IMG/VR virus record: IMGVR_UViG_3300048797_000170 | Location: 1-45,574 of that record | DNA from: a virus | Direction: 5' to 3' (one strand) | Length of the DNA stretch: 45,574 nucleotides | Part shown: positions 1 to 45,574 of the stretch, in pieces | Layout: every line of letters begins with the position of its first letter | Numbering within the stretch: position 1 is the stretch's first letter | Made by a program: the position numbers and the translations under genes | Notes under the pieces: model-generated | The model's input: the letters and a program-made list of their open reading frames with translations, nothing else | The model's database searches: none | What the model was told of the DNA's origin: nothing

Positions 1-19
1 ACGATGCCCGGTGGGGGTC

Positions 20-484
20 CTACTTTTTCTTGGCCTTGGCGGCCTTGTAGCCGTCCATTCCAGGAAACTCTCCGGGGAACCGGTTGGCCCAGTCCCGTCG
101 GGCCTGCTTCTCGGCCTGGGCGGCCTTGTTGACCCGCTCCTGATGCTGTCCCTGGGAGACGGCGCGGTTCTGGTCGCGGGCGCGCTGCATCTCGGCCGAC
201 TGCTCCTCGGGGCTCTTGCCGGGGTCGCGGGTGACCGTGGGGATGGTGCCTCGGGAGGGGTCGTGCGCGACCTTGAAGCGCTCCCCGGTCTGGGGGTCGT
301 GGTAGTGGTAGATCGTGTTCCCGGGCCGGTTACGGTCGGGGGTCTGAACGCCGTCACGCAGGATCTTGGCGACCATCTCTGGGGGCACCCCACGCTCACC
401 CTCGCGCTGCTGCCCGTGCGAGGTGCGGAAGGTCTGGTCCAGCGACGGCCGGGAGACGCCCTCCCACTGACGACCGGGGTCCAT
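20..484 (-). CDS. Hypothetical hydrophilic phage protein
   Basis: A 154-residue protein that I do not recognise. It is strongly hydrophilic, has no membrane segment or cysteine motif, and ends in a lysine-rich tail (KAAKAKKK). The middle holds a compact segment (IYHYHDPQTGERFKVAHD, about residues 58-75) that reads like a small beta-hairpin domain. An alanine/glutamine/arginine-rich helical stretch follows. Its start shares one base with the stop of the upstream gene at 484, so the two are probably translationally coupled. It is the last complete gene before the left edge. Its place after the large terminase suggests a packaging or virion-associated accessory protein, but that is inference from position only. 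Confidence 0.7.
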   Translation of the reverse strand: MDPGRQWEGVSRPSLDQTFRTSHGQQREGERGVPPEMVAKILRDGVQTPDRNRPGNTIYHYHDPQTGERFKVAHDPSRGTIPTVTRDPGKSPEEQSAEMQRARDQNRAVSQGQHQERVNKAAQAEKQARRDWANRFPGEFPGMDGYKAAKAKKK

Positions 485-753
485 CAGTACCAGCCGTCCT
501 TGGCGGCGCGCGCGGCGCGGTCCTTGTCGATCTGGTCGACCCTGGCGTCGTATCCGCTGGCGCAGGCGGCGCAGTCGTGATGGGTGCCCGAGCGATGGTC
601 ATCGTCCCAGCGTGCCTCGTGCCCGCCACCCATGTCCCAGGGGGTGGGGTCGGACGCGCTCTTGTAGGGCAGCAACTGCCCGCACATCGTGAGTCCGATC
701 TCGTTGTTGTCGATCAGGTGCGAGGTCTTGAACTGCCTACCCCTCAGTGCCAT
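484..753 (-). CDS. Hypothetical protein with Cys/His-rich centre
   Basis: An 89-residue protein of unknown function. The central part contains histidines and a pair of cysteines in HHDCAACASGYDARVDQI (about residues 57-74), with a single cysteine earlier (TMCGQLL). This could be a small zinc site. The N-terminus is basic (MALRGRQFKTSH). It overlaps its upstream neighbour by 10 bases and touches the next gene at 484, so it sits in the terminase-proximal operon. No family was recognised. Confidence 0.65.
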   Translation of the reverse strand: MALRGRQFKTSHLIDNNEIGLTMCGQLLPYKSASDPTPWDMGGGHEARWDDDHRSGTHHDCAACASGYDARVDQIDKDRAARAAKDGWY

Positions 754-998
754 GAGTGGTCCTTCTGCCTCGAGCCACCGACCAGCCAGTCCTTGAACGT
801 GATGATCGGGCCGTACTCCTTGGTCTCCGTCTTGTAGCCGCCGGTGACGCGCTCACGCTCGACCTGGGCGGCCTCACGGGCCATGTGGTACTCGGTGACG
901 TTGGCGCAGTGCAGGCAGCCGGAGGGGTGCTTGCGCTTGGCCACGATGGGGGTGGCATCAGGCTGGGGCGCGAACTGGGGGCCGGGATCCATACTCAT
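744..998 (-). CDS. Small hypothetical protein with CxxC motif
   Basis: About 84 residues with MSMDPGPQ as the chosen start. The frame stays open to a GTG at 1049 that would overlap the terminase stop by 14 bases, but the added N-terminus looks unlike coding sequence. Neither start has a clear ribosome-binding site, so the start is uncertain. A GCLHCANVTEYH segment could bind zinc through two cysteines and a nearby histidine. The C-terminal half is charged and ends in histidines. It lies directly behind the large terminase gene. Function unknown. Confidence 0.6.
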   Translation of the reverse strand: MSMDPGPQFAPQPDATPIVAKRKHPSGCLHCANVTEYHMAREAAQVERERVTGGYKTETKEYGPIITFKDWLVGGSRQKDHSWH

Positions 999-1035
999 GA
1001 GGCTACAGAAAACCAGGCCCCACGACTGCGTGAAC

Positions 1036-2652
1036 CTACGAGGAGCCACGCCTGGAGAAGAACGGACTCGTCGACTGCTCGACGGTGGGCATCACCAGGT
1101 CCTGGGTCATCGCGCAGGCGATGGCCAGGGAGTCGGCGAAGTCGTCGTGGGCGTGCGCCTCGTCGGGGGCGGCGGCCATCATGTTGGGGCCGACGAAGTT
1201 CTTCTCCAGGTCGACCATCTGCTGGAAGAACCGCTTCCAGACGCGAAGCCGCCGGGTCTTGGCGTGCGCGGGCCAGCCGATCAACTTGCGCTGGATCAGG
1301 GCCTGCAGGTGCTTCCAGCGCTTCGACTGCTCGCTGGGTGAGGACCCGACCGGGACCACGGTGGAGTGTGGTAGCAGCAGCGCGAGGCGCTGCGCCACGG
1401 CGTCTCCGACACCACCGGAGTCGACGCCGACCTGCAGCACGCTGTAGTCGGCCAGGAAGTTGACGATCTGGAAGTACTGCTCCTCCCAGTCGTCGCCCTG
1501 GATCTCGAGCCAGTTCAGGATCCGGTGGTCGTAGTAGCCGTACTCGTCCGGGCGGTCCCAGTCGACCCAGACCACGGTGACCACGGTGGAGTCCATCTTG
1601 CGGGCAGGATCCACCCCGACCACGACCGGCGTCTTGTGCCAGGAGCGCACCAGTTCGGTGGAGGTGTCGCCCAACTCGTCCATCGCGGTCGAGGTGACGA
1701 ACATGCCACGCTCGAGCAGCCAGCGGCACATGTACGACATCAGGAACTCGTCGGAGTCCTCACCGATCCGCAACTTCTCGGCCCGGATGAACTTGGCGTA
1801 GTTGGGGTTGACCTTGGCGACGTCCCGCCAGTCCCACTGGAAGTGGAGTTGTCTCTTCCCGCGCTGCGTCTGCAGGCGCCGGTTCAACTGGATCGAGCGG
1901 TAGAAGTTGTTCTTGGTGCCGGTCGGGGTGCCGGTCTTGACCTTGGTCGCGTTGTAGTAGGCGCCCATCGGCATGATCGACTTGTTGACGATGAAGTCGT
2001 CGGAGTCCTGGGCCTCGTCGATGATGATGATGTGGAATGACTTGGACTCGATCTTGGCCCGGGGGTTGGCGGTCATCATCAGCATCGAGGATCCGGACTT
2101 CTTGAGCATGATGCCCTTGGTGACCCCCGGCGTACGGCCGGTGATGTCGTCAATCTCGTCGTCGGCGAGGATCTCCACCGCACGGGGGGACGTGAGCCGG
2201 GAGACCGCGCGCCCGAACAGCGTCTCCGCCTGCGCCTGGATGGGGGCGAACATGCCGACCCAGACCCCACCGGCGAACTTGCCCAGCAGGTCGGGGTACA
2301 CCTTGGCCAGCAGCGGAAGGATCACCATCAGGGTGGCGGTGATGTCGGCGACGGTCTCGCTCTTCCCTGACTGCCGGGCGGCTAGGGCGGTAATCTCTGC
2401 GCCGTCGTTGATCAGCACGGACTCGATGTAGCGGCGCGCCAGCGGCTTCTGGTAGACGTGCAGGTCGTGTCCGACCAGGGCCTCGTTGAAGGTCATGATC
2501 TTGTCGATCAGGTCGTCGATGAAGGACTGCGTGAAGTGGTCCTCCTCCGGGTCCTCCTCGTCGGTGAGGACGGCTGGGTTCATGGCGTCGGAGGGGTCAT
2601 CGACCTCGATGAAGCGCTCCTCGAGGTCCTCGTCGTCGAGGATGTCGCTCAC
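1036..2652 (-). CDS. terL: Terminase large subunit
   Basis: The 538-residue DNA-packaging motor. It hydrolyses ATP to pump DNA into the procapsid through the portal and cuts concatemers with a C-terminal RNase H-fold nuclease. Visible motifs: an acidic N-terminus; Walker A ARQSGKSE (92-99); Walker B HIIIIDEAQ (207-215) with the catalytic Glu after the Asp; a coupling motif KTGTPTGTKN (239-248). The nuclease aspartates are at GVDPA (D348), GVDSGG (D411) and the DDFADSLA segment (503-510). Length is normal for the family. It overlaps the upstream 79-residue gene by 4 bases. No small terminase subunit was identified; the small genes just upstream are positional candidates only. Confidence 0.95.
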   Translation of the reverse strand: MSDILDDEDLEERFIEVDDPSDAMNPAVLTDEEDPEEDHFTQSFIDDLIDKIMTFNEALVGHDLHVYQKPLARRYIESVLINDGAEITALAARQSGKSETVADITATLMVILPLLAKVYPDLLGKFAGGVWVGMFAPIQAQAETLFGRAVSRLTSPRAVEILADDEIDDITGRTPGVTKGIMLKKSGSSMLMMTANPRAKIESKSFHIIIIDEAQDSDDFIVNKSIMPMGAYYNATKVKTGTPTGTKNNFYRSIQLNRRLQTQRGKRQLHFQWDWRDVAKVNPNYAKFIRAEKLRIGEDSDEFLMSYMCRWLLERGMFVTSTAMDELGDTSTELVRSWHKTPVVVGVDPARKMDSTVVTVVWVDWDRPDEYGYYDHRILNWLEIQGDDWEEQYFQIVNFLADYSVLQVGVDSGGVGDAVAQRLALLLPHSTVVPVGSSPSEQSKRWKHLQALIQRKLIGWPAHAKTRRLRVWKRFFQQMVDLEKNFVGPNMMAAAPDEAHAHDDFADSLAIACAMTQDLVMPTVEQSTSPFFSRRGSS

Positions 2653-2888
2653 TGAAGGTTCCGCTGCTGCAGCAGGGTCAGCGCCGAGGACAGCACGCGG
2701 GCGTTGGTGGCCGCCTCGTCGAGGTCGAAGCGGTCCTCGTTACGGCGCCAGGCCGACAGATGCCGGGCGATGCCGTCGGCGGCGATGTCGGCCCAGTCGA
2801 GGATCGCCGACGAGGTCAGCCGCTTGAGACGCCGGTCGATCTTGGCCTGCTCGCGTACTGTCGGGTCCAGCAGATCCTTGACCTTCAC
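2649..2888 (-). CDS. Small helical protein upstream of terminase
   Basis: A 79-residue, charged, predominantly helical protein with no recognised domain. Its stop overlaps the terminase start (ATGA), so the two are translationally coupled. Position and size fit a small terminase subunit or packaging accessory factor. However, there is no visible helix-turn-helix signature, so that role is only a guess. It overlaps its own upstream gene by 4 bases. Confidence 0.7.
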   Translation of the reverse strand: MKVKDLLDPTVREQAKIDRRLKRLTSSAILDWADIAADGIARHLSAWRRNEDRFDLDEAATNARVLSSALTLLQQRNLQ

Positions 2889-3145
2889 GACCAGTTCCCG
2901 CTCTCGTAGTCCGTCTCGCGCGCCCGGATCGCTGCCATCAGCGCCTCGGTTTCAGAAAGGCGCCCCGTCCAGGTGCCTACCACGAGGGTGTGCTGGCTGA
3001 GGGGTACACGGAACACCCTAGCGGAGCCCTTTCTGAAAGGTGGCTCAATCTCGTGCGTGATGTCGATCTGGTAGAGCGGGGTGCCCCTGTCCTTCTTCAT
3101 GGTGTGCCAGTAGTGGTTCTTGCCGATGTCGTGCGCCTGGGGCAT
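2885..3145 (-). CDS. Hypothetical protein
   Basis: An 86-residue protein, not recognised. The N-terminal half is rich in His, Lys and aromatic residues (HDIGKNHYWHTMKKDRG) and is followed by alternating hydrophobic residues that look like beta strands (YQIDITHEIE, LVVGTWTGRL). The C-terminus is an acidic helix. It may be a small beta-barrel protein. It overlaps the downstream gene by 4 bases and lies 7 bases from the HAD phosphatase gene upstream. Confidence 0.65.
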   Translation of the reverse strand: MPQAHDIGKNHYWHTMKKDRGTPLYQIDITHEIEPPFRKGSARVFRVPLSQHTLVVGTWTGRLSETEALMAAIRARETDYESGNWS

Positions 3146-3152
3146 GCTGCTC

Positions 3153-3644
3153 CTACTTCTTGTCCGGGGTTTCCCAGCCCGGGACCACCGTGGTGGGGAT
3201 CCCCTTCTCCTGCCAGAGTTTGATGACCGCCGGGTTGTCGTCGTGTGCGTGCACGATGTCGTGGGTCTGCGCGATCTTGTCGTGGATCTCGCTCTTCACC
3301 TCGTAGTCAGGGCGGCGGTCCTTGTGCGCCCGCATGAACAGCCCGTCCGACGGAACGTCATTGATCCCCAGCCAGGCAGCGGTGTGGTTGCGCCACATCG
3401 CGTCCCGGGCGGTGACGATGAACACGTCGTGCCCGGCAGCCTTGGCGTCGCGGGCGGCCTGCACCACCTCGGGATGCGGGGGCACGTCGACGGAGGCCTC
3501 GTGGAAGGCGCTGAAGTCCTTGTGCCGACCGGAGACGTGGTGGCGGATGCTGGAGACGTCGGCCAGGGTGCCATCCATGTCGAAGATCGCGGCCGTGCGC
3601 TTGGGAGGCTGCACTCCGGCGTCGAACTCACCGCGCCTACTCAC
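3153..3644 (-). CDS. HAD-superfamily phosphatase
   Basis: About 163 residues from the GTG at 3644, chosen because it forms a GTGA overlap with the stop of the small upstream gene. The frame is open to an ATG at 3674. HAD motif I is AIFDMDGTLADV, with nucleophile and acid/base aspartates in DxDGT. Motif II/III-like segments include VFIVTARD, and a late acidic segment (HAHDDNPAV) matches motif IV. This layout resembles the 3'-phosphatase half of polynucleotide kinase/phosphatase and related nucleotidases. A role in nucleic-acid end healing or nucleotide metabolism is plausible. No kinase P-loop is present, so it is phosphatase only. Confidence 0.85.
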   Translation of the reverse strand: MSRRGEFDAGVQPPKRTAAIFDMDGTLADVSSIRHHVSGRHKDFSAFHEASVDVPPHPEVVQAARDAKAAGHDVFIVTARDAMWRNHTAAWLGINDVPSDGLFMRAHKDRRPDYEVKSEIHDKIAQTHDIVHAHDDNPAVIKLWQEKGIPTTVVPGWETPDKK

Positions 3645-3811
3645 GTGAACCACTCTCTTCCGCACCTCGTGCACCAGAACCGCTTACGACTGCCCAACTC
3701 GATGAGTTCTTCGGAGATCCAGGAGATGGCTGGTCGGGTGTTGGCGGGGTTTCCCCCACGATCGTGGTGAAAGCACCCGTGCCGAGCCACCCAGCGACTC
3801 CAGATCATCAT
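3641..3811 (-). CDS. Small protein with C-terminal CxxC
   Basis: A 56-residue frame (MMIWSRWVARHGCFHHDRGG... ending FWCTRCGREWFT) between the HAD and KTSC genes, filling what would otherwise be an unexplained 160-base gap. Its ATG shares one base with the TAA of the upstream gene (TAATG). Its TGA overlaps the GTG of the HAD gene (GTGA). Both junctions are typical of coupled phage genes. A CFHHD segment and the terminal CTRC could jointly bind zinc. Function unknown; the evidence is mainly the fit of the junctions. Confidence 0.6.
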   Translation of the reverse strand: MMIWSRWVARHGCFHHDRGGNPANTRPAISWISEELIELGSRKRFWCTRCGREWFT

Positions 3812-4656
3812 TACGGCGTCTTCCCTCGGGTGCTGCCGCCCAGGTTGCCGGAGCGGTACGTCTTCTGACCCTTAGCGTATCGGGAGACGTAGGCCTTGCG
3901 GCTCGACTGCGACTGCTTGCCGGTGAGGCCTTGGCGCACGAACTGACCAGTGCGGGTGATCTTGTACAGCGACTCACGCGCGGCCGACGGCAACGCGGCT
4001 ACGTCAGCAACTCCACGAGCCTTGAAGTCGAGGTAGGTCAGGATGAACCGGCCCTTGCTGTGGGCGCGCTTGAAGTTCGACCACTCCAGTTGGGAGCAGT
4101 CGTAGTAGTTGTAGTAGGTGCCGTCCCTGAACACCACAGTGATCACCCGGCGAGAGATGTCGTAGCCTGCGGCCACGGTTCGCGGTCGGCCAGGGTCGGT
4201 CGAGGATGTGGGGACCTCGGAGAGTTGCGCCGGATCCCCGGAGACCGAGTTCGGGCCACCCAGCGGGGACGGGATCCCGGGCACGGTGTAGGCACCGTCG
4301 GGGCCCATCATGTTCATGCCCGCGAGGTTGGTGTAGTTGGCACCGGTGGTCGGGGTGGACGCGGAGTACAGGTCCCGGTCGTCGGGGTGCATGTAGACCC
4401 CGGACTGCTGCTCGTGGACGGCGATGGCGTCGAAGTAGTCATCCTCACCGGAGGCGATGGGGATCGCCGACCAGGGATTGGCCACCTTCTGAGGGTTCAG
4501 GGGCGCCATCGCGTTGGTGGTGTAGTTCGGCGGGGCGCCGTAGTTGACCTCGAGGCTGTTGGTCCAGCGCGAGGAGTCGGGGTCGAAGGATCCCCCCATC
4601 TTGCCCAGGACGTCCCGGGGGTCGGGCGGGTTGATCGGCCAGGCGTTACCGGCCAT
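3811..4656 (-). CDS. Protein with C-terminal KTSC-like domain
   Basis: 281 residues. The first ~165 are low-complexity, rich in Pro, Gly, Asn and Ser, and look disordered or extended. Around residues 167-215 there is a KTSC-type fold: GYDISRRVITVVFRDGTYY, then YYDCSQLEWSNFKRAHSKGR, matching the strand-strand-helix pattern of that family. KTSC domains are found in phage and RNA-associated proteins, with no agreed biochemical role. The C-terminal 60 residues are basic. Position among small genes behind the replication module is compatible with a minor virion or nucleic-acid-binding protein; neither is proven. Confidence 0.75.
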   Translation of the reverse strand: MAGNAWPINPPDPRDVLGKMGGSFDPDSSRWTNSLEVNYGAPPNYTTNAMAPLNPQKVANPWSAIPIASGEDDYFDAIAVHEQQSGVYMHPDDRDLYSASTPTTGANYTNLAGMNMMGPDGAYTVPGIPSPLGGPNSVSGDPAQLSEVPTSSTDPGRPRTVAAGYDISRRVITVVFRDGTYYNYYDCSQLEWSNFKRAHSKGRFILTYLDFKARGVADVAALPSAARESLYKITRTGQFVRQGLTGKQSQSSRKAYVSRYAKGQKTYRSGNLGGSTRGKTP

Positions 4657-4795
4657 CGCTCGCCTCCTTGATCCACATCCGCTTCTCGTTCGCCCGGCGC
4701 TGCTTGTTCAGGATCTGGTCGTAGCGGTGTCCACCGCACACGGGGCAGCCCCAGCAGCCACTGCTCAGACTATTGGTCTTGGCCCGGCTCAGCAT
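4646..4795 (-). CDS. Small zinc-ribbon-like protein
   Basis: A 49-residue frame starting MLSRAKTNSLSSGCWGCPVC and ending in a basic helix (NKQRRANEKRMWIKEA). GCWGCPVCGGHRYDQIL supplies three cysteines and a histidine and looks like half of a zinc ribbon. A GAGG ribosome-binding site lies about 9 bases before the ATG. The gene overlaps its upstream neighbour by 26 bases and its downstream neighbour by 11. No antisense gene competes for the region. Function unknown; small basic zinc proteins of this kind often bind nucleic acid. Confidence 0.55.
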   Translation of the reverse strand: MLSRAKTNSLSSGCWGCPVCGGHRYDQILNKQRRANEKRMWIKEASDGR

Positions 4796-5060
4796 CATCA
4801 ACCTCGCAGCGGTGCGCCCCGAGTTCGTCCTCCCGGACGGTCTCCAGGCAGTACCGGCACTGGTACCACTTCCAGGGCTTGAAGTTGTTCTGGGCAGTGC
4901 CTCCCTCGGGGATCACCGGGCCACCGCCGTCGGGCTCGGGCTCGTAGTCGTAGACGATGGGCTCGCGGTCGTACAACTCCGGCGGGAAGGGCCCGTGGGG
5001 GTGGTGGGGCACGCTCGGCACGTAGTGTGCCTGCTCGGCCGCGACGGTCCGGGTGCGCAT
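4770..5060 (-). CDS. Zinc-finger protein, C2HC-like
   Basis: A 96-residue protein. The N-terminal two thirds are rich in Pro, His and acidic residues. The C-terminal part carries a finger, YQCRYCLETVREDELGAHRC (about 66-85), with spacing CxxC-x11-HxC that matches C2HC-type fingers. It is then strongly acidic to the end. It overlaps the next small zinc gene by 26 bases and shares one base with the upstream gene at 5060. It could be a protein-protein or nucleic-acid adaptor; nothing narrows this down. Confidence 0.7.
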   Translation of the reverse strand: MRTRTVAAEQAHYVPSVPHHPHGPFPPELYDREPIVYDYEPEPDGGGPVIPEGGTAQNNFKPWKWYQCRYCLETVREDELGAHRCEVDDAEPGQDQ

Positions 5061-5278
5061 CAGTTGCTGGACTCTCCGTTCTGGCCAACACCAGGCGCGG
5101 TGTAGGTGATGATGCCCTTGCCGTCGGTACCCATCGGGGGCAGCGTCTGATCGCTGCCTGTGCTCAGTCCGTCGTCCACGCCCGAGATCTCGCGCGCGTT
5201 CAGGCGCAGCGTCTGCGGGACGCGCGTCGGGGTGGCGAGTTCATACCCGGCGGCGGTGTAGAACTCACCGGCTGTCAT
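5060..5278 (-). CDS. Hypothetical protein
   Basis: 72 residues, no recognised family. It begins MTAGEFYTAAGYELATPTRV and then has a mixed polar sequence ending in a Gly/Asn/Ser-rich tail, with no cysteine and no membrane segment. The composition resembles short virion-associated or scaffold-like phage proteins. It starts 2 bases from the stop of its upstream neighbour and shares one base with the gene downstream. Confidence 0.65.
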   Translation of the reverse strand: MTAGEFYTAAGYELATPTRVPQTLRLNAREISGVDDGLSTGSDQTLPPMGTDGKGIITYTAPGVGQNGESSN

Positions 5279-5280
5279 GG

Positions 5281-5775
5281 TCAGTCCTTCTTGTCGCGAG
5301 CCTTTGCGCGAGCAGCGCGCTCTGCGTACTCGGTACCCTGGCGGTCCTCGGGGCGGAAGGTGCGACCCTTCTGGGCCTGGCGGCGCTGTGCCTGGGTCGT
5401 GGGCTTAGGGGCTGTGGCCTGCGCCTGCTCGTGGACCATCTTGTCGGCGGCGAGGTTCCCCGCGTCGTCCTGGCGCTGGTCCCACGCCTCCTTCTTGCTC
5501 AGGCTCACGGCGTTCGGGGCGCCGGAGAGGGTGGAGGGACGCGCCCACTTCGCTCCAGGAGAGTCCTTCGTGGCGCCAGCGGAGAAGTTCTCGTTGCGCG
5601 ACGTGACGGGGGTGTACGATCCGAAACTCTTAATCCGGTGCGGGTTCGAGCCACTGCTGCCACCGGAGCGCTTTGCGGGCTCCGTGGCGGCGGGGGCGTA
5701 GAAGTCGTCGCTGGTACCCCGGTCGTCGTTGTAGTCGTCGCCGGGGTAGTACCCCTTGTCACCGTAGGTTGCCAT
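5281..5775 (-). CDS. Disordered hydrophilic protein
   Basis: 164 residues, rich in Asp, Gly, Ser, Ala, Lys and Arg, and almost certainly disordered at the N-terminus (MATYGDKGYYPGDDYNDD). The C-terminal 60 residues are a highly charged helix ending AERAARAKARDKKD. It has no cysteines or membrane segment. The gene shares one base with the 60-residue gene upstream. Such charged helical proteins in phage are often scaffold or head-associated factors, but no homology is visible. Confidence 0.7.
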   Translation of the reverse strand: MATYGDKGYYPGDDYNDDRGTSDDFYAPAATEPAKRSGGSSGSNPHRIKSFGSYTPVTSRNENFSAGATKDSPGAKWARPSTLSGAPNAVSLSKKEAWDQRQDDAGNLAADKMVHEQAQATAPKPTTQAQRRQAQKGRTFRPEDRQGTEYAERAARAKARDKKD

Positions 5776-5957
5776 CAGGCTTCTCCCATTCCCGAGCGAA
5801 AGATCTGGTTGCGGTTCCGCGTGCTGCGGTCCCGGTCGCGCTTGGTCCTGGAGTCCAGGTACCGGGGCGAGTGCTGGTTCTGCTGGTAGGCGTTCGCGTC
5901 GCCCAGTTTACGGCCGAAGCCGACCGGGGCGGGGACGTCGGTCCTCTTCTTAGGCAT
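5775..5957 (-). CDS. Small basic protein
   Basis: 60 residues beginning MPKKRTDVPAPVGFGRKLGD and continuing with a very basic segment (SRTKRDRDRSTRNRNQ). The frame is open further upstream to 6233, but that extension runs antiparallel through another gene. The ATG at 5957 gives a natural 8-base overlap with the upstream stop. The charge suggests nucleic-acid or capsid binding. Function not recognised. Confidence 0.65.
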   Translation of the reverse strand: MPKKRTDVPAPVGFGRKLGDANAYQQNQHSPRYLDSRTKRDRDRSTRNRNQIFRSGMGEA

Positions 5958-6237
5958 CGAACAATGCCCCCTGCCCGAGGCCGGGCGAGCGGGACGTGCT
6001 GCGGGCCTTGCGCCTCGTTGCGGGTGCGGGTGCAGGTGCGATGGGGGCGGCCACGATCCGCAGCGGGATCGCCGAACCGCTCGGCGGGAGCGGCCACTGG
6101 TGGTTCTCAGGAACCCTGGCCGGATCCCGGCTCCGGTCGGGAGGCACCCCAGGGGAGACCGCCCGGGGGCGGCTGGCCGCGATGCCGCCAGCCAGCGCGA
6201 AGAGCCCATTGGACAGTGTTCCCATAGGCTCAATCAT
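5950..6237 (-). CDS. Hypothetical protein with short hydrophobic N-terminus
   Basis: 95 residues. Residues 5-20 (MGTLSNGLFALAGGIA) form a short hydrophobic segment, followed by a Pro/Arg-rich body. It could be membrane-associated, but the segment is short for a transmembrane helix. The stop overlaps the next gene by 8 bases, and the start lies 3 bases after the RusA gene. Low-complexity composition makes the coding call moderately uncertain, although the spacing fits the operon. Confidence 0.55.
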   Translation of the reverse strand: MIEPMGTLSNGLFALAGGIAASRPRAVSPGVPPDRSRDPARVPENHQWPLPPSGSAIPLRIVAAPIAPAPAPATRRKARSTSRSPGLGQGALFDA

Positions 6238-6240
6238 GCC

Positions 6241-6903
6241 CTACTGGGGCGGGCGGGAGTTGTTAAGCAGGCGCACTTCGACAGATACCCCGCCGTTGGG
6301 GAAGTCCCCGTCACGGTCGGCGTAGAGGTGGCGTGGGTGCAGGTCCGGGACCTGCTTGTCATCGAAGTAGACCTTGGCGTCGGTCATCGAGTCCAGGATG
6401 GCACGCGACATCTTGTCGATGTCGGGGCCGGTGGTGCAGTAGATGGGCGCATCGTCGCGCAGCACGTCGGCGCGCTTGCCGGTGAAGTAGTGCTTCAGCG
6501 GGCGCTGCTTGTAGAACGTGATGTCGACGCTGACCGGCTCCTTGGTGATCTCCCAGCCGGACACCCTGACCATCGTGGCGGCGGCGTCGCGGACCACGGC
6601 CCGCCAGGGTCGGGTGCGCTTGTTGGCCTCGATGGCGTGCGGTGTGGTGATCTTGCCGTTCTTTCCCATCCGGCCGCCGACGACCCGCTTGCTGCCTTGC
6701 GGGGCGGGCTTGCCGTCGACAGAGAAACGCAGCACGGGGGAGTACGGCGTCGAGCACGCAGCGTTGTACGACGCCTCGGCGGCGACGTACGCGGCCTGTG
6801 CGTCCGCCATCGCGTCATGGATCACCTGGAGGTACGGCTCCAGGTCCGGCGGGGTCACCTCGAGCAGGGACGGCTGGATGGCGGCGTGGAAGAAGTCGGT
6901 CAT
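6241..6903 (-). CDS. rusA: RusA-like Holliday junction resolvase
   Basis: A 220-residue endonuclease predicted to cut four-way DNA junctions, resolving recombination and packaging intermediates. The RusA core spans about residues 57-215. It has the substrate loop FSVDGKPAPQGSKR, then the signature GPDIDKMSRAILDSMT with metal-binding D161, D163 and D171, and VYFDDKQV with D181/D182. RusA proteins are normally near 120-150 residues; the extra 55-60 N-terminal residues here are helical and of unknown role. The start overlaps the stop of the upstream gene by 4 bases. It is one of three putative recombination nucleases clustered between 6241 and 9005. Confidence 0.88.
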   Translation of the reverse strand: MTDFFHAAIQPSLLEVTPPDLEPYLQVIHDAMADAQAAYVAAEASYNAACSTPYSPVLRFSVDGKPAPQGSKRVVGGRMGKNGKITTPHAIEANKRTRPWRAVVRDAAATMVRVSGWEITKEPVSVDITFYKQRPLKHYFTGKRADVLRDDAPIYCTTGPDIDKMSRAILDSMTDAKVYFDDKQVPDLHPRHLYADRDGDFPNGGVSVEVRLLNNSRPPQ

Positions 6904-7421
6904 GTGAGGCTCCTGCGGCGGGTGATGACGGGTGTGGACGACGTGCGGCGGGTGAGTTCGCGACTGACCAGTGCGGCGTCGCGCTCGAGGTTGTTGAAGA
7001 GCGTTTCTACCAGTTTTCTGTACGCGTACCGCTCCTGGTGCTCCTTCTTCAGGGTCTGCACCTCGGGGTCGAGCGCGATCTTGGCCTTGGCGATGGCGAC
7101 CCGGTCCCCGGACGTGCCACCCCAGTTCGCGGTCACCGCGTGCGCCTCAGCGATCTCCATCCGGCGCTCGGTGTCGCGTTCGTCGACCATCGCCGCCGCG
7201 ACCTGGGTGGCGACGTAGTCGTCCCACCCGGTGAGCCTGGCGAACAGGTCCATCAGGCCCTCGTCGTCGAGCGTGGTGAGGTCGGCGGGAAGCGGCGGGA
7301 CCTCGTCGTCGGTGACCGGGGAGACCGGGAACGACAGCCCCTGCTCCTCGAGTTGGTCCAGCGCCGCGTTGGAGGACTCGTAGGTCCGCAGACCCAGTAC
7401 CTTGCCCTTGTCCTTGGCCAT
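6900..7421 (-). CDS. Hypothetical helical protein
   Basis: 173 residues starting MAKDKGKVLGLRTYESSN. The ATG at 7421 is preferred over an upstream one at 7490 because it overlaps the stop of the nuclease gene (TGATG). The sequence is largely helical and charged, without cysteines: a middle helix around FARLTGWDDYVATQVAAAM, then a long Arg/Lys/Glu-rich helix. It is flanked on both sides by recombination nucleases (Cas4/AddB-like upstream, RusA-like downstream), so a role as a partner in DNA processing is possible. No family was recognised. Confidence 0.7.
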   Translation of the reverse strand: MAKDKGKVLGLRTYESSNAALDQLEEQGLSFPVSPVTDDEVPPLPADLTTLDDEGLMDLFARLTGWDDYVATQVAAAMVDERDTERRMEIAEAHAVTANWGGTSGDRVAIAKAKIALDPEVQTLKKEHQERYAYRKLVETLFNNLERDAALVSRELTRRTSSTPVITRRRSLT

Positions 7422-8353
7422 CAGTTGGTCGCCTTCCGGTACGGCTCGCACTTCTTGCAGGTCTTGGCTCCGGCGGCCATGATGTTGCACTCCGGCGGGG
7501 TCTTGGTCTTGATCGCCCAGTCGATGTCCAGGGCGAGGTTGAACAGGTCGTCGACGCTCTCCGGATCGTAGGAGACGCTGAACTCCTTGTAATCCTGGTT
7601 GGCCTTGAGTTCGTAGAGGAACACGACCTCCTCAGGAATCTTGATCTCGGCCGCGATGTCGCCCCGGTCCTGCATCTGGTGCAGCAGCCGCAGGTACAAC
7701 TGGCCCTGTCGGCGGTGACTCGGGAACGGGCGCCGGATCGCACGCCAGGCCTTGTCCAGGTCGTTGTCGTTGCTCATCAGCAGCGCAGGGTCCTCGACCC
7801 GGATGGTGCCGATCCCGATGCTCTTGAGTTCGATCACGAACGGCTCAGCCAGCCCGACGACCCAACCGTCGGCGTGGCCCGCGATCCGGTACTTAGGGTC
7901 CGAGATCAGGGGGACCTCTGCGTAGGCGACGTTGACCCCCTTGCAGCCCATGCACTGCTGCGGGGAGGTGTCCCACCACGACAGCAGACAGTCGGTGCAC
8001 ACCCACACCCCATAGAGGTTGCCCATCTCGCGCAGCCACTGCTGCCACTTCTTGTGGATGGTGTGGCCCTCGGCGAAGATCGAGGCCATCCGCAGTCCCG
8101 GCTGCTCCGGGGCCTTGCCGGTGGGAGTGCCTACCATGACGTGGTAGTTCTCCAGGGCGCACCAGTCGGAGTGCGACATCGCCGAGGGGTGCAGCACATC
8201 CGTGGGCCGCTCCTCCGGAGCACGCGTCAGCAGGTGCCGCTCGACGTGGCCGGTGAGCCGTGTGGCCCGCTTGTTGGCGGCCACGTAGGTGCTCAGGGGG
8301 GACGACTTCTTGACGGCGGCCGGGGACTTCTTGGCGACGGCGAGTGTTCGCAC
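7421..8353 (-). CDS. Cas4/AddB-like PD-(D/E)XK exonuclease
   Basis: 310 residues from a GTG preceded by AGGAG. It is a RecB/Cas4-type nuclease: D162 in the GHADGWVVG segment, E175-x-K177 in VIELKSI, and the QxxxY motif (Q216, Y220) in RRQGQLYLRLL. Four cysteines bracket the nuclease as in Cas4 and AddB: C65 (SDWCALENY) and C289, C299, C302 at the C-terminus. They probably hold a 4Fe-4S cluster. A separate CxxC-x11-CxxC ribbon (C119, C122, C134, C137) is inserted before the catalytic core and probably binds zinc. Likely role: end resection alongside the phage RecA-like protein. No CRISPR array is near. Confidence 0.85.
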   Translation of the reverse strand: MRTLAVAKKSPAAVKKSSPLSTYVAANKRATRLTGHVERHLLTRAPEERPTDVLHPSAMSHSDWCALENYHVMVGTPTGKAPEQPGLRMASIFAEGHTIHKKWQQWLREMGNLYGVWVCTDCLLSWWDTSPQQCMGCKGVNVAYAEVPLISDPKYRIAGHADGWVVGLAEPFVIELKSIGIGTIRVEDPALLMSNDNDLDKAWRAIRRPFPSHRRQGQLYLRLLHQMQDRGDIAAEIKIPEEVVFLYELKANQDYKEFSVSYDPESVDDLFNLALDIDWAIKTKTPPECNIMAAGAKTCKKCEPYRKATN

Positions 8354-8386
8354 GAGTGGTGCTCCTAGATGTGGTACGACGAGAGG

Positions 8387-8689
8387 TTACGGGATCAGGG
8401 CGTCAATGGGGGAGTTCAGGCGGTCGGCCCGGCGGACGAGAGCGTTGCGTTCTCGGTGGCTCATGCCCCCCCAGATGCCGTACTTCTCGTCCTGGTCGAT
8501 GGCGAACAGCAGGCACCGCTTCTGTGCAGAACAGTTGGGGGTGCCATCAACGCCGGGAGAGAAACAGACCTTCTTGGCCGCAGAGGCGACCTCTTGGTAG
8601 AGGCCCTTCTCGCGGGGTGGGTAGAAACCTTCAGTGTCGTGGTCAAGGCAGTTCGCCTTCGATCTCCAGTCCGGCACGTACGTCCTCAC
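8387..8689 (-). CDS. whiB: WhiB-family iron-sulfur transcription factor
   Basis: 100 residues. WhiB proteins are actinobacterial regulators that bind a 4Fe-4S cluster through four cysteines and contact the housekeeping sigma factor. Here the cysteines are C14, C42, C53 and C59, followed by the family turn GIWGGMSHRER (71-81) and a basic C-terminal helix. The second and third cysteines are ten residues apart instead of the usual two, because VCFSPGVDGTPNC carries an insertion. The gene overlaps the resolvase gene upstream by 47 bases. Phage WhiB proteins can alter host WhiB-dependent transcription; that role is inferred. It also points to an actinobacterial host. Confidence 0.87.
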   Translation of the reverse strand: MRTYVPDWRSKANCLDHDTEGFYPPREKGLYQEVASAAKKVCFSPGVDGTPNCSAQKRCLLFAIDQDEKYGIWGGMSHRERNALVRRADRLNSPIDALIP

Positions 8690-9005
8690 GCTGTGCTAGG
8701 AGAAGACGCAAGCCGAGGAAGTCCTCCTCGCTGAGAACCACGTAGTTCCTGGCGTTGAGGTGGAAGCCCAGGACGGGGGTGCGACCGGACATGATCGCCT
8801 CCGTCATGACCTTCTCCAGCACTTGGGCCTTCAAGGTGAATGACAACTTCCCGGTCCACTTGTGCTCGATGAGGAGGTCGGCGGAACGGACATCGCCCTT
8901 CTGGCTCCAAAACGCCCCTGACGCGGGGACTCTGTTCCCACCCGTGACCTTGGCGAGTCTTTCTTCATGCCGCCGAGACTCGACCTGGCCTTTTGTTCTT
9001 ACCAT
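8643..9005 (-). CDS. PD-(D/E)XK Holliday-junction-type endonuclease
   Basis: 120 residues. The core reads VPASGAFWSQKGDVRSADLL then IEHKW, giving catalytic D38, E47-x-K49 of the PD-(D/E)XK fold. The serine/glycine-rich loop before it and the short total length match the family that phage annotation usually calls Holliday junction resolvase. It would cut branched DNA during recombination or replication fork processing. It is 3 bases from the RecA-like gene upstream, supporting a recombination role. It is clearly different from the RusA-type enzyme at 6241. Confidence 0.8.
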   Translation of the reverse strand: MVRTKGQVESRRHEERLAKVTGGNRVPASGAFWSQKGDVRSADLLIEHKWTGKLSFTLKAQVLEKVMTEAIMSGRTPVLGFHLNARNYVVLSEEDFLGLRLLLAQREDVRAGLEIEGELP

Positions 9006-9008
9006 GGA

Positions 9009-10037
9009 TCATACTACTTTCTTCAAGGTGTCCATAACCTCGCGGTAGATGGAGGCCCTCAACTCCGGGTCGGCCCGGACGGCGTCCACGACGGCGTCGG
9101 ACCCGTTCCATTTCTTGCCGTCGTAGGAGTACCAGGCGCTCGCGCGGGTGATGATCCCCTTGAGGATGGCGATGGTCACCATCTCCTTGCCGGTGTCGTA
9201 CTGACCGGCCGGGCACTCTCCGCCGTCGGCGAAGTAGAAGTCGACGTAGGCGACCTGCTGCGGCGGCGCGGTCTTGTTCTTGAGTGTGCGCAGCCTCAGG
9301 CTCTGCCCTACGCGAATCTTCGCCTTGGACGGCCCGATCTCGATCCACTCGGCCCGCCTCACCTCGACGCGGACTTGGAAGTAGTAGTTCTTGCCCTTTC
9401 CACCCGGCGTGGTCCGGTCGTCGCCGTAGGTGACCCCGATCTGCTGGCGCCACTGGTTGATGACCATCCCGGTGACCGGGCGCTCGGACCCATCGGGGTT
9501 GCGCTTGGTGGCCGACCCGGCCTTGCGGAAGAACTTGTTGGTGAGCATCGCGCCACGACCGACGGTCATCTCACCCATCTCCTTCTCGTCCTCGGCGCTG
9601 GGCACCAGGGCGGGTAGAGAGTCGATCACGACCATGTCGACGCACTTGGTCTTCAGGAACTCCAGGGTCGCCTGGAATGCCTCCTCCATGACGTTGGTCT
9701 CCACCAGCATCACCCGGTCCAGGTCGACCCCGCACATCTCGGCGTACTGCGGGTTCCACTCCTCGCTGCAGATCCAGACGGTGACGAAGTCGGGGTCGTC
9801 CATCTGGTTCTCGGCGACGGTCTTCAGTGCGATGGCGGTCTTGCCCGCGCTCTCCTCACCGACGAGTTCGGCCCAGGTGTTGCCCGGCCAGCCTCCGCCC
9901 AGGGCGACGTTCAGGCTGAGCGATCCCGACGGGATTCGGGGTGGGACGACGACCTGGCTGCCGAGGACTACGGTGTTGGCGCCGTAGCGCTTATTGAGGT
10001 CACGGGCCAGGACGAGCAGTGCTGCAGGAAGAGCCAT
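9009..10037 (-). CDS. recA: RecA-like recombinase
   Basis: 342 residues. It would form filaments on single-stranded DNA and drive strand exchange. Walker A is GEESAGKT (60-67) and the Walker B strand MVVIDS (135-140). The L2-loop region TGMVINQWRQQIGVTYG is recognisable, and a segment with an invariant-like glutamate (EEWNP) follows the first strand. It is nearer to phage RecA/UvsX-type proteins than to full bacterial RecA, lacking the long C-terminal acidic tail. It lies between a zinc-ribbon gene upstream and the PD-(D/E)XK resolvase downstream, with gaps of only 3 bases. Confidence 0.9.
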   Translation of the reverse strand: MALPAALLVLARDLNKRYGANTVVLGSQVVVPPRIPSGSLSLNVALGGGWPGNTWAELVGEESAGKTAIALKTVAENQMDDPDFVTVWICSEEWNPQYAEMCGVDLDRVMLVETNVMEEAFQATLEFLKTKCVDMVVIDSLPALVPSAEDEKEMGEMTVGRGAMLTNKFFRKAGSATKRNPDGSERPVTGMVINQWRQQIGVTYGDDRTTPGGKGKNYYFQVRVEVRRAEWIEIGPSKAKIRVGQSLRLRTLKNKTAPPQQVAYVDFYFADGGECPAGQYDTGKEMVTIAILKGIITRASAWYSYDGKKWNGSDAVVDAVRADPELRASIYREVMDTLKKVV

Positions 10038-10040
10038 GGG

Positions 10041-10445
10041 TCAGGAGATCCTGTCGACGATGGTGGTGGGGTTGAACCCGCCGCTGGCGGGCTGCTGGGC
10101 GGGTGTGGAGGTGGCGCCCCGGCTGGTGGACGCCCCGGAGCCGGTCTGCATCAGTGGCCAGCCGCAGGCGTAGCAGCGCATCACGTCGAACGAGCCACGC
10201 TCGTTCATGCCGGTGCCGACCTTGACGTAGTCGCCACTGCCACACTCGGGGCAGTGGTTGGCCGCCTGCCGGGTGGCGGCGGCCTGCGCCTTGGCGGTCA
10301 GCACGTCCTGCTGGGCGTCGTACTGGACGGGGGTGCCTTGGTACTGACCGGGCGGGCGGTTCAGGGGCACCTGGGGCCTCGGCGCTGCCGGGGGGAGGGG
10401 GGCGTTGCCACCGACCTTGGCGGCCCACCATGCTGCACTACTCAT
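10041..10445 (-). CDS. Zinc-ribbon protein
   Basis: 134 residues. A Pro/Ala/Gln-rich N-terminus precedes one well-formed four-cysteine zinc ribbon: NHCPECGSGDYV (C65, C68) and MRCYACGWPLMQ (C91, C94). The C-terminus is a Ser/Thr/Ala-rich tail. It sits directly between the DNA polymerase and RecA-like genes, so it may bind ssDNA or bridge replication and recombination proteins. Only the ribbon is visible; function inferred from position. Confidence 0.75.
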   Translation of the reverse strand: MSSAAWWAAKVGGNAPLPPAAPRPQVPLNRPPGQYQGTPVQYDAQQDVLTAKAQAAATRQAANHCPECGSGDYVKVGTGMNERGSFDVMRCYACGWPLMQTGSGASTSRGATSTPAQQPASGGFNPTTIVDRIS

Positions 10446-10461
10446 CTGCTGCTCCTTCTCG

Positions 10462-13362
10462 TCACTTCGCGTCTCCCCACTTGGTGACCACGTGGATGTC
10501 GGCGGTCAGTGGCACGGAGAGCACGTTGATGCCCTCCATCGCCTCCCGCAGGGCCTCGGAGGTCTCGTCGATGAGGTGGTTGGGGGTCAGGATCACGATC
10601 TCGTCGTGGACCGTCAGGATCATCCTCGCACCTTCTGGGATGAGCCGGTGGGCGCGCACCATGGCCAGTTTGATGATGTCGGCGCCGGTGCCCTGGATCT
10701 TGGTGTTGAAGCACTGTCGCTCGGCGCCGGACTTCTCCTTGTAGTCGGTGCTGCGCAGCAGCGGCAAGTATCGACGGCGCCCCAGCAGGGTGGTCACGTA
10801 GGGCACCGGGGACTTCAGCCGGGCCTCCTGGATGACCTGCCTCTTGTACGCCTCGATGGACGGGAAGTTCCGGTTGAACCTGTTCATCAGGTCCCTGGCT
10901 GCGGTAGAGGTGCAACCGATGTCCTTGGCGATGTGATCGGGGCCGATGCCGTAGGAGATGGCCAGCACCAGCACCTTCCCGGCCGCGCGGTCGACGCTCA
11001 TCGAGTCACCGACCAGGACGTAGACGTCGCCGCCGGTCAGGTAGTTGTGGATCAGGGCCCGGTCCTTGGAGAAGGAGGCGATGATCCGGGGCTCGATCTG
11101 GGAGTAGTCGGCCTGCACCAGGCTGAAGCCCTCCGGGGCGATGAACAGGTTGCGGATCAGCAGACCGTTCTCGGACTTCTTCGGGTTCGGGACGTTCTGC
11201 AGGTTAGGATGGCGCGAGTTGTGGTTCAGGAACCCGTGGGCGGCGTAGGAGTGATCTCCTGCAACCTCGATGTCCCAGACTCCCATTGCTCCCACAGGGG
11301 TGATTTCCACAAGTCGGGACGATCCGCGTACATCAACTGGTTGTGCAGCGTCCGGTGACCCGGCTTCGTCACCAGCGCCAGGTTGTCCGGGGAGTTGTTC
11401 AGCGGGTCCTTGTCGATGTGGTGGACGTCCAGGCTCGATGGCAGGTCCTCCAGCCCCAGCAGCCCCGCCATCACCCAGCGGTGCAGCAGTACGTACTTCT
11501 CGCTCACCTTGACCTGCAGGTACCCATTCCCGTCCGGGATCACTCCCTTGTAGTTGTGGTGCAGGGAACCACTCTTGCCCCGCATAGGGTTCTTGGGCCC
11601 CATCTTGGAACGTGAGTACCGCAGTGCCTTCTCCGCCCTGCGCTGCTCGGGGGTCAACTCCAGGTCCAGGATGGCGGTCACGGTCGCGTGCGTGACCCCC
11701 AGCCACTTGGCCAGCGTCGCCGTGGTGGGCTTCCCCGGTGCCATGTACTCCAGGAGCACCTGACGCCGGTTCTCCGGGTCCGCTACGTACCGCTTCGACA
11801 CTGACATAGGGGGTAGCCATCCGATCTCCGACGGCCAGGTCTCCGACGCGGACCCAGGCTCCCCTGGAGGTTAGCAGTTTGTGGTCCCTTGTGCAGGTCA
11901 GAACCGCCCCGTTCTCCAGAACGAGCCGGACCATCTGGTCGACGCCCTTGTAGATCTTGCGCAGCACCGGCCGCAAGCGGCCCATGTGGGTGACCACATG
12001 GTCGCCCTCGACGGGCAGGTACTCGTCGAAGCGGAAGACGCCCCGGCTGGTCAGCAGCAGGGTGTCCCCGGAGACGCAACTCATCCGGCCTGTCTCGGCC
12101 CCGTACTGGACGAAGTCGGTGTGGATCCGCCCCTTGATCAGCATCGAGTCCTTGACCGTGGTCTTGGACTTGCCGCCGGTGGTGTGGGTGACCTCTCCGC
12201 CCAGGTAGGGGATGACGTAGGTCGACTGCAGTTTGTCCAGTTCGGTGTAGGCCAGCATCTCGTCCACCAGCCGGTTCTTGCCACGGTACGGCTCGAGCGC
12301 GTCGGAGTCGGTGGAGTAGTGCCTGATCGTGATCGGCTCACCCTTCTCGGCCGCGATCTTTCCGGTGTCGGTGAGCCCGCGTGGGCGCAGTCCCTGCCCG
12401 CCCTCAGCCTTGGGGGCGTACAGCAGGTTCTGCTTCTCGGGGTTGGAGTTCATGTTGAACGCCCGCCCGGCGGCGGCGAAGACGCGCGCCTCGGCGACCT
12501 CGATCTCAGCGGCCAGGCGGTCGTAGAGGACCTGCAGCGCGGGGATGTCGACCGGGGCGCCCTCGAGTTCCATGTCGGCGAGCACCTCGAGCAGGTCCAT
12601 CTCCAGGTTGAAGATCCCGGTCAGGTGGTCGCGCTTGATCTTGGGCGCGTACTTATGCTTGAGCAGGTGGGTCTTGTTGGCGTCGATGGCGGAGTAGTCG
12701 GCGGTGTCGGAGAAGGTGGCCAGCGCGACGTTCTTGCCCAGACCCTTGACCATGTGGTACTTGAGTTCACGGGCCGAGCAGTCGTCCAGGCCGAGGTGGA
12801 AGTGGTGCCGGTTGTCCAGGATCGAGGCCATCACCAGGGTGTCGGCGTACGGCGGGGAGGGGATCTCGCCCTGCAGGTACTTGGCCGCGCTGACCAGGTC
12901 GAACTTCAGGCCGTGCCCAATCTTGGTCTGCTCGGAGGTGAACAGCGGCTTGAGTGTTCCCCAGACCTCGCCCGGGCTCAACTGCACCGGCGGCGGGGAG
13001 AAGACCTTGACGCCCTTGTTGGCGGCCTTGGAGTAGTCCTGGGGGCGGACCTCGAGCCCGGCGGCACGGCGCTTCAGACCGGAGTTCAGGATAGGGTAGT
13101 CGATGCGCAGCAGTTCCCCGTTGGGGTGGCCCATCGGGATCACGTCGGTGCGGACGTTGCGTGGCTCGCCGCAGGCCATCGACAGCCAGACGATGTCGTT
13201 ACGGACGGTGTCTCCCCGGTGCTCGCCGATGGTCTCGACGTCGTAGGTGAACTCGTCCTCGGCGGAGTAGACGTCCTGCACGTCGGCGAGTTGCTCGGGG
13301 GTGGTGATGAGGTTGTAGGTGATGCCGTCGGAGGTAGTTCGGCTGTCGTGGAGCGGGAGCAC
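10462..13362 (-). CDS. polA: Family-A DNA polymerase containing an intein
   Basis: 966-residue precursor from a GTG after GAAGGA; removal of the 287-residue intein (precursor residues 429-715) leaves about 679. The N-terminus is a DEDD 3'-5' exonuclease (EFTYDVETIGEH). There is no 5' nuclease domain. Polymerase motif A is VQADYSQIEPRI, motif B RAAGKVLVLAISYG and motif C MILTVHDEIVI. In motif B the position equal to E. coli Phe762 is leucine. The intein splits TGRMS from SRHPNLQN, a conserved primer/template-contacting segment, so splicing must occur for activity. This is the phage replicative polymerase. Confidence 0.95.
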   Translation of the reverse strand: MLPLHDSRTTSDGITYNLITTPEQLADVQDVYSAEDEFTYDVETIGEHRGDTVRNDIVWLSMACGEPRNVRTDVIPMGHPNGELLRIDYPILNSGLKRRAAGLEVRPQDYSKAANKGVKVFSPPPVQLSPGEVWGTLKPLFTSEQTKIGHGLKFDLVSAAKYLQGEIPSPPYADTLVMASILDNRHHFHLGLDDCSARELKYHMVKGLGKNVALATFSDTADYSAIDANKTHLLKHKYAPKIKRDHLTGIFNLEMDLLEVLADMELEGAPVDIPALQVLYDRLAAEIEVAEARVFAAAGRAFNMNSNPEKQNLLYAPKAEGGQGLRPRGLTDTGKIAAEKGEPITIRHYSTDSDALEPYRGKNRLVDEMLAYTELDKLQSTYVIPYLGGEVTHTTGGKSKTTVKDSMLIKGRIHTDFVQYGAETGRMSCVSGDTLLLTSRGVFRFDEYLPVEGDHVVTHMGRLRPVLRKIYKGVDQMVRLVLENGAVLTCTRDHKLLTSRGAWVRVGDLAVGDRMATPYVSVEAVRSGPGEPASGAPGVHGTGEAHHGDAGQVAGGHARDRDRHPGPGVDPRAAQGGEGTAVLTFQDGAQEPYAGQEWFPAPQLQGSDPGREWVPAGQGEREVRTAAPLGDGGAAGAGGPAIEPGRPPHRQGPAEQLPGQPGAGDEAGSPDAAQPVDVRGSSRLVEITPVGAMGVWDIEVAGDHSYAAHGFLNHNSRHPNLQNVPNPKKSENGLLIRNLFIAPEGFSLVQADYSQIEPRIIASFSKDRALIHNYLTGGDVYVLVGDSMSVDRAAGKVLVLAISYGIGPDHIAKDIGCTSTAARDLMNRFNRNFPSIEAYKRQVIQEARLKSPVPYVTTLLGRRRYLPLLRSTDYKEKSGAERQCFNTKIQGTGADIIKLAMVRAHRLIPEGARMILTVHDEIVILTPNHLIDETSEALREAMEGINVLSVPLTADIHVVTKWGDAK
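11218..12078 (-). other. Class 1 intein in the DNA polymerase
   Basis: A 287-residue in-frame intein. Splicing block A starts with the nucleophile in CVSGDTLLLTSRGVF. Block B is VLTCTRDHKLLT with the TxxH pair. Block F is GVWDIEVAGDHSYAAHG. Block G is GFLNHN followed by Ser as the first C-extein residue. All class 1 splicing residues are present. The first ~90 and last ~35 residues are good Hint-domain sequence. The ~160 residues between are Gly/Pro/Ala/Arg-rich and unlike any domain, because that DNA encodes an HNH protein in another frame. Confidence 0.93.
11226..11807 (-). CDS. HNH homing endonuclease nested out of frame in the intein
   Basis: 193 residues, read in the +1 frame relative to the polymerase/intein. 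An N-terminal helix-turn-helix (TLAKWLGVTHATVTAI, about 31-46) precedes a long basic linker and a clear HNH core. The core is LHRWVMAGLL, then SLDVHHIDKDPLNNSPDNLA with H129/H130 and N142, then PGHRTLHNQ. Third codon positions are mostly G or C in this frame, so it has been maintained as protein. The HNH core ends near residue 157, just before the intein's C-terminal splicing blocks. The last ~33 residues are read across those blocks. It would cut intein-free polA alleles. The ATG follows a run of five C; no strong ribosome-binding site is visible. Confidence 0.85.
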   Translation of the reverse strand: MSVSKRYVADPENRRQVLLEYMAPGKPTTATLAKWLGVTHATVTAILDLELTPEQRRAEKALRYSRSKMGPKNPMRGKSGSLHHNYKGVIPDGNGYLQVKVSEKYVLLHRWVMAGLLGLEDLPSSLDVHHIDKDPLNNSPDNLALVTKPGHRTLHNQLMYADRPDLWKSPLWEQWESGTSRLQEITPTPPTGS

Positions 13363-13447
13363 GGGTGGTCCTTCAGAGGTCAGGGGCGAGGGGGCAGACG
13401 CAGGGGCGGGCCAGGTTGGACGGCTGACCCACCCCCACGGGATCTGG

Positions 13448-14302
13448 TTAGGACCGCTTGATCTCGTTGGCGATCTCGCGGAGGTCCTGCACCGACGGGG
13501 GACGCAGGGTGTTCTGCGCGAGCGGCTTCAGCCCGGCCATCAGCGTCCTGACCGCGTCCACGTCGAGTCCCCAGTCTTCGCCCAGGTCGCGCTCCTTGAC
13601 CGGGGAGATGGCGTGCATCGTGTCGCCCCCCTTGCCCGACTTGGAGACCACGAAGTAGCCCTTGTTGATCGGGGCCTTGTCGTTGAACTTGACCAACTGC
13701 TTGAACACCCGGGTGCCCGCGATCCACCACTGCACCCCCGGGTCGGCGTCCTCCTCGCTGGAGAGGTTGACGACCTGGAAGCCGTACTTCAGGTCCGGGA
13801 CATCACCCAGGATCTTGCACAGCGGGCAGACGGTCTTTCCGAGGCACATGAACGACTTCTTGCCCTCGCGCTCCTTGAGCCAGTGCTGGTCGAACATGAA
13901 CGGCTGGTCGGTGATGAACCGGATCAACTGCTCGTCCTCGGTGACCTTGAAGTCGTTGGTCATCGTGGTCCTGCTGGCGAGGCGCTTCTTGGCCTCTCCC
14001 CATCCAGACTGGATGATGCCCGCGTTGTCGGGGACCTCGTCCTCGTCCTCGTCCTCGTACTCCGGTTCCGGCTCGGGCGCGGGCTTGGCGGCGGCCTTGG
14101 CGCGGCGGACCGGCGGGGCGGCGGGGGCCTCCTCTTCGGTCTCCTCGGCGGTCTCGTCCTCGTACTCCGGCTCAGGCTCGGGCGCGGGCTTGGTGGCGCG
14201 CAGGCGGCGCGCGGGGGCGGGGGTGATGGTCTCGTCCTCGTCCAGCGCTTCGGGAGCGTAGGAGTCAGCGGTCGGTACTGCGCGGCGGATGCCCATGGTC
14301 AT
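13448..14302 (-). CDS. Putative gp32-like ssDNA-binding protein
   Basis: 284 residues. Residues 20-92 are acidic low complexity with a 13-residue element (KPAPEPEPEYEDE) occurring at 38-50 and 73-85. The folded part (about 93-284) has H140, C153, C159 and C162 in FDQHWLKEREGKKSF and MCLGKTVCPLCK. This His-Cys-Cys-Cys pattern resembles the zinc module of T4 gp32. Aromatic residues and basic patches follow. Position between the polymerase and a DNA-binding protein fits a replication ssDNA-binding protein. In gp32 the acidic tail that recruits partners is C-terminal; here it is N-terminal. No direct homology is claimed. Confidence 0.65.
   Translation of the reverse strand: MTMGIRRAVPTADSYAPEALDEDETITPAPARRLRATKPAPEPEPEYEDETAEETEEEAPAAPPVRRAKAAAKPAPEPEPEYEDEDEDEVPDNAGIIQSGWGEAKKRLASRTTMTNDFKVTEDEQLIRFITDQPFMFDQHWLKEREGKKSFMCLGKTVCPLCKILGDVPDLKYGFQVVNLSSEEDADPGVQWWIAGTRVFKQLVKFNDKAPINKGYFVVSKSGKGGDTMHAISPVKERDLGEDWGLDVDAVRTLMAGLKPLAQNTLRPPSVQDLREIANEIKRS
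14048..14191 (-). repeat. Internal coding duplication in the acidic region
   Basis: Two copies of a 39-base unit, 14048-14086 and 14153-14191, encode the same Pro/Glu-rich peptide (KPAPEPEPEYEDE) within the ssDNA-binding protein gene. They are separated by about 66 bases that are also acidic. The copies look like a recent tandem-type duplication inside a disordered linker and may vary in number between related phages. Confidence 0.7.
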
Positions 14303-14778
14303 GCCCTTCTCAGGTGGTCAGTTGTGGTTGGTGCGGGTGTAAATGCTTCCTTGGTGATCCGCTGCCAGTCGGCGAGGATCTCCTTGGGAAGATCGGGGTG
14401 CATGTTCCACTCGACGCGGGGGACGCCCAGCAGACCGCGCTTGTCGAACGAGTCGACGGCGGACTTGATCATCTCGCGGGTGAACATGCGGTGGGCGCCG
14501 CGCTTCTTGTCGTCGGCGGCATCGGCGGCGGGAAGCCGGATCGGGGCGTTCGGCAGGTACCGGTTGCTGATCCAGGAACGGATGGTGATCTCGGACTTGC
14601 CCAGCGCCGTGGCCAGCGCACTGATCCGGTACAGGTGGATCCGGCGCCCGGCGACGGGGTAGGTCTTCTTGGAGGCCATCAACTCCCAGTCGGCGACCTC
14701 CTTGCTGGAGGTGGTGGTGGAGACGTCGTGACGCTTGCGCTTGCTGCCAGGGTAGAAGGCGGCGAACGGGTCAGTCAT
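14299..14778 (-). CDS. MerR-like helix-turn-helix DNA-binding protein
   Basis: 159 residues. A helix-turn-helix of the excisionase/MerR kind is visible around residues 50-80: HLYRISALATALGKSEITIR then SWISNRYLP, followed by a basic wing and GAHRMFTREMI. The rest is helical. It overlaps the ssDNA-binding gene start by 4 bases. Such proteins in phage act as recombination directionality factors, transcriptional regulators or origin-binding factors. With no integrase in the window, a replication or regulatory role is more likely. Confidence 0.75.
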   Translation of the reverse strand: MTDPFAAFYPGSKRKRHDVSTTTSSKEVADWELMASKKTYPVAGRRIHLYRISALATALGKSEITIRSWISNRYLPNAPIRLPAADAADDKKRGAHRMFTREMIKSAVDSFDKRGLLGVPRVEWNMHPDLPKEILADWQRITKEAFTPAPTTTDHLRRA

Positions 14779-14975
14779 GAGAGCGTCCCGCTCAGGATGT
14801 CGAGGACCACACCGTCGGAGACGTCGTGGAGCATGCGCTGCAGGTCGGACTTGAGTTCCTCGAGGGTATCCCCGGACGCGAGGCTAGGCTCGGCAGTCCA
14901 GCCGCGCGGGGCGTCGTAGACCTCACGCACCGTCCAGTACTCGCCGTCGAACGCGGCCACGTAGCGCCAGGTCAT
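14775..14975 (-). CDS. Small hypothetical protein
   Basis: 66 residues: strands rich in aromatics (TWRYVAAFDGEYWTVREVYD) followed by an acidic helix (DTLEELKSDLQRMLHDV). This beta-beta-alpha layout resembles small type II toxin-antitoxin-related or HicB-like folds, but no diagnostic residues are seen. Both ends overlap neighbours by 4 bases, supporting expression. Confidence 0.65.
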   Translation of the reverse strand: MTWRYVAAFDGEYWTVREVYDAPRGWTAEPSLASGDTLEELKSDLQRMLHDVSDGVVLDILSGTLS

Positions 14976-15457
14976 GACCGGGCCTCTCGGGCCGCCTGCT
15001 CGGAGGCGTAGGAGCGCTGCCTCCAGGTCTGCGCACCCTCAGGGGCGGTGAGCCCCTTGTCGGACTTCCGGCGCGGACGCAGGTGCCTGACGTTGATGTA
15101 GAAGAGGTGCGGGTCGTCGGACAGTATGACCAGGTCACCGGAGTGGTACCACTCGACGTCGAGCCGGACCTCGGCCCCCCAGTAATGGTGGTACCCGTTG
15201 TAGGAAACCTCGCGGACGACACCGGTAGCGCCGGGGACCAGTGCCTCGTGGTAGGCCGACCAACCGTTGCCACCACGCCCCGGCGGGGGTGGGGAGACGA
15301 AGGAGGACTTGAGGGTGACCTTGTCTCCGTCCTTCACCGGCTGCTGGGCGAGTGCCCACTCCTCGACGGCGCGCAGGTGCTTGATCCCCTGCGTCAGGTT
15401 CTGCTGCTGCTTGCCGAGTGCCTCCAGGGCCTCTACGGCCTCGTCCAGGCCGCTCAT
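14972..15457 (-). CDS. Hypothetical protein, coiled coil plus SH3/KOW-like barrel
   Basis: 161 residues from the ATG at 15457, chosen for the ATGA overlap with the stop of the short membrane peptide gene; the frame is open to 15493. Residues 1-40 form a helix (LDEAVEALEALGKQQQNLTQ). The rest is strand-rich: KDGDKVTLKSSFV, ATGVVREVSYNGYHHYWGAE, VRLDVEWYHSGDLV. The sequence KVTL...GxxGVV...EVRLD is typical of small SH3 or KOW barrels. The C-terminus is basic. Function unknown; a nucleic-acid-binding role is possible. Confidence 0.7.
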   Translation of the reverse strand: MSGLDEAVEALEALGKQQQNLTQGIKHLRAVEEWALAQQPVKDGDKVTLKSSFVSPPPPGRGGNGWSAYHEALVPGATGVVREVSYNGYHHYWGAEVRLDVEWYHSGDLVILSDDPHLFYINVRHLRPRRKSDKGLTAPEGAQTWRQRSYASEQAAREARS

Positions 15458-15558
15458 GCGGGGTCCGAGTCCGCGATGCACCCAAGCATCCACACCACAC
15501 CTAGGGTGAGTATGATCCCGCCGACGGAGATGACCCAGGTCATGATGGTGTCGATCAC
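15454..15558 (-). CDS. 34-residue single-pass membrane peptide
   Basis: GTG start at 15558 overlaps the TGA of the upstream gene (GTGA), and the TGA at 15454 overlaps the next ATG (ATGA). The frame therefore bridges two genes exactly. The product begins MIDTIMTWVISVGGIILTL and continues GVVWMLGCIADSDPA. It is one hydrophobic helix of about 22 residues with a short acidic C-terminus and one cysteine. It is too short for most gene callers. A membrane-anchored regulator or superinfection factor is conceivable; nothing specific is shown. Confidence 0.6.
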   Translation of the reverse strand: MIDTIMTWVISVGGIILTLGVVWMLGCIADSDPA

Positions 15559-16001
15559 TTCGAGGCCTTGGTGGGCACGAACGCCCAGGTCTCGGTGCAG
15601 GGGAACATGACGTCGATGTCGGCGCTGGAGAGGACCTCCTCGGCCAGGCAGGTCATGACCTCGGTCTCGTCGAGGACCCGGATGGTCTTGTAGCAGCGGG
15701 ACTCGAGCCCGCGCTCCGTGAGCATCTTCTCGGCCGCGTCCGCGTCCAACCTGGGGGTGCTGCGGCGCTGCCACTGGAGGGCGCTGTAGCCCTCGATGGG
15801 GGTCTCGAAGTCGACCCACTTGGAGCCCTTGTCGTCGGTGTACCCAGCCGTGTCCACCCAGGCGGACAACTCCTTCTTCAGGAGGTCGGCCTGCTTGGTG
15901 AGATCGGCAGCGAGGGTCTTCAACTGCGCGAACCGCCGGAACTTGCCCAGGGGGCTGTCGGTAGCGTCACGGTTCGGGTCAGGGGGGATAATGCGAGCCA
16001 T
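15555..16001 (-). CDS. Hypothetical protein
   Basis: 148 residues. An N-terminal basic helix and a Leu/Lys coiled-coil segment (AQLKTLAADLTKQADLLKKE) are followed by a mixed alpha/beta region with three cysteines. The overall layout, a coiled coil followed by a compact domain, recalls Gam-like or phage-encoded scaffold proteins, but I see no decisive motif. It begins after a 94-base intergenic gap and probably heads a sub-operon running to the polymerase. Its stop couples to the membrane peptide gene. Confidence 0.7.
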   Translation of the reverse strand: MARIIPPDPNRDATDSPLGKFRRFAQLKTLAADLTKQADLLKKELSAWVDTAGYTDDKGSKWVDFETPIEGYSALQWQRRSTPRLDADAAEKMLTERGLESRCYKTIRVLDETEVMTCLAEEVLSSADIDVMFPCTETWAFVPTKASK

Positions 16002-16063
16002 AGGTCAGGGGTCCTTCGGAGTCCGAGCGGAGCCCCTCGTCGGGCCCCGTAATTTGTAGCGTC

Positions 16064-16092
16064 AGATTAGCACGGGAGGGTGCGCTTCAGCA
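16064..16092 (-). promoter_or_regulatory. Possible weak sigma70-type promoter
   Basis: In the 94-base gap before the gene at 16001, the minus strand shows TGCTGA (16092-16087), a 17-base spacer, and TAATCT (16069-16064). The -10 is reasonable, the -35 poor. The gap is otherwise GC-rich apart from this AT-richer patch. It may allow separate expression of the genes from 16001 downward. Confidence 0.25.
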
Positions 16093-16095
16093 CAT

Positions 16096-16632
16096 TCAGA
16101 GATGCGTCGGCGTGTCGTCGTGAGGGTGCGGTTCGGGGGCGTCGCCGAACAGGCCGCGCAGGTACTGGCCAGCCTCCCAGTCCGCATGGCTCGCCGTGTG
16201 TGCGCCTGCGTGCCCACGGTGGTGGAACGCGCAGAGCCAGCGGAAGTTCTGCTCAGACTCGATCCACGTGCCGACCTCGTCAGGGTTGGAGATCCCCGGG
16301 TAATCGACCTCGAGCGCCTTCAGGTCGACGCCGTTCTGGAGGCTAAACTCGATGTGCGCGTGATGAAGTTCGAGGGGCCCTTCGCTGCACTCGTCGTAGC
16401 CGATCCGGTCGCCCACGTAGCAGGTCGCGGTGTCGTGGTGCTTGCGGTGGTAAGCGTTGAAGTCGGCGTAGTGCGGGTCGCTCGTGCGCGCCGGGTGCGC
16501 GGGGAAGTACATGACGTACTTGTGCCCCTGGGCCGCGCTGTGCGCGGCGACTTCCTGCGCTGCCGTGGGGCCGGAGACGGGCACGACCGACACGGTGGAC
16601 TCGTCGTGCGGGGCCGGGTTGGGGGTGTCCAC
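16096..16632 (-). CDS. HNH endonuclease
   Basis: 178 residues. The HNH core is ELHHAHIEFSLQNGVD (H90, H91), then NFRWLCAFHHRGHAGAH with C134, H137 and H138. C71 and C82 lie before it and may complete a structural zinc site. The following HADWEAGQYLRGL is a pattern I associate with free-standing actinophage HNH proteins. It may be a homing or branched-DNA nuclease; it is not next to the terminase, so it is not obviously a packaging cofactor. The start is 4 bases after the RHH gene. Confidence 0.8.
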   Translation of the reverse strand: MDTPNPAPHDESTVSVVPVSGPTAAQEVAAHSAAQGHKYVMYFPAHPARTSDPHYADFNAYHRKHHDTATCYVGDRIGYDECSEGPLELHHAHIEFSLQNGVDLKALEVDYPGISNPDEVGTWIESEQNFRWLCAFHHRGHAGAHTASHADWEAGQYLRGLFGDAPEPHPHDDTPTHL

Positions 16633-16636
16633 GGTG

Positions 16637-16846
16637 CTACTTGCCGACGTAGTGCTTCAGCGAGGTGACCATGACCTTGGACATGGTGCCACCGGACGCC
16701 TTGGACTTGCGCTTCGCGGCGCTCCAGGTCGCGTCGTCGACGCGGACGGTACGGATCGGGGTCTCCCCGAGGCCGGAGCGGGCCGGATCGTGCGCCCTGT
16801 CCGGGGGCACGCTCTTGTTGTTGGGCGCCTGCGTCTTCTCAGCCAT
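16637..16846 (-). CDS. Small ribbon-helix-helix-like protein
   Basis: 69 residues. After a disordered basic N-terminus, PIRTVRVDDATWSAAKRKSK forms a strand and first helix, and SGGTMSKVMVTSLKHYV forms the second helix. This is the ribbon-helix-helix (Arc/CopG) pattern of dimeric DNA-binding proteins. It lies between the SNF2-type ATPase and the HNH gene. It could be a local transcription repressor of the replication operon. Confidence 0.75.
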   Translation of the reverse strand: MAEKTQAPNNKSVPPDRAHDPARSGLGETPIRTVRVDDATWSAAKRKSKASGGTMSKVMVTSLKHYVGK

Positions 16847-16855
16847 GGGCCAAGT

Positions 16856-18472
16856 CTAGAGTCCTGGGGACTTCAGAAAATGGCGAAGTGACGTCAAGGA
16901 CAAGTCCAGGCCACCCGCATCATTGATCCCCCGGCCGTCGATGATCGCTGAGGCTACGCTGCCCTTGTGCGAGAGCATCTCGAACTGACGGACCTCGATG
17001 GATCCCTGGATCAGGAAGTCCTGGACGGTGACCGTCTTCCAGGTGCTGGAGACGCGCTGGATCCGGCCGTTGCGCTGCGCCGCCGCGCCGGGGGCCCAGG
17101 GCAGGTCGTAGTTGACCAGCAGGTTCGCCTGCGGCAGGTCGACCCCGTAGCCGCCCGCGTCGGAGGAGACCAGCACCCGGATCTTCGGGTCGGTCTGGAA
17201 GCGGACCTTGGCGGCCTCTTTTTGTTTTGCGTTCATCGCCCCGGAGTAGGTGACCACACCGTACTTGGCCAGCCTCTCGGCGATCAGGTCCAGGGTTGGC
17301 ACGAAGACCGAGAAGACGACCGCCTTGTGGCTGGGTACCTCGAGATGGTCGGCGACGTACTGAGCCACCGCGTCGAGTTTCGGGGTCTTCGGGCGCGTGG
17401 GCAGCAGCCCCCGGTCGAGCAGTTCGGCGGCGTACTTGGAGCCTGACTTGGAGCCCGCGACGGTGGTCTTGGCGGCGCTGATCGTTAGCAGGTCGGGGTG
17501 GTCGCAGAGCATCCGCAGCACGGTCAACTTGCTCATGATCTGACCGCGCAGCGTGTCCACCTCGCGGGAGACCGGGTCGGCGTCCTCGTCGGAGTCCTCA
17601 CCGTAGTGGCGGAACAGGTTGAACTCGGTCGCCATACCCGCCTCGACCATCAACTCCATCAACTCCAGGTCCGCCAGCAGTTCGTCGTTGACCGTCTTGT
17701 ACAGCACCCGGGACGGGTAGTCCAGGGGAACCATCACCGGGTCGCGATGGATCGTGTCGGGCAGGAACGGGGCGACGTCGGGGTCGGTCTGTGACTTTCG
17801 GATCATCGCAGGCTGGAGGCGGGCGTGGAGTTCGTCGAGGTGCGCATAGTGATCGGGCCACCCACGGGCGTTGCGCACGATGTAGCGCTCGTCGAAGTCC
17901 TGGAAGTTGCCCAGCACGGAGGGGTCGATGGCCTCCATGATGGAGAACACCTCTTCGGGCTTACCGTTCTCGATGGGGGTCGCGGTCAGCCCGAAACGGT
18001 ACTTGGCACCCCGACGCAGGGCCTTCATCTTGCGTGACCGCTGGGACCGGAACGACTTCAGGGCGGTGACTTCATCGGCGACAATGAAGCCACGCGGCAG
18101 GGTCTTGACGACCTCCCAGTCGTCGACCACCTGGGAGTACCCCAGGATGATGTAGTCGACGCCGCTGTGCTCCCAGTCCAACGCCTGCGCGTACTGGGCC
18201 TCCCGCTGCTTGGGGGTGCCGTCGATCACCAGCGCGGTGGCGTCGTCGGAGAATGCCTGGATCTGGTGGGCCCACTGGTACTTCAGGCTGGACAGCACGA
18301 CCACCAGGCCGGGCTTGGTGATCTGGCCCTGGTCCATCAACTCCTCGATGGCGGCGATGGTGAGTACGGTTTTTCCCACGCCCATGTCGTAGGCGGCGAG
18401 CACCTTGCCGACGTCGACCATCTTTGCAGCACCTTCGACTTGGAAAGGGTGCAGTGTCCCTGTGAAGGTCAC
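16856..18472 (-). CDS. SNF2-type DNA-dependent ATPase
   Basis: 538 residues from a GTG. Superfamily 2 motifs in order: Q-region LHPFQVEGA; motif I AYDMGVGKT (to 35); motif Ia VVLSSLKYQW; motif II VADEVT (130-135), with Thr where helicases usually have His; motif III LTATP (161-165); the C-terminal lobe VVFSVFVPTLDLIAERL; motif V SSDAGGYGVDLPQANLLV; and motif VI QRNGRIQR with two arginines. SNF2-like enzymes translocate on duplex DNA rather than unwind it. In phage they are thought to aid replication fork restart or recombination. Its stop lies 9 bases before the RHH gene. Confidence 0.92.
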   Translation of the reverse strand: MTFTGTLHPFQVEGAAKMVDVGKVLAAYDMGVGKTVLTIAAIEELMDQGQITKPGLVVVLSSLKYQWAHQIQAFSDDATALVIDGTPKQREAQYAQALDWEHSGVDYIILGYSQVVDDWEVVKTLPRGFIVADEVTALKSFRSQRSRKMKALRRGAKYRFGLTATPIENGKPEEVFSIMEAIDPSVLGNFQDFDERYIVRNARGWPDHYAHLDELHARLQPAMIRKSQTDPDVAPFLPDTIHRDPVMVPLDYPSRVLYKTVNDELLADLELMELMVEAGMATEFNLFRHYGEDSDEDADPVSREVDTLRGQIMSKLTVLRMLCDHPDLLTISAAKTTVAGSKSGSKYAAELLDRGLLPTRPKTPKLDAVAQYVADHLEVPSHKAVVFSVFVPTLDLIAERLAKYGVVTYSGAMNAKQKEAAKVRFQTDPKIRVLVSSDAGGYGVDLPQANLLVNYDLPWAPGAAAQRNGRIQRVSSTWKTVTVQDFLIQGSIEVRQFEMLSHKGSVASAIIDGRGINDAGGLDLSLTSLRHFLKSPGL

Positions 18473-18663
18473 TTCTGCCCCAGTGCGGCGACGATCTGCT
18501 CAGCGACGTGCGGCTGGTAGTCGGACCAGTAGCCTTCCCACGCCCCGCACGAACAGGCGTGCCAGCCCGGATCAGAGGGCTTGCTCCCCTTGTCGCCGTA
18601 GACGTACAGGTGCCGACGCAGCGCGGATAGAACGAGCCACTCCGGCTGCTCCCACGAGTTCAT
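18469..18663 (-). CDS. Small hypothetical protein with CxC
   Basis: 64 residues starting MNSWEQPEWLVLSALRRHLY. The ATG at 18663 overlaps the primase stop and gives the expected spacing; a longer frame exists but is antiparallel to the primase. A WHACSCGAWEG segment with two cysteines is flanked by tryptophans, and a C-terminal helix follows. It couples by ATGA-type overlaps on both sides to the primase and the SNF2-type ATPase. Function unknown. Confidence 0.65.
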   Translation of the reverse strand: MNSWEQPEWLVLSALRRHLYVYGDKGSKPSDPGWHACSCGAWEGYWSDYQPHVAEQIVAALGQK

Positions 18664-19649
18664 CGGTACGACACCCCCTGCTGGTAGGAGGAACGACCTC
18701 TTGAGCAGTGGACCGCTTCCCCGATCCCCACACGGATCTGGTCCTCCGTCATGTCGCCGATGTCCTTGTTGCCCTCGGACCACGTGTTGTTGAAGAACCA
18801 TGGCTCCATGCCGAGGGTCCTCGAGGCCTCCCAGATGGCGGCGGAGGCCTTGATCCCGGCCTTGTCGTTGTCCAGTGCCACGCACAGCCTAGTGGCCCCG
18901 CGCAGCAGCATCATCTGCGCGTCACTGACCACCGCGCCGTACGAGGACACCCCGCCCTCGATCCCCAGCGAGGTCAGCCGGACCGCGTCCAGCGGGGACT
19001 CCACCAAGATCATGTTCTTGCCATCGGTCTCCATGAAGACATCCAGCCCGAACAGGGCGAAGGACTTCTGGACCCCGGCCGGGCGGTTCTTGAACAGCCG
19101 CGAGTCCTGGCCCTTCTCCTGCCAGCCGAGCAACTTGTCCCCGGGCTGCCTCGGTGTGCCGGAGAGGGGCTCGCGGATCGGGATGATCCAGGAGTGGTGG
19201 GCGTCCTCCCAGCGCACGGTGTGGGCCCGGCACGCCTCCACCGTCAGCCCGCGTGCGTCGAGGGCCCACTGCGGCGGGTCGGTGTAGACCGCCAGCCGTG
19301 CCTCGGACATCTTCACCAGCCGGAACGGGTTGGTGTACGCCTCCTTGACGCGCTCCAGCCGCTCGCTGAGCATCGTGAAGTCGACCTCGTGCTCGGCGGC
19401 GAGCCAGTCCCGCGCCTCGGCGGTGGTGATCGTCAGCATATCGGCGACCAGGGACGCTAGACCGCCCTTGTACCCGCACGAGAAGCAGAAGTGCGCCCCG
19501 GTCTCGGCGTTGATCGACCACGAGGGCGAGTTGTCGGCACGCCCTGTGGTGGCCTCGTGCCCCGGGCACAGCGCGACCAGTTCGTCGCCCTTGGTCTCGA
19601 GCACGTCGATGCCGATGCTGCTCAGCAGGTCTTCGGTGACCAGGATCAT
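18660..19649 (-). CDS. dnaG: DnaG-like DNA primase
   Basis: 329 residues from the ATG at 19649, which overlaps the helicase stop (ATGA). It makes RNA primers for the phage polymerase. The CHC2-type zinc finger uses C28, H31, C55 and C58 (VALCPGHE, HFCFSCGY). The TOPRIM domain is seen as MILVESPLDAVRL, where the glutamate is the catalytic base, and RLCVALDNDKAG with the DxD metal pair. It is short for a DnaG and lacks a helicase-binding C-terminal domain, as is common in phage primases. The next gene upstream is the DnaB-like helicase, so the two act together. Confidence 0.9.
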   Translation of the reverse strand: MILVTEDLLSSIGIDVLETKGDELVALCPGHEATTGRADNSPSWSINAETGAHFCFSCGYKGGLASLVADMLTITTAEARDWLAAEHEVDFTMLSERLERVKEAYTNPFRLVKMSEARLAVYTDPPQWALDARGLTVEACRAHTVRWEDAHHSWIIPIREPLSGTPRQPGDKLLGWQEKGQDSRLFKNRPAGVQKSFALFGLDVFMETDGKNMILVESPLDAVRLTSLGIEGGVSSYGAVVSDAQMMLLRGATRLCVALDNDKAGIKASAAIWEASRTLGMEPWFFNNTWSEGNKDIGDMTEDQIRVGIGEAVHCSRGRSSYQQGVSYR

Positions 19650-21874
19650 GGGATCATCGCTCCTAGTTCCTCGAACTCGCCTGTGGTCCAGTCCCACTTC
19701 AGGGCGGTCTCGGCGGGGCCGGTGTTACGGGATGAGACCACCTTCAGGATCCTCTCCATCGGGTTGTCCTCGTCAGCCTGCAGGCCCAGGATCACGTCCG
19801 AGTCCTGGAAGAACGACGACGAGTTTCCTGTGAAATACACGTTTCCTTTGCGCCTGGCGAACCAGGTGCTGTTCTGGGTGGTGGGGCACCAGATGATCCC
19901 CGTGTGGGTCACCGCGCGGGCCACAAACCTCCGATCCTGCGCGGCGGAGGCGATAGGTGTGACGACCTGACGCTTGCGCATACCAACCCGCCACATCCCG
20001 GACGGATCCTGCTGGAGGCCAGTGTTGATCCCTGCCAGCGTGCACGCGAACTGGAACATCTCGGCGGCGTCCCGCCGTTTCTGGGACAGCGCATTCGGGC
20101 CGTTGTTGTCCGCCAGCATTGACACCCGGATGAACGAGTGCAACTGATCCTTGGTCAACTTCCGCAGGAAGTCCCAGGTGGGGACCTTATCGGGAGCGTT
20201 TGCCAGCAGCGCCCTTCCGGCATCCACACTCAGCCAGAACTCGGTAATCCCCTTGTCGCGTACGTTCGCGCGCCAGCGAGGGGCGCCATCGCTGCACCTC
20301 CCCATGCGTGGGATGGGGCCGAACCACTCGGACCCGAACTCCTTCTCTAGCAGGTCCCGGATGGACGTGGTGTGGTCGAGGTTCACGGTGTGTGACTGGG
20401 TGATCCCCACATTCCCATGACGCCCGTTGATGTGACCCTCGGTCCAGAACCAGGCCATCAGGTCCACGTACGAGTCCGTGTACGTCGGCATCGTGGGGCA
20501 CGTGGTTTCGGCGGCAGTGATCAGGTAGTCGACGGCATTCAGGTCCCCCGTCGTTCGCCACTCTCGATCCACGGTTCCCCGGCGCGAATAGTGGTGCAGC
20601 ACCGGCCATCGGTGCTGCATCGTGGTGAGTGAAGAGTGCGCCTTCCCCTCCATCAAGGCCATCGTCCGGGTCATCTCCGGGAACACGTTCACCGCCTGCA
20701 CAGGCTGCCACTCCGATAGGCCGCTGTCGTGGTTCAGGGTGAGTGTCAGGTCGCCCACCTGGAGAGTGTCGTAGGTCTTCCACCCCCGCTGGGTCAGGAT
20801 CTCGGTCTCTTCGTCGACGCAGTAGCCGATGGCGTCGGCACTGACCTGCCCCTTCTTCATCTTCCACAACAGCACCTGGGTGGTGATGATGATCGGGATC
20901 TTGAGTTTCTGGGCGGACTTCTTCAGCGAGCGGGTGATGTTGGTCAGCGCCTGCGGCGTGTTGCACTCCCCGGTGACCTCGTCGGTCATGAGGTAGACGC
21001 CATCGATGACCAGCATCGAGGGCCGGAGTTGCTCCGCCTTGGCGGTGATCGCGCTGACGCTCAGCCCGGAGACCGCGTCGGTCAGGATGAACGGGTTCGG
21101 CATCGCGGCGGTGGCGGTCAGCATCGCCTCGTAGAGGCGCTCCTCCATCAATGACAGTGTCCCGGTGCGCAGGGAGGAGTGTGAGATCTTGGCCCGCATC
21201 GCGTCGTAGCGCTGCTGCTGCTCGGCGTTGCTCATCTCGAACGACTGGAACAGTGCCGTCGCGCCGACGTTGTGGGCGTTGATCGCCATCTGCATGGCCA
21301 GCGTCGACTTGCCGACCTTCGGGGCGGCGATGATGGTGACCAACTGCTCGGGCTGCAGGCCCGAGGTGGCCTTGTCGATGGTGGGGAATCCGGTGGGTAG
21401 CCCCAGCAGCCCGTTAGGGAGCGCCTGGAACGCCTGGTAGGCGGTCAAGCGGGACAGCGGGTCGGCGATCATGTCCAGGTCGGAGACGGTAGATCCGACG
21501 GCCTGGATCTTGCCCAGGCCTGCGGTCAGCACCGCCAGCGCGGGCCCCGAGGACGGGTCGGCGACGAGCGCGTCGGCCGCGTCCTGGACCATCCGCACGG
21601 TCTCCATCCGCTGATGGAAGGCGACCGTCTCGTCGGCCAGGTACTCGATGGTGTCAGTGACGTTGAGCAGTCGGAAGTTGGGGTAGTTGTTCTTCACCGT
21701 GACGGAGGTGGGGACCTCGTCGTACTTGGCCCAGTGGGCCTTGGTGAAGGCCCAGACCTGCTTCGCCTCGGGGGAGGTGAAGTAGGTGTCGTCGATTCCC
21801 CGAACCAGGATCGGGCGGATGTCGCGGTCCCGGATCGCCTTGCTCAGCAGCCGGATGTCGTTGTCAGCCGCCAT
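19646..21874 (-). CDS. dnaB: DnaB-like replicative helicase containing an intein
   Basis: 742-residue precursor; the mature extein is about 409 residues after removal of a 333-residue intein (precursor residues 352-684). The N-terminal domain is DnaB-like and helical. The RecA-fold core has Walker A APKVGKST (184-191), Walker B SMLVIDGVYLM and an IIITTQVLLW strand. The intein separates ADAIGY from SSSFFQDSDVILGL, inside the conserved H4-type loop that contacts DNA. The helicase unwinds the phage fork together with the primase downstream and the DnaC-like loader encoded three genes upstream. Confidence 0.92.
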   Translation of the reverse strand: MAADNDIRLLSKAIRDRDIRPILVRGIDDTYFTSPEAKQVWAFTKAHWAKYDEVPTSVTVKNNYPNFRLLNVTDTIEYLADETVAFHQRMETVRMVQDAADALVADPSSGPALAVLTAGLGKIQAVGSTVSDLDMIADPLSRLTAYQAFQALPNGLLGLPTGFPTIDKATSGLQPEQLVTIIAAPKVGKSTLAMQMAINAHNVGATALFQSFEMSNAEQQQRYDAMRAKISHSSLRTGTLSLMEERLYEAMLTATAAMPNPFILTDAVSGLSVSAITAKAEQLRPSMLVIDGVYLMTDEVTGECNTPQALTNITRSLKKSAQKLKIPIIITTQVLLWKMKKGQVSADAIGYCVDEETEILTQRGWKTYDTLQVGDLTLTLNHDSGLSEWQPVQAVNVFPEMTRTMALMEGKAHSSLTTMQHRWPVLHHYSRRGTVDREWRTTGDLNAVDYLITAAETTCPTMPTYTDSYVDLMAWFWTEGHINGRHGNVGITQSHTVNLDHTTSIRDLLEKEFGSEWFGPIPRMGRCSDGAPRWRANVRDKGITEFWLSVDAGRALLANAPDKVPTWDFLRKLTKDQLHSFIRVSMLADNNGPNALSQKRRDAAEMFQFACTLAGINTGLQQDPSGMWRVGMRKRQVVTPIASAAQDRRFVARAVTHTGIIWCPTTQNSTWFARRKGNVYFTGNSSSFFQDSDVILGLQADEDNPMERILKVVSSRNTGPAETALKWDWTTGEFEELGAMIP
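19823..20821 (-). other. WCT-type intein with degenerate LAGLIDADG domain
   Basis: 333-residue intein in the helicase. It starts CVDEETEILTQRGWKTYD and ends VYFTGN, with Ser following. Block B reads TMQHRW (TxxHxW), block F IIWCPTT, and block G FTGN. The Trp, Cys and Thr are therefore in the noncontiguous positions that define class 3 inteins, while Cys1 is also present. The penultimate residue is Gly rather than His. The insert carries a LAGLIDADG-type first helix (YVDLMAWFWTEGHIN). A second helix (LHSFIRVSMLADNN) is poorer, so endonuclease activity is uncertain. Confidence 0.88.
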
Positions 21875-22197
21875 CAGTTCTCAACCTGCTCGTCGCAGGG
21901 GTTACCCATCACCTTGAGCGGGATCAGCCTGCCGGTCCCCACCGGGTCGTAGTCACCCAGACGGAGCACTGCGAGCAGCACCGGCACGTCCTCGAACCCG
22001 TCCCACGCCTCCTCATCGATGCCCCGGTCGAGGGCGCACGAGAACGGGCAGGTGCGCAGGTCGCGCCCGCTGTCCAGGCAGGACTGACTGTGCAGGATGT
22101 AGACCCGCTGTTCGGTGGTCACCATCTTCCCGAGGTGGCTCAAGTCGTGCCTCAGTACTCCGACCACCTGCTGTGCGTTCGGTGCGAGATCGCTCAT
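21874..22197 (-). CDS. Hypothetical protein with cysteine cluster
   Basis: 107 residues. Cysteines in HSQSCLDSGRDLRTCPFSCA (three in 15 residues) plus a later NPCDEQ may bind a metal. The remainder is hydrophilic with a leucine-rich helix (VPVLLAVLRLGDYD). It is coupled to the helicase gene by a one-base overlap and shares one base with the next upstream gene. Function not recognised; position suggests a helicase accessory factor. Confidence 0.65.
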   Translation of the reverse strand: MSDLAPNAQQVVGVLRHDLSHLGKMVTTEQRVYILHSQSCLDSGRDLRTCPFSCALDRGIDEEAWDGFEDVPVLLAVLRLGDYDPVGTGRLIPLKVMGNPCDEQVEN

Positions 22198-22607
22198 CAG
22201 TAGCCGACCTGGGTGATGTCGAGGTAGTGAGATCCGTACATCAGCGCCCGCTGCGGGAGGTCGATGACCCCCCGCACGTCGGGTCGGTAGGCCAGGTCAC
22301 GCACCAGCGCGGGGATGAAGATCCCGCCGGTGGCATACCGGAAGGGGTTGGAGCCTCGTTCGTCCATCTCAGTCATCAGGTTGTCGATCACTTTCTGTGG
22401 TTCCTCAGAGATCAGTTCAAGGAGCACGTTCACGCGGGAGGAGAAGTGCCAAAGGCGATTCATGGCCACGTTGTTGGGGACAGAGGTTTCGGCGTGCCGG
22501 GTGAAGACACCCAGCACCTTGCGGGTCTTGTCGACCTGGTCCATCACCACATCGGCGTGGACCAGGATCCGGGGCGAGAAGAACCCGGCGATGTCGTTGC
22601 CCTGCAT
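22197..22607 (-). CDS. Hypothetical protein
   Basis: 136 residues without a recognised family. It is mixed alpha/beta: a beta-rich start (MQGNDIAGFFSPRILVHADV), basic helices, and a C-terminal part rich in Tyr and Arg (ALMYGSHYLDITQVGY). There are no cysteines and no membrane segment. One-base overlaps with both neighbours place it firmly in the replication operon, between the small genes that follow the loader and the helicase. Confidence 0.65.
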   Translation of the reverse strand: MQGNDIAGFFSPRILVHADVVMDQVDKTRKVLGVFTRHAETSVPNNVAMNRLWHFSSRVNVLLELISEEPQKVIDNLMTEMDERGSNPFRYATGGIFIPALVRDLAYRPDVRGVIDLPQRALMYGSHYLDITQVGY

Positions 22608-22807
22608 CAGGCCTCCCGAGGGTGCTTGAGGCGGACGTGAAAGCGCGCGTTGTTGTTCGCCGCGTCAGCCGACGGGTACGGCCCCGCGTCGAGCCCTCCG
22701 GCCGGAACAGCCGGGCAGGGGAAGCACCGGAACCACCAGCCGAAGTCCTCCGGGTCACCAGCAGGGTCGACGGTGGCGCTGTACAGGTACACCAGGGGGC
22801 GCACCAT
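22607..22807 (-). CDS. Small hypothetical protein
   Basis: 66 residues beginning MVRPLVYLYSATVDPAGD. It has a WWFRCFPCPAV segment with CxxC, then a polar region ending in a basic tail. Two strands followed by a helix (SADAANNNARFHVRLKH) suggest a compact alpha/beta fold. Single-base overlaps on both sides support translation. No function assigned. Confidence 0.6.
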   Translation of the reverse strand: MVRPLVYLYSATVDPAGDPEDFGWWFRCFPCPAVPAGGLDAGPYPSADAANNNARFHVRLKHPREA

Positions 22808-23136
22808 CAGAGCACCACGATGTGGCCGTAGCGGCGCAGCAGGTCACGCAGCACGGCAGGGTCGGCGGCGTCCAGGTTGAGACGTTCGGCCTCCTCGATA
22901 CCTCCGGGTCCGATGTCCATCTGGAAGATGCCCCCGGGAAGCCGGTGCTCTTGGACCACGGCGATGTGCTGGCACGCTCCGCCCTCCGGCGGGGAGCAGG
23001 TGCAGCGCAACTTCCGGCTGCCCACCTGGTAGGAGACCTCGTCGACGTCACCGCTGTCCGAGTCGAGGAAGAACTGGAGGGTGTACCAGGGTACGTCCAC
23101 GGGCGGCGTCTCACGGGGGATCCAGGGCTGCGTCAT
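22807..23136 (-). CDS. SWIM-type zinc-finger protein
   Basis: 109 residues from the ATG at 23136, which overlaps the loader gene stop (ATGA). The longer frame to 23337 would lie inside the loader gene. Strands (WYTLQFFLDSDSGDVDEVSY) lead into KLRCTCSPPEGGACQHIAVV, a CxC-xn-CxH SWIM-finger pattern. A C-terminal helix follows (PAVLRDLLRRYGHIVVL). SWIM fingers bind DNA or protein and occur in recombination factors and SNF2-type ATPases. A replication or recombination accessory role is inferred. Confidence 0.65.
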   Translation of the reverse strand: MTQPWIPRETPPVDVPWYTLQFFLDSDSGDVDEVSYQVGSRKLRCTCSPPEGGACQHIAVVQEHRLPGGIFQMDIGPGGIEEAERLNLDAADPAVLRDLLRRYGHIVVL

Positions 23137-23861
23137 ACCCGTACCGGCTTCTTGCGACGGTCGCCGGTTCCGCCATACACCAGGGGCACCGGGTAGAACG
23201 CGTCGTGGGCGAACGAGGCCATCGCCGGGCTGTACGCGGTGCCCCAGTCCTTCTGTGGCACGTTGGTGGTCACGATGGTCGGTAGACCGGCGTCGAAGCG
23301 CTCCCGCAGCAGGTGATCGAAGGTGCCCTCGGACCACGTGCTCTTGTACTCCTTGCCGAGGTCGTCGACCACCAGCAGGCGGACCTTGTTCGCCTCCGGG
23401 CCGTGTCCGAAGACGCTGTCCATCAGGCCACGGTCGGCGTCGTCGAGGTCACGGTCCCAGCCGCGCTTGATGGTGGACAGGATCTCGGGGTAGGTGAAGT
23501 ACATCACCGGGTTCGGGAAGGACATCGGCGCGGCGCCGGGGACGCGGTGCCATCGCTCGCGCCACATAGGCTCCGGCATCCTGCGCAGCACGCACTGGGC
23601 GGTGACGCTGGCCAGGAAGGTCTTCCCGGTTCCGGGCGGGCCCTCGATCAGCAGGCCCTTGCCGCACGTGGTGCGCTTTCCGTCGGCGACCAGGATCTCG
23701 CCGGTGGTCATCTGCCCCAGCCACTTCTCGACCACCTCGCGGGTCTCGCCCTCGTAGGTGTCCAGGTCGTCCAGTTCGGCGCCTCGGAAGCGGGGTGGGA
23801 TCCGGGAGTGGATGACGCGGGAGCGAAGGGTGGTGGGCAGTTTGTCGAAGTCGTAACTCAT
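23133..23861 (-). CDS. dnaC: DnaC-like helicase loader (AAA+ ATPase)
   Basis: 242 residues from MSYDFDKL at 23861, which overlaps the upstream stop. Walker A is EGPPGTGKT (73-81). Walker B is LLVVDDLGKE, followed by a sensor strand PTIVTTNVPQ. This is the AAA+ core of DnaC/DnaI helicase loaders. The N-terminal 60 residues would contact the helicase. It lies three short genes ahead of the DnaB-like helicase and just after the putative initiator, the usual order of a phage replication module. Confidence 0.9.
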   Translation of the reverse strand: MSYDFDKLPTTLRSRVIHSRIPPRFRGAELDDLDTYEGETREVVEKWLGQMTTGEILVADGKRTTCGKGLLIEGPPGTGKTFLASVTAQCVLRRMPEPMWRERWHRVPGAAPMSFPNPVMYFTYPEILSTIKRGWDRDLDDADRGLMDSVFGHGPEANKVRLLVVDDLGKEYKSTWSEGTFDHLLRERFDAGLPTIVTTNVPQKDWGTAYSPAMASFAHDAFYPVPLVYGGTGDRRKKPVRV

Positions 23862-25138
23862 GCCACGACGACCATCTCGTCGTCGTCGGACGGGATCCAC
23901 TCTTCCTCGTCCTCGACGACCCACTCCTCGTCGGGGTGCTCGGCCAACCGGGCCTGGGACTCGGCGCGCAGGCGAAGGAACTCTGCCTGCTTCTCAGCGG
24001 CCTGCTGAGCCTCGTTCTGGGCCTTCTGTGCCTGGTAGGTCAACATCTCGCCACGAACCCGCTCAGCGTCATCCTCGCGCTTCTGGCGGGCAACCAGCGC
24101 CTCGGCAGCGGCGGCGGCATGGCTCTTCGCGCGCTCCTCGTCGATGCGGCGGTTCTCCGCGTCGATGGCGGGCATCGCCGCGATCTGTGCGTCACGGATG
24201 GCCACCGACTCGGCGTAATGCTCGTCGTCGAGGATCGTGTCGTGGGCGAGGATCTTCTGGGCGGTTCCGTACGTGTGGGTGATCTCGGCCAGGAAACGAC
24301 GCCACAGCGGGGGCTCGCCCTCGCCGAGGTCACGCAGGTTGCGGGGGTTGGCGAAGAAGATCTCGATGCACTGCGCCAGCGCGGCCGAGGACGACCCGTT
24401 GTGGAGCATGCGGCCCAGGGCGCCGCCCAGGTTCTTGGCGTTGGTCTGGTTGGGGACGTCACCGGCGACCCGGTAGGCCCGGGAGTTGAACTCGGCGGTC
24501 AGGTCGAACGACGTCCAACGGTCGGGGGCCTTGTCACGCCGTGTGGCGGTCCCTCGCGGTGCGGGCCGGGACGGTCGCTCGGGCACCGAGGCGAGTGGAT
24601 TGGCGATGTCGACGTCGTCGCGATCTCGGCCACGGAGCATGTGGGTGTTCTCCTTCGGGGTGGGGTGTTCGGGGGGTTCGCTCGCCGCCTGCGGCGAGGG
24701 AAGAAGAGTGTTCTTCTCTTCTTCCTTCTTGATCTCTTGATCTTGACTTTGACTTTGAACGCCTAGGCCCCCAAGTACTTGAACGCCGGATTGATAACAG
24801 TGGGCCTCGGGAGCGTCCTCGAGGACCAGATCCGGGACCAGTCTGACGCCCCACTCGGGCGCCCTCACCTGGTCGGCGAAGACCTGCTCGTTGCGCCAGT
24901 GACCGGGTGAGAGCATCTGCTTCTGGACCCGGATGTAGTCACCCTGCTTGAGCCTGCGCATGCTGGCTCGGATGACGTCACGGCCCCCGGGGACCAGGTG
25001 CTGGGTCCAGACCGCGTCAGCGCTGAGCGCCCTGCCGGACAGGTACAGGACCTCGTACAGGTCACGGTCTGCGGGCAGCAGGTTGGGGTCCTGGAAGACC
25101 TCGTCGAGTTGTGACCGCTCGGCCAGTAGCGCGCTCAC
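23858..25138 (-). CDS. Putative replication initiator (winged helix plus coiled coil)
   Basis: 426 residues from a GTG. Residues ~20-95 look like a winged helix-turn-helix (DLYEVLYLSGRALS, VIRASMRRLKQGDYIRVQK). A disordered Lys/Glu/Pro-rich linker follows (~130-215). A globular helical domain (~215-310, WTSFDLTAEFNSRAYRVAG) comes next, then a long Ala/Glu/Arg coiled coil (~320-400) and an acidic end. Its place immediately ahead of the DnaC-like loader, at the first position of the replication operon, fits an origin-binding initiator. No sequence-level homology to a named initiator is claimed. Confidence 0.65.
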   Translation of the reverse strand: MSALLAERSQLDEVFQDPNLLPADRDLYEVLYLSGRALSADAVWTQHLVPGGRDVIRASMRRLKQGDYIRVQKQMLSPGHWRNEQVFADQVRAPEWGVRLVPDLVLEDAPEAHCYQSGVQVLGGLGVQSQSQDQEIKKEEEKNTLLPSPQAASEPPEHPTPKENTHMLRGRDRDDVDIANPLASVPERPSRPAPRGTATRRDKAPDRWTSFDLTAEFNSRAYRVAGDVPNQTNAKNLGGALGRMLHNGSSSAALAQCIEIFFANPRNLRDLGEGEPPLWRRFLAEITHTYGTAQKILAHDTILDDEHYAESVAIRDAQIAAMPAIDAENRRIDEERAKSHAAAAAEALVARQKREDDAERVRGEMLTYQAQKAQNEAQQAAEKQAEFLRLRAESQARLAEHPDEEWVVEDEEEWIPSDDDEMVVVA

Positions 25139-25266
25139 GCCTGGTCCGAGCGTGTGGAATATGTGACGCCGAGAGCGCCTGGGTTATGACTCATGGGGGC
25201 TTTTCGCTTCCGCCTGAACTGTGGTGAGTTTTTTCCGGGCCTTCGGTGGCCCGGCGAGGACCAGGT
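25139..25266 (-). other. 128-base gap ahead of the replication operon
   Basis: The gap separates the last structural-module gene from the putative initiator and is the natural place for the replication-operon promoter. Besides the GC hairpin it holds a 9-base palindrome-like ATGACTCAT (25186-25194) and an AT-richer patch (CATATT on the minus strand, near 25160) that could be a -10 element. I see no matching -35. No open frame of note and no RNA gene are seen. Confidence 0.4.
25235..25254 (-). terminator. GC-rich hairpin at the structural/replication boundary
   Basis: A perfect 7-base-pair inverted repeat, CCGGGCC and GGCCCGG, with a 6-base loop lies just past the stop of the membrane protein gene. 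On the minus strand it is followed by six A, not U, so it is not a classical intrinsic terminator in either direction. Hairpins without U-tracts can terminate in actinobacteria, and its location between two modules is suggestive. Confidence 0.35.
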
Positions 25267-25560
25267 TTACAGCCTGGGGATACGCGAACGCAACTTCGAC
25301 ACGCCGACGGCGGCGTGTTCACTCGAAACGTTCTCGCCGGGGGCCAGCCGGGACAGCGCCAGAGCGCCGAAACCCGTAGCCATCGCAAGGACAGCCGTCC
25401 TCCAGGACTGCCCGTGCCCGAACGCGAAGAGCACCGCCGTGGCGTACATCAGGGACAGGACGGCGTTGGCGCGAGGGTACCGGGGAACCCCGGCGACGAC
25501 CAGCAGCAGCGCGGTGGCGAGAATCGTGACTGCTAACTCAAGGACATCCGCGAGGGGCAT
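25267..25560 (-). CDS. Three-helix membrane protein, holin candidate
   Basis: 97 residues with three predicted transmembrane helices: LELAVTILATALLLVVAG (about 7-25), NAVLSLMYATAVLFAFG (about 32-48) and TAVLAMATGFGALALS (about 55-70). A basic/polar tail follows. Size and topology match class I holins. It is the last gene of the structural module. However, no free endolysin lies beside it, and the only peptidoglycan hydrolases in the window are in the tail protein at 34335. The ribosome-binding site is weak. Confidence 0.6.
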   Translation of the reverse strand: MPLADVLELAVTILATALLLVVAGVPRYPRANAVLSLMYATAVLFAFGHGQSWRTAVLAMATGFGALALSRLAPGENVSSEHAAVGVSKLRSRIPRL

Positions 25561-25570
25561 GGAGGCGACG

Positions 25571-27712
25571 CTACAACAAGGTGCCGTTGATGCTCAGCAC
25601 AAACGCGGTCCCGACCGGGAGTTGGTTCTGCAGGTTGGCCACCAACCGTGACCTCACGACCTCGTTCAGGGTGCTCGAGGACGCCGCCAGCGAGGCCGAG
25701 GACGCCGCCATCGCCACGTACACCGTGCGCGCGTCCTGGAAGGTTGCCGTGCCGCCCTGTGTGAGCATCACCGCGTCCAGGTAGTGCGTCACCGCGCCGA
25801 GCGTCAGGTCGCAGGTCAGGTACGCCGCGCGCGCCGGGGATGTGACCGGGGCGCCCACGACCTGGGCCACCGACGTGGTGGTGGCCTGCGACGTCACGGC
25901 GGTGACCGGGGATCCGATCAGGCGGCCCTGCGCGTCCCACCAGGAGACGGCGGCCGAGACCGTGCTGGCGACGCTGCTGGCGATGTAGAGACTCAGCGTG
26001 TAGGGCAGCGCCGCCGTCACCGGAACTCCCTGCGAGAGGGCGAACGGGTTGGCGTGCGTGGCGGCGGACTGGCTGCTGCCGGGGGCGGTCACGATGCCCG
26101 TCGGCAGGACCGGGGGGAGCAGCGTGTACCGGGTCGGGGTCGGGACCCCGGTCACCTGGGCGGTGACGTTGTACCCGCTCGGGGCGGCGCCGGTGACGCT
26201 CACCCAGTCGCCGACCTCGAGCCCGTGGGTGAGCACGGTGTCGACCTGCAGCGAGGTGGAGACCACCGTCAGGGCCACGTTCACGACACCCCCCGCCAGT
26301 GAGAGCACGGCCGACCCGGTCGCGGCGACCTTCAGCGACTGCGGGATGTCCAGCAGCCCGGGCGTGGTGGTGGCGGCGTTGGTGACGAAGTAGGTCTTCG
26401 GGATCGCGTACGTGTTGCTGGGGTCCAGCGTGAGCGCGGCGTTGGTGGCCGCCCAGGATCCGGTGCCATAGGTGAAGGAGGAGCAGTCGGTGCCCAGCAG
26501 CAGGTTCTGTCCGAGCGTGACCGTCGTGGGAAGGCCCACCAGGGACTCCACGAAGACCTCCAGGCCGCCCCGGGTGCCACGGGAGGAACTCAGGTACTGC
26601 GCGCTCTGTACGAGAGCCCTACGCGAGCGCATGCCGAACGTCGGCTCGTCGGGCAGCCCGAACGTGGCAACCGCCGAGGGAAGCAGCGCAGAGGGCATCG
26701 AGGACGCGTCCCACAGCCGCTGCACCTTGTCGACGTGGGTCAGGATGTTGTCCCACTGCCACGCCAGACCGGCCAGGAACTTGCCGGTCGTCGGGGCGCC
26801 GGGGGTGAGCGAGTCGGTGTCGCTCAGCACGTCGATCAGGGGCAGTTCGCTGGACCCGTAGTTGACGTTGGTCAGGAACGGGGGCAGAACGTCGAAGAAG
26901 CGCGCGATGCTGTTGTGGTCACGGGGAGCCAGGAAACTGGCCTGGTCCCCGAACACCCACAGCCCCGGCACCGTCCAGTCGGCCACCCACAGCGAGTAGT
27001 AGTACTCGACCCCGGGCACCACGGACTGGTCGGTCACCCAGTCCTGCCCCAGCGGGATCCGGGTCAGTGAGGGGGTGGCGATGGCGCCACACACAGGGGT
27101 GTAGGTGGAGAAGCCGGACACGTCGAACGGCAGCCCGGTCAGCCCGGCCGCGCTGACCAGCATCGCGGTGGTGCCGACCGGCAGCGGCTTGGGGTTCTGC
27201 CGTAGCCCGAACGCGGTCGGTCCGAGGATGACCGAGACCACCCATGACCCATAGACCAGGGGTGTGCCGTCCCAGGTCGTCAGGGCGGTGTTCGTCGAGT
27301 CCACGGTCGGTACCGGAACCCCGGAGAAGGTGACCACGTCGCCGGACTTCAGGAAGTGCGGCTCGGTCGTGGCGACGACAGTCCAGCCGTACCCGTCGAC
27401 CGTGGCGGCGGATAGATTGATGGGGTAGTCGGTGGCCGCGATCACGGTCGAGAAGTTGTCCTGGTGACTGGTGGCGAAGCCCTTGGTGGAGCGCAGCAAC
27501 TTCACCTTGGGCTCGATGTCGGCCCGGAATCCCCAGGACACGGTCCCGCGCCCGAACACCGGCAGACCCTGGGCGTCCACGTAGGACCCCAGCGAGTCGG
27601 TGGGGGCGACCGAGAAGCCGCTCAGCCGCAGGTCCGGGATGTCACCGGTGCCATAGACACCGGTGCCGTACTTCCCGTAGGTGAACCCACTGGCCCCCGA
27701 GTACCTCGTCAT
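25571..27712 (-). CDS. gpI-like baseplate/tail protein with C-terminal sugar-binding-like domain
   Basis: 713 residues. The N-terminal ~240 residues are strand-rich repeats (DYPINLSAATVDGYGWTVV). The central part (~275-410) resembles tail protein I of the P2/Mu group: a helical segment FLAGLAWQWDNILTHVDKVQ, then LWDASSMPSALLPSAVATFG. The C-terminal ~300 residues contain a beta-sandwich resembling carbohydrate-binding modules (LPYTLSLYIASSVASTVSAA). It follows baseplate J and a collar-type fibre gene, so it probably links fibres to the baseplate or acts as a short fibre itself. Confidence 0.75.
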   Translation of the reverse strand: MTRYSGASGFTYGKYGTGVYGTGDIPDLRLSGFSVAPTDSLGSYVDAQGLPVFGRGTVSWGFRADIEPKVKLLRSTKGFATSHQDNFSTVIAATDYPINLSAATVDGYGWTVVATTEPHFLKSGDVVTFSGVPVPTVDSTNTALTTWDGTPLVYGSWVVSVILGPTAFGLRQNPKPLPVGTTAMLVSAAGLTGLPFDVSGFSTYTPVCGAIATPSLTRIPLGQDWVTDQSVVPGVEYYYSLWVADWTVPGLWVFGDQASFLAPRDHNSIARFFDVLPPFLTNVNYGSSELPLIDVLSDTDSLTPGAPTTGKFLAGLAWQWDNILTHVDKVQRLWDASSMPSALLPSAVATFGLPDEPTFGMRSRRALVQSAQYLSSSRGTRGGLEVFVESLVGLPTTVTLGQNLLLGTDCSSFTYGTGSWAATNAALTLDPSNTYAIPKTYFVTNAATTTPGLLDIPQSLKVAATGSAVLSLAGGVVNVALTVVSTSLQVDTVLTHGLEVGDWVSVTGAAPSGYNVTAQVTGVPTPTRYTLLPPVLPTGIVTAPGSSQSAATHANPFALSQGVPVTAALPYTLSLYIASSVASTVSAAVSWWDAQGRLIGSPVTAVTSQATTTSVAQVVGAPVTSPARAAYLTCDLTLGAVTHYLDAVMLTQGGTATFQDARTVYVAMAASSASLAASSSTLNEVVRSRLVANLQNQLPVGTAFVLSINGTLL

Positions 27713-27725
27713 GCTGCCTTCCGAC

Positions 27726-28733
27726 TCAGACCTTGATGAAGAAGTTGAGCGCCAGCGACTTGGGGGTCACTGTGATCGGGGTGGACGTCCCGGTGGACCC
27801 TGTGCTGCCATTGAAGTCGGCGACCCGTACGTCGTGCCCGTGCGTGCCGTCCACGTTGGTCACTCGCGGGGACGCCCCGTTGTGACCTGCGTTGCTGCCG
27901 CTGCCCTGGGTGGCGTAGTTGTTCTCGGTGAACGGACGCAGCAGGTCGTACCCACCGGTACGCACAGCGACCCCGAAGGACTGGTACGCACCCGTGTGGG
28001 TGTGCTCGCCACCGGAGAAGGTGCCCGCGCCGTGGCCGTGGCTCATGTCGTGGGTGTGGGCGGGAAGGTTCCCGGCTCCCAGGGTCACGGTGTCAGAGCC
28101 ACCGACCGCACCGACCGCCTTGGTGCCGCTGGCGCCGACCGGGACGCGGTCGGAGAAGTCAGGCAGCGTGTACGTTCCCGAGCCGCCCAGGTACGCCCAC
28201 AGGTTGGGGTAGTTGGAGTTGGTGATCACGGCGGCGGTCCCGTTCAGGGGCAGGTACCCGGCCCCTCCGGCACCCAGCATCATGACGACCGTGCCGGTGG
28301 CGACCCCGACCCCGGTGGTGGCCCCGGCGAAGTTCAGGTTGCCGGTGAAGGTGAGGTTGCCGGTGAAGGTCGGGCTGCCGTCGAGGTTCCCGGACAGCGT
28401 GGCCGCGTTGATCGTGGGGTCGGTCAGTGTCTTGTTGGTCAGGGTCTGGGTGAGGTCGGTGCCGACGAGGACGCTGGCTCCCATGCCGTGGGTGGCGGTG
28501 GTGGCCGCCGCGTGTGTGGTGGCGGTCGACTCGGTCGCCGCGATTCGGGCCGCGACGGTGGCGGAGCCACCGGCGGGAAGCGCGCCGAGGGCGGTCTCGA
28601 TCCTGATGACCTCCGCCTGGGCCGCGTTCATGTGCGCCGCCAGCACCGTGTCACCGTCGTTATGCGCCGCCATCAGGGTAGCGGTCTCGACCACGGTGGG
28701 GTACGTGCTGGACGTGCTGTCAGAGTAGGCCAT
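27726..28733 (-). CDS. Tail-fibre protein with collar domain
   Basis: 335 residues. The N-terminal ~130 residues include an alanine-rich helical bundle (MNAAQAEVIRIETALGALPA) and repeats likely to form a trimeric stalk. From about residue 155 there is a phage tail-collar domain: GAGGAGYLPLNGTAAVI, TYTLPDFSDRVPVGAS, then a His-rich segment NLPAHTHDMSHGHGAG. It ends in LALNFFIKV, as in other collar-type fibres. It is related in plan to the partial protein at the right edge. Collar proteins are receptor-binding or short-fibre proteins. Confidence 0.85.
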   Translation of the reverse strand: MAYSDSTSSTYPTVVETATLMAAHNDGDTVLAAHMNAAQAEVIRIETALGALPAGGSATVAARIAATESTATTHAAATTATHGMGASVLVGTDLTQTLTNKTLTDPTINAATLSGNLDGSPTFTGNLTFTGNLNFAGATTGVGVATGTVVMMLGAGGAGYLPLNGTAAVITNSNYPNLWAYLGGSGTYTLPDFSDRVPVGASGTKAVGAVGGSDTVTLGAGNLPAHTHDMSHGHGAGTFSGGEHTHTGAYQSFGVAVRTGGYDLLRPFTENNYATQGSGSNAGHNGASPRVTNVDGTHGHDVRVADFNGSTGSTGTSTPITVTPKSLALNFFIKV

Positions 28734-28793
28734 GGGGGGTTCCCTTCCTCGTCTTACATGTTCTCGTGTTTGGGGCTGAGCCGGGGGTCGAAC

Positions 28794-30638
28794 TCAGGAC
28801 AGGTCGTTGATGCCGGTACCGGCGCCAAAGTTGATCGTGATGTTGCCGTCGAGGATCCGCAGCAGTTCGCCCGCCCCCGGTACCACGGCGTTCCCGGTGG
28901 TGTACGCCACCGAGTCGTTGGAGAAGCGGAGGTCGTCGACCGTGGCCCAGCCGATCTCGGTGGTCATCGCCAGCGCGATCACCACGTCCTGGGGACGGAT
29001 CCCCTGTCCGGGCTGCAGGTTCTCGTAGTCGAACAGCGACTTCAGCACCGACGCCGCCCTCGTCAGGGCCACCGAGCGGCGCACCGTGGGCTCGACGTAG
29101 ATCGTCGTCGTCAGGTTGGCGTGGCGGTACGTGATGGGGGAGACCGTGACCGTGCAGCCGATGGTGGAGTTGGTCTGCAGCAGGGTGGTCACGTCGGACT
29201 TCGCCGAGGTGAACGACAGCACCTCCCCGAACTGGATCACGCCCGTGCACGGGGTGAGCGTGGTCGCCGAGACGCTCGGGGCGGAGTAGACGACCGAGGA
29301 CGGGGTGCCATCGGCGGGCCGGATCAGGGAGGACACGACGGCGGCCGTGGTATCCCACCCAGGGCCGACCCCGGAGACTGCGAAGGTGCCACCGACGACC
29401 ACCGTGGGTGGCAGCCCGGAGACCACCAGGGTTGCCGTGTGTCCCACCGTTTCGCCCTGCTTCTGGAGCACCTGGTAGGCACTGAAGCCCGGCGCCAGGT
29501 CGCTGCTGGCCGCCGTCGGGGAGACGTAGACGGTGACCGAGGCGTACGTGTTCGCGCGCGCCACGGCCTTGTCGATGCCGGGCACGGTCAGCGCCATGTC
29601 GGCGAAGTCCTGCTTGGTCACCGCCCGGTTGCGGGAGCGGAAGGTGCTCGCCGCGTTGCGCCGGATCGAGGCCGCCGACTCACCGTCGGAGCCCCCGCTC
29701 GAGGCCTCGTCCAGGGAGCCGTACATCGACCCCGGGCCGATCAACTTGGTGCCCACTGGGAGGTTTCCGGCGCTTCCCCCACCGATCCGGTAGGTGGCGT
29801 AGACCCGGGAGTCCTTGAGCGGGATCTGACCGTTGACGCCGTCGCCGAAGCGGATCGTGGAGACCCCGTTGGCGTCGGTGCGCAGGAAGAACAACTTGGT
29901 GTTGGGGCCCGCGTCGGCGTACCCCAGGACCCGGGTGTAGGCGTCCGGGCCGACGCTCCAGGTGACCTCGCCGTAGCGCAGCACACCATAGGAGCCGTTG
30001 CTCCCGGCGACGTTGACGCCACTGCCTATCAGGCCCGCCGAGATGCTCAGCGAGCCTTCCACGATGGGCGAGACGCGCAGCGTGAACTCCTGGTCCGGCT
30101 GCCCCGAGGAGACCCCCAGTTCGTCGTAGGCGACCGTGACGCCCTCGACCGCTGCGACCGTGACCGTGCCCAGCGCCGGGACCGTCATCGTCGCCACCGC
30201 GCCCGGGTAGGACGAGGGCAGGATGACCTCGAAGGTGACCGACCGAGATCCGGCTGTGGTCTGCGTCGTGGTCACGAACTGGGTGCCGTTGGTCAGCGTC
30301 TGGGCCACCGTGGTGGGGTTGCTGATGGTCAGGCTGGAGACGTAGGCCGGGATCGGGTTGGCCGGGTAGTACCCCAGCATGTTGGCGATGTCGATCAGGG
30401 ACTGGCGCTGCGTGGCGGTCGGCAGGAAGGCCTCGTTCGCGGCACGGTCGATGTAGTAGTTCAGCGAGTCTCCGAGGTACGCGAACGACTCCACCAGCGC
30501 GACGCCGACGTCGGAGGGGTCGCTGGCGGTCCAGGCCGGGATCCGCGCCTGCACGGCCTTGATCAGGTCCTCACGCAGCGACGCGTAGTCGCGCGAGGTG
30601 TAGTCGACCGTGGGCAGGTTGAGATTGGTGACTGTCAT
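28794..30638 (-). CDS. Baseplate J-like protein
   Basis: 614 residues. The start VDYTSRDYASLREDLIKAVQ and the SDVGVALVESFAYLGDSLNY block are characteristic of baseplate wedge proteins of the gpJ/gp6 kind. A central repeat VPGIDKAVARANTYASVTVY and a C-terminal strand-rich part complete the family layout. It builds the baseplate wedges together with the gp25-like protein, whose gene overlaps its start by 4 bases. Length is typical. Confidence 0.92.
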   Translation of the reverse strand: MTVTNLNLPTVDYTSRDYASLREDLIKAVQARIPAWTASDPSDVGVALVESFAYLGDSLNYYIDRAANEAFLPTATQRQSLIDIANMLGYYPANPIPAYVSSLTISNPTTVAQTLTNGTQFVTTTQTTAGSRSVTFEVILPSSYPGAVATMTVPALGTVTVAAVEGVTVAYDELGVSSGQPDQEFTLRVSPIVEGSLSISAGLIGSGVNVAGSNGSYGVLRYGEVTWSVGPDAYTRVLGYADAGPNTKLFFLRTDANGVSTIRFGDGVNGQIPLKDSRVYATYRIGGGSAGNLPVGTKLIGPGSMYGSLDEASSGGSDGESAASIRRNAASTFRSRNRAVTKQDFADMALTVPGIDKAVARANTYASVTVYVSPTAASSDLAPGFSAYQVLQKQGETVGHTATLVVSGLPPTVVVGGTFAVSGVGPGWDTTAAVVSSLIRPADGTPSSVVYSAPSVSATTLTPCTGVIQFGEVLSFTSAKSDVTTLLQTNSTIGCTVTVSPITYRHANLTTTIYVEPTVRRSVALTRAASVLKSLFDYENLQPGQGIRPQDVVIALAMTTEIGWATVDDLRFSNDSVAYTTGNAVVPGAGELLRILDGNITINFGAGTGINDLS

Positions 30639-31036
30639 ACCGAGGTCCCTCCGACCGCGAACGTGTCCACCGAGAGGGGCACGGCGACCGTGTCCTGGAC
30701 CCCCTGTGGGTTGGTGAAGACGATCTCCACCTGGAACTGGCCGTCGGAGCGGAACTGGTCGCCGACGCTGACCGAGGTCACGTTGAACCCGGGCAGGCTC
30801 GTGGTGAACGCCCGGTTGACCACCTGGGTGGCCACGAACAGCAGGCTGCTCTCGGTCTCGAAGACCATGTCCAGCGCCTTCGTGCCGAACGTCGGGCGCA
30901 TCACGCGCTGGCCGACGTAGGTGGAGATCACCGCGTACACGCGCTGCCGCCAGATGCGTGCCGGGTCACTGGTAGAGGCGATGGCTCCTTGGGAGTCCAA
31001 CACCATGGGAAATTGGAGATCGAGCATTTTTCTCAC
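30635..31036 (-). CDS. gp25/gpW-like baseplate wedge protein
   Basis: 133 residues (or 130 from a second ATG at 31027). IWRQRVYAVISTYVGQRVMR followed by PTFGTKALDMVFE is the family signature. The C-terminal strands (GQFQVEIVFTNPQGVQDTV) resemble a lysozyme-like or gpW fold. This protein nucleates sheath assembly at the baseplate. It sits in the usual order between hub and wedge genes. Confidence 0.9.
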   Translation of the reverse strand: MRKMLDLQFPMVLDSQGAIASTSDPARIWRQRVYAVISTYVGQRVMRPTFGTKALDMVFETESSLLFVATQVVNRAFTTSLPGFNVTSVSVGDQFRSDGQFQVEIVFTNPQGVQDTVAVPLSVDTFAVGGTSV

Positions 31037-31038
31037 CC

Positions 31039-32277
31039 CTACGAGTACGTGACTACGTTACTGGTCCAACGGGCTGCCTGGAGGGCTATGCCCATCTGCC
31101 CGACCACGTCAGTTTTGATGTTCAGAACGCTTTCTGGAACCGAGAGATCAGCAAACGCGGTCTGGCCCGACAGGATCGAGGCGCCCTGCATTTCTGAAGA
31201 CAGCCCAGCGGTGGGGAGTGGCACCTCTCCGTACAGCCCGTCGGTGCCCAGTTCGACGTCGCAGTAGTAGTTGAACTTTCCCGCCACCCGGTGCGTGACC
31301 GAGAGCACCGTCCAGTAGCCGCCGTACGGCGCCGGAACGCCCTTGAGGTAGACGAACCGCTCGGGCGCGGTGAGCGCGCTACCACGCAGCGTGGCCTTGG
31401 CGCGGTAGACGTACTTGCTGGCCTGGGTCGCCGCCTCGAGGTTGCTGGACGCCTCCTGCAGCGTGTGCGACGTGGTGGACTGCGGGCTGGTGAAGAACGC
31501 CCGCGACGCAGCCCCGCCCGACGGCGCCTGCGAGGTCTGGATCGTCATCCCGGTCACCGGGTCCACCTGGGTGACGGTCTTGGTGGTGTTGGTCGCCCCG
31601 ACCTGAGGCAGGTAGTCGCCGACCACCGGGGTGAAGGAGATGATGGTGTTCAGGCCCTGCAGGTTGGCCACCGCGCTGCGGTTCTGGAAGTAGACCTGGG
31701 CGCGTGGTTTGTAGTACGCCTCCATCCGGGCACGGGAGACGAACTGTAGCGTGGTGCCCTCCATCCGCAGCACGTAGCCGGTCTCGGCGGCCATCCGCTG
31801 CAGCAGCGCCCAGTCCGAGATCGTGTCCTGCAGCATCACCGGGTACGTGCGGGGGTGCGCGTCGACCTGCGCGCCCAACCCCTGGTTGCGAGCCAGTACG
31901 CTGGCCACCAGGTCGGCGCTGACCTGCTCGAAGGCGCGCTGGCGGACCTCGAGCAGTGGGTAGGACGCACCCAGGCAGACCACACTGGTCACGGGGTGGG
32001 TGATCTGCAGGTCCTGCTTGGTGTGGTTGACGTAGCCCACGAAGACGTTCTGGCCATACTTGTTGCCCCAGGTCAGGCGCACGGGGGCTCCGGACGCGTA
32101 TGACCGGTCGAGGTTGGAGACGATGCCCTCGATGGGGATCACCGCGATGTCATGGGCGCCCTGCGCCTGACGCACCTCGACGCCCTTGTAGAAGGGCACC
32201 GTACTGGTTCCCAGCGGGAACTCCGCGAGGTACCAGTTCTGGACGTTGTGGTCAGCCTCGACCTTGACCTCAGACAC
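31039..32277 (-). CDS. Baseplate hub protein, gpD/VgrG-like
   Basis: 412 residues. Segments such as NWYLAEFPLGTSTVPFYKGV, VRLTWGNKYGQNVFVGYVNH and DTISDWALLQRMAAETGYVL are typical of phage late control protein D and the N-terminal part of VgrG/T4 gp27. This forms the central hub that caps the tail tube. A serine/threonine-rich linker lies near 240-285. Its start overlaps the gp53/LysM-like gene by 8 bases. Confidence 0.88.
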   Translation of the reverse strand: MSEVKVEADHNVQNWYLAEFPLGTSTVPFYKGVEVRQAQGAHDIAVIPIEGIVSNLDRSYASGAPVRLTWGNKYGQNVFVGYVNHTKQDLQITHPVTSVVCLGASYPLLEVRQRAFEQVSADLVASVLARNQGLGAQVDAHPRTYPVMLQDTISDWALLQRMAAETGYVLRMEGTTLQFVSRARMEAYYKPRAQVYFQNRSAVANLQGLNTIISFTPVVGDYLPQVGATNTTKTVTQVDPVTGMTIQTSQAPSGGAASRAFFTSPQSTTSHTLQEASSNLEAATQASKYVYRAKATLRGSALTAPERFVYLKGVPAPYGGYWTVLSVTHRVAGKFNYYCDVELGTDGLYGEVPLPTAGLSSEMQGASILSGQTAFADLSVPESVLNIKTDVVGQMGIALQAARWTSNVVTYS

Positions 32278-32548
32278 CGCTCACCCGGATCACGGTCCCG
32301 GGCGCGAGCCCGGTGAAGTCGAGGATCTCCGGGTTCAGGTCGGCGATCACCCACCACATGGTGGGGTCGCCGTAGTACAGCACGGACAGCGCGTCGAGGC
32401 GGTCGGTCTCGGTCCAGTAGTGCGTCCCGAACGTGGCCGGGGGCAGCGCGGGCGGGCTGCGCAGCGCCGTCCGGTAGACCTGCGTGTCGCCGTCGAAGAC
32501 CAAGGTGACCACCGGATTGGCCGCATAGCGGCTGTTGAGGAAGATCAC
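32270..32548 (-). CDS. Small baseplate protein, gp53/LysM-like
   Basis: 92 residues. The second half, HYWTETDRLDALSVLYYGDP, then WWVIADLNPEIL and GTVIRV, is the LysM-like layout found in gpX and gp53-type baseplate proteins. It probably joins hub and wedge and may touch peptidoglycan or glycan-like elements within the tail. It overlaps both neighbours by 4-8 bases. Confidence 0.8.
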   Translation of the reverse strand: MIFLNSRYAANPVVTLVFDGDTQVYRTALRSPPALPPATFGTHYWTETDRLDALSVLYYGDPTMWWVIADLNPEILDFTGLAPGTVIRVSGV

Positions 32549-34338
32549 TTCGTGCTCCCGGTGGTCGACGTGGGGTTGGTCCAGTTGAGGTTGGTCAGGT
32601 TCCCCACGTCGGTGACCGAGACCGCGCTTCCGGCGGTGCCCATCGTGATGCCCCGGATCAGGGAGAGTTGAACCTGGGAGAAGGTGGGGATCATCCGGTT
32701 GGAGAACATCATGTGCTGCACGCTCATGTTGGCCACGCGCACGGTGTAGCGGATGTTGGGGCCCAGGTAGAGGTCCAGGATGGTCATCGCCAGCATTCCG
32801 ATGTCGGCGGTCTTCTCGGTGGTATGGGTGACGCTGACCGGGTCCCCGTTGCAGGCCCGGTACAGGTACTCGATGTCGGCCAGCGTGCCCTTCTGGAGCA
32901 CAGCGGTGATCTTGTCGGCGACGGTCTCGTTGATGGTTCCGACGGTGGCGGGGGCGGACCCACCCGCGCCCATGCCGTTCCCGTTCACGCGGGTCGATGG
33001 CGAGACCGGTGCGATGCTGGCCTGGGGGGCGCCATCGCCGGACCCGGGGTTGAAGTCGATGGCGGACAACTGGTGCGCCCGGAGTGCGACACCCGCCGGG
33101 TCGAGCGGGTCAATGTCTTGGGAGAGTTCGATGATCCGGTTCAGGTAGATCGTGAAGTCCACCGTGCTGAACGCGGTCGGAAGCAGCAGGTTGCCCCCGG
33201 TCTGGGCGTACGTGGTCAGGTCGATGTCCTGCGCGATGGCGCTGGACTGGTTCCAGGTGGAGGGGTTGTAGTGGAATCGGATCCCCCAGCGGCGAGTGGT
33301 GTGCGACGCCGAGACGGACTGGTCGGCATTGAGCACCAGGATCCCCTCGCGCCAGCGCACCGACTGGTGCAGGGTGTCCTTGCCCCGCATGTGTGTGACT
33401 CCACCGATGCCACTCATCAGCATCGGCAGGTTGGTCTCGAGGGGCAGGCTCGCGGCCGACACGGGGTCCGAGACGCCTGCGTTCGTGGTGGAGGTACTAC
33501 TCGCAGGCTCCCCGACCACGACAGTGCCCGTGTTCGACTGCACCGTGTACAGTTTCGGGTCGTTGGTCACGCCCAGCCAGGGAACGCTTGAGGCACCCGG
33601 AGCGAACACGCTCGTGTACCCCCACAGGCTGCTGTAGGCCAGCACCCGGAACCAGGTCCACTGGGTGGGATCACTGCTGAGGATGTTGAGGGGTACCGTG
33701 GTGGCGGTCGTCTCCTGGTAGGTGTAGAAATCCTGGATGCCTAGGTTGCTTATCACGTCCGCCTCGGACGTCCCCTGCGCCGACATCACGCTGCCACTCG
33801 TCGTGACCACGGAGGCCGGTGCCGTCTTGCCCAGCGCGTACTGCACGACGTAGGTCTTGGAGAAGTCCACCCCGGTGACTGCGTCCCAGGTGACGTTGTA
33901 CGCCGGGCTGGCGTTGACGTTCGGGGTCGCCCGAGGTGAGATCACCCCGACACCACTGTTCCAGCCACTGGTCGGGTACCCCCCTCCGGAGGTAGCACTG
34001 TGTACGAACGACGTCGTCGGGTTGGCGGGGTCGCGCTGGCCCACGGTGTAGTAGTACGCGCTGTACCGGTTGACCGCCACCCCTGCGATGGTGTTCACGG
34101 TGAACACCTGCACCGTCAGCCCGGCCCCGTCCACAGTCTCGACCGGACCAGACCAGTCGGCCTGCGTCAGCGCCGACAGGGACGCAGGGTTGGTACCCCC
34201 CGTGAGGTACCACTCGGCACCGGTCGCCAGCAGCACCTCCGGGCTCAGCACGACCAGGCTCAAACCCCCCGAGTTCTTGTCCAGCCACCGACCCCCGATG
34301 ATCGGGGTGGGGATCGACGTGGGCAGCGTGATGCTCAT
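32545..34338 (-). CDS. Large baseplate/tail structural protein
   Basis: 597 residues with no named family. The N-terminal half is strand-rich with Fn3-like stretches (AYNVTWDAVTGVDFSKTYVV). The C-terminal ~200 residues are helical and hydrophobic and end with a segment (MIPTFSQVQLSLIRGITMG) seen near the baseplate-proximal tail tube in other contractile phages. A Gly/Pro-rich linker lies between. It lies directly behind the tape-measure-like gene, so it probably initiates the tube or builds the upper baseplate. Confidence 0.7.
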   Translation of the reverse strand: MSITLPTSIPTPIIGGRWLDKNSGGLSLVVLSPEVLLATGAEWYLTGGTNPASLSALTQADWSGPVETVDGAGLTVQVFTVNTIAGVAVNRYSAYYYTVGQRDPANPTTSFVHSATSGGGYPTSGWNSGVGVISPRATPNVNASPAYNVTWDAVTGVDFSKTYVVQYALGKTAPASVVTTSGSVMSAQGTSEADVISNLGIQDFYTYQETTATTVPLNILSSDPTQWTWFRVLAYSSLWGYTSVFAPGASSVPWLGVTNDPKLYTVQSNTGTVVVGEPASSTSTTNAGVSDPVSAASLPLETNLPMLMSGIGGVTHMRGKDTLHQSVRWREGILVLNADQSVSASHTTRRWGIRFHYNPSTWNQSSAIAQDIDLTTYAQTGGNLLLPTAFSTVDFTIYLNRIIELSQDIDPLDPAGVALRAHQLSAIDFNPGSGDGAPQASIAPVSPSTRVNGNGMGAGGSAPATVGTINETVADKITAVLQKGTLADIEYLYRACNGDPVSVTHTTEKTADIGMLAMTILDLYLGPNIRYTVRVANMSVQHMMFSNRMIPTFSQVQLSLIRGITMGTAGSAVSVTDVGNLTNLNWTNPTSTTGSTK

Positions 34339-37010
34339 GCGGTGATGCCTCCCAGGGATGCGTACATGGCGTCGTCCTCGAGGTAACCCTTGACCTTGGC
34401 GGCGAACGCCTTCGCCTCAGCCTCGGTCCCCCGCACGGTGAGTTGGATGTTCACCTGTGGCGCCTGTCCACCGCTCAACTGCCCGGACCGACCCTTGGCC
34501 ATGTTGGTTCGGACCGCCTCGGAGACCGCAGAGGTCAGGACGATCTCTCCGGTGTGGAGGTTGGCGGCCTGGTCCTTGGGCACGTCGTAGGATCCCTGGC
34601 TGTACCCCGTCAGACCGGAGGTCTTGACCAGGTCGTCCCACTTGCTCCCGTACTTGGAGTAGGCGCCGGACTTGTAGGTACTCCAGGGGGACCAGTTCTT
34701 GCCGCCCGCCGACATCGAGTACGCGACCCGGGCGTTGGTGTCCGGGTTGAGCAGGTCGGCGTCGCTGGACAGCCCGTACGCCTTGCGCCGCGCGGGTCCC
34801 ATCGAGCCGAGCATGTTGATCTGGAACAGGCCGTAGGAGTTGTCGCCGGTGGCGGCGTTGTTGTTGTGGTCGCTCGCGTGGCCGCCCGACTCGGCCATCA
34901 TGACTTCCCACGCCGTCTTCAGCGCGTCGCCGCGCCAGCCCGCCTTGATCAGCGTCGACAGACCCCCAGAGTCCGTCGTCATGCTGGGGGTGGACCCGGT
35001 CGCGGCGACGCCGTTGGACGAGCCTGAGGTCGATGATCCCCCGGCGACATTGGTGGCCCCTGTGCCCAGCGACGTGCCCGCGCTCGAGCCGGACCCCGAC
35101 CCCAGCGCCCCGTTGATGCTGGAGGCCGATGCGTGCAGCCCCGACATGTCGGTCCAGATGTTTACCCCGCTCGCGGCGGTGCTGTTCGCAGCGCCCCCCG
35201 AGGAGCCGTTGGTGGCGCTCGTGGAGGTCGTCGCGGGGCCGTCGGTGCCCGCGCTGGAGGTGGGGCTGCTCTGCGGGGACGTGGCTGCCGCGCTCGCGGC
35301 CCCGGAGATGAACGGCATCGGGTCGACGTCGTGGCCGTAGCCACCGTTGCGGCGGACCTCGAAGTGCAGGTGGGCGCCCTTGGATCCGGCGGGGTGGACG
35401 TTGCCGGTGTGTCCGGCGTTGCCGATCAACTGCCCGGCGGTGACCTTGTCGCCCTTGCTGACCCGGCTCGAGGTGAGGTGCGCGTAGAGGCTGGTCAGGC
35501 CGTTGCCGTGATCGAGCAGGACGTGGTTGCCGTACGCCGAGCCCTCGGTGTTGATGCCCTTGACGGTGCCCGCCTCGAAGGCCTCGACCGGGTCACCGTC
35601 CTTGGCCGCGATGTCGACGCCGGTATGGTGTCCGGCGGCCCAGGCGCCCTTGACGCCGTACGCCTCGTTGATGCCGTGGCTGGTGGTCGGCCAGGAGGTC
35701 ATCGCCTTCGCCGCCGTGCCCCCGGACGTGGAGACGCTGGCGGTACCTATGTCTGGGGATCCGCCGCCCTTGCCGACGACGGCACCCGCTGCGACCCCGA
35801 GAATCCCGCTGGCCGCCTGGCCGCCGGAGGTGCCCCCGAAGGTCTGCAGCGCTGACGCCAGACCGACCAGTCCATCGGTGACCGGCTGGATCGCCGACGC
35901 CAGGCCGGTCAGGTCGCTGTTGACGTCGGACCCGGCGCTCATCCCGGTGGCGTACCCGGCGACCTGGCCGTTGCGCACGACGTTGGCCTTCGCACTCTCC
36001 GAGGACATGTAGCCCATCTGGGCGGCCTGCGGGTTCGACGAGGTGCTAGACAGTCCCAACTTGCCCATGGTCGCCGCGTTGTTGGGGGTGTAGGCGCCCC
36101 CGTTCATCGCGGTCTTCATCATGGAGTCGCGTACCAGCGACTGCATGTTCTTGTCGGGGAAGTAGGCCCCCAGCATCATGTTCAGGGTGCCGCCGGGGCG
36201 CAGCGCGGTCTGCACCAGTTCCGGGGTGATCTTGCGCCCCGGGAAGACCTTGGCCAGCATCTGCTGGGCGATCTTGGCGACGTCGGTGACCGAGCCGTTG
36301 GCGCCGTAGGTCTCGATGCCGAGCATCCGCAGCATGTTGGACTGGGCCGGGTTGGTCATCTGCGAGCCCAGCGTCGCGGCGACGCTCTGGTTGGTCATCC
36401 CAGTGGTCAGCGACATCGCCCCGACCTGGCCGAGCATCCCCTGCCCGGCCGCGCTGGTGCTGCTGAACCCCGCCATCGACAGTGTGCTCGCCGCCGCCTG
36501 CGCCCCACCGACGGCGGTCTGGAAGTTGCCCAGCGATCCCTGCGCGGTCGAGGACATCTGGTTCAGCGCCCCGGTGGAGACGTTGCCCTGCGCCATCCCA
36601 CCGTAGAACAGCGACTGCTGCATGCCGACGCCGGTGGTGGTCGAGGGGAGCATCGAGATCCCGCCCGCGACGGTGGCCAGGCCCAGGCCCATACCGACCC
36701 GCGCGGCGGTCGAGGTGTTCGAGGACTGCACCTTGCCCATGACCGCGTTGCTGGCCATGTTCATCAGGCTGGAGCCGCCCGAGCCGACGCCGCCGGTGCC
36801 GCCGGATCCGCCGAAGCGCGCGCCGCTGCCACCCACGCCGCCGGAGCCGCCTCCGGCCTTGGCCAGGTTGGATGAGACCTTCGCCGAGGAGGGTCCGAGC
36901 GCGTTGACCGTCGTGAGGATGCTCTTCAGTACCTCGTCGATGTGGTCGAGGGAACTGGACGCCTGCTCGGTCGACTTCAGGACCCCGCCATCGATCTTCG
37001 GGTCAGCCAC
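34335..37010 (-). CDS. Tape-measure-like protein with two peptidoglycan-hydrolase domains
   Basis: 891 residues from GTG after AGGAGG. The first ~420 residues are Gly/Ser/Ala/Met-rich and amphipathic, as in tape-measure proteins. An M23 metallopeptidase lies at about 450-560, with zinc ligands in HHTGVDIA and HLHFEVR. After a Ser/Thr-rich linker, a transglycosylase-like domain (about 690-800) contains AWEVMMAESGGH with its catalytic glutamate, then NSYGLFQINML. Together they could cut both the peptide cross-links and the glycan chain during tail penetration. For a contractile phage tape measure it is short-to-medium in length. Its start overlaps the frameshift extension by 8 bases. Confidence 0.85.
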   Translation of the reverse strand: MADPKIDGGVLKSTEQASSSLDHIDEVLKSILTTVNALGPSSAKVSSNLAKAGGGSGGVGGSGARFGGSGGTGGVGSGGSSLMNMASNAVMGKVQSSNTSTAARVGMGLGLATVAGGISMLPSTTTGVGMQQSLFYGGMAQGNVSTGALNQMSSTAQGSLGNFQTAVGGAQAAASTLSMAGFSSTSAAGQGMLGQVGAMSLTTGMTNQSVAATLGSQMTNPAQSNMLRMLGIETYGANGSVTDVAKIAQQMLAKVFPGRKITPELVQTALRPGGTLNMMLGAYFPDKNMQSLVRDSMMKTAMNGGAYTPNNAATMGKLGLSSTSSNPQAAQMGYMSSESAKANVVRNGQVAGYATGMSAGSDVNSDLTGLASAIQPVTDGLVGLASALQTFGGTSGGQAASGILGVAAGAVVGKGGGSPDIGTASVSTSGGTAAKAMTSWPTTSHGINEAYGVKGAWAAGHHTGVDIAAKDGDPVEAFEAGTVKGINTEGSAYGNHVLLDHGNGLTSLYAHLTSSRVSKGDKVTAGQLIGNAGHTGNVHPAGSKGAHLHFEVRRNGGYGHDVDPMPFISGAASAAATSPQSSPTSSAGTDGPATTSTSATNGSSGGAANSTAASGVNIWTDMSGLHASASSINGALGSGSGSSAGTSLGTGATNVAGGSSTSGSSNGVAATGSTPSMTTDSGGLSTLIKAGWRGDALKTAWEVMMAESGGHASDHNNNAATGDNSYGLFQINMLGSMGPARRKAYGLSSDADLLNPDTNARVAYSMSAGGKNWSPWSTYKSGAYSKYGSKWDDLVKTSGLTGYSQGSYDVPKDQAANLHTGEIVLTSAVSEAVRTNMAKGRSGQLSGGQAPQVNIQLTVRGTEAEAKAFAAKVKGYLEDDAMYASLGGITA

Positions 37011-37158
37011 CGTGCCTCCTCCTCACTGCTCGTCGCATCCATTCGTACCGCTCCCGGGGGGAGAGGCGCTTGATCTCAGACAGGGTCCAACCGGGATAGG
37101 ACCGGGTTAGTGCTTCGTAGGCGTCGACTAGTTCAGGAAACCGGGTGCTCTCAGAAAC
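37003..37158 (-). CDS. Probable +1 frameshift extension of the tail chaperone
   Basis: A 51-codon frame (VSESTRFPELVDAYEALTRS to RRRHGG) directly after the 260-residue chaperone, in the +1 frame. It has no ATG, GTG or TTG near the junction; the only upstream ATG (37230) lies deep inside the chaperone. The preceding bases read CTG TTT CGT TTC TGA. A tRNA-Phe on TTT can re-pair with TTC after a +1 slip. The arrangement mirrors the G/GT-type frameshift before tape measures in many tailed phages, so the product is most likely a fusion of about 309 residues. Confidence 0.6.
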   Translation of the reverse strand, partial: VSESTRFPELVDAYEALTRSYPGWTLSEIKRLSPRERYEWMRRAVRRRHGG

Positions 37159-37936
37159 GAAACAGGGACACCAGGTCCAGCGGGAGGGACATCTCCTTCT
37201 CGCAGAACGCACAGTTGGCCACGACCGCACCCAGGAGCGGCCCGGGGTTGGCCTCGTTGATCGCGTCGACGATCTTCTGGCGGTCGCGCACGCCCAGTTT
37301 CTGGACCTGGGCGTCGCTGATCACGGGCATCCCGTTGATGCTATTGACGCAGCCCCGCAGCATGATCGTCTTCACCTCGGCGCCGGTCTTGTCCAGGTTC
37401 TCCTGGATCTGGCGCTGCACCGACCCGACCGGCAGTTCGACCATCACCTGGCCCACCTTGAGGTCCATCAGCCACGCGCGCGGGTCGTCCCCCAGCGACT
37501 TGACGGGGATGTCCTTGGCGATGGAGAGCGTCACCGAGAGTTCCTCGTGGCAGTGCTGGCAGGTGGCGTCGAGGTAGATCTCGTCGCCGAAGGTGACCCG
37601 CCGGATGCCCAGCAGCAGGGCGTCCCGGTCGCCGGAGAGCAGGCTCTCCAGCATGCCCTTGTCGGCGGCCTGGTCGCCGACGGAGACCACGCCCCGCTGC
37701 AGGATCGCCGACAGCATCTTGCCGGGGTTGCCGGAGGCCTTGGCGATGAACTCCTCGTCCTCCCCGGTGAGTTCCCGGACCTCGGCGTCGGTGGCGACGC
37801 CCTTGAGGAACTGGAGCCCACCCGGGAGCACGACGTGGGTGTCGGGCAAGGGCTCGGCGACGATCTTGGGGACCGGCTCGGCGAGCACCTTGTCCAACTT
37901 GTCGATGACCTGCTGGGCGGCGGTGGTGGTGTTCAC
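37151..37936 (-). CDS. T4 gp26-like tail assembly/baseplate protein
   Basis: 261 residues. Two CxxC pairs form a ribbon across the domain: LDATCQHCHEELSV and VVANCAFCEKEMSL, with a strand (LPLDLVSLFRF) at the end. This is the T4 gp26-like family, found just ahead of tape-measure genes as a tail assembly chaperone or baseplate protein. The N-terminal ~95 residues contain GEDEEFIAKASGNPGKML. The gene lies between tail tube and tape measure, as expected. Confidence 0.8.
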   Translation of the reverse strand: MNTTTAAQQVIDKLDKVLAEPVPKIVAEPLPDTHVVLPGGLQFLKGVATDAEVRELTGEDEEFIAKASGNPGKMLSAILQRGVVSVGDQAADKGMLESLLSGDRDALLLGIRRVTFGDEIYLDATCQHCHEELSVTLSIAKDIPVKSLGDDPRAWLMDLKVGQVMVELPVGSVQRQIQENLDKTGAEVKTIMLRGCVNSINGMPVISDAQVQKLGVRDRQKIVDAINEANPGPLLGAVVANCAFCEKEMSLPLDLVSLFRF

Positions 37937-37969
37937 GTGTGGTTCTCCTATGTGGGGGGTCGGGTGCTG

Positions 37970-38572
37970 TTACTGCAGGGCGGGGACGCTGGAGGAGGCG
38001 TCGGGCGCCCACCCCATGTCGAAGCCCTCGTGGACCATGGTCATCTGCTCGACCATGATCGCGTTGTCACCGGCGTTGAGGTCGGAGAACGCCAGGCTGG
38101 TGATCCAGGCGTTGTAGACCTGGAAGCGCATGGCGACCTTGTCGGACTCACTGCCCTGGTTCAGGCCGAACTGTGCGGCGGACTCGACGGCCATCGGGTG
38201 CTGCAGCACGGCGATGTCGATGTCGGCCCGGAAGCCGGTAACGTCGCCGGTACCCTGCAGCACACGGAACAACTGGCCCATCCAGGTCCAGTGGCTGCTG
38301 GAGTTCAGGGTGACACCGCGCTGGAAGGTGAGCGGGGAGAACGACGTCTGGCCGGGCACCTGGTGCACGGCCGTGTTGTAGCCACCCTCGCGGTAGGGGA
38401 TGGATTCGGTCGAGATCGTCAGCCCCGAGATCGAGGTGAAGCCGACCAGGGACGCACGCAGGTTGTCGGCGGCGGCACCGGTCCACTCCTTGTGCGGGTA
38501 GAACGTGGCCAGGAACCGGAAGTTCCTGATCGGGTCGGTCTCGAGGTTGGAGCGAGGGTTGACAATAGGCAT
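37970..38572 (-). CDS. Tail tube protein
   Basis: 200 residues with the T4 gp19-like fold: an N-terminal RNFRFLATFYP strand, TSISGLTISTESIPYREGGY, a WTWMGQLFRVL helix, and C-terminal strands VYNAWITSLAF. It polymerises around the tape measure to make the inner tube. It is separated from the sheath gene by 19 bases and has the normal size for this family. Confidence 0.9.
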   Translation of the reverse strand: MPIVNPRSNLETDPIRNFRFLATFYPHKEWTGAAADNLRASLVGFTSISGLTISTESIPYREGGYNTAVHQVPGQTSFSPLTFQRGVTLNSSSHWTWMGQLFRVLQGTGDVTGFRADIDIAVLQHPMAVESAAQFGLNQGSESDKVAMRFQVYNAWITSLAFSDLNAGDNAIMVEQMTMVHEGFDMGWAPDASSSVPALQ

Positions 38573-38591
38573 GAGGGGGGTCTCTCTTCCC

Positions 38592-40703
38592 TTAGTTGGT
38601 GACGGTGGCGGAAGATCCGCCGTCGAACTGGCCGATGCGGATGATGACGAACTCGGCGGGCACCTGCAGCGCGACCCCGACCTCGATCACGACCTGGCCG
38701 TCCGAGACGGACTGCAGGGAGTTGTTGGTCGCGTCGCAGACCACGTAGAAGGCGTCACCGGCCTTGCTGCCCTTGAGACCACCGGACTGCCACACCCCGT
38801 TGAGGTAGGTGGTGCAGACCGTGCGCAACTGCGCCCAGAGCCGGGTGTCGTTGCCCTCGAAGATGGCGAACTGAGTGGCGTCGAGCAGGCTCTTCTTGAT
38901 CTGGAGCATGGTGCGCCGGGTGTTGACGTAGCGGAAGCGGGTGTCGTTGGAGACGGTGCGGGCACCGAACACGCAGATCCCGGCGCCGGGCACAGACCGG
39001 ATCGAGTTCACCGGGGTGATCGCCGTGTTCAGCGCGTCGAGGTCGCCGGAGGACAACTTGCGCTCCAGGGCGACCACGTTGGACAGTGCGGCGCCGACGC
39101 CCGCCGGTGCCTTCCATGCTCCGCGCGAGGCGTCGGTGGCCAGGTACAGGCCCACCACCGCGCCGCCGGGGGCCACGGTGCGGGTGGAACCGCTCGAGGA
39201 CGCGGACGGGTCCGGGATGACCAGGTTGGGGTAGTAGATCGCCCCGTTGCTGGACTTCGGCGTGATGTCGGCGGCGAAGCCGATGGCCTCCGAGGGCATC
39301 AGCCCGGCGGGGGTGTCCATCACCATGAAGGAGTCGCCCCGGTTGTCGAGCATTCCCAGGTAGGCGGTGTAGACCGACTGCGCGTCCGACTCCGACAGGA
39401 TCGCGGCGTCGGGGACGTTGACCACCAGGTTCGGGTTGAGCGCGTCCAGCCCCGTGGCGGCGGCGATCAGTTCGGAGGCCTGCAGCGCGGCGCCGTCCAG
39501 GGAGCCTGTGATCAGCGTCGGGACGGTGTGGCTGGAGGTCGCCAGCGTCAGCGCGCTGACCGCCGCCGTGCCCGGGTTCGTGGCGAGCGCGTAGGTGAAC
39601 TGGGTGCCCGTCGCCGTCGCGATGGCGAACGTGCCGTTGTACGCGTTGGTCACGCTCCCGGCCACGGTCACGTTGGAGATCGTCACCTGGTCGCCGACCA
39701 CGAAGGCGTTGGCGGCGGTCACGGTGACCACGTTCGTGGCCCACGCGACGGCCGTCGGGACGGCGGTACGGACGGTGACGACGTTGACCGTGGGGCGGCC
39801 CAGGCCGACCGGGATGCCCTCGTTGGTGCTCGGGCCTCGGTAGACGTTGACCCCACCCACCACCGGGGCGACGAAGCCCGCCGGGAGGGCGACCTGGATG
39901 TAGGCGCTGTTGGTGTTGATGACCTGCAGCGCGTAGCGAGCGGCGGCCGGGTCCAGCGATAGATCGTTGAACTTCTCGACCAGGTAGCCGTTCGTGGTAC
40001 CGCCCAGCAGCACCGAGACCGCGAAGGTGTCGGTGGAGGGGGAGACCGCGCCGGAGGTGGCCGTGATCATGTCACCCTCCGTGTAGGAGGACCCGGTGCT
40101 GGCGATGGTGAAGTTCTTGTAGTCGATGACCGAGAGCACAGGGCCCTCGACGTTGGCGCCGGTACCGGTCAGCCCGGTGATGGCGACGATGGTGCCTACG
40201 CTCAGGCCGTGCGAGGCCGACGTGGTGACCGTCATCACGTTGCTGGCGTTGCGGCTGACCATCTGGATCGCGGAGACCAGGCTCAGGTTGTCGACCACCA
40301 GCGACAGTCCGGAGGTGGCCGTAGCCAGACCCCAGTCGCCGGGGCTGGAGGCGGTGACCGTCAGCACGTCGGTCGGTGATACCAGCCCGTCGTTGAGCGT
40401 GATCGTGGCCGGGTACGCGGTGCCCGAGGCGACCCGGTTGACCCAGCAGCCGCGCCCGTTGTTGGAGAAGAACATGTACGCGGCGTAGGCCAGCGGGTAC
40501 GCCGAGCCGTCGGAGCGCTTGAAGCCACCGAACTGGCGGGAGAACTCCGACCAGGTGGCGGTGAAGACGGGGCCGGTCACCGAGCCGCGCTCAGCGGCGC
40601 CGACGAAGGCGCCGACCGCGATGTCGAGTCCCAGCGAGTTGATCTGCTGGGGCAGCACGACCTCTTCGACGTAGGCGCCAGGACGCTTGAAGGTTGCAAC
40701 CAT
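38592..40703 (-). CDS. Tail sheath protein
   Basis: 703 residues. The start FKRPGAYVEEVVLPQQINSL and GFKRSDGSAYPLAYAAYMFF are signature sheath elements. The C-terminal domain (VNTRRTMLQIKKSLLDATQ and the following helix-strand) interlocks subunits. A large Val/Thr/Ala-rich insertion of about 300 residues (roughly 100-400) forms extra surface domains. The sheath contracts on adsorption to drive the tube through the envelope. This gene establishes the phage as a myovirus-type virus. Confidence 0.95.
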   Translation of the reverse strand: MVATFKRPGAYVEEVVLPQQINSLGLDIAVGAFVGAAERGSVTGPVFTATWSEFSRQFGGFKRSDGSAYPLAYAAYMFFSNNGRGCWVNRVASGTAYPATITLNDGLVSPTDVLTVTASSPGDWGLATATSGLSLVVDNLSLVSAIQMVSRNASNVMTVTTSASHGLSVGTIVAITGLTGTGANVEGPVLSVIDYKNFTIASTGSSYTEGDMITATSGAVSPSTDTFAVSVLLGGTTNGYLVEKFNDLSLDPAAARYALQVINTNSAYIQVALPAGFVAPVVGGVNVYRGPSTNEGIPVGLGRPTVNVVTVRTAVPTAVAWATNVVTVTAANAFVVGDQVTISNVTVAGSVTNAYNGTFAIATATGTQFTYALATNPGTAAVSALTLATSSHTVPTLITGSLDGAALQASELIAAATGLDALNPNLVVNVPDAAILSESDAQSVYTAYLGMLDNRGDSFMVMDTPAGLMPSEAIGFAADITPKSSNGAIYYPNLVIPDPSASSSGSTRTVAPGGAVVGLYLATDASRGAWKAPAGVGAALSNVVALERKLSSGDLDALNTAITPVNSIRSVPGAGICVFGARTVSNDTRFRYVNTRRTMLQIKKSLLDATQFAIFEGNDTRLWAQLRTVCTTYLNGVWQSGGLKGSKAGDAFYVVCDATNNSLQSVSDGQVVIEVGVALQVPAEFVIIRIGQFDGGSSATVTN

Positions 40704-40769
40704 GAGGGTTTCCTTACAGAGAGGTGAGAGTGACTAGGGGTGCCGACTGGGGGGACGTCTGGTGCGAGA

Positions 40770-41366
40770 TCATGGAGCCGTCTGGTTGACCGTGAGGATG
40801 ATGTTGTGGACCTGTGCAGCGGTGATCGCTGCGGACTGGGTGAGTTCGGTGAGGACGGTGACGTTGAAGATGGTCGAGAACAACCGGCGGTCGGACTCGG
40901 TGGTGTCGCGCTTGAGCATTCCGGTCATGAACAGCGAGCGCAGCGTGTTGTCCTCGGGGATGTACAGCGAGCCGTAGCGGGAAGGCAGCCGGTTCTTCAG
41001 CACCTCGGACATGATCTGGCGGTCGTGACGAGGGTGGCGCACCCAGGAACGGACCTGGTAGTACAGGTCGTAGGGGATCGGGAAGTCGTAGGTGACCACG
41101 GTTCCCGTGGCGGGCGCGGTATCCCCGTTGGGGACGTACGGCAGTGTGACTATGCCCCGCTGCGCGCGCTCCTTCGCCTCCCGGATATCGATCAGGTCGA
41201 TGGTGAAGTAGGGGTACTTCTGCTCACGCAACTCGAGGTCGGGCTGCCCGAACCAGGTCCCCACCACGCGCGCGGGGTTGCGGTCGTCGGAGACCGTCAT
41301 GCCCGACAGCAGGGTCTTCAGCGCCGCGTCCTCGGCCAGGATCCAGCCGTTCACCGGGGTGGTCAC
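40770..41366 (-). CDS. Putative tail-completion/neck protein
   Basis: 198 residues, strand-rich: LELREQKYPYFTIDLIDI, TYDFPIPYDLYYQVRSWVRH. Located just upstream of the sheath gene, where contractile phages encode the tail terminator. A long helical segment and a C-terminal LTELTQSAAITAAQVHNII tail are seen. Position and size support a tail terminator or neck protein; sequence homology is not decisive. Confidence 0.65.
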   Translation of the reverse strand: MTTPVNGWILAEDAALKTLLSGMTVSDDRNPARVVGTWFGQPDLELREQKYPYFTIDLIDIREAKERAQRGIVTLPYVPNGDTAPATGTVVTYDFPIPYDLYYQVRSWVRHPRHDRQIMSEVLKNRLPSRYGSLYIPEDNTLRSLFMTGMLKRDTTESDRRLFSTIFNVTVLTELTQSAAITAAQVHNIILTVNQTAP

Positions 41367-41680
41367 AGCAGCCCCCCGAGTAGGGCGTCGAGGTGCGTGT
41401 CGAGGTCGGCGTGCTGGTCGAGCCAGTGGCTGAACGTGCGCAGCACCGCGTTCGGGGCCGAGTGCGGCGTACCGTACTCGAGGTCCTCGATGTCGTCAGC
41501 GAGGTAGTGGGGGTAGTCGACGCGCATCGCACCATTGTCGTGGACGACCTTCAGGGCGCCCGTCAGGTTGCCCGGCCAGCCGTTGCTGCGGGCGCTCGCC
41601 CGGAGCGCCTTGGTGGCCTGTGCTGCGGCCCGGTCGTGGGCCTGCCCTATGCGCTGGGTGATCTCATGCACCGCGACCAC
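41363..41680 (-). CDS. Putative head-tail joining protein
   Basis: 105 residues. A basic N-terminal helix (AHDRAAAQATKALRASAR) is followed by strands and YLADDIEDLEYGTPHSAPNA. The EYG segment and the following Pro/Arg residues are typical of small neck proteins of the HK97 gp10 kind. It overlaps the tail-completion gene by 4 bases. Confidence 0.65.
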   Translation of the reverse strand: MVAVHEITQRIGQAHDRAAAQATKALRASARSNGWPGNLTGALKVVHDNGAMRVDYPHYLADDIEDLEYGTPHSAPNAVLRTFSHWLDQHADLDTHLDALLGGLL

Positions 41681-41855
41681 GACGACTCAGCGCGCGCCCG
41701 AGGAGGACCCCTCCTGCGACGGCGGCGAGAGAGTTCCGCGCTCCGTGGGGGTCTGTCGGGATGGGACCGAAGGAGTTCAGCACCTCACTGGTGAACTCAC
41801 GACGGTCGGGGAAAACGGGCGAAGCCACGATCCCCTGGCGCTCGTACTTGCTCAT
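41664..41855 (-). CDS. Small protein with hydrophobic C-terminal helix
   Basis: 63 residues starting MSKYERQGIVASPVFPDRRE. Residues ~42-57 (SLAAVAGGVLLGRALS) are a short hydrophobic helix before a basic end (RRGRGA). AAGGA lies 9 bases before the ATG. It heads the neck/tail operon after the 224-base gap. It may be a minor neck or membrane-associated protein. Confidence 0.6.
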   Translation of the reverse strand: MSKYERQGIVASPVFPDRREFTSEVLNSFGPIPTDPHGARNSLAAVAGGVLLGRALSRRGRGA

Positions 41856-42079
41856 CGCAGATTCCTTAGCAGGTGCATGGTTTCAGCAACTCCGGGCACC
41901 CGGGGTCACCTAAGGCTGAGCCTGCTTCGAGAGTAGATGAGAACGCCTGCGTTGTCCCCGCAAAGTCTTGCTCCTAGACGCCGAAAACCCCCGCAGGCGG
42001 GCGGGGGTTCTCAGTAGGTGGGCACAGAAGGGAGGTCCTTCGGGGCACTACTTACACTATCTGTAAAAAGAGGGCAGGG
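41856..42079 (-). other. 224-base regulatory gap
   Basis: The largest gene-free stretch of the window. It holds the promoter-like sequence, inverted repeat and terminator listed separately. A small CCGGG-TG-CCCGG hairpin lies closer to the gene at 41855. A tRNA or tmRNA fold was looked for on both strands and not found. No open frame longer than a few codons precedes the neck gene. Confidence 0.5.
41984..42009 (-). terminator. Intrinsic terminator downstream of the metallophosphoesterase
   Basis: A perfect 9-base-pair stem, AACCCCCGC with GCGGGGGTT, has a 6-base loop. On the minus strand it is followed by further T (TTTT including the stem end). It would stop leftward transcripts about 70 bases past the metallophosphoesterase stop. 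On the plus strand the T-tract is weaker. Confidence 0.6.
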
Positions 42080-42083
42080 TCAA
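42054..42083 (-). promoter_or_regulatory. Sigma70-like promoter
   Basis: TTGACC (42083-42078), an 18-base spacer and TAGTGT (42059-42054) on the minus strand. The -35 overlaps the stop of the upstream gene. TTACA and TGTAA arms (42052-42056 and 42062-42066) form an inverted repeat over the -10, a possible operator. Transcription would start near 42047 and meet the terminator about 40 bases later, or read through to the neck genes. Confidence 0.4.
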
Positions 42084-43348
42084 CTTGTGGTGACCCGCTG
42101 GTACCCGTCCCAGCGGCCGTCCGACCCGACGTCGAAGACCGTCACGCTGGGCTCACTCTGCTCGCCAGTGATGTTGCGCCACCATGACGAGCCCCCGTCC
42201 ATCGGGTCGATTCCTATCACCCACCGTGGGCGCCCGTTAAGGTGCCCGGACTGTCCCAGCGAGGCGTTGTGCCAGTGCCCGTGCAGCAGCACGTGGGCCG
42301 CCGCCGTGGGGGCGTCCCCGTGAGTCTGACCGGCCCACCACTCCCCGGCCTTGCCCTGCCGCCACTGGTGGCCGTGAACCAGCCCTAACACGAACCCGGG
42401 GACCACCTCGACGGCCAGCGACTCGACCCACGGGCCGGGCTGGATGAACGTGACGTCGGTGCGCCCGGCCAGGCTGAAGGCCTCGGCGACGGCGCGGTGG
42501 ATGTCGAGCCCCCAGTCGGCGTCGGGGCGCCCGGCCTGCGCCTTGTTGCCCATCGCGGAGCGCCACTGGCCATGGTTGGAGGGCACCGTCAGCACCCTGG
42601 TCCTGGTGGCGTGCGCCGAGAGCCGCTTCACGATCTCGGTCAGGATCAGCCGCCCGACCCGCATCTGGTCCGGCAGCGCCAGGTCGTTGGTGTGGGCCTG
42701 CTGAGCGGTGTTGGAGAAGTTCTCGATCAGGTCGCCCGGGTCGGCGATGACCAGGTCCTCAACGTCCGGCAGCGACTCCAGCCGGTCCAGCGCCTGCTCA
42801 ACGCGCTGTAGCAGCGCAGGGGTGCCACCCTCCGCATCGACCTTGCCGATCTGCAGGTCCCCGAGCCCGACCACGCGCGCGCGCGCGACGACCAGGTTCG
42901 GCACCGGGTGGTACATCCGCAGGTGGGTGGGCTGGTAGGCGCGCACCAGTTCGGCCAGCAGCGGGATGTCGGGGGAGTTGACGGCGGCGACGTCGGGGAC
43001 GATGCGGAACTTGTAGCGCCACGCCGGGCGGGTGGTGGCCGGTGTCTTGCCGGTCCCAGTGAAGGCCTCGTCGCGGACCCACGCGGCGGGGTCGTAGCGC
43101 GCCTCCACCAGGCGCAGCACGTACCCGGTGGGGACGTGTGGCAGCAGGTGCGCGGTGAGCGCGGCCCACCGGTCGGGGTCTCCCTGGACGTCGGTGGTGA
43201 CCTGCTCGGTGGTGACCTCGAGTGGGGCGCCGGTGGTCGAGTCGAACTTGACCCCTGGCTCCCAGCCGGTCGGCGCGCCGTGCGTGCGGTGGATCTCGGG
43301 AGCGGCAGCGGGGGTGAGCCGCTCGGTGATGCTCATGCGGGGCGACAA
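42080..43348 (-). CDS. Calcineurin-like metallophosphoesterase
   Basis: 422 residues (alternative ATG at 43336). Metal-binding motifs in order: VGLGDLQIGK with D164 (the usual DxH is DxQ here), DPGDLIEN with D206 and N210, VPSNHGQW with N258/H259, LVHGHQW, and LLHGHWHN. The N-terminal ~155 residues are a separate domain with no recognised motif. The enzyme could be a nuclease or phosphodiesterase related to SbcD/Mre11, but no Rad50/SbcC-like partner is seen. It is placed in the structural module, between uncharacterised proteins and the neck genes, and is followed by a terminator. Confidence 0.83.
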   Translation of the reverse strand: MSPRMSITERLTPAAAPEIHRTHGAPTGWEPGVKFDSTTGAPLEVTTEQVTTDVQGDPDRWAALTAHLLPHVPTGYVLRLVEARYDPAAWVRDEAFTGTGKTPATTRPAWRYKFRIVPDVAAVNSPDIPLLAELVRAYQPTHLRMYHPVPNLVVARARVVGLGDLQIGKVDAEGGTPALLQRVEQALDRLESLPDVEDLVIADPGDLIENFSNTAQQAHTNDLALPDQMRVGRLILTEIVKRLSAHATRTRVLTVPSNHGQWRSAMGNKAQAGRPDADWGLDIHRAVAEAFSLAGRTDVTFIQPGPWVESLAVEVVPGFVLGLVHGHQWRQGKAGEWWAGQTHGDAPTAAAHVLLHGHWHNASLGQSGHLNGRPRWVIGIDPMDGGSSWWRNITGEQSEPSVTVFDVGSDGRWDGYQRVTTS

Positions 43349-43379
43349 CTGCGGGCGAGACTCATACTTCCCCCAAAGG

Positions 43380-43922
43380 TCATATTTCTGATGTGACGTA
43401 CTGCTGGAACTGGTCGTCGTTCACCATTTCCTCTGCCTTCACCTGGTTCAGGTCGATGGTGAGGACCACGTAGACGCCGTCGTCCGGGACCTTGGTGACC
43501 CCACCGACCAGACCTCGGAGGTACAGTTTCGTGGGCCGGAACACGCCGCCCCGGTACTCCACGCGGTCGAGATAGTGGGCGTCCGGGTTGGTGACGAGGT
43601 CGGGCAGCGCCTTGTTGACGTTGTCCATGTTGCAGGTGAACCGCAGCACGTCCGCGTTGTAGAAACCTCGGTCGTTCTGAACGGTCTGCCCCTGGAACAC
43701 CTGGGCCACGATCACGGGCACCGAGATCGGAGACTTCCAGCGCCGACCGATGGCGACGGAGCCCACGTCGTAGATGGGGTCCACCTCGGAGGCGACCGGA
43801 TCCCAGACCCACCAGTTGACGTCCATGCCGACCTCTTCCTGGAGGTCCTCGGTCATACCGTGCAGGATGGAGTTCACCTCGTAAGCCGTGGTGAACCGGC
43901 CACCCGCGCGTTGTGCCCGCAT
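43380..43922 (-). CDS. Hypothetical structural-module protein
   Basis: 180 residues. It is rich in aromatic and acidic residues and predicted to be beta-rich: VNWWVWDPVASEVDPIYDVG, SPISVPVIVAQVFQGQ, VRFT-type strands and VYVVLTIDLNQV. It has one cysteine and no membrane segment. Located ahead of the neck genes, it could be a head-tail connector, but no family was recognised. The gap of 31 bases to the metallophosphoesterase is short. Confidence 0.65.
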   Translation of the reverse strand: MRAQRAGGRFTTAYEVNSILHGMTEDLQEEVGMDVNWWVWDPVASEVDPIYDVGSVAIGRRWKSPISVPVIVAQVFQGQTVQNDRGFYNADVLRFTCNMDNVNKALPDLVTNPDAHYLDRVEYRGGVFRPTKLYLRGLVGGVTKVPDDGVYVVLTIDLNQVKAEEMVNDDQFQQYVTSEI

Positions 43923-43967
43923 GTGCTCAGTCTAGGGAAAATGGAGTGGTCACGGGGGTCTTACTCC

Positions 43968-44405
43968 CTAGAGTGTGGTGGCTACCAGGGCGGCCAGGTC
44001 GGAGACGGCGTTCAGGGCCAGGATCAGGTCTCCCGCGACGCTGGCGTTGTCGGTGTGCAGCAGGGCGATCTGGTCGCGTACCTGCGTGTTCGTGATCGTG
44101 GTGGGGCTGATGGCTGCGACGGTGGCGGCGAGTGCGGTCTCCCCGGTCTGGAAGGACGTGGCTGCCGTGACAGCGCTCTGCAACGCTGCGACCCGGGCGG
44201 CAATGGCCGCGCGAAGTTGAGCCTCGTCCGTTACCTTCTGGACCTGCTCCTGGTTGAAGGTCGAAAGTTCCGTGGCCGTCCACTTCCTGGAGAGCAGAAG
44301 CGTTGCGTCCGTGGGGTCTGTGTAGTACCTGGCCTGGTTCATGGGGTCAGTCCATACTCCGGGGGACACAACCGTGGCGGTGGTGGGAAGTTCAGAAAGA
44401 AGCAT
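43968..44405 (-). CDS. Hypothetical helical protein behind the tail fibre
   Basis: 145 residues after an AAGGAG site. The first 60 residues are polar (DPTDATLLLSRKWTATELST). The rest is a long Ala/Thr/Val-rich helical region (AIAARVAALQSAVTAATSFQ, AALVATTL). Such helices often trimerise or act as chaperones for the neighbouring fibre. The gene lies 17 bases from the fibre gene and is less G+C-rich than most of the window. Function inferred only from position. Confidence 0.6.
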   Translation of the reverse strand: MLLSELPTTATVVSPGVWTDPMNQARYYTDPTDATLLLSRKWTATELSTFNQEQVQKVTDEAQLRAAIAARVAALQSAVTAATSFQTGETALAATVAAISPTTITNTQVRDQIALLHTDNASVAGDLILALNAVSDLAALVATTL

Positions 44406-44422
44406 AATAGTTCTCCTTGGAT

Positions 44423-45574
44423 TTACGTCTTAATAAGAAAGTTCAAGCCCAGGTAAGGTTGCATATTGTTCATTGCAGCGCCACTTCCGTTAGATCCCGT
44501 GCCGTTGCTAGAGGTGTACGGGGTACCGTTATTAGTCCAGAAGGCGGCGGTGGTGGACGACCCCAGGTACGCACCGGGGTTGGTGGCGGTTGCGGAGTAG
44601 TGGGAGTCCGGGAGGCTGTGGTTGTGTGGAACCATCTCGGCCACGGTGTTTGTGTGTGTCTCCTCACCACCAGTCTGCGCCAGCATGTGTGTCGTCGCCC
44701 CCGTTGCGCCCGAGTTACCTGCACCTACCGGAACACGCCCGTTGAGGTTGGGCACATTGAACCCTGCAACATACGAGAGGGTCGCACTGGCGTTCACTGA
44801 GCCGCTCCAGACGGCGGCCACGTAGGGGGACCGGTAGGTTATCGGGTCGAAGTAGCCCCCAGAAACAACGGACGGGTCGGTAGAGGCAATAACACCCGTG
44901 AAGTACACTATGTCACCCGAGGGGGCCGGTGTTCCGAATACCATCTCGACGATGATCCCGGTGTAGTTCGCAGCCGGCATGGGCGAGGTGGTCTGAACGA
45001 AGGTCCAAACCCCAGCAGTCAGAGGAGTCGCAGGAAAGTAACTTGAAGCGGCTACCCGGTAACCGCTGGCCTGTGTCATCACGTATATGCCGACGTACCG
45101 AGCACCCCAGGGACAGGAGTTGTACCACCCGTCAAGGTTGTACAAACTTGCGGATGCTGTGTATATCCCTGCGGAGATTATGTGCGACTGCACACCTGTG
45201 GTTATCCCCAGAGGGTGCGCCACCGGAAACGCGGTCACCCAAGCGACCGCCCAGGCGGAAGGGTCGTTGTTGTTAAGGACTGACGTGCCCGAGGACACCG
45301 CTCGGGGGTTTTTGGCAATGTTGTACGAGCCATTTGCGTTGTTAGCCCCATAGGTCCCGCCGATGTACCCGTACAGCCGAGCGTAGGCCGCCCGGCTGTA
45401 CGCGGCCCCGTCGCAGAGCAGCCATCCCGGAGGGGTGTGGCCGGGCACCGCATAGGGGGTAATCATCCCTACGGGGTTCACCGATTCATCGCTGCCCTGC
45501 TGGCACACCGAACCCGTCACGAGCAGGTCGCCATCCACGTAGGCGGTGCCCCCTACATCGAGCACCCGTTCGGG
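44423..45574 (-). CDS. Tail-fibre/collar protein, 5' end outside the window
   Basis: At least 380 residues. The frame is open to the right edge, so the N-terminus is missing; the GTG near 45565 is probably internal. The collar domain begins with PGHTPPGWLLCDGAAYSRAA and GTYGANNANGSYNI. It is then interrupted by ~165 residues of beta-sandwich sequence resembling a carbohydrate-binding module (ISAGIYTASASLYNLDGWYN, AGVWTFVQTTSPMPAANYTG, GDIVYFTGVIAS). It resumes as FNVPNLNGRVPVGAG and ends LGLNFLIKT. It is probably the receptor-binding fibre. Base composition is lower in G+C than the rest of the window. Confidence 0.85.
   Translation of the reverse strand, partial: PERVLDVGGTAYVDGDLLVTGSVCQQGSDESVNPVGMITPYAVPGHTPPGWLLCDGAAYSRAAYARLYGYIGGTYGANNANGSYNIAKNPRAVSSGTSVLNNNDPSAWAVAWVTAFPVAHPLGITTGVQSHIISAGIYTASASLYNLDGWYNSCPWGARYVGIYVMTQASGYRVAASSYFPATPLTAGVWTFVQTTSPMPAANYTGIIVEMVFGTPAPSGDIVYFTGVIASTDPSVVSGGYFDPITYRSPYVAAVWSGSVNASATLSYVAGFNVPNLNGRVPVGAGNSGATGATTHMLAQTGGEETHTNTVAEMVPHNHSLPDSHYSATATNPGAYLGSSTTAAFWTNNGTPYTSSNGTGSNGSGAAMNNMQPYLGLNFLIKT

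Follow-up and report, generated by a model that had tools for sequence, protein, structure and literature searches.

The endonuclease of a standard intein is a domain fused to it. In canonical bifunctional inteins, this domain (HNH or LAGLIDADG) lies between the N- and C-terminal halves of the Hint splicing domain and is fused to them in frame. Split inteins accompanied by a separate endonuclease gene, an arrangement termed fractured genes, were reportedly described by Dassa et al. in 2009; there the endonuclease has its own gene between the intein halves. In the case known as ShiLan, a mycobacteriophage methylase gene that has no intein contains an out-of-frame HNH gene, located in an insertion that stays free of stops in the frame of the host gene (Arsenault, Gosselin and Gogarten 2025, PMC11855218). 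That insertion lacks splicing domains and is thought to remain in the methylase. Group I introns in phage DNA polymerase genes (with I-PfoP3I in Pf-WMP3, PMC3428280, and in PhAPEC7 and PS3) bear HNH endonucleases as separate genes within a splicing element; splicing is by a ribozyme at the RNA level, and the host frame is full of stops. I-PfoP3I nicks the intron-free polA gene 4 nt upstream of its intron site (PMC3428280).

Here we analyse a locus in a viral sequence of 45,574 nucleotides (IMG/VR record IMGVR_UViG_3300048797_000170; hereafter, the window) that resembles each of these systems in part. An endonuclease gene lies between two Hint halves, as in canonical inteins and fractured genes; unlike the former it is a separate, overlapping gene, and unlike the latter the halves belong to one uninterrupted open reading frame (ORF). 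As in ShiLan, the HNH gene is out of frame within an insertion that the host frame reads through without stops, but a complete Hint domain is predicted around it, the HNH family and the host gene are not the same, and openness was tested statistically in many genomes. With the group I introns it shares the HNH family and nearly the same polA motif, whereas here splicing would act on the protein and the host frame is kept open.

A predicted cis-splicing intein in a family A DNA polymerase

The interrupted gene encodes a family A DNA polymerase (PolA) and comprises the following features.

10462..13362, reverse strand: PolA ORF, 966 amino acids including the intein (PF00476, E = 5.5e-79; DNA_pol_A_exo1, E = 1.1e-7).
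12079..12090, reverse strand: end of the N-extein, GRMS, adjoining the intein (alignment to the intein-free Alone3 PolA).
11218..12078, reverse strand: intein of 287 amino acids, from Cys1 to His286-Asn287, followed by Ser at +1 (TIGR01445 and TIGR01443 matches; AlphaFold Hint fold; Foldseek).
11809..12078, reverse strand: N-terminal splicing half, residues 1–90, with block A (C1) and block B (T63xxH66) (pLDDT 92–98; conservation).
11326..11808, reverse strand: intein-frame linker, residues 91–251 (161 codons), a shadow translation of the HNH gene that is predicted to be disordered (pLDDT; codon usage fits the HNH frame).
11218..11325, reverse strand: C-terminal splicing half, residues 252–287, with blocks F and G (pLDDT 93–97; conserved in 23 relatives).

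The original prediction had placed an intein with splicing blocks at both ends in the polymerase frame, and our analysis agrees. The N-terminal Cys, the TxxH motif of block B, the C-terminal His-Asn and the +1 Ser are all present, residues C1, G13, D26 and H66 are invariant in 23 relatives, and the two halves share one ORF in frame with the exteins. Pfam and NCBIfam models recognize both ends of the intein, N- and C-terminal, in the polymerase frame; HNH_3 is matched in the other frame. The insertion is precise and falls at a conserved site: the window reads GRMS/SRHPNLQNVP (the slash marks the intein), compared with GRFSSREPNLQNIP in an alignment to the intein-free PolA of Streptomyces phage Alone3. 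This polymerase, the best-scoring record, is 38% identical to the PolA of the window and reads uninterrupted across the intein site.

AlphaFold modelled the intein frame with pLDDT values of 92–98 for residues 1–90, about 93–97 for the C-terminal part and below 50 for residues 101–228; that is, a confidently predicted Hint fold around a disordered linker. The top Foldseek match of this model is the Mtu RecA intein (2imz, probability 1.00). We infer from these sequence features that the PolA precursor is spliced in cis by the intein. Elsewhere, the window encodes a DnaB-like helicase (19649–21874), the last roughly 400 residues of which have no PHROG match, and a tail sheath protein (38595–40703); the phage looks contractile-tailed.

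An HNH gene in the +1 frame of the intein

The DNA between the splicing halves also contains a gene in another frame, with the following parts.

11226..11807, reverse strand: HNH homing-endonuclease-like gene, 193 amino acids, ATG start, in the +1 frame of the intein (PF13392 HNH_3, E = 4.9e-10; phrog_7545, E = 5e-22; Foldseek match to I-HmuI).
11607..11735, reverse strand: helix-turn-helix-like N-terminal region of the HNH protein, approximately residues 25–67 (weak HTH_50 match; AlphaFold helices 29–36, 40–50 and 53–67).
11364..11489, reverse strand: HNH_3 core, residues 107–148 (VHHI(x)6N(x)3NLA and a downstream His, invariant in 25 relatives).
11226..11325, reverse strand: doubly constrained segment, in which the tail of the HNH gene overlies intein blocks F and G (ORF coordinates; codon log-odds return to the intein frame).
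11742..11744, reverse strand: alternative HNH start (Met22), with GGAG 3 bases upstream (sequence; start survey).

The HNH motif is accompanied by a predicted fold with a DNA-binding domain, of the HNH_3, I-HmuI-like type. The model has a mean pLDDT of 88, and its top Foldseek match, I-HmuI (1u3e), is weak (E = 0.037, probability 0.99); a sequence search of the PDB gave no HNH match. By codon-usage log-odds and GC content at third positions (GC3), the stretch from 12078 to about 11880 fits the intein frame and that from about 11800 to 11330 fits the HNH frame; the intein frame is preferred once more near 11298–11223. The switch points lie near 11810 and 11300. Two earlier claims are substantiated: that some 160 codons of the intein frame look like noise, and that the same DNA read one base over encodes a 193-residue protein with a helix-turn-helix and an HNH core.

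Selection maintains both reading frames

Taken alone, the window provides weak evidence that the openness of the intein frame is selected: the frame stays open in 12–17% of synonymous shuffles of the HNH core (P about 0.12–0.17), because the genome has GC-rich third positions and stops in this frame are rare. We therefore sought relatives. A megablast search of cultured phages gave no match to the polA gene, and single-protein scans of IMG/VR returned one distant match for PolA and were unproductive for HNH. A degenerate DNA pattern combining the C-terminal end of the intein with the polymerase motif that follows it retrieved 31 IMG/VR loci, many with the same arrangement, and a second degenerate pattern for the HNH motif retrieved further IMG/VR loci. 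Profile HMMs for HNH and for both splicing halves, run over all loci, yielded 43 distinct complete members including the window; these contain two near-identical pairs, leaving 41 that look independent.

All 43 members are family A DNA polymerases in which a single ORF contains both splicing halves and the HNH gene lies in +1; the GC content of their genomes ranges from 0.40 to 0.68. Across their HNH cores, the intein frame has no stop, compared with 251 expected from synonymous shuffles that keep the same HNH proteins and codon sets, whereas the remaining frame has 459 (413 expected). In 15 HNHs of the same family located outside inteins, the corresponding frame has 243 stops (231 expected). 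Given that the loci were picked by HNH motif or intein C-junction and not by openness, the intein frame is therefore kept stop-free by selection across the family. The open frame is thus highly significant across the family, in line with the proposal that it must stay free of stops, but not significant for the window on its own. An additional test for selection on the hydropathy of the linker gave a mean z of −0.7, which avoidance of T at the shared position could explain.

The HNH frame, in turn, is under purifying selection. In pairs of relatives differing at 22–30% of nucleotides, substitutions in this frame concentrate at the third position (for example, 30, 13 and 58, or 23, 21 and 67, at positions 1, 2 and 3), and 16 HNH residues, the catalytic His and Asn among them, are invariant in 25 sequences. 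The comparison of both frames among relatives, which the original prediction had suggested, therefore reveals constraint on each, and the constant +1 offset, the missing stops and the third-position bias together favour its view that splicing and endonuclease are two proteins from one locus. Sequencing error does not account for the double-coded arrangement, which is a genuine and recurring type of mobile element.

Start sites of the HNH frame

Most family members have ATG or GTG and the residues MSxSK at the junction between the N-terminal splicing half and the HNH gene; the junction sequences differ among members and have no common slippery site. An SD-like motif precedes 27 of 41 HNH starts, compared with 10% of in-frame control positions, an enrichment to which conserved Glu codons of the Hint domain may contribute and whose P value is optimistic because the sequences are related. 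The ATG of the window itself (11807) has no SD-like motif in range.

Kinship, target site and mobility

The nearest HNHs of cultured phages are 38–41% identical; their carriers are group I introns or insertions that interrupt phage DNA polymerase genes, for example those of Providencia PS3, Escherichia PhAPEC7 and Phormidium Pf-WMP3. Relative to the intein site, these insertions are displaced downstream by a few codons and fall inside the motif GRLSSSxPNLQ. By analogy with I-PfoP3I (PMC3428280), the HNH protein of the window would cleave site-specifically beside the insertion site and promote homing.

A tree of 55 HNHs intersperses those borne by inteins with the others, and its well-supported branches require that the carrier changed at least twice. 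Mean distances between viruses are 0.56 for HNH, 0.61 for Hint and 0.75 for the extein; the elements are thus more alike than their host polymerases, and this comparison is the basis for mobility, although unequal rates could give the same pattern. We found no close relative without the intein. One locus (L043, 10291–10756) retains an intact polA intein frame but has lost most of the HNH gene by deletion, a state that fits the loss stage usual for homing elements.

Several other polA loci differ in their details. In two (L048 and L155), the polA intein occupies a second site (PNLQQ/C), which lies a few codons further downstream, and its HNH gene belongs to the same family and is again in +1. 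In a Verrucomicrobia metagenome-assembled genome (L205, around 1959–2424, reverse strand), a polA-like frame is broken at GRSSS and followed by an HNH that belongs to the intein clade but has no intein around it. Another polA intein (L032) contains a different endonuclease-like ORF of about 315 amino acids in the +1 frame, with a DUF559 match and a helix-turn-helix. In L016 and L129, the PolA ORF has a fused N-terminal uracil-DNA glycosylase-like domain.

Terminase inteins and split helicase genes

A second, independent class consists of inteins in terminase large subunits that contain an HNH and zinc-finger gene in the +2 frame (L073, L110, L091, L063, L105, L189, L207 and L059, and also L211, L212 and L216). 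Acinetobacter phage Highwayman, Tetrasphaera phage TJE1 and Rhodobacteraceae phage MD07 represent the class among cultured or named phages. In eight members, the intein frame has 0 stops where 23.9 are expected, and the other frame has 147 (152.6 expected). Sister HNHs are found as free-standing genes directly beside terminase genes (L213, L214, L215 and L217; BP10, EauM-23, CL2 and PAE1), with stops in the frame corresponding to the intein frame, and possibly represent a pre-intein state.

A different organization occurs in the Pectobacterium phages Amona and Abuela (L007 and L210), in which a helicase intein is split by stops and a separate LAGLIDADG gene lies in another frame. The order is an IntN ORF ending in a stop, the LAGLIDADG gene and then IntC–helicase; L069 is similar.

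Proposed mechanism and alternative explanations

We interpret the locus as a mobile intein that splices in cis and is overprinted with a homing endonuclease gene translated on its own, and assign this reading a probability of roughly 0.86. PolA would be translated through the whole intein, the 161-codon middle yielding a disordered, hydrophilic linker; splicing by the Hint halves would then remove the intein and leave an intact polymerase. In a second round of translation on the same mRNA, ribosomes would start internally, where the N-terminal splicing half ends, and read the +1 frame to give a free endonuclease with a helix-turn-helix and an HNH domain. This enzyme may nick or cut intein-free polA alleles at the conserved GRxS/SxxPNLQN motif, after which repair from the intein-bearing copy would transfer intein and endonuclease together. 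The inserted intein would break up the target, thereby protecting the phage's own genome.

A canonical HNH intein could have been knocked out of frame by two compensating indels, through decay or sequencing error, leaving the HNH frame as a fossil. In the window, a one-base change at CCCCCT would merge the frames, and canonical in-frame HNH inteins occupy the same polA site (L025, L026, L038 and L039). However, the +1 arrangement is identical in all 43 distinct relatives, purifying selection acts on the HNH frame and we found no in-frame member of this HNH family. The family data refute decay or error, which we regard as exceedingly improbable. The original prediction had already judged sequencing error unlikely, and the 42 other distinct relatives confirm this; its worry about the C run before the ATG falls away, because those relatives have the same +1 offset with different junction sequences. 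An intact canonical bifunctional intein is likewise rejected, since the endonuclease is in +1 and not in the intein frame in the window and all 43 family members. It is very unlikely that the intein is effectively split, with PolN–IntN and IntC–PolC as separate polypeptides and the endonuclease gene between them. The Pectobacterium helicase and L069 show that a related architecture exists, but a split intein needs no open frame through the endonuclease gene, and the stop-free frame of 43 of 43 members, with the halves in one ORF in every complete member, argues against it. A hidden HNH insertion of the ShiLan type is ruled out by the complete Hint domain, seen in the matches to curated N- and C-terminal models and in the AlphaFold prediction. 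A group I intron is rejected on the grounds that the host frame is open by selection and the window has no Rfam match, the latter being a weak point because known introns carrying this HNH family also escaped Rfam.

The remaining alternatives accept the overlap and concern how the HNH frame is expressed and used. Instead of by internal initiation, the HNH frame could be reached by programmed +1 ribosomal frameshifting where the N-terminal half ends, which would produce an extein–IntN–HNH fusion. The constant +1 offset in the polA class fits this idea, as does the CCC-T just before the HNH ATG of the window together with its lack of an SD-like motif. Nevertheless, the variable junctions without a common slippery site, the prevalent ATG or GTG with MSxSK, the enrichment of SD-like motifs at the start and the +2 offset of the terminase class all speak against frameshifting, which we consider quite improbable. 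HNH proteins have other roles in phages, and the HNH activity is here a prediction; the protein might accordingly serve regulation or the exclusion of competing phages, for example, or be inactive now. This seems unlikely in view of the invariant catalytic residues, the greater similarity of the elements than of their host genes, and the relatives near the same polA motif, one of which nicks site-specifically beside its intron site (PMC3428280). A mobile intein with an overprinted homing endonuclease thus remains our preferred interpretation.

Implications

The original prediction had suggested that the arrangement might be undescribed. This stands in part: the nearest case in print, an out-of-frame HNH gene in a methylase without an intein, was published in 2025 (PMC11855218), and our literature search found no paper in which a contiguous splicing intein encloses an endonuclease gene in another frame, although one cited preprint may overlap. 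That preprint, on non-canonical actinophage inteins, is cited in PMC11855218 for overlapping frames and may already describe out-of-frame endonucleases in actinophage inteins. We lean slightly towards the broader view that endonuclease genes overprinted in contiguous splicing inteins form a class of mobile element that is widespread, recurrent and previously undescribed, with at least two origins in phages (the polA helix-turn-helix–HNH in +1 and the terminase HNH–zinc finger in +2) and with group I introns and inteins as alternative carriers of one HNH lineage, which has moved between them at almost the same motif of the polymerase.

If so, these elements would be the intein counterpart of the invasion of introns by endonucleases. 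In the locus described here, the two selfish parts are separate genes on shared DNA, with statistical evidence for the upkeep of both frames. The locus is also a natural case of genetic entanglement, because any insertion or deletion in the endonuclease gene that is not a multiple of three bases would put the polymerase out of frame. How endonucleases and splicing elements come together becomes directly testable, since one HNH lineage can be compared in introns and in inteins at almost the same target motif. For annotation, the finding is a warning that featureless intein middles may conceal an endonuclease in another frame.

Follow-up and report, generated by a model that had tools for sequence, protein, structure and literature searches.

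A phage helicase intein with both Cys1 and the Trp-Cys-Thr set, and its apparent family in phages and actinobacteria

The helicase gene and its intein

The window, by which we mean the whole stretch of DNA analysed, is a 45,574-nt IMG/VR virus record with genes for a terminase, a DNA polymerase, a primase, two helicases, and baseplate and tail-sheath proteins. This gene content indicates that the phage is tailed and that its tail is of the contractile type. No tRNAs were found across the window. One of the helicase ORFs (Pfam DnaB_C, 2.5e-29; PHROG 19 DnaB-like helicase, 2.9e-51) is interrupted by an in-frame intein. The features of this region, all on the minus strand, are as follows.

18660..19697 (-): DNA primase gene, neighbour of the helicase gene (PHROG 47, 3.4e-30)
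19646..21874 (-): DnaB-type replicative helicase gene, 742 aa, interrupted by the intein (Pfam, PHROG, empty-site alignment)
19820..19822 (-): Ser+1 of the C-extein, proposed acceptor of the branched ester
19823..20821 (-): intein, 333 aa, between ...SADAIGY and SSSFFQDSD..., helicase residues 352-684
19823..19831 (-): end of block G, T331-G332-N333 (Thr G:5, penultimate Gly, terminal Asn)
19886..19891 (-): block F W311-C312; Cys F:4 is the class 3 nucleophile position
19952..20509 (-): LAGLIDADG-type homing endonuclease domain, intein residues ~105-290, borders approximate (AlphaFold2 model and structure matches)
20102..20134 (-): second LAGLIDADG-like motif, FIRVSMLADNN, with Asp238
20435..20467 (-): first LAGLIDADG-like motif, VDLMAWFWTEG; Gly129 invariant and Glu128 nearly so in 58 aligned rows
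20606..20623 (-): block B core T67-M-Q-H70-R71-W72, a class 1 style TxxH followed by Trp B:12
20819..20821 (-): Cys1 codon, the class 1 nucleophile position

The intein frame is free of stops, begins with C-V-D-E-E-T and carries blocks A, B, F and G, and its removal restores a conserved helicase of 409 aa. The predicted splice junction, SADAIGY^SSSFFQDSD, matches uninterrupted helicases, and the site is empty in 80/80 helicase loci, a single alignment running across it in each (L029-L108, the 80 highest-ranking of 140 retrieved by helicase likeness). An earlier note on this DNA, made from the letters alone, had placed an intein in the helicase at exactly these coordinates, and both the placement and its residues are borne out: Cys1, TMQHRW, IIWCPTT, YFTGN and Ser+1 are all present, and the penultimate residue is Gly (G332), not His. 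Trp B:12 lies two residues after the block B His, in agreement with the structure of the engineered gp41-1 C1A/F65W/D107C intein (N-side alignment). By chance 0.01 matches to a WC...T...TGN pattern would be expected in the window, which has one.

By its first residue the intein would qualify as class 1, which has Cys, Ser or Thr there. It also has the Trp B:12, Cys F:4 and Thr G:5 (W72, C312, T331) of class 3. The absence of a class 1 nucleophile at residue 1 is, according to PMC3196547, part of the class 3 definition, and on this point the window intein, with its Cys1, falls outside the class.

Scans of the whole helicase protein against Pfam and NCBIfam (E <= 0.1) returned the helicase and weak other matches, and no intein model. 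These model libraries miss the intein type of the window, and the annotated phage records that hold relatives name the host genes only (portal, TerL, DNA methylase).

Fold and endonuclease domain

The intein was modelled with AlphaFold2, together with five extein residues on each side, from a 49-row alignment. The model (mean pLDDT 94.6) has an intein fold plus a LAGLIDADG fold, and at full length it matches LAGLIDADG-bearing inteins, with TliVMA (Z 24.8) and PI-PfuI (Z 22.2) among the matches listed. The endonuclease domain has the two-motif fold of I-DmoI (4unb, Z 13.9 over model residues 117-291). When the splicing domain is taken by itself, the best listed match is AceL NrdHF (6zgq; Z 18.9, rmsd 1.9, 149 residues), and the next ones listed are Ssp DnaB (Z 17.2), NrdJ-1 (16.9), the engineered gp41-1 WCT intein (15.3) and the class 3 Msm DnaB1 intein (14.5). 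Taken alone, such differences in Z are weak evidence. The window intein is full-length, and probably active and mobile.

A family with Cys1 and the Trp-Cys-Thr set

A scan of phage proteins with the intein matched 89 of 50,697 records, the best at 42% identity, and a scan of proteins from viral contigs gave 27 loci, one of its six seeds covering residue 1. Host proteins of the relatives include portal proteins, terminases and a DNA polymerase, and this spread marks the intein family as mobile. The earlier note's association of the intein with phages is supported.

Further scans left residue 1 out of the query, the alignments starting at residue 8 and the seeds lying only in blocks B, C and F. 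They yielded 19 bacterial (Actinomycetes) and 76 viral loci, some contigs being repeated (e.g. L186 and L003). Residue 1 was Cys in 95/95 of these loci (L155-L249), at the aligned place in 90 and one residue upstream in five. Because the viral-scan seeds lay in block B or block F, Trp and Cys F:4 were favoured singly, not jointly. An extra scan seeded from L026 recovered its own contig alone. Two pattern scans of viral contigs for blocks F and G (31 and 0 stretches) were discarded as evidence; known pattern-bearing contigs such as L002 had been missed, and the seven of the 31 stretches that were translated were all chance matches.

The residue table holds 135 rows including the window intein, 103 of them non-redundant at <0.9 similarity, with L028 (a 24-residue match) and two decayed copies, L149 and L151, set aside. 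Cys occupies residue 1 in 135/135 rows. At B:7 there is Thr in 130, Ser in three, Asn in one and Val in one, and the block B His is present in all 135. Position B:12 is Trp in 129 rows, Val in five and Cys in one; F:4 is Cys in 134 and Gly in one; G:5 is Thr in 132 and Ser in three; G:6 is Gly in 134 and Phe in one, and G:7 Asn in 134 and Gly in one. The Trp at F:3 (135/135) is a circular count, as it served to locate F:4. The +1 residue is Ser or Thr in 115/120. In a 58-row alignment C1, H70, W311, C312, T331, G332 and N333 are among ten invariant columns, and Arg324 is also invariant. Since the rows were gathered by likeness to the window intein, common descent may contribute to this conservation besides selection.

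Judged by these residues, the window intein belongs to a large family of phage and actinobacterial inteins that combines the entry side of class 1 (Cys1 and TxxH) with Cys F:4, Thr G:5 and usually Trp B:12. The earlier note had expected a further example of a mixed type of which a few had been reported. As a new member with Cys1 and the full W-C-T set the intein is such an example, and mixed inteins have reportedly been described before; "few" does not hold, Cys1, Trp, Cys and Thr occurring together in 95/103 non-redundant relatives, found by likeness.

Several relatives deserve mention in their own right. A plasmid of Streptomyces violaceusniger (pSTRVI02; L152, from position 3001 onwards) carries an endonuclease-free mini-intein with Cys1, HRW, WC and TGN that is unannotated as an intein. 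The DNA polymerase of Escherichia phage ESCO32 (L154) holds a 245-aa intein with Cys1, HRW, WC, TGN and Cys+1, which is remote from all others and has the longest end branch in the 113-row tree described below. On contigs L012 and L013 the end of a second intein of the WC...TGN type lies near position 250, ~3 kb upstream of the first.

In the relative from Streptomyces tateyamensis (L171) the block-F Cys and the terminal Asn are both replaced by Gly, and with both residues lost we read it as decayed. The free-standing ORFs L149 and L151 on Streptomyces plasmids, which have neither Cys1 nor a terminal Asn, likewise resemble decayed copies. That the window intein too has decayed and lost splicing, as such relatives could suggest, is nevertheless highly improbable, as its frame is open through a replicative helicase, all conserved residues are present and the model is a confident one by its pLDDT.

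Comparison with class 3 and class 1 inteins

Three sets were assembled for comparison. The bacterial class 3 set consists of 17 DnaB inteins, taken from genomes in the same family as L156 (Gordonia asplenii; 17 of 20 regions obtained). All 17 have Ala1, Asp at B:7, the WCT set and a His-Asn end, and none has TxxH. The phage class 3 set has 13 rows, hand-picked from the listed records. Their residue 1 is Ala in five, Leu in two, Ser in two and Gly, Pro, Asp and Cys in one each; Cys F:4 and Thr are present in 13/13 and Trp B:12 in 10/13, at least one of the exceptions (L322) being mis-cut. The class 1 set comprises 22 rows, mostly DnaB-a, after three of 25 were dropped as mis-cut or of another kind. 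All 22 have Cys1 and Asp F:4, with Thr at B:7 in 20 and Ser in two. According to PMC7891396, class 3 inteins have no conserved residue at B:7 and TxxH is typical of class 1; Ser or Thr at +1 is described as a class 3 habit (PMC5222942).

With the classical class 3 inteins (mycobacterial DnaB-b / Msm DnaB1, phage TerL and RecB) the window intein shares the W, C and T set and the mostly Ser or Thr +1 residue. They differ in that their residue 1 is mostly Ala or another non-nucleophile, their DnaB rows are without TxxH, they end in His-Asn, their block F is different and they form a separate branch. With the mycobacterial class 1 DnaB-a inteins it shares Cys1 and TxxH, and the insertion site corresponds (RESG^SLEQDAD vs AIGY^SSSFFQDSD, judged by reading both motifs). 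Those inteins differ in having Asp at F:4, Phe or Leu at B:12, Val or Leu at G:5 and a His-Asn end.

The two kinds can occur in one genome. In phage GX15bay the portal protein carries a Cys1 + WCT intein (L114) and PhoH a classical class 3 one with Ser1 (L319), and the phages Violet and Pleione each have rows of both kinds as well.

Trees were built with the trait columns removed, and the root was put on the class 1 rows by choice. In the first (113 rows, 111 columns) 25 class 3 rows form one branch (100/94) and 75 Cys1-family rows another (100/99, length 2.57). Within the latter, a branch (97/94) sets 69 Trp rows apart from six rows that have Val or Cys instead of Trp at B:12. A second tree of 79 rows and 109 columns adds the Violet RDF, phiTE NrdB and Pleione nucleotidyltransferase inteins and the N part of AceL NrdHF. 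Here the Cys1 family, with AceL NrdHF and the RDF and DNA-methylase inteins, forms a branch apart from class 3 and class 1 (100/100; 53 rows with the AceL N part), and the class 3 rows (96/82) and the Trp rows (88/74) are recovered; two long rows meet there. When these two rows and AceL are left out, in a third tree, the Trp rows reach 99/95 (bootstrap not fully settled).

The family of the window intein lies outside the class 3 clade in all three trees. Trp needs two changes on these trees when all class 3 rows are scored as Trp. With 109-111 columns only, an AU test did not reject a tree that holds all WCT rows together in one clade (p 0.229), so that the triad may also have had a single origin. 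The trees thus favour two origins of Trp without demonstrating them.

AceL NrdHF and the possibility of a class 3 mechanism

The split intein AceL NrdHF has Ala1, an MCT set and Ser at B:7, and the penultimate His is absent (PMC7891396). Its class 3 mechanism is proven: C124A and C124S are dead, and a thioester intermediate forms (PMC7891396). Its N part scores 45.0 bits with a profile of Trp-less Cys1 rows, 21.0 with the Trp (WCT) rows, 10.6 with class 1 and 7.2 with class 3, and leave-one-out controls between the Cys1 family and class 3 assigned 70/70 correctly. Among the matches listed, AceL is also the top PDB sequence match of the Cys1-family profile (E 4.5e-4). Its placement with class 3 was not rejected by an AU test (p 0.42).

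The Cys1 intein in NrdB of phage phiTE (L342) matches AceL at 6.3e-6. A phage search with the AceL N part matched 11 records, headed by four Pectobacterium NrdB inteins, and a scan for Nrd-type relatives with other first residues returned phiTE itself only. The exteins of AceL have Glu before the intein and Ser+1, Met+2 and His+3 (PMC7891396). These residues fit the phiTE flanks, E^TIH, so that the two inteins probably share one insertion site and could be Cys1 and Ala1 alleles of each other.

AceL NrdHF resembles the window intein in profile kinship, splicing-domain fold, the block-F Cys and Thr and the lack of a penultimate His, and differs in its Ala1, Met B:12, split form, absence of a LAGLIDADG domain and proven class 3 mechanism. 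Given that a proven class 3 intein with Ala1 appears to fit the Cys1 family, the block-F Cys would be able to initiate splicing on this scaffold and Cys1 would not be indispensable to it.

Tori and Perler reportedly described two mixed inteins in 2011, Catera Gp206 (Ser1 + WCT) and the Nocardioides JS614 TOPRIM intein (Cys1 + WCT), which share with the window intein a residue-1 nucleophile next to WCT; Catera Gp206 is reported to be class 3, its Ser1 not being required. The Nocardioides intein was not found among the relatives retrieved, and a literature search found no paper on it. For Catera and for the Bethlehem RDF intein, the putative counterparts in Pleione (exonuclease) and Violet (RDF) served as stand-ins. 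The Catera-type Pleione intein (L315) has Ser1, HLW, Cys F:4 and Thr, and differs from the window intein in its His-Asn end and its place among the classical class 3 rows of the tree.

The window intein could be of class 3 with a silent Cys1, where Cys312 would attack the N-scissile bond and pass the N-extein to Ser+1, Cys1 being dispensable. The full WCT set, the frequent Ser or Thr at +1, the behaviour of AceL as best listed splicing-domain match and family member by profile score, and that reported for Catera, with its Pleione relative, all speak for this. The earlier note leaned to this view, stating that splicing of the reported mixed inteins relies on the WCT residues and that class 3 predicts tolerance of Cys1 loss. 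Put so, the claim is not supported, Cys1 being as invariant as the block-F Cys and TxxH being kept. The family also lies apart from classical class 3 in every tree, and AceL itself acts like a class 1 intein at B:12 (PMC7891396). We consider a class 3 mechanism with silent Cys1 possible but doubtful.

RDF inteins and the possibility of a class 1 mechanism

The Violet RDF intein, at 317 aa as long as the Bethlehem RDF intein, has Cys1, TxxH, VWC, Thr, Gly-Asn and Ser+1. The mycobacteriophage RDF intein is unlike the window intein in its Val at B:12 and in being counted as class 1. The Bethlehem gp51 RDF intein splices completely with Gly316, the G316H change slows splicing, and the mutant forms a disulfide-bonded precursor conformer (PMC5050341). 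The paper does not name the cysteines of the conformer, and the changes that it describes include those of the penultimate residue and of an endonuclease residue.

A plain class 1 mechanism would have Cys1 transfer the N-extein to Ser+1, with Cys312 filling the usual place of Asp F:4 and Trp and Thr serving as packing. Cys1 and TxxH are as expected for it, and Cys at F:4 is known from class 1 inteins (PMC3196547). The Gly-Asn inteins of phages, RDF among them, are treated as class 1 (PMC5050341), and relatives with Val or Met for Trp are otherwise alike, the RDF one splicing. Against it, Cys F:4 and Thr G:5 are kept more strictly (134/135 and 132/135) than a stand-in seems to need, and AceL shows that this position is able to act as a nucleophile. 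We regard a plain class 1 mechanism, too, as possible but doubtful.

Splicing with both cysteines

What the present analysis shows is anatomy, the empty site, conservation, fold and kinship. The best explanation, to which we give a probability of about 45%, is that Cys1 and Cys312 both work in splicing, where we infer splicing itself as well as its chemical steps. Thr67 and His70 would strain Cys1, which would first take the N-extein as a linear thioester. Cys312, in the same pocket, would then act either as a second thioester carrier passing the N-extein to Ser+1 or, alternatively, as an indispensable acid/base replacing the usual class 1 Asp. Asn333 would cyclise and the exteins join. As in AceL, there is neither a penultimate nor a block-F His to aid the cyclisation, and our guess at a helper of this step is the invariant Arg324.

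We prefer the joint use of both cysteines because it explains best why intact copies lose neither. In the rows compared the lone exception at F:4 is the decayed L171, and Thr B:7 is kept in 130/135 as in class 1, vs Asp in 17/17 DnaB class 3 inteins. Cys1, W, C and T persist even in the mini-intein L152, and the Violet RDF intein, a family member with Cys1, C, T and Gly-Asn, equals in length the Bethlehem RDF intein, which splices fully. The need of the Ala1 intein AceL NrdHF for its block-F Cys argues against Cys1 being indispensable to the scaffold, and Catera Gp206, in which Ser1 is reportedly not required, points likewise. Conserved Cys1 could also serve fold or redox control, not catalysis.

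Meaning for the origin of class 3 inteins

WCT alone does not make the window intein class 3. A literature search, with subscription papers mostly outside reach, found no paper describing the Cys1 + WCT family and, beyond the reported work of 2011, no test of the initiating Cys in the window intein or its Cys1 + WCT relatives. What is added here is that the mixed kind forms a large and coherent family, distinct from classical class 3, and that it is surrounded by relatives without Trp and, going by profile score, relatives with Ala1. The survey of 1701 class 3 inteins was defined by the absence of Cys1 (PMC7891396), which leaves this family out. This suggests that class 3 surveys of such a design omit it by definition, and that the mechanism should not be assigned from WCT alone.

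When WCT and C1A were grafted onto a class 1 intein almost no splicing resulted, and the simultaneous changes needed were called improbable (PMC7664689). The present natural family offers a stepwise path to class 3 inteins: both nucleophiles are retained in it, some members are without the Trp, and a proven class 3 intein with Ala1 appears to belong to it. It is conceivable, if rather improbable as a whole, that the triad arose twice, Trp being gained, independently of classical class 3, in a Cys1 lineage that already had Cys F:4 and Thr G:5, that Cys1 members splice by a relay from Cys1 over Cys F:4 to Ser or Thr +1, and that class 3 splicing arose anew in AceL NrdHF via a change of Cys1 to Ala in an allele at the phiTE NrdB site. 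If this were true, the family would be a surviving link between the two classes.
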